Positions 1 through 20,080 of a DNA stretch of 20,080 nt are shown here, piece after piece. The notes under the pieces are model-generated. The model was not told the origin of the DNA and ran no database searches. It was given only the letters and a program-made list of their open reading frames with translations. This DNA is from a virus: positions 1 to 20,080 of the IMG/VR virus record IMGVR_UViG_3300030107_002862. One strand, 5' to 3'. The position numbers were made by a program, and so were the translations under genes. Position 1 is the stretch's first letter; each line of letters starts with the position of its first letter.

Positions 1-74
1 TGCAAAACCCTACGTGAGCAAAAAATTGGGGGGATTTTTTTCCGACTTTTTTGGAATTAAAAGTCGAATTTCCC
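1..74. other. Intergenic segment with inverted repeat and homopolymer runs
   Basis: This gene-free edge follows the stop of the 60-residue gene on the - strand. It holds a perfect 8-bp inverted repeat (43-50 with 59-66, 8-nt loop), plus runs of A, G and T between 20 and 42. The repeat could form an RNA hairpin and act as a weak transcription end. However, no U-run follows directly on either strand, so it is not a textbook intrinsic terminator. No open reading frame of note was seen here. Confidence 0.45.
43..66 (-). terminator. Possible weak terminator hairpin after the 60-residue gene
   Basis: CGACTTTT (43-50) and AAAAGTCG (59-66) are perfect reverse complements around an 8-nt loop. The stem starts 9 bases past the TGA of the preceding - strand gene, where a terminator would be expected. 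Read on the - strand, the stem is followed by an A-rich rather than a U-rich stretch, so the terminator call is an inference from position only. It might instead be an mRNA 3'-end stabiliser. Confidence 0.3.
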
Positions 75-257
75 TCAGAGAGGATTTGTATAGGATACGA
101 CATCATCAGGTGCAGTATTTCTCACAACATCTAACACACTCATGAATTCTTCTACCGTATCACATGTCACTACTTTTTTGTCTCCTTCATTAGAATAAAG
201 ATAAAAAGTTCTTTTCAATGTGTCCACCACACATTTAGTCAAGTATTCATCTTCCAT
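75..257 (-). CDS. Small conserved-type phage protein of unknown function (60 aa)
   Basis: A 60-residue soluble, mildly acidic protein with no signal peptide or membrane segment. The N-terminal half (residues 5-30) alternates charged and hydrophobic residues (KCVVDTLKRTFYLYS). The second half contains an acidic helix-like stretch (VEEFMSVLDVVRN, residues 35-47). From memory, similar short proteins occur in cyanomyoviruses, but I know no function for them. It is separated from the upstream fibre-like gene by 50 bases that hold a strong sigma70-like promoter, so it is probably transcribed independently, perhaps early. No Shine-Dalgarno sequence precedes the ATG at 257, and the start codon lies in one arm of a hairpin. 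The ATG is the first in frame and is supported by the promoter placement. Confidence 0.8.
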   Translation of the reverse strand: MEDEYLTKCVVDTLKRTFYLYSNEGDKKVVTCDTVEEFMSVLDVVRNTAPDDVVSYTNPL

Positions 258-282
258 AGAGTCAAGGGTGGCTTACTCTATG
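255..282 (-). promoter_or_regulatory. Hairpin enclosing the start codon of the 60-aa gene
   Basis: The arms CATAGAGT (255-262) and ACTCTATG (275-282) are perfect reverse complements. Inside them AAG/CTT pair again with one bulged base at 263, leaving a 5-nt loop (267-271). On the - strand RNA the AUG at 257-255 is the last part of the 3' arm, so folding would hide the start codon. The predicted transcription start (about 277) falls inside the 5' arm. The full stem would therefore form only on read-through transcripts from upstream, and promoter-initiated RNA would keep only the inner part. A DNA operator for a dimeric protein is an alternative. Confidence 0.5.
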
Positions 283-283
283 T

Positions 284-311
284 AGTATAGCACACCCTAG
301 CAGATTGTCAA
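284..311 (-). promoter_or_regulatory. Sigma70-type promoter for the 60-aa gene
   Basis: On the - strand there is a perfect -35 box TTGACA (311-306), a 16-base spacer and a -10 box TATACT (289-284, five of six consensus bases). The predicted start is near 277, giving a leader of about 20 bases before the ATG at 257. The -35 box overlaps the stop codon of the fibre-like gene (stop at 308-310). In T4-like phages, host sigma70 promoters typically drive early genes, which would set this gene apart from the late structural block. That timing is inferred. Confidence 0.65.
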
Positions 312-1069
312 AGCGTCCTTGTATTCTGACCTTCATACTTGGGATCATTGGAGTCGGGATCAGGATAATCCTCCCATGTTTCACCCTCATACTCTACCAC
401 TAATGGATTAATGTCCTTCCTCTCTGCATACACATGGAAGAAACAATCAATTGGAATACCACTTTTAGACTGAAGATATATCTTTTCAGTATCCCATCTC
501 TTTACAATGATATCCTGATGAGCACCAATTGGTTGCAACTGAACACTAATACTATTCATATGAACCAAATCTTTCCAATAGTCTGGTAATAATATCTCCT
601 TCTCGTTTCTAACTCTACCTCGATGATATATAGCAACCTCTGCACCCTCTATACAAGCATGTGCAAGACGCATTCCCTCTTGTGAAGGATGAACTATATC
701 AAACTTCTTTGGAGAAGCATCTGCTGCCTTGTGTCTTGATTCTAATCTACCTGTAGACTCACAATCAACTGAACCAGTAACAAATAAATCTCCATCCAAA
801 TAGATTCCACCTTTGGCATGTACTGCTGTAGGAATATTACCCGATATACCTAGAGATGCTCTAGGACTTTCACAATCAGGATCCTCATTAGTAGTCTCAC
901 CTACCATTAATGTGGCAGTATTCTTCCCAAAATCATTTTGAGCTCCTATAACAACTGGACCTTCGAGTGCTGCAGATCCATTGATCCGTTCTGCTCCTTC
1001 TTTAATAGCACGATAAACTCCAGTTCCTACTAAAAGCTGTCCTCCTACTTGTAAATCATCTAATTTCAT
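308..1069 (-). CDS. Short tail-fibre-like virion structural protein (253 aa)
   Basis: Residues 1-115 form a glycine- and valine-rich, beta-strand-like region (QLLVGTGVYRAI, then GIYLDGDLFVTGSVDC), as in fibre shafts. Residues about 118-240 match a module I recall from the C-termini of marine phage tail fibres: F-D-I-x-HP, then R-L-x-H-x-C-x-EG, Y-x-RG, LPDYW, a cysteine (C209), Y-x-ERKD and VVEYEGE-T. The protein is therefore probably a short fibre or an accessory decorating the baseplate. The gene lies directly after the spike-like gene. Its start is fixed by a strong GGAGGT ribosome site (1077-1082) seven bases before the ATG, and the spike gene's stop overlaps that site. No membrane segment or signal peptide is present. 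Exact placement in the virion is inferred. Confidence 0.75.
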   Translation of the reverse strand: MKLDDLQVGGQLLVGTGVYRAIKEGAERINGSAALEGPVVIGAQNDFGKNTATLMVGETTNEDPDCESPRASLGISGNIPTAVHAKGGIYLDGDLFVTGSVDCESTGRLESRHKAADASPKKFDIVHPSQEGMRLAHACIEGAEVAIYHRGRVRNEKEILLPDYWKDLVHMNSISVQLQPIGAHQDIIVKRWDTEKIYLQSKSGIPIDCFFHVYAERKDINPLVVEYEGETWEDYPDPDSNDPKYEGQNTRTL

Positions 1070-1076
1070 TGGGTTT

Positions 1077-1082
1077 ACCTCC
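1077..1082 (-). promoter_or_regulatory. Strong Shine-Dalgarno of the fibre-like gene
   Basis: GGAGGT on the - strand, 7 bases from the ATG at 1069. It overlaps the TAG of the preceding gene (1084-1082), so termination and re-initiation are probably coupled. It is the clearest ribosome-binding site in the window; many other genes here lack one. Confidence 0.8.
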
Positions 1083-1801
1083 TATTGATCCATTAGATCT
1101 TGCTGATACTGCTTCTTCACCGCAAGAGCAGATGGATTTGCAAATTTCTTATCAGGATTCTGCTCCTTAAAAACTTTTCTAAATCCACTACATTTAACAT
1201 CTTTCTTTTGCACCGCAGCAGTAACTCCTTTAATAACATTTCCATATAATTCTAGTGTTCCATTAGCAACAACTTGTGCTTGCTGTGAACTAGCAATTTT
1301 ATATAGTGATTTAGCACTGACTAAAAACTTTTTAGAATTATTAATGATACTTTCGGTAGCTTCCAATTTTATATTACCTTTAGTCTGACCTTCACCTACA
1401 GCAGTTAATTCAATGTCAGTTCCTTGTAATCTTATCTTACCGTTAGTTGCTGTAATAGAAACGTCTCCATTTACAGCAGTTATTATAACACTATTATCAG
1501 TCTCCTTCATCCTGCTTCCACACTCAACCTGAAAAGCACCTGGACCTGTTGCTATTGTCCATCCCTTTCTCCTACCATCAACATCCAAACTTAATTGATG
1601 CTCACCATCAGGAGTAAATAATCCAACACCAGCAGTTACATCACCTTGCTTATGAATATGACCCATCTTAATGGATCCTTTATCATTACCAAGACCTATC
1701 TCTGTATAATTTTGTACTGCTTGATCAGTGGGGTTGGGAGTAGAACCTGGTTTAGATAACCTATCATTTTCTACTATTAAACCTCTCTTCTCTACCGCCA
1801 T
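1082..1801 (-). CDS. Beta-helical spike-like baseplate protein (gp5 C-terminal analogue, 239 aa)
   Basis: Residues about 75-195 are strongly alternating polar/hydrophobic, with short glycine and asparagine turns (NGDVSITATNGKIRLQGTDI at 111-130, then NIKLEATESIINNSKKFLVS). This is the texture of the triple-stranded beta-helix in T4 gp5 C-terminus and VgrG/gpV spikes. The N-terminal part (1-60) carries GHIHKQGD (47-54). The C-terminal 40 residues are basic and helical-looking. The T4-like gp5 gene two positions upstream (6977-9496) carries only the hub part, so this protein may supply the membrane-piercing needle as a separate polypeptide. The start is supported by AGG nine bases upstream. The ATG at 1801 lies 12 bases after the stop of the 1714-residue gene. 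The spike role is inferred from sequence texture and position, not from a diagnostic motif. Confidence 0.65.
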   Translation of the reverse strand: MAVEKRGLIVENDRLSKPGSTPNPTDQAVQNYTEIGLGNDKGSIKMGHIHKQGDVTAGVGLFTPDGEHQLSLDVDGRRKGWTIATGPGAFQVECGSRMKETDNSVIITAVNGDVSITATNGKIRLQGTDIELTAVGEGQTKGNIKLEATESIINNSKKFLVSAKSLYKIASSQQAQVVANGTLELYGNVIKGVTAAVQKKDVKCSGFRKVFKEQNPDKKFANPSALAVKKQYQQDLMDQ

Positions 1802-1813
1802 TTATTATTACCT

Positions 1814-4800
1814 CTAATAAGTAAGGTTGTCGGGTGTGCCTGGAATATTAAGGCGAGGATCATTACTGCTAATGTCAGAACCCTGTCTCTGAATTGCAGA
1901 TGCAGGTGTAGTTACCATAGCATCAATACTTTCTTGTAGTGTATCATATATCTGAACCAATTGTCCAGCTGTTTCATACCATCCAGCATACTTAAAACCA
2001 TCTTTGTAGAAGATAGCACCATAGTATGGTTTACCATCATAGTATCCAGTCTGTTTGAGACCAACAAGATCAGTAACCTGAAGTAACTTATCAGGATCAA
2101 CCAAAGGTGGAGTTCTTCTAGGAGTAAATACAGGAGTTCCTACAAAACCGATACCAGTAGAAGTTGATATTGATATATTAGGCCATCCCGTAAATCCAGC
2201 AGTAGGAGGGACAGGAATATCTATTATAGCACCAAAAGGACCAGGCACTGGATTGAATGGAGGAATAACAGGATCATCAGGACCACCTGTAATAACTACC
2301 TCATCTTCAGGATCATAGTTTATACCAGGATCTTCTATTATCACGTTAGTCAGTTCTAATAAGACATCATAACGAGGATCTCCTCCTCCTGGAGGTGGTG
2401 GAGAATATCCATTTCCAGGTACAACAGGAATAATTTTATCAACAGAACCTTTACCTTCAACTACTCTAGGACAAGGAGGGGGTATAAGATGTGCAGAAAC
2501 TAATACTGGATTCTCTTTCCAAGATTTTGTAACAGGTTTACCAGTAGCATCTGTTCTTACTACCTTCATCTTCTTTCTAATTTCAATAGCAAATCCACTA
2601 GGATTCTTATGCCATTCATATCCTACAGGTTGCTTAAATAAGGCATCTATAAATCCAACTGGACCACCAGATGCTTCAGTATAAACAGTTGGTTTTACTG
2701 TAAGAGTATGCTTTCCTTTTTCTACTAATACTTTTTTATAATTACCCATTCCAGTCAAATCTACTTTATGTTTATCTGCTGAATGTTCCTGTCCTCTATA
2801 GAAATTAGATGCTATCTGCTTACCATCAAGATAAAGAGTTGCTGAATGATCATTCTGAAACTTAATATTATACTCACCAGTTTCAGGGAAATCAATATTA
2901 CTCCATGAATATTCAACCACTTCAGTCGTTGCATTATCTCTCATAGGATTAGGAGAAACAGAAGCCTTATTCATAAATGAACCCCATCCACTATAATTCT
3001 TATGGAGTAATTCAGGACCATTATAAACAACACCATCTTTTACTGTTCCACTACCAGTTCCACCTTGCATAACAGTTTTAGTTTCCTTTTCTAAAACATA
3101 CTTTGCAGTCAACCCATTAATATCAAAGAATCTACCTTGACTTGCAGTAATAATTAGATCATCATAAAAACGAGCAGTACCACTAGCAGAACCTTCATCA
3201 GTTCCTGGAACATCTTCCATCTCAAGAACATTTTCTCCATTGGTTCTTAATTTTGCTTTAGGGTTACGACCACCTTTTGGTGGTGGTGGAGGGGGTATAG
3301 AAGTCCATCCTTCATAATCATGATCCTCCCATTGAGAAGGATACCATTTTCCATCGTCACGTTGAACCTCCCATCCATGTGAGAGAGCGTTTAGTTTTTT
3401 ATAATCCCAATCAAACCTACCTGCAAGGTTTGCATACTTCCAACTCCTTCTAGGTCGATGATCTGGAGACAAATTATCATTTTCATCAAATCCCCATACC
3501 CCTTGATCACCAACTTCAACATAGGTATAACGACCATCATTCTGGCTATTTTGACCACTATTACTAGTAACTCTAACCTCATATACTTTATCAAACTCAA
3601 CCTTTTTACTAAAAGTTTCTGATACATCCTTACCTTCTCCATATTCTTTCGCAATAGATATATCTAAATCTGGAATAGATGCTGAAGTAGCATACCATGT
3701 TGATGTAACAAATTTAAAATCAACTTCATTAGTATTCAATGCTTGCTCTACTTGAGTTCCAATTGCTGCCCATCCTTGAGTGGTAAAAATACGTTGGTCT
3801 ATTGAATCATAAGTTTCCTGACCAACATTACTTACCTCAACAGTAACTTCATGAGGACCACTATCAATACCAACAAGACTTTCTGATTGAGTTGATACAC
3901 CAACTGTTCTTAAGACTTCATTACCATCAAGTTTAATTACAGCACTATCATCAGCAGCTACCTTTAACTTATAAAATCCACCATAGGGAGCCTCAATATT
4001 CCATGTATTACTATAAGTTTGTCCACCACCAGAACTATTCTCATCACCATAAGGTTTAACAGGAGACATTGCATAACGATACATTCTTCTACGATCAGAA
4101 AAAGGATACCACTGTTCTTCTGCAGGAAAACGAGTAGACCAGAAAGGATTAGGAGGACATCTACCCTCCTGTATCGGTGCAGGTTCTTGTGGAACAGGAG
4201 GATCAGGAGCCTCAATTGCTAGAGCAACACCAAAAGGATTTTGATTCCAAGATTTATCTGATTTAACTTCTTTCTCTGTAAATACTGTGGCAATATTGAT
4301 AGCAAGAGACATTGGGTTTTTACCACTAGCACCGTATTTTCCACCAGGTACTTGTTCTAGATCAGCTATAATAGTATAAGTACCTGCTCTAATAAACCTT
4401 CTATATAAACTTGTTCCAGTATAAGTTCTTCCATCACCACGAGTGGCAAATCCTTGCTTAGAGATATTAACATCTCCACCAATTTTTAATGTAACATTAT
4501 CATCTACACCAATTCCAATATCATACTCTCCACTTACAGGAAAATTAACATTATGCCATTTAATTTCATGAAATCCTGACTCTGAACCAGTATAAGTTAG
4601 ACTTGGATCTAAAGGTGTTATTCCATATCTATTTGTAAATGACGAATCTTTATCTACAACAGGATTAGTTCTCCATAAAGTTCTATTTGCTTTATTAATA
4701 TATTCAGCAGTATTAAATATCGTTGTAACTTTACCAGCACTTTCAGTAGAAGAAACACCACTTTCAGCAGGTCTATCTCCTAAAGTATACTTACATGTTA

Positions 4801-6958
4801 ATCCATTAATATCAAAGAATCTTCCCTGATCTACAGCAATAACAACATCTTGATAAAAATGTGCTTCATTACCAGTGCCACCAGTACCAGCATCTGATCC
4901 TGGAATATCTTCCATCTGAAGAACCTTTGCACCCTTCAATCTTAATACTGCACCATTATTAGCCCCACCTAATGTTTTAGATACTGTTGATGTAGTTGAT
5001 CCTGCTAAAGTTACTGTGTGTGTATGACTACCAATACTCTCCACAACCCATCTATTTTCACTTGCTCTCCAATTTCTCTGTCTCCAAATAACATCTTTAA
5101 TCTGAATAGTTTCAAGCACTCTACCACTTCTTCGAGGATTATCATCCCAATTATAAGTTAAAGTAACCTTTACTTCATCTCCTTGCACCTCAATACTACT
5201 ACCATCAGCAGAAAATTTAGCAGTACCTCCAGTTACGTTGTCAATCGTAAGAGCACCAGCAAATTCATTAGTTTGTCTATCAAAACCAATATTACCTACA
5301 CTATCATCATATTCCAATCGTCTATTACTCTTTCTACGTAGTGATCCTTCCTTTAATCCTGTATATACAAGAGGATATGAACCACCTATTGTAGATGTAG
5401 AATTCTCTGTTCTTATAGTATCACTAGTTATTTTAACATCATATACTCTTCCATACTCAACTTTTTTAGTGACTGATTCATTAATACTTTTCTCTTCACC
5501 ATAAGTTTTTGCAAAACTAATATCCAAACCTTCAATAGTCGCACTTGCTCCATATAATGTTGCTACTTGAACATCAAACTTAACCTCATCACTTGTTGCT
5601 AGAGCATCTAACTTCTGTTGCTCTGCTACCTTCTTCATTGGTTGACCATTAAAAACATCAACCCTAACGGTATGGAATCCTGTAGTAAGTCCTACTTTAG
5701 TAGTTTCTGGTGGGGATAAAACATTACCTGCTGCTCCACCTTGTCCTATTTGATATTCTCCTTTCTTTTCTCCATCAATATAAAGAGCTCCTTCATTATC
5801 GCATTGAAATTTAAAAATATAATCACCTGAATGAGGAAAATCTATATCCCACTCAAAGTAATGTTCCTGACCACCAAAGTCTGATGGTACTACATTAGAC
5901 ATAGGAACAGGTGAAATCGCATACTTATTCATAAAATTATTTTTATCATACTCCCAATATGAACCAGCAAGATAAGTCACATCTGGCATAACAGGTTTAC
6001 ATTTACCTTCACAAACCTCTTTCCATTCAGGCATCGTCTTCATCTCATCTTCAATTTGACTAAGATTCCTACCAGCCGCTACTCTATCCCTCCAATAAGC
6101 CAATCCGCTTGGTTCACCTCTTCTTCCAAATAATTTTATATAAAGATTATCAATTGGATCATTCTCTCCTGGTTTTGCACCCCATGCCCAATGATATACA
6201 TCATACTTTGCTCTACTAATCTTTCCAGCACTTGTTGTTCTTAAAGGTGGTTCAGTTCTGGTAGTCCACCAAGGATTTGGAGCAGTTAAAAGAAAATCAC
6301 TATACTTCTTAAGTTGCTCATCAAAAGAAAGAGTGCCATCATCCAAATAAAAAGCAGGATTCCACTCTCCAATATCCTTACCATTAGGATCGTATCTTCT
6401 ACCAAACCCTACATTATTATCATCATTACAAATTTCATACTCTTCAAAGTCTTCTTCATCATCGTATTCCAATTCAACTGCTGCTTCATTTTCAACCATC
6501 TCAACTCTCAATTCCGCACCTGCACCAATCTGACAAGGATCCTTAATAACTGCACTAGGTTCAGACTGATAACCAAACCCTCCTTCAACAACATCAACTG
6601 CAATAATTGATCCATCCTTTCCAACAATAGGGTTTGCTAGAACACCTAGTCCAGCACCACCAAATGTTTCAACAGTTGGATTACAACTACTTTCCTTATC
6701 AATTTCAATACCCTCACAAGTCTCACTCAAATCTAAATCATTGACTGTTAATTTATTAACATCATTTATATTAATATATTTTATCTCCTCACGATTCTTA
6801 AAAATAAAAACAGTACCTGGATTTAATTTAGCATAATCATTTGCCTCACAAATACTAACTCCCGATACAAATCCTCTATCGGTAGAAATATAACCGACTT
6901 TTATATCATCTTTAGTAGGATCACCAAAGATATTAAATGTAGGAGTGCTATCTGCCAT
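1814..6958 (-). CDS. Giant virion structural protein with four PA14-like modules (1714 aa)
   Basis: The largest gene in the window. Residues 1-160 have a beta-rich N-terminus with a GGFGY motif (126-130), followed by an acidic stretch (159-180). Residues about 266-315 resemble a DUF4214 unit (NLYIKLFGRRGEPSGLAYW, then MPEW). Four PA14-like modules follow at about 332-460, 760-905, 940-1085 and 1324-1460. Each has the pattern FP-x-x-G-x-Y (or a close variant), then D-N/D, then L-x-I/L-D/G-G. Between modules 1 and 2, and again between 3 and 4, the same two linker blocks recur: K-K-V-E-Y/F-x-x-V-Y, and L-x-MED-x-PG-x-D through QGRFFDINGLT. This indicates a large internal duplication. A proline-rich part (1490-1580) leads to a C-terminus ending DPRLNIPGTPDNLT, which I recall from cyanophage structural proteins. 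PA14 domains often bind carbohydrate, so a baseplate-peripheral receptor or glycan role is plausible. No Shine-Dalgarno sequence is visible. Confidence 0.75.
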   Translation of the reverse strand: MADSTPTFNIFGDPTKDDIKVGYISTDRGFVSGVSICEANDYAKLNPGTVFIFKNREEIKYININDVNKLTVNDLDLSETCEGIEIDKESSCNPTVETFGGAGLGVLANPIVGKDGSIIAVDVVEGGFGYQSEPSAVIKDPCQIGAGAELRVEMVENEAAVELEYDDEEDFEEYEICNDDNNVGFGRRYDPNGKDIGEWNPAFYLDDGTLSFDEQLKKYSDFLLTAPNPWWTTRTEPPLRTTSAGKISRAKYDVYHWAWGAKPGENDPIDNLYIKLFGRRGEPSGLAYWRDRVAAGRNLSQIEDEMKTMPEWKEVCEGKCKPVMPDVTYLAGSYWEYDKNNFMNKYAISPVPMSNVVPSDFGGQEHYFEWDIDFPHSGDYIFKFQCDNEGALYIDGEKKGEYQIGQGGAAGNVLSPPETTKVGLTTGFHTVRVDVFNGQPMKKVAEQQKLDALATSDEVKFDVQVATLYGASATIEGLDISFAKTYGEEKSINESVTKKVEYGRVYDVKITSDTIRTENSTSTIGGSYPLVYTGLKEGSLRRKSNRRLEYDDSVGNIGFDRQTNEFAGALTIDNVTGGTAKFSADGSSIEVQGDEVKVTLTYNWDDNPRRSGRVLETIQIKDVIWRQRNWRASENRWVVESIGSHTHTVTLAGSTTSTVSKTLGGANNGAVLRLKGAKVLQMEDIPGSDAGTGGTGNEAHFYQDVVIAVDQGRFFDINGLTCKYTLGDRPAESGVSSTESAGKVTTIFNTAEYINKANRTLWRTNPVVDKDSSFTNRYGITPLDPSLTYTGSESGFHEIKWHNVNFPVSGEYDIGIGVDDNVTLKIGGDVNISKQGFATRGDGRTYTGTSLYRRFIRAGTYTIIADLEQVPGGKYGASGKNPMSLAINIATVFTEKEVKSDKSWNQNPFGVALAIEAPDPPVPQEPAPIQEGRCPPNPFWSTRFPAEEQWYPFSDRRRMYRYAMSPVKPYGDENSSGGGQTYSNTWNIEAPYGGFYKLKVAADDSAVIKLDGNEVLRTVGVSTQSESLVGIDSGPHEVTVEVSNVGQETYDSIDQRIFTTQGWAAIGTQVEQALNTNEVDFKFVTSTWYATSASIPDLDISIAKEYGEGKDVSETFSKKVEFDKVYEVRVTSNSGQNSQNDGRYTYVEVGDQGVWGFDENDNLSPDHRPRRSWKYANLAGRFDWDYKKLNALSHGWEVQRDDGKWYPSQWEDHDYEGWTSIPPPPPPKGGRNPKAKLRTNGENVLEMEDVPGTDEGSASGTARFYDDLIITASQGRFFDINGLTAKYVLEKETKTVMQGGTGSGTVKDGVVYNGPELLHKNYSGWGSFMNKASVSPNPMRDNATTEVVEYSWSNIDFPETGEYNIKFQNDHSATLYLDGKQIASNFYRGQEHSADKHKVDLTGMGNYKKVLVEKGKHTLTVKPTVYTEASGGPVGFIDALFKQPVGYEWHKNPSGFAIEIRKKMKVVRTDATGKPVTKSWKENPVLVSAHLIPPPCPRVVEGKGSVDKIIPVVPGNGYSPPPPGGGDPRYDVLLELTNVIIEDPGINYDPEDEVVITGGPDDPVIPPFNPVPGPFGAIIDIPVPPTAGFTGWPNISISTSTGIGFVGTPVFTPRRTPPLVDPDKLLQVTDLVGLKQTGYYDGKPYYGAIFYKDGFKYAGWYETAGQLVQIYDTLQESIDAMVTTPASAIQRQGSDISSNDPRLNIPGTPDNLTY

Positions 6959-6976
6959 AATTAATATTTATTAAGT

Positions 6977-9496
6977 CTATTTAACTTTCTTTTCAACCAA
7001 ATCAATTACTTTTTTTGCTTTAGGAGTAAGGAACGGAACTTCTTTAGAAGTTATACCTTTCTTCGCTTTTTCAGCAACAGTCTTTCTAATACTACTCATA
7101 TTAGGCATTTGACTATCAGGTTGTGACTCTCCACCACTAGCAAGTGTTACAAAATCAACAGGAGATGGGTTAGGAGGAAGTTCAAATGGAAATATATTAC
7201 CTGTTATATTTTTAAAGTTAAGTGCAGAGGTAAGATTACCAGTCAAACCAGAAAGTTTAGGAATCATATCCCCTAATGATTGTGGTTTAGATGATGACGA
7301 TCCTGACTCTGAATCTGAATCTAAATTAACATCACCCTTATCTACAACAGCAATGATCATAAAGGTAGCATCTCCACTACCATTTAACACAGTATAAACA
7401 TCACCACTAACATAACCAACTCCTCTTTTGTTTACAGAGATTCCACCATCCTGAATCTTACCCCATACAGCATCTAATGTAAACTTGGCATCAAAGTTTC
7501 CAGATTGTATAGTCAACTCTTCCCCTTCCTTATATCCTGTCCCTGTTGTGTGAGTAAAGATATTAGTAATAGATCCTGCTGATGTTACTAAATTAACTTT
7601 CATACCTGTTCCTGATCCACCATTACAACTAATAGCATTCTGATTTGTATATCCTGTTCCTTGATTCACCCATGTGAAATCTATAGATCCCGATCCAGTT
7701 CCTCCAAGACCCCCAGTAGGAACAATAATATCAACAAGCAATCCTTGTCCATCAACCTCCGATGTAGAAAGTCCTGCTCTTGTAGGATCAGTACTTGAGC
7801 TCCATTGAGTTCCAACCTGAACCATAGTTTTATATTTTGTTCCTCCTCTTACTTCATCTAATACTTCTTCATCAGTGATTGATAATACACCACCATCTTT
7901 AGTTGCATCTTCACTTCTTTCTTTAAATTCTGCATCCATTCTTTCCAATTGTGCAGTTACATCATCAACATAACGACTTACTCCATTAATATTTGTATTA
8001 TTTACATCCGCAATCTCATCTTTCACTTCAGAAATAACACTTCCTATAATACTTTCAGCAGAACACATTGGAACATTAGGATGTGTTCTTTTTGTCTCAA
8101 CAGGAACTATTCTTTCTACTATTGTTCCTGTAACTGGATTCTTATAAGATTGAACAGTTGTAAGTCCTACATTTTCAGCAACTTGTTTTTTTTGTTTCTC
8201 TATCAAACCATCCTTTCCTTTTAAATTTAATGCTCCTGCCAATACACTCTCAATATTTCCACATATCTTATCAGTAATTCCATTGTATTTTTCCAAAGTT
8301 TTTTCACCCATCATATTCATCATATCACCCACCTCTGATCTCATACATGATGGCATTGCAGATACAGTCTCTGTCAATTCCTCATTCAATTTCTTATTAC
8401 CATACTCCATTATTTTATCCATAATAACTTTCATATACTTTGACATTTGACATGCAGAATCTTTAACTAACTTATCAAGATCTTGAGGTGGACCAGAAAC
8501 TGCATCAGAATAATTTCCCATAGCAGATAAATTCTTTTCAATCTTCTGAGTTAAATTATCTCCTATGGTTTGTATTGCTTTAGTTGCAGATTCAACTACT
8601 TGATCAGGAACTACTAAAACAGTTTTTTCTCTATACTTATCCTCTAATTTTATATCTGCAGCAGCTAACTGCATCATTGATCCAGTGCCTTCAAGAGTTG
8701 CACCAGGTCTTGCAGGTGATCCAGGAGAGTTTGCAAAATCAACTCTCTTCTTCATTCCTTGCGTGACTAATCCTTTAATATAATCATTCTTCTCTGCTGT
8801 TGTAGGATTAGCATTACCAAATATCTTTTCCTTTACAGTGTCAGACATTGATTCAATATCTGCCTTCGCACTTTCTAAATCTGCTTGCTGTTCCTTTGTT
8901 GCTTGTTTATCAAGAGGTAATCCCTGATCATTAGTCTTAGCATTACCTGATAAAATTGATTCTTCTTTAGAAGTATCAGCATCCTTTGGTTTAAGAGTCG
9001 TTTTACCTTCATCCATCGGTAAAGACTGTGCTGGTCCTTTTATATCTTCTTGACCTTGAGAATATCCACTTGTTCCTGCAAAATTACTATCACTATTTCC
9101 TATCTTTGTCAGCAATTCTGTCTGTGCATTGTTACCCAACACACCCATAATGACAGGCACTTGCATGTCCTGCCCATCCATATAAAATCCAAAGACAAAC
9201 ATCCCCTGACGGAGGTTAGCAGTTTGGTATGAACCTCCCTGCCCACCACCAGCAGTGATAGGATACATTATATTTGCCCACGGAAGTTGATCAGAAGGGA
9301 TTGTCTCCTCTTCTTTATCATGGACACCTATAATCCTTACCTTATATCTCTTACCGAATCCTTTAATTGAATCAGCACCCTCAAATTTACCAGGCAGCTC
9401 ATTATTTCTCCAAGAAGAATTATCTGCGATCTGTCCGATCCACCAGATAAAACTTCCACCTATAAATCCTGGATTAAATAGTGCTCCTCCTTCCAT
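6977..9496 (-). CDS. gp5: Baseplate hub protein, gp5-like OB-fold, lysozyme domain not seen (839 aa)
   Basis: Residues about 14-122 match the gp5/VgrG OB-fold: F-I-W-W-I-G-Q-I-x-D, then KRYKVRIIGVHD, the T4-like LPWANIMYPIT, Q-G-M-F-V-F-G-F and VPVIMGVLG. In T4 gp5 this domain sits on the gp27 trimer. The next 400 residues are helical and polar. Residues 600-715 carry three GxGY beta modules (GTGY 613, GTGY 652, GVGY 692), followed by a Ser-rich linker and a basic C-terminus. I find nothing like the T4-type lysozyme domain or the repetitive gp5 needle. The needle may be the separate spike-like gene at 1082-1801. T4 gp5 is 575 residues, so this protein is longer and differently built. The gene starts 3 bases after the 88-residue gene's stop, without a clear ribosome site, suggesting translational coupling. 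Confidence 0.8.
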   Translation of the reverse strand: MEGGALFNPGFIGGSFIWWIGQIADNSSWRNNELPGKFEGADSIKGFGKRYKVRIIGVHDKEEETIPSDQLPWANIMYPITAGGGQGGSYQTANLRQGMFVFGFYMDGQDMQVPVIMGVLGNNAQTELLTKIGNSDSNFAGTSGYSQGQEDIKGPAQSLPMDEGKTTLKPKDADTSKEESILSGNAKTNDQGLPLDKQATKEQQADLESAKADIESMSDTVKEKIFGNANPTTAEKNDYIKGLVTQGMKKRVDFANSPGSPARPGATLEGTGSMMQLAAADIKLEDKYREKTVLVVPDQVVESATKAIQTIGDNLTQKIEKNLSAMGNYSDAVSGPPQDLDKLVKDSACQMSKYMKVIMDKIMEYGNKKLNEELTETVSAMPSCMRSEVGDMMNMMGEKTLEKYNGITDKICGNIESVLAGALNLKGKDGLIEKQKKQVAENVGLTTVQSYKNPVTGTIVERIVPVETKRTHPNVPMCSAESIIGSVISEVKDEIADVNNTNINGVSRYVDDVTAQLERMDAEFKERSEDATKDGGVLSITDEEVLDEVRGGTKYKTMVQVGTQWSSSTDPTRAGLSTSEVDGQGLLVDIIVPTGGLGGTGSGSIDFTWVNQGTGYTNQNAISCNGGSGTGMKVNLVTSAGSITNIFTHTTGTGYKEGEELTIQSGNFDAKFTLDAVWGKIQDGGISVNKRGVGYVSGDVYTVLNGSGDATFMIIAVVDKGDVNLDSDSESGSSSSKPQSLGDMIPKLSGLTGNLTSALNFKNITGNIFPFELPPNPSPVDFVTLASGGESQPDSQMPNMSSIRKTVAEKAKKGITSKEVPFLTPKAKKVIDLVEKKVK

Positions 9497-9499
9497 AGA

Positions 9500-9766
9500 T
9501 TATTCGTCGTATACTCTACACTCAAATGCATCTGGATGATTGTCACAATAGACTTCTAGATGCTGATCCTCATGTCTTGTATGATAATCATTAATCTTAC
9601 CCTCATTAGTATTTACTTCATCACCTTTATGGTATTCATCATACTCTGCATGAACATCCTTAAGGTCTGCCTCACTATACTCTAACATACCATGATTGAT
9701 ATGTTCTTTACCATCTTTAGGGTCAAGATAGACCTCGTGTTCTAAATCGTGTTTTGGAGTAGTCAT
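9500..9766 (-). CDS. Small histidine-rich acidic protein of unknown function (88 aa)
   Basis: An 88-residue, strongly acidic and hydrophilic protein with ten histidines and two cysteines. H62, H65, H69, C74, H77 and C83 cluster near the C-terminus and could bind a metal; this is inferred from composition only. There is no signal peptide, no hydrophobic core typical of a large domain, and no PAAR-like motif. It sits between the gp27-like and gp5-like hub genes, five bases after the former's stop and three before the latter's start, so it is very likely co-translated with the hub. Possible roles are a small hub or spike-tip component, or an assembly factor. Its coding status is supported by tight packing, clean boundaries and protein-like composition. 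Confidence 0.75.
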   Translation of the reverse strand: MTTPKHDLEHEVYLDPKDGKEHINHGMLEYSEADLKDVHAEYDEYHKGDEVNTNEGKINDYHTRHEDQHLEVYCDNHPDAFECRVYDE

Positions 9767-9771
9767 AATTT

Positions 9772-11202
9772 CTAAAAGAGTAGAACGTCTTCGGATTGAG
9801 AACCACTTCCACTCTGTTGAGAAGAAGTAGGTTTACCTTTGCGACCAAAAGTGTCTCTTACTAAATTTAATTTGGTATAAGTTTCTTTTGGGGTAACGTA
9901 GTGACATAAATCTGCTATAATATATAGACCCCCACTTTCCTTATTTACCTCATCATTACTAGTATTAGCCTGTAAATCTGGTGCATCTACAAATATAGCA
10001 TCTCCTGCATGTAATGAAAAGTCCCCTGCTATGGTAATTGTGTTCATTGCAGCAAATAACTGATTATATCTCATCACAGACTGTGCAAGAATCTTTTGAG
10101 CTTGGAAGTTTTGTTCTTTAGATTTCTCCAATTGCTGTTCAGTTGCTTTGACTGGTTCTCCCTCACCTGCATTTCCAGTAGGTAAACTTCCAGTATCTAA
10201 AAGCATATACATTGTTCTAGAAAATTCTTTTGCCTTTCCAGTTTGAGAAAACTCTGGATTTAAAACAGGAAGACGTTCACCTGCAGTTTGTATTCCTTCC
10301 TTCTCTTCAACTTCCTTTGCTTCTTTAGTCAATACTTCATACTTACAATTAAAAGGATCAAATACCACAGTACGTGTAGAATATGCACCCATTCTTAATT
10401 TGTTCTGAACATTAACAGCATTCTCTTTCTCAAACTGCAATGCTTTCATATCATATCCTTCTGGGATATTTTCCCCTCCACTGTCAGGAGTCTCATTATA
10501 GATAATAGATTTCTTTTTCTCCTGACTTAACAATGAATCAATAGACTTAAACTTATATCCTTCAGATGTTTCATAAAAAAGGTATCCTGCAGTATTACCT
10601 TCTGAATTTTGTGTAGAAGGAACAGATGCTTTAGAAAGATAGTTCAACATATAATAAGGTTTCTTATTCAATCCAAAGAAATTATAATTGTTCTGTGTCT
10701 CTTCAATATCTAATGATTTAGTAGTCGTTTCATCTTCAGGATCTTTAAGTTTAAGAACCTCTTCAAGTATAGATTTCACATGTTCAGATACCTTTCCATC
10801 ATATCTTTTTGTCACTCTAACCTTTTGATTCAGAATAAACTCTTTAGAAACCAAGTCTAATAGAACAGCAGACTTTGTAGAATCATCATAAAATGGTTTC
10901 ACACTATTAACATACATTGTTAAGTCTAAAGTCTCTTCATTATTATCAGTAAAGGTTAATTGAACTTTCTCTTGCCCTACAATAGGTAATCCATCAATAG
11001 CACTCTTCTCATCAATAGTATTTCCACTATCAGCATACATTACAGTTGCTCTTACAGAATCTTGTAGTATGCTTTCCCAATATTGCAGACGAATAACTCC
11101 CGTTGAAAGATCAACAGTCTTTCCTTGGTCTGAATTAGATGCAATATTAACTCCTTCAATAAATGCAGGAAGTGCTTGTCTTGTTGTAATTGGTTCTGTC
11201 AT
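9772..11202 (-). CDS. Baseplate hub protein, gp27-like (476 aa)
   Basis: The length and layout resemble T4 gp27 and phage gpD-type hubs. A beta-rich N-terminal domain comes first (VIRLQYWESILQDSVRATVM at 36-55, TLDLTMYVNSVKPF at 91-104), then a segment with YMLNYLSKAS and GYLFYETSEGYKF (184-218). The C-terminal part has the typical hub ending: A-G-D-x-I-F-V near 399-405, then GGLYIIADLCHYV followed by a strand (TYTKLNLVRDTFG, 441-453). The final 20 residues are a Ser/Gln tail. In T4, gp27 forms the trimeric adaptor between the sixfold tube and the gp5 spike. Here the gene sits directly before the 88-aa and gp5-like genes, as expected for such a pair. AAGG lies 12 bases upstream of the ATG. 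The hub role is fairly secure; exact orthology to gp27 is inferred. Confidence 0.72.
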   Translation of the reverse strand: MTEPITTRQALPAFIEGVNIASNSDQGKTVDLSTGVIRLQYWESILQDSVRATVMYADSGNTIDEKSAIDGLPIVGQEKVQLTFTDNNEETLDLTMYVNSVKPFYDDSTKSAVLLDLVSKEFILNQKVRVTKRYDGKVSEHVKSILEEVLKLKDPEDETTTKSLDIEETQNNYNFFGLNKKPYYMLNYLSKASVPSTQNSEGNTAGYLFYETSEGYKFKSIDSLLSQEKKKSIIYNETPDSGGENIPEGYDMKALQFEKENAVNVQNKLRMGAYSTRTVVFDPFNCKYEVLTKEAKEVEEKEGIQTAGERLPVLNPEFSQTGKAKEFSRTMYMLLDTGSLPTGNAGEGEPVKATEQQLEKSKEQNFQAQKILAQSVMRYNQLFAAMNTITIAGDFSLHAGDAIFVDAPDLQANTSNDEVNKESGGLYIIADLCHYVTPKETYTKLNLVRDTFGRKGKPTSSQQSGSGSQSEDVLLF

Positions 11203-11210
11203 ATTACTAT

Positions 11211-13364
11211 TTAACCTTGGAAATCTAGAACTTCATAAGGATCATTTCCTCCTTCACCAGATGGTGCTCCTACAAGTTTGGGTGATGCAGTTTGATTCAC
11301 TCCACCAGTCTTCACTACTATAGGAACCTCTACTATCTGATGATGATGCTTTTCATAACTTGCCTTCTTACTTACAGAGGATATCTTATTACCCATAGAC
11401 TTCCCTGACTTCCCTGATTGAGCAATATTAGATGCTCTATTTTTAATTCCCTTTCCAACATTCTTAAAGAATCCACCAACTTTATCCTTTACATTACCAA
11501 TAGTTTTACCTATCTTTGCTTTCATTTCTGCTCTTTTCTTTGCTGCCTCTTCTTTTTTCCTTGCTTTCTCTTCTTTTTTCCTTGCTTTCTCTTCTTCCTT
11601 TCTTGCTTTTTCTTTTGCTTTTAAATCCTCTGCACTTTCACCAGAAGAAGAACTAGTAGTAGTAGAAGCACCAAGATTAGGAGGAGGACCACTATCTTCC
11701 TTTTCTCCACCTGGTGGGAAGAATGACTTGAATAATAATGGTGCTGTATTCATTGGATTATACAACCATAAAAGATTTGGAATCTCTCTACCCATTAAAA
11801 GAGATAATGGTCCAAGCATTATCTTTGCACCAATTTTAAATACATTCCAAATTTTCTCTTTAAAAGGAACCCATTTAGGTATCCATTTAGGTGGATCTTT
11901 TGGAAAATCAGGTAGCTTAATCTTTGGTATTCCTTCATAGAATCTACCAAACCCACTAGTAACCCAATTGAAAATTGCCTTACCACCCTTAAAGATTCCC
12001 ATCACAGTATCCTTGAGCATCTTGAATGCTGCTTTAGGATCTCTCTTAACTATCAAATGATAAAGTAAGTCACCAACAAACACACCTATTGCTTCACCAA
12101 GAAGTGTACCAACAACAGGAATAGGAATAAAGGTTCCTAATAATCCACCAACAGCAGCACCCATTGTCTTAAAGATTGCTTGTCCTATTGGTTCACCAGA
12201 TAATAAAGAAACAATACCAACAATAACAGGACCAATGATTGGAATCTTACCAAAGATTTTTCCAGCAGTCTTACCAAACATCTTTATCACTGCTCTCTTT
12301 GCAGCTTTCCCAACACCCTTCTTCATTATACTCTTTGCACCTTTCGCTGCACCACCTAATGCTTTCTGACCGCCTTTACCAATTAAATTTTTTCCTATGT
12401 TTAGTAATTTACCACCAACATTCTTTGCAAGATTTGCTCCTTTACCTAATACATTCTTTGCTAGATTACCTGCCCGTCCACCTGTCATCCAGTTAAGTAA
12501 CTTACCTGCCTTTGCAAAGATTCCTTTGATAACATTAAAAGCATTTTTTATATTACCAACAATAGCCTTAAAGATCTTCTGACCTATTATCTTCCATACC
12601 AAGAATCCTGAAATAAGATTCTTTATACTACCCATAAAGGTATCAAATTTCTTTGCACCTTCTTCACCAAAAACACCCTTCACCAAACCTCTACCCATTT
12701 CAACCAGTTTATATCCCCAATCAATAAGTGTTGCTAAACCAGTGATAACAAGTAACGCACCATCAACCATGAAATCTGCCATCTTACCCAAGAAAGGAAG
12801 AATCTTTGCTAGTTGTGGTCCAAACTTAAGCAACCTCACTGCTATCCAACCAAATGCAATATTAATAACAAAGTCCATGATACTGGAAAGTAATCCCTTA
12901 CCTGGTAGATTTAACTTTGGACCTTTAGATGCTGCTTTTGGTTTCTTCTTTTCTAAATCTTTTTCTGCTTTTCCTAATTGTGCTGCTTCTCTTGCTTTCC
13001 TTTCATCATCTAATTTTTTCTTCTGCAAAGCAACAGAGTTTCCTAGAAGACTCTCTACTGATATAACACTGGTCTTTATTTGCAGAACAAGTCCTTGTAG
13101 ATCTTCACCTCCACCAGACTGCTGCTGATCACCACCACTATACTTTTCAATAGCACCAGCAGGACTCTGAACCAATGCTGCTTTTGGTCTGACTACAAGT
13201 GATCCTCCTTTCTCTTCACCACCTTCTTCTCCACCCATCATCTTCTGTGCTGCTGCTCTTCTTGCATCAGTCTTCTTCTTCCTATTCATTAACTTATCGG
13301 TGGCAATCTTCTTTGCCCCTCCTTTTACTGCACCTACTGCTACTTTTCCTAATGCTGCCCACAT
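11211..13364 (-). CDS. Tape-measure-like tail core protein B (717 aa)
   Basis: A basic, largely helical protein. Residues 1-155 are charged and Lys/Arg-rich. Residues 155-280 and 365-440 are hydrophobic, with glycine-rich membrane-like helices (VINIAFGWIAVRLL, IPIIGPVIVGIVSLL, GTLLGEAIGVFVGDLLYHLI). Between them (296-365) is a repetitive Gly/Lys/Ala/Asn region. Residues 580-615 form a highly charged coiled coil made of KARKKEE repeats. The C-terminus is short and polar, with HHH at 673-675. Phage tape-measure proteins combine coiled coil with hydrophobic segments, and this gene sits after the gp26/gp51 chaperones and before the hub. It starts 4 bases after the stop of the similar 816-residue gene. 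It may act with that protein in place of T4 gp29. No catalytic motif was recognised. Confidence 0.6.
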   Translation of the reverse strand: MWAALGKVAVGAVKGGAKKIATDKLMNRKKKTDARRAAAQKMMGGEEGGEEKGGSLVVRPKAALVQSPAGAIEKYSGGDQQQSGGGEDLQGLVLQIKTSVISVESLLGNSVALQKKKLDDERKAREAAQLGKAEKDLEKKKPKAASKGPKLNLPGKGLLSSIMDFVINIAFGWIAVRLLKFGPQLAKILPFLGKMADFMVDGALLVITGLATLIDWGYKLVEMGRGLVKGVFGEEGAKKFDTFMGSIKNLISGFLVWKIIGQKIFKAIVGNIKNAFNVIKGIFAKAGKLLNWMTGGRAGNLAKNVLGKGANLAKNVGGKLLNIGKNLIGKGGQKALGGAAKGAKSIMKKGVGKAAKRAVIKMFGKTAGKIFGKIPIIGPVIVGIVSLLSGEPIGQAIFKTMGAAVGGLLGTFIPIPVVGTLLGEAIGVFVGDLLYHLIVKRDPKAAFKMLKDTVMGIFKGGKAIFNWVTSGFGRFYEGIPKIKLPDFPKDPPKWIPKWVPFKEKIWNVFKIGAKIMLGPLSLLMGREIPNLLWLYNPMNTAPLLFKSFFPPGGEKEDSGPPPNLGASTTTSSSSGESAEDLKAKEKARKEEEKARKKEEKARKKEEAAKKRAEMKAKIGKTIGNVKDKVGGFFKNVGKGIKNRASNIAQSGKSGKSMGNKISSVSKKASYEKHHHQIVEVPIVVKTGGVNQTASPKLVGAPSGEGGNDPYEVLDFQG
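11550..11612 (-). repeat. Three tandem 21-bp repeats in tape-measure-like gene B
   Basis: Units 11550-11570 and 11571-11591 are identical, and 11592-11612 is diverged. Each encodes one seven-residue step of a charged KARKKEE/KARKEEE helix. The near-identity of two copies at the nucleotide level suggests recent slippage within a coiled-coil heptad array. Confidence 0.8.
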
Positions 13365-13368
13365 AATA

Positions 13369-15819
13369 TTATACCGATACTCCTAGTGTTCTAATCTTAC
13401 TCTGCGACCTCATAGTTGAAGCATCAAAGTCTGGAATGCCAGGTGCTGGTTCATTACTTATAGTTGCACCATCACTTGAACTCTGTGCTACCTGTGCTGC
13501 ACCAGCATTTGATACTGGATCTGCAGGAGGATGTATATGATCTACTCTAGGTTTTTGCATATCTGATATCTTATCTTTTGCAAAGTTAAATGCACCCTTT
13601 GCTTTGTTACCTAACCACTTTGCTGCTCTAACTTGTGGCAGTTTATTAATTAAACCACCACCAGCAAATCCTTGAACAAGACCACCACCATTATATCCCA
13701 TAGAAAATCCCTTACTTGGATCAGTAATTCCTCTTAATTGTAAATCTGCTTGGTGTGCTGCATCCCATTTAGCAAATGTTGCTTTTTGTGCATCACTATT
13801 CATAAGAATAGGTAAATACTGATCTAATGGCATATTTACTTTCCTATTAATAACATCCTGTATATTAATATTTTCATATCCAGGAACCTTATTAATCTCC
13901 CCAACAAGTTGCCCCTGATGTTCCATTAAATCAGGAACACCAATAGAAGCAATCATTTCACTAAACTTTTCATAAGATTTATCCTCTACTATCTCACCAT
14001 TTTTTGTCACAATTTTTTCTTCAAATTTATCTTGGGAAACAACTAATGAAGGAGGATTTACTTGCCCTATCTGATATCCTTCTGTTCCATAATGAGACTT
14101 ATCAAATGATCGTGCCTTACCACCACCACTAAAACGAGGAATCATCATATTCATTCCTTTACTACCACCCTTTTTACCACCACCCTTCTGTATCGTTGGT
14201 GCATTTGTTCCACCAGCAGCAGCATTCATACCCTCCATTGTATCAATACCATACTGTTCGACTGCACCCTTGGACATAACAAACTCACCAGGAGTTAGCA
14301 TTGCAGGAACAGTATCCTTATCTCCTGAACCTTGAACTTCTCCACCCTTATTTAAGTTCTGAACCTTTTGTTGACTGTCCTGTGCTCCAGATAGTTCAGG
14401 AGGAGTAGATGCTTTTGATGGATCTCCTTGTGCATCTGATGGCATCTCTTTATCTAAATTAGTATCCTTCCCTACATTTTCAATATCCTTATTCATCCCA
14501 TCAGAACCAGTTTTTAATTCCTTATCAATATCTTTTCCAAATCCAAAGATAGATTTTACTACATTAATTATTTTAGGAATACCCCATGCTAATAATGCAA
14601 TGGTTCCTAGTATCATTCCACCTGGACCTAATAATCCTGGCAAGAATGCCATGATACCTGCCAACAATACAGGCCACCAATCAGCAATGAATTTAAAAAT
14701 ACTAGTAATCTTATCAGTATTTGCTGGATTAGCAAACCATTCAAAGAGTTTAAATGCAATCCTTCCCAAGAATATAGTCTGAATAAAATCCATTATCTGT
14801 CCGAAAATACCTTTGACAGGTGCAAGAATTTTCTCACCAGCAGCTTTAACTGGACCCATTATCTTCTCAAGACCACTCTCTGCTTTCTTTGCATCCTTCT
14901 CTTCATCAGATTTTCTTGCATCTTCTATTGCATCTTCCTGAACTTTAGACTGTCCAGTTAAAGAGTCTTTAATTCTATCAATAGATTCTGCAATTGCTTT
15001 AAGTGGACCTTTTATTCCCTCCAACTGTGACTGCTGACCCTCTCCTTGTGCAGGTGGTTCCGTTACTCCCTGCGGTAAATCTCCTGCTGCTTGGCGTTTT
15101 GCAAGATCAGTAACTTCATTATTAGGTGCAACATTCTCTGCTCCTTGCACAGAAGTTCCTTTCTTAATATCATCTACCTTTATACCTTTCTTTCTTAATA
15201 AAAATCTTCTCTTTTGCTCTGCACCACTTAAATTTTCTCCAGTAACTGCATCCCGACCACTTGTAGTTTCTTGATATTGAGTAGTTTTTTGATGCTCTTC
15301 TCCTGCAGCACTGTCCTGTGCATTTTGTTCTAACCTATCAATTCTTTCACCAATAGTTTCTTGAGAGGTTCCTTTCTTTAGAGATGCAGCACTTATCTTT
15401 TTCTTCTTTGCTACTGGTTTCTTCTTTGGTATCTTCTTTCCTACAGGTGTTGCAGGTCTTTTCTTCTTCTTTGCTGCTGGTTTCTTTTTTGCTGCTGGTT
15501 TCTTTTTTGCTGCTGGTTTCTTCTTCTTTGGTTTGCCTTCACTATCATCTCCAAGTATCTCATCTAGTATCTCATCTATACCTTCTTTCGCTTGCTCCTC
15601 TGCTGCCTGTTGTGCTTCTAATTCACTCAATCTACCTTCAAGACCAAGCACTCTTGCCAAAGTTTTCCTCTGCATTGCAAAGGACTTACTTAATGTCTTA
15701 TGCAATTTAGCAACTTCTATACCTAATCCTTTTTCAAGCCCACCAACTTTACCCTCTAATTTAAAATGAGGGTCATGAGCACTTCTTAAAGATTGTATTA
15801 GGTTATTGCTGCTAGGCAT
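13369..15819 (-). CDS. Tape-measure-like tail core protein A (816 aa)
   Basis: Domains in order are an N-terminal coiled coil (about 24-90), a very basic Lys/Ala/Pro tract (96-148), a polar helical region, a hydrophobic block with membrane-like helices (about 343-425), and a C-terminal half rich in Gly. Residues 492-517 read GGEVQGSGDKDTVPAMLTPG followed by EFVMSKGAV. This is the GG-V-x-G-x-G-x-D-x-x-P-A-x-L-(S/T)-PGE-(F/Y)-V motif common in phage tape-measure and tail proteins. The gene overlaps the end of gp51 by 8 bases (ATGCCTAG), so it is probably translationally coupled; no Shine-Dalgarno sequence is visible. Its position right after the gp26/gp51 chaperones matches the canonical chaperone then tape-measure order. 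T4 gp29 has about 590 residues; here two proteins may share that task. Confidence 0.68.
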   Translation of the reverse strand: MPSSNNLIQSLRSAHDPHFKLEGKVGGLEKGLGIEVAKLHKTLSKSFAMQRKTLARVLGLEGRLSELEAQQAAEEQAKEGIDEILDEILGDDSEGKPKKKKPAAKKKPAAKKKPAAKKKKRPATPVGKKIPKKKPVAKKKKISAASLKKGTSQETIGERIDRLEQNAQDSAAGEEHQKTTQYQETTSGRDAVTGENLSGAEQKRRFLLRKKGIKVDDIKKGTSVQGAENVAPNNEVTDLAKRQAAGDLPQGVTEPPAQGEGQQSQLEGIKGPLKAIAESIDRIKDSLTGQSKVQEDAIEDARKSDEEKDAKKAESGLEKIMGPVKAAGEKILAPVKGIFGQIMDFIQTIFLGRIAFKLFEWFANPANTDKITSIFKFIADWWPVLLAGIMAFLPGLLGPGGMILGTIALLAWGIPKIINVVKSIFGFGKDIDKELKTGSDGMNKDIENVGKDTNLDKEMPSDAQGDPSKASTPPELSGAQDSQQKVQNLNKGGEVQGSGDKDTVPAMLTPGEFVMSKGAVEQYGIDTMEGMNAAAGGTNAPTIQKGGGKKGGSKGMNMMIPRFSGGGKARSFDKSHYGTEGYQIGQVNPPSLVVSQDKFEEKIVTKNGEIVEDKSYEKFSEMIASIGVPDLMEHQGQLVGEINKVPGYENINIQDVINRKVNMPLDQYLPILMNSDAQKATFAKWDAAHQADLQLRGITDPSKGFSMGYNGGGLVQGFAGGGLINKLPQVRAAKWLGNKAKGAFNFAKDKISDMQKPRVDHIHPPADPVSNAGAAQVAQSSSDGATISNEPAPGIPDFDASTMRSQSKIRTLGVSV
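15473..15526 (-). repeat. Three tandem 18-bp repeats encoding a Lys/Pro/Ala tract
   Basis: Units 15473-15490 and 15491-15508 are identical, and 15509-15526 differs at its end. Each encodes a six-residue KKKPAA-type step, producing the histone-H1-tail-like segment at residues 96-120 of tape-measure-like protein A. This is probably a slippage-prone low-complexity array. Confidence 0.85.
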
Positions 15820-15994
15820 TCGCTTGTTGCTGTTTGCGTTTTAGTTCCTCTTCCTCAAGATGTTGTTGGAGAAGACCCACATAGATGTCTCGTTCCCAAG
15901 GCATCATATTTTCAATCTCTGTTAAGCTATATTTATGGTACTGCATCAAGGCAAAATTAAGTTTGAAGTAACTCTCCAAACTCATATGTACCAT
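15812..15994 (-). CDS. gp51: Baseplate hub assembly protein gp51-like (60 aa, possibly made only as a gp26 fusion)
   Basis: A short helical protein. The segment NFALMQYHKYSLTEIENMMP (13-32), followed by WERDIYVGLLQQHLEEEELK, resembles the C-terminal part of phage tail chaperones such as T4 gp51 and the T portion of lambda gpGT. In T4, gp51 is needed for hub assembly but is not a lasting part of the tail. The ATG at 15994 lies 2 bases after the gp26 stop, with no good ribosome site upstream. The frame is also -1 relative to gp26 and open back to about 16033, overlapping gp26. A slippery heptamer at 16003-16009 would create a 301-residue gp26-gp51 fusion (238 + RVA + 60). The protein may therefore be made by frameshifting, by coupled re-initiation, or by both. 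Confidence 0.75.
   Translation of the reverse strand: MVHMSLESYFKLNFALMQYHKYSLTEIENMMPWERDIYVGLLQQHLEEEELKRKQQQANA
15961..15981 (-). promoter_or_regulatory. RNA hairpin downstream of the slippery site
   Basis: On the - strand RNA, GUUUGGAG (15981-15974) pairs with CUUCAAAC (15968-15961) around the 5-nt loop AGUUA. This gives 8 bp including one G-U pair. It begins 21 bases after the end of the slippery heptamer. That is longer than the 5-9 bases usual for classical stimulators, so its role is uncertain. Confidence 0.4.
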
Positions 15995-15996
15995 CG

Positions 15997-16716
15997 CTAC
16001 CCGAAAAAAGATGCTAACCCTTCTAATACCACTTCACTTGTAACTTTAGTATTAGGATTAGTAACTTCAATAGTATGCTTCAATTTAGGCATAGTCTCAA
16101 AGAACTTTTCAATCTCTTTAAACTGTGATGAATTCATTGACTCAAGAAATTCTTTTACTTCTTTCTTGGTACAATCAGCAGTTGCCCATACCTCATCTTC
16201 ATTATAAATTTTATCAATACAAGTAGCAATCAAATCAAAAGATTGATCCATTGCATTCTTCTCATCAAAATCAAAGTTGTTTTTAATGAATTGCTCTAGT
16301 GATGGATACTTCATCTCCATCATCAAATCATCATCTAACTTAATCTGATTGGTATGATCATCATCCTTATTAACCTGAATGGAATCTAGATCAATGAAAA
16401 CAGGAACATTTGTTTCCCCATCATCAGGACAAACAATATTAACTTCTATCTCTTCTCCAACAGACTTACCTCTGATGTTGAGAAATAAGAATTCAATATC
16501 AAATGTAGGAAGAGTTTCTACTTTAATTCCTTTTGTAAGAACACAGTTCTTCAATACTGCTTTAATAGCATTAGTAATTTGTTTTGTATCTTCACTTTCA
16601 AGAGCAATTACAAGAACCTTTTCTTCTTTAACTAGAAATGGTCTATATTTAATACTCTTTCCTGTCGAAGGTAGTTCCAACTCATACGTCGGGGTCGCAA
16701 TCTTTGGTAAAGGCAT
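15997..16716 (-). CDS. gp26: Baseplate hub subunit / chaperone gp26 (239 aa)
   Basis: This matches the T4 gp26 baseplate family as I know it. The N-terminus LPKIATPTYELELPSTGK (3-20) is followed by IKYRPFLVKEEKVLVIALES (22-41). Next come a beta/helix core with a CPDDG motif (96-100), an acidic middle section (115-130), and a helical C-terminal half (W177, then KKEVKEFLES). T4 gp26 is about 208 residues and belongs to the hub pathway; together with gp51 it resembles the tail-assembly chaperone pair of other phages. The last codons read TCT TTT TTC GGG TAG, placing a slippery heptamer just before the stop. AGGA sits 5 bases before the ATG at 16716, and a late-promoter-like AATAAATA lies just upstream, so the start is well supported. 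Confidence 0.88.
   Translation of the reverse strand: MPLPKIATPTYELELPSTGKSIKYRPFLVKEEKVLVIALESEDTKQITNAIKAVLKNCVLTKGIKVETLPTFDIEFLFLNIRGKSVGEEIEVNIVCPDDGETNVPVFIDLDSIQVNKDDDHTNQIKLDDDLMMEMKYPSLEQFIKNNFDFDEKNAMDQSFDLIATCIDKIYNEDEVWATADCTKKEVKEFLESMNSSQFKEIEKFFETMPKLKHTIEVTNPNTKVTSEVVLEGLASFFG
16003..16009 (-). other. Candidate programmed -1 ribosomal frameshift site (T TTT TTC)
   Basis: In the gp26 frame the codons read TCT TTT TTC GGG TAG, so T_TTT_TTC matches the X_XXY_YYZ heptamer in exact phase. After a -1 slip, reading continues CGG GTA GCG ATG, directly in the gp51 frame with no stop. The gp26 stop follows one codon after the heptamer, a typical arrangement. The phase and the open frame are read directly from the sequence; use of the site is inferred. 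Confidence 0.65.
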
Positions 16717-16739
16717 AATATCCTATAACAATATCAGTG

Positions 16740-16747
16740 TATTTATT
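16740..16747 (-). promoter_or_regulatory. T4-like late promoter candidate upstream of gp26
   Basis: The - strand reads AATAAATA, seven of eight bases of the T4 late consensus TATAAATA. It lies in the 43-base spacer between the tube-like gene and gp26, with room for a leader of about 17 bases containing an AGGA ribosome site. In AT-rich DNA such matches occur by chance, so the call rests on position as well. Confidence 0.4.
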
Positions 16748-16759
16748 TAGTGAGTTTAT

Positions 16760-17491
16760 CTAACGGTTTAATAATCCAGATGTAATTCCACCAGCAATAT
16801 CTCCAAGTAAATCATTACCAGTTAATCTATCTACAGCATTATTCACAAAGTTACCAGCAGCATTAGCTAATGACTGCTGAAAAGGATCCAATATACTTGT
16901 TGGTCTTTCTGGTCTTAATCTAGTATCAACTACATACCGAATATATGTCATTCCAACACTACACTTTAACAAATCTGATCCATCATATGAAACAGGCATT
17001 GAAGTTATCTGAAGAGGATAACTCTTTATAAACTGATATGTCATTGCATTATCATAGTCTTTCTCAAATTTAGTTACTTCCAATCCAGCAACAGTATATG
17101 TGTCTGGATATTTGACTCTATAAGCATATGAATTAGACTTGGCAGCATTCTTATCTTCACTAGTAATAAATGATATCCAATCCTCAAAGAACTTGATAGG
17201 CAAATAATTTTTAGCATCAACATAGAATGTTAAATCTATTCTATCATCATATATTCTTCTATACGCATGTCTCTCAGTTACTCCATGAAAATCATTATCA
17301 ATCTGGTGTGTTGCAAGAGAAGATCCTGGAAGACTTGCTTCTGAACACATCAACTGAATCTTACCCTGCCTATTCTGCCCTCTATATTTTGAAAGACCAG
17401 AAGGAATATCTAATCCAATTTCAAAATGAGAAGTTAATGCAGGTGAAAGTAAATTTGATTTAATGTCTGAGACTGACCTTTTAATAGGCAT
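16760..17491 (-). CDS. Tail-tube-fold baseplate protein, gp54-like (243 aa)
   Basis: The protein has the pattern of the contractile-tail tube family (T4 gp19/gp48/gp54). A start such as SPALTSHFEIGLDIPSGLSK (16-35) is followed by QLMCSEASLPGSSLA (46-60), as in the tube-protein beta-hairpin region. Next come a strand-rich DDRIDLTFYVDAKNYLPIKF (82-101), FEDWISFI (102-109), YRVKYPDTY (124-132), and a final strand pair (PLQITSMPVSYD, MTYIRYVVDTR). The C-terminal 40 residues are Gly/Asn/Leu-rich and may be amphipathic. At 243 residues it is larger than the tube subunit gp19 (about 163) and smaller than T4 gp54 (320). Its position next to gp26 and opposite gp4/gp48 fits a tube initiator on the baseplate. 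The fold is fairly sure; assignment as gp54 is an inference. Confidence 0.7.
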   Translation of the reverse strand: MPIKRSVSDIKSNLLSPALTSHFEIGLDIPSGLSKYRGQNRQGKIQLMCSEASLPGSSLATHQIDNDFHGVTERHAYRRIYDDRIDLTFYVDAKNYLPIKFFEDWISFITSEDKNAAKSNSYAYRVKYPDTYTVAGLEVTKFEKDYDNAMTYQFIKSYPLQITSMPVSYDGSDLLKCSVGMTYIRYVVDTRLRPERPTSILDPFQQSLANAAGNFVNNAVDRLTGNDLLGDIAGGITSGLLNR

Positions 17492-17492
17492 T

Positions 17493-17500
17493 TATAAATA
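17493..17500 (+). promoter_or_regulatory. T4-type late promoter (TATAAATA) for the gp4-gp48-gp53 unit
   Basis: A perfect match to the T4 late -10 consensus TATAAATA on the + strand, in the 39-base divergent spacer. The ATG of gp4 is 31 bases downstream, leaving a leader of roughly 20-25 bases. In T4-like phages this element is read by the gp55 late sigma factor with gp33/gp45. The genes downstream are all late structural genes, which fits. Confidence 0.6.
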
Positions 17501-17530
17501 CTATTTGACATTATATATTATGTATAAGAG

Positions 17531-17980
17531 ATGGCTGAAAGTAAAAAAAGTATCTTTAGACCTACTCGACCAAGAAAGTATAGTGGTGATGTAAATAATA
17601 TTATATGTCGTAGTTCTTGGGAAACAAAATTTTGCAAGTGGTGTGATCTAAATGAAAATATTATACAGTGGGGAAGTGAAGAGTTCTTCATACCCTACCG
17701 TGCTCCTGATGGTAAAGTTCGCAGATACTATCCAGACTTTATCATTAAAGTAAAAGAAAGTAATGGTGAGGTTAAAACATATGTCATTGAAGTTAAACCT
17801 GCCAAACAAACCAGACCTCCAAAGCAAAGAAAAAAGGTGACACAATCATACCTCTACGAATGTAAAACCTATGCTACTAACCAAGCAAAATGGAAAGCTG
17901 CAAATGAATGGTGCAAAGATAAACGAATTGAATTTAAGATCATCACGGAAAAAGAATTAGGTATCCATCATGGTAGATAA
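17531..17980 (+). CDS. gp4: Head completion protein gp4 with nuclease-type fold (149 aa)
   Basis: The length equals that of T4 gp4 (about 150). The sequence carries the restriction-endonuclease/TnsA-like residue set: E31 in SSWE, D69 in YYPDF, and E87-x-K89 in VIEVKP. A basic stretch follows (TRPPKQRKK, 94-102), and the C-terminus is helical and ends HHGR. T4 gp4 (also 50/65) acts in head completion before tail joining; the conserved nuclease residues suggest DNA end processing, which remains an inference here. No signal peptide or membrane helix is present. It is the first gene after the divergent promoter, and its last 11 bases overlap the start of the next gene, so the two are probably translationally coupled. 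AAGAG directly abuts the ATG, so the ribosome site is poor. Confidence 0.88.
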   Translation: MAESKKSIFRPTRPRKYSGDVNNIICRSSWETKFCKWCDLNENIIQWGSEEFFIPYRAPDGKVRRYYPDFIIKVKESNGEVKTYVIEVKPAKQTRPPKQRKKVTQSYLYECKTYATNQAKWKAANEWCKDKRIEFKIITEKELGIHHGR

Positions 17981-18368
17981 TTTTGGTTTTGATAAAGAAG
18001 GAATGGAGGAAGACAATCGTGTCAGAGAATATTTGAGTGACTTGAATAACAGAACTAATGATCCAGAAGAAATGATGCTGGAGATTATGGAAGCACTAAA
18101 TGATACAGTAAGTCCCATACCTGAAGTAGGAAAGTTCTATACGTTTGTTTATAATGCCAAGACTCCTGGTGAAACTTATGACCAACATCCTCTCATTGCA
18201 TGTACAGACCTAAAACCTTGGGGATTTAAAGGTCTTAACTTTCATTGGAGAAAATCAAGAAATTATACTTGGAATGAACTAGCAGGACAACTTTATATTG
18301 TTCAATATAATGAACTAGATGACCTACTTGCAATACCTTACGGTAAATTCATTCTCAATCCTCGCTAA
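17970..18368 (+). CDS. Conserved-type phage protein of unknown function (132 aa)
   Basis: A soluble 132-residue protein. Residues 1-48 are acidic and helical (EEDNRVREYLSDLNN, EEMMLEIMEALND). From 50 on it is beta-rich and aromatic: VGKFYTFVYNAKTPGETYDQ (53-72), then HPLIACTDLKPWGFKGLNFHW (73-93), RNYTW (97-101) and IPYGKF (122-127). The Y-x-AKTP, YD-x-x-P-L and GFKGLN-x-HW pattern recurs, from memory, in other marine phage proteins, but I cannot assign a function. The ATG at 17970 overlaps the end of gp4 by 11 bases, and gp48 starts 22 bases after its stop. It is thus embedded in the head-completion/tube-cap unit and is likely a late virion or assembly protein. Confidence 0.8.
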   Translation: MVDNFGFDKEGMEEDNRVREYLSDLNNRTNDPEEMMLEIMEALNDTVSPIPEVGKFYTFVYNAKTPGETYDQHPLIACTDLKPWGFKGLNFHWRKSRNYTWNELAGQLYIVQYNELDDLLAIPYGKFILNPR

Positions 18369-18390
18369 ATAATAAAAAAGATATACTATA

Positions 18391-19776
18391 ATGGCAGTTA
18401 TTACTAGTCAGATAGCAAGAATAAGAGTCGGTCCTAATTCTAGAAATAAGACCACTCTTTATACTGCCACAAGAGTTAGTGGTCCTGAAGGGACTCCTCC
18501 AAAATATTCAACAGAAATTATACAATATACTGATGCAAAGGGAAGCGGTGGTGTAGTAATAGGAACACAAGATTCAAGTAGTAAAGGAAAGATAATATGG
18601 AATGATTCTGCATCCGAAACAGCACAAAAATATCAACAAACAATAGCAAAAGCATCTACTACCCAAGTTAGTTCGGTAAAAGATGCTGTTGCATTCACTG
18701 CAGAAGAAAAAGCAGCACTCAATTCAGTATCGGGTTCTAATAATACAGCAATAAATTCAGGAACAGATTCAGCAAGACCAGCAGGGCAAACAAAATCTGA
18801 AGCAAGAGAAGATTGGGATCCTAATTTTGGACAAGGACAACGAGATGATTTTGATGCTTCTACTGAAGGTGTAAGCTCTGATGAAGATAAAGATCCAAAT
18901 GGTGTTTCAAGTAAAAGTGCTGCAGGAACGAGAGATAGTTTTGATGCTCTTCTAGTTTATCCAACAACTTTAAGACAAAGTAATCAAGATACAATTCATT
19001 TTACAATGATGAAATATGTACCTAAAGGTCTTGATGGAAAAAAAGATCAATTTGGTGGTGGTGATAGAAAAATGGATGCTTCAAGATCAATAGGAAGAGT
19101 AGTTCTCCCCATACCTGCTGGTATTAATGATAGTAATAATACTAGCTGGGCAAGTGGTGAAATGAATGCTGGTCAAATGGCACTTGCACAAATTGCTCTT
19201 AAGGGAATAACAGACGGTCTTGAAAAAGCAGGACAAGAAGCAGCAGCTCAAGTTAGTAAAGCAGCAGGAGCAGGTAAAGAAGATGTAAAGGATGCAATCG
19301 CACAAACCATTGCAGGTGCTGCTACTGGTGATCAAAAAGCACTCATGCAAAGAGCAAGTGGGCAGGTAGTCAATCCTAATATGGAAATGCTTTTTGGCGG
19401 TCCTCAAATAAGAGACTTTAGTTTTTCATTCAACTTTACAGCAAGAAGTGCAAGAGAAGGTAGAACCATACTTCGCATTCTTCGTTTCTTTAAGCAAGGA
19501 ATGTCTCCTATCAGATCTGAATCCAATCTATTCTTAAAATCACCACATACTTTTAAGTTAGAATATAAAAATGGAAACAGAGCTCACAAAGCATTAAATA
19601 AGTTTAAGGAATGTGCATTAAAAACATGCAGTCTTCAATATACTCCTGATGGTAACTATGCAACCTTTGAAGATGGAATTATGACCAAATATTCAATGAC
19701 CCTAGCATTCAGTGAACTTGAACCAGTATTCAATGATGATTATGCAGCATTCTCCCAAGACGAAATAGGTTATTAA
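18391..19776 (+). CDS. gp48: Baseplate tail-tube cap protein gp48 (461 aa)
   Basis: The C-terminal part (about 328-452) matches gp48: MEMLFGGPQIRDFSFSFNFT (331-350), ARSAREGRTILRILRFFKQG (351-370), KSPHTFKLEYKNG (383-395), then YTPDGNYATFEDG and YSMTLAFSELEP. This is the tube-protein-like fold that caps the baseplate centre and seeds the tail tube in T4. The N-terminal part (1-185) is polar and low-complexity, rich in Ser, Asp, Asn and Gly, with two related RDDFDA/RDSFDA segments (151-156, 181-186). An Ala/Gly-rich helical insertion occupies about 255-325. At 461 residues it is clearly longer than T4 gp48 (364). It is followed one base later by gp53, so both are in one operon. The start ATG lies just after an A-rich stretch with only a weak ribosome site. 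Confidence 0.82.
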   Translation: MAVITSQIARIRVGPNSRNKTTLYTATRVSGPEGTPPKYSTEIIQYTDAKGSGGVVIGTQDSSSKGKIIWNDSASETAQKYQQTIAKASTTQVSSVKDAVAFTAEEKAALNSVSGSNNTAINSGTDSARPAGQTKSEAREDWDPNFGQGQRDDFDASTEGVSSDEDKDPNGVSSKSAAGTRDSFDALLVYPTTLRQSNQDTIHFTMMKYVPKGLDGKKDQFGGGDRKMDASRSIGRVVLPIPAGINDSNNTSWASGEMNAGQMALAQIALKGITDGLEKAGQEAAAQVSKAAGAGKEDVKDAIAQTIAGAATGDQKALMQRASGQVVNPNMEMLFGGPQIRDFSFSFNFTARSAREGRTILRILRFFKQGMSPIRSESNLFLKSPHTFKLEYKNGNRAHKALNKFKECALKTCSLQYTPDGNYATFEDGIMTKYSMTLAFSELEPVFNDDYAAFSQDEIGY

Positions 19777-19777
19777 A

Positions 19778-20080
19778 ATGTCAAACTACTTCAGCAAAGT
19801 TCCAAATTTTGAGTACGTTAGCAGACTTCCTGATGCTAAAATATCTGACTACATTACAGTAAAGAACTTATTCAAGAGGGGAAAATTAAGGGAAGACATC
19901 TTTCAAGACCTAACTCTCTTTACCAAGTATAAAATCAAAGGTAATGATAGACCAGATAATGTTGCTTTTGATTTTTATAGAGACTCTAAACTTGATTGGT
20001 TAGTATTACTTTCTAATAATATTCTTAATGTACAAACAGAATGGCCACTATTAACAAATGAATTTGATAGATACCTAGTA
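19778..20080 (+). CDS. gp53: Baseplate wedge protein gp53 (5' part, cut by window end)
   Basis: An open frame starts at the ATG at 19778, one base after the gp48 stop, and runs open for 101 codons to the end of the window. The N-terminal sequence begins MSNYFSKVPNFEYVSRL. It contains the gp53 features IKGNDRPDNVAFDFYRDSKL (45-64, by my count) followed by DWLVLLSNNI and later EWPLL. T4 gp53 has the similar pattern of KG-x-PRP-E, then Y-x-x-P-x-LYW-x-LL at comparable positions, and about 196 residues. About half the gene is therefore present. In T4, gp53 joins the baseplate wedge late and helps lock wedges around the hub. Translational coupling to gp48 is likely because of the one-base gap. Confidence 0.87.
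   Translation, partial: MSNYFSKVPNFEYVSRLPDAKISDYITVKNLFKRGKLREDIFQDLTLFTKYKIKGNDRPDNVAFDFYRDSKLDWLVLLSNNILNVQTEWPLLTNEFDRYLV

Follow-up and report, generated by a model that had tools for sequence, protein, structure and literature searches.

A probable -1 ribosomal frameshift joining gp26 and gp51 into one tail assembly chaperone gene in a marine T4-like phage

The window analysed here is the whole 20,080-nucleotide stretch of IMG/VR virus record IMGVR_UViG_3300030107_002862. Its minus strand carries a tail tube gene, then gp26 and gp51, and directly after these a tape-measure-like gene (Table 1), the last identified from weak profile hits together with its position. The original prediction had placed a tape-measure-like gene next after gp51 and this order was seen. 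The start of the tape-measure-like ORF lies inside the gp51 end, and in most relatives the next ORF likewise overlaps or abuts the end of gp51; such overlaps, similar in most relatives, suggest translational coupling.

Table 1. Features of the gp26-gp51 region and the predicted peptides that would report on the two products (positions are those of the window).
Feature	Position	Strand	Remarks
Tail tube protein gene, upstream of gp26	16760..17491	(-)	PF23849, E=5e-14; phrog_45
gp26-like 0-frame ORF (TAC-N, short form)	15997..16716	(-)	239 aa; PF12322 T4_baseplate, E=2.3e-76; phrog_150
SD-like GAAGGG	16018..16023	(-)	8 nt upstream of slippery heptamer
Slippery heptamer T_TTT_TTC	16003..16009	(-)	invariant in 81/81 close loci
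0-frame stop TAG of gp26	15997..15999	(-)	one codon past slip site
-1 frame extension (TAC-C), 63 codons plus stop, gp51 included	15812..16003	(-)	phrog_634, E=1.2e-29
gp51 ORF if called from its own ATG (60 aa)	15812..15994	(-)	probably no separate gene
Predicted stimulatory stem-loop	15950..15992	(-)	outer 4-bp stem +11..+14/+50..+53; inner 11-bp stem +19..+29/+35..+45; 5-nt loop
816-aa tape-measure-like ORF	13369..15819	(-)	ATG overlaps gp51 end at 15812-15819 (AATGCCTAGC)
Predicted tryptic marker peptide of gp26-gp51 junction			VTSEVVLEGLASFFR
Predicted C-terminal peptide of gp26 short form			VTSEVVLEGLASFFG (...LASFFG)

The 0-frame gp26 protein terminates in ...GLASFFG*, and reading of the minus strand confirmed the 3' end of the gene as TCT TTT TTC GGG TAG, with T_TTT_TTC in the correct phase at 16009-16003. 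The -1 frame runs through CGG GTA GCG ATG into gp51 and is open upstream inside gp26 to approximately position 16033, and the predicted fusion has the 301 residues originally claimed, 63 of them from the -1 frame.

A weakness conceded by the original prediction was that a T run may arise by chance in AT-rich DNA. Survey of the CDSs in the window located 28 in-phase X_XXY_YYZ heptamers, among which T_TTT_TTC occurred only at the gp26 end, and the gp26 heptamer was the sole one of the 28 that extended a gene's 3' end into a conserved protein. The -1 extensions from the others were 0-51 residues long and low-complexity or unrelated, and these heptamers were rejected as frameshift sites because their extensions carried no meaning. 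The tape-measure-like ORF also holds a lysine-rich tandem repeat at 15464-15522 (18-bp unit, KKKPAA), where two in-phase A_AAA_AAG heptamers give low-complexity -1 extensions of 45-51 aa that look accidental, and a 717-aa ORF at 11211-13364 contains a 21-bp tandem repeat of about four copies in a Lys/Glu-rich stretch (11527-11614).

Close relatives comprised 80 IMG/VR loci with gp26 71-84% identical, giving 81 loci with the window included. In every one of them a single codon separated T TTT TTC from the stop and gp51 lay in the -1 phase, and this invariance of heptamer, spacing and phase argues against a chance T run. The alignment of relatives that had been proposed as a check thus returned a retained T_TTT_TTY and a constant -1 phase. 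The Phe codons at the slip site were TTT in 72/72 and then TTC in 72/72, TTC being the minority Phe codon in the window (43/217), while the other conserved Phe columns of gp26, used as an in-gene control, were mostly a TTT/TTC mix with a major codon at 57-94%, two such columns being 100% TTT. As Phe-Phe can be encoded otherwise, protein constraint leaves the fixation of TTT TTC without explanation. Counting against a gp26-gp51 frameshift is the finding that U_UUU_UUU and U_UUU_UUA are weaker slip sites than A_AAA_AAG in E. coli (PMC5009743).

Codon choice upstream of the heptamer was also constrained. The Glu-Gly codons at this position were GAG GGN in 62 of the 81 close loci, GAA GGG in 18 and GAA GGA in one, indicating that a GAGGG/GAAGGG core is kept 8 nt before the heptamer. 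GAG was used at this Glu site in 56/72 in comparison to 7-39/72 in other Glu columns, and GAA occurred there almost only with GGG (Fisher p=5e-12, uncorrected for relatedness). E. coli dnaX has a comparable layout, with an SD-like element upstream, an X_XXY_YYZ heptamer and a hairpin downstream.

Folding of the window RNA downstream of the slip site gave z = -3.28 against dinucleotide shuffles and -3.50 against codon-preserving shuffles. A hairpin with a 5-nt loop 21 bases downstream had been reported from the sequence, and it is real; its stem, given as 8 bp, was too short, as a 9-bp core begins at +21 and the stem reaches 11 bp from +19. The long spacer that had been listed as a weakness has largely disappeared, since the hairpin of most relatives begins 10 nt past the slip site and the outer stem of the window occupies the same place. 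Over the 81 loci the RNA from +6 to +53 had a mean z of -2.41 against codon-preserving shuffles, 69% with p<0.05, and 41 of these loci, shuffled from another codon pool, gave z -3.09; control windows ranged from -0.06 to -1.08 for six in gp26 and reached -1.72 for one other in gp51. These values, together with the upstream codon choice, point to RNA signals that are under selection.

The commonest element was a 5-bp hairpin at +11..+24, with 86% of cells paired and changes on both sides in all five pairs, and both its pairing and its covariation were beyond all 500 shuffles, counts that relatedness inflates. Tree-corrected covariation of pairs 12/23 lay in the expected direction (3.3 vs 0.1 of 5 independent pairs) in a comparison so underpowered that significance was unreachable. 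Of 79 distinct sequences, 47 had the complete short hairpin and another 14 the complete long one (9/9), no sequence having the two together, and a single conserved hairpin for all loci was therefore rejected. The two types share bases +21..+24, which partly forces their exclusion, and a tree-corrected test of it was not significant; a gp26 tree, many of its branches weakly supported, required at least 16 changes of hairpin type. Strong hairpins were present in P-SSM2, S-CAM9, S-PM2 and S-SM2, and no significant downstream hairpin was found in syn9, HTVC008M, Ochrobactrum OC, Cronobacter S13 or ZPAH1, indicating a probable lineage-specific aid to slippage and no requirement for it. Features at the cyanophage site that are possibly new are the SD-like element and the changing hairpins.

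A profile of the C-terminal part served to score more distant junctions, from annotated phages and further contigs. Fifteen of the annotated phages had contributed part of this profile, and their matches are hence not independent, whereas contig loci L098-L132 stood outside it; L100, whose gp26 has an internal stop, and the truncated L107 were neither scored nor counted. The gp51 part was in the -1 phase in every scorable distant junction, including those of Kyanoviridae, a pelagiphage, Straboviridae outside the T4 group, Menderavirus and Ackermannviridae, so that a variable phase between gp26 and gp51, which would have spoken against frameshifting, was looked for and not encountered in any scored junction. 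T_TTT_TTC or T_TTT_TTT accompanied this phase in nearly all distant loci, among them S-PM2, P-SSM2, syn9, S-N03, HTVC008M, Ochrobactrum OC, Cronobacter S13, Stenotrophomonas Mendera, Aeromonas ZPAH1 and Vibrio D525 and V05. The exceptions were in slip sequence and not in phase, as Vibrio phage D494 and Ackermannviridae phage phiA8-29 both have CTT TTC (L091:3206-3223 and L092:3227-3244), which by its sequence would need single-tRNA slippage. Searching viral_contigs with the proteins of Vibrio D494 and Vibrio D525 yielded no loci. Neither Cronobacter phage S13 nor Aeromonas phage ZPAH1 has an annotated gp51, and the open -1 frame (L088:3211-3375 and L090:3205-3369) fills the unannotated gap from gp26 to the next gene.

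T4 and Enterobacter EnC15, both of the T4 group, lack gp51 after gp26. The original prediction was right that T4 genes 26 and 51 are separate, and they lie on opposite strands; its treatment of gp51 as merely a C-terminal piece did not hold, as T4 gp51 is a homologue of the whole fusion. In profile alignment T4 gp51 covered fusion columns 15-285, continuing past the slip point (98.3%, E 1.2e-14); T4 gp26 covered columns 12-241 and terminated at that point (99.5%, E 2.7e-23). Family homology thus pairs the short form with T4 gp26 (PF12322) and the fusion with T4 gp51, T4 encoding the two forms by separate genes. Both T4 proteins are listed as hub assembly chaperones (PMC3004832). Cyanophage gp51 was described as about 20% as long as other gp51 proteins and as missing the N-terminal ~200 residues of the T4 protein (Sullivan et al. 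2010, PMC3037559), a shortness that is explained if gp51 is the second half of a fusion.

Public records annotate gp51 as a separate CDS, and it could in principle be a gene of its own, with stop-start coupling or re-initiation allowing translation from an ATG at +9 or +18 and a Phe-Phe constraint on the protein keeping the T run. The +9 ATG (15994 in the window) is present in 50 of the 81 close loci and the +18 ATG in 77, so that some independent initiation of gp51 is possible. However, an SD-like 4-mer preceded the +9 ATG in 0/50 of the close loci having it, as expected from the original remark that this ATG lacks a clear ribosome site, and preceded the +18 ATG in 8/77. Two of the 81 have no ATG within 45 nt; among close relatives, L063 has none for gp51 at all. 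A search for an insulated gp51 with its own ribosome site, a further finding that would have opposed the original prediction, recovered no conserved start or ribosome site. Many of the distant loci scored also lack an ATG, GTG or TTG near the junction able to start gp51, and their -1 frame remains free of stops upstream past the slip site. No route to gp51 translation other than frameshifting is evident there, and this suggests that the start codon is dispensable. Since Phe-Phe can be written without TTT TTC, and a free 60-residue protein does not account for T4 gp51 as a full-length homologue of the fusion, we consider independent translation as the sole route to gp51 very improbable. Transcriptional slippage, with bases omitted or inserted by RNA polymerase at the T6 run, would agree with the homopolymer found in all close loci, but the run is fixed at six T and then C in each of the 81, with no drift towards lengthening. 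The -1 phase and the geometry for re-pairing of two tRNAs are likewise kept, and the SD-like and downstream RNA-structure signals suit slippage of the ribosome, making this explanation very improbable indeed.

A -1 frameshift at T_TTT_TTC producing a gp26-gp51 fusion, a tail assembly chaperone system of the lambda G/GT type (TAC-N/TAC-NC), is with high probability the arrangement at this locus, judging from the compared sequences. By this mechanism gp26 and gp51 would be one gene with two products. Most ribosomes would halt at TAG and release the 239-residue short form (TAC-N), while at T_TTT_TTC, where tRNA-Phe would occupy the P site as well as the A site, a presumed minority would slip back one base, both tRNAs re-pairing on UUU, possibly assisted by the SD-like GAAGGG 8 nt upstream and the downstream stem-loop. 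Slipped ribosomes would read on through gp51 and complete the long form (TAC-NC) of 301 residues. If lambda G/GT is a guide, the tape-measure protein may be coated by chaperone copies of which many are short and few are long, the C-terminal domain recruiting tail-tube subunits.

A structural comparison is consistent with this function. The AlphaFold2 model of gp26 (mean pLDDT 85.8) matched the HK97 tail assembly chaperone 2ob9 first among PDB entries, with a Foldseek probability of 0.87, an E of 0.75 and a modest VIA-align result of Z 7.9 and 4.1 A over 84 residues, followed by two uncharacterised proteins (Z 7.8 and 7.3) and then Z 4.9. Sequence relatives in the PDB were absent for gp26 and none was significant for gp51. 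This predicted likeness in fold falls short of the usual threshold; it is supportive, not conclusive, and together with gene order it favours the resemblance to lambda gpG/gpGT that was originally suggested.

Database entries for T4-like marine phages and for several Straboviridae give gp51 as a separate gene with an arbitrary start (syn9 and HTVC008M, for instance) or omit it (Cronobacter S13, ZPAH1). Recognition of gp51 as the second half of one chaperone gene would be an annotation fix for a core tail gene in abundant ocean viruses, and these loci also constitute a natural set in which the slip site is constant while the stimulators change. We suggest tentatively, with rather more doubt than confidence, that the slip site of marine cyanophages is held constant as its stimulator keeps changing, in a dnaX-like arrangement of a fixed SD-like element and a hairpin switching between mutually exclusive registers that would tune the short:long chaperone ratio, other T4-like lineages managing without a hairpin and T4 with two genes.

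The abstract of the 2022 study by Vladimirov and colleagues reportedly names T4 genes 26 and 51 and describes frameshifting as conserved in several T4-like groups. As cited in PMC10885494 and PMC12846349, Vladimirov, Gautam and Davidson (2022, Virology 566:9-15) identified the tail assembly chaperone genes of T4-like phages, some of which have a short gene accompanied by a long fused one (PMC10885494), with polyT slip signals in TAC-N genes (PMC12846349). This kind of system, in which related T4-like phages make the tail assembly chaperone by frameshift, is already known according to these citing accounts, and the link between T4-like phages and the G/GT strategy, which the original prediction had also proposed, had been published in 2022. 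The genes are probably the same as gp26 and gp51 here.

Among known systems, lambda G/GT is alike in that ribosomes slip by -1 towards the 3' end of a small gene that precedes the tape measure, yielding a short and a long chaperone that both bind the tape measure, the T part recruiting tube protein (PMC5009743); the window phage differs in its slip site T_TTT_TTC and its N part of ~240 residues. The chaperone genes of Vandenendeviridae and Andersonviridae likewise conserve a -1 frameshift, its polyT motif lying at the TAC-N end, and are often misannotated, but their motif is GTTTTT (PMC12846349); the likeness drawn here is one of frameshift layout. E. coli dnaX has the same three-part layout as a mechanistic analogy only, being a host gene that slips on A_AAA_AAG. 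T4 gp26 and gp51 are homologous to the short and long products respectively, and differ in being encoded by two genes on opposite strands without a frameshift.
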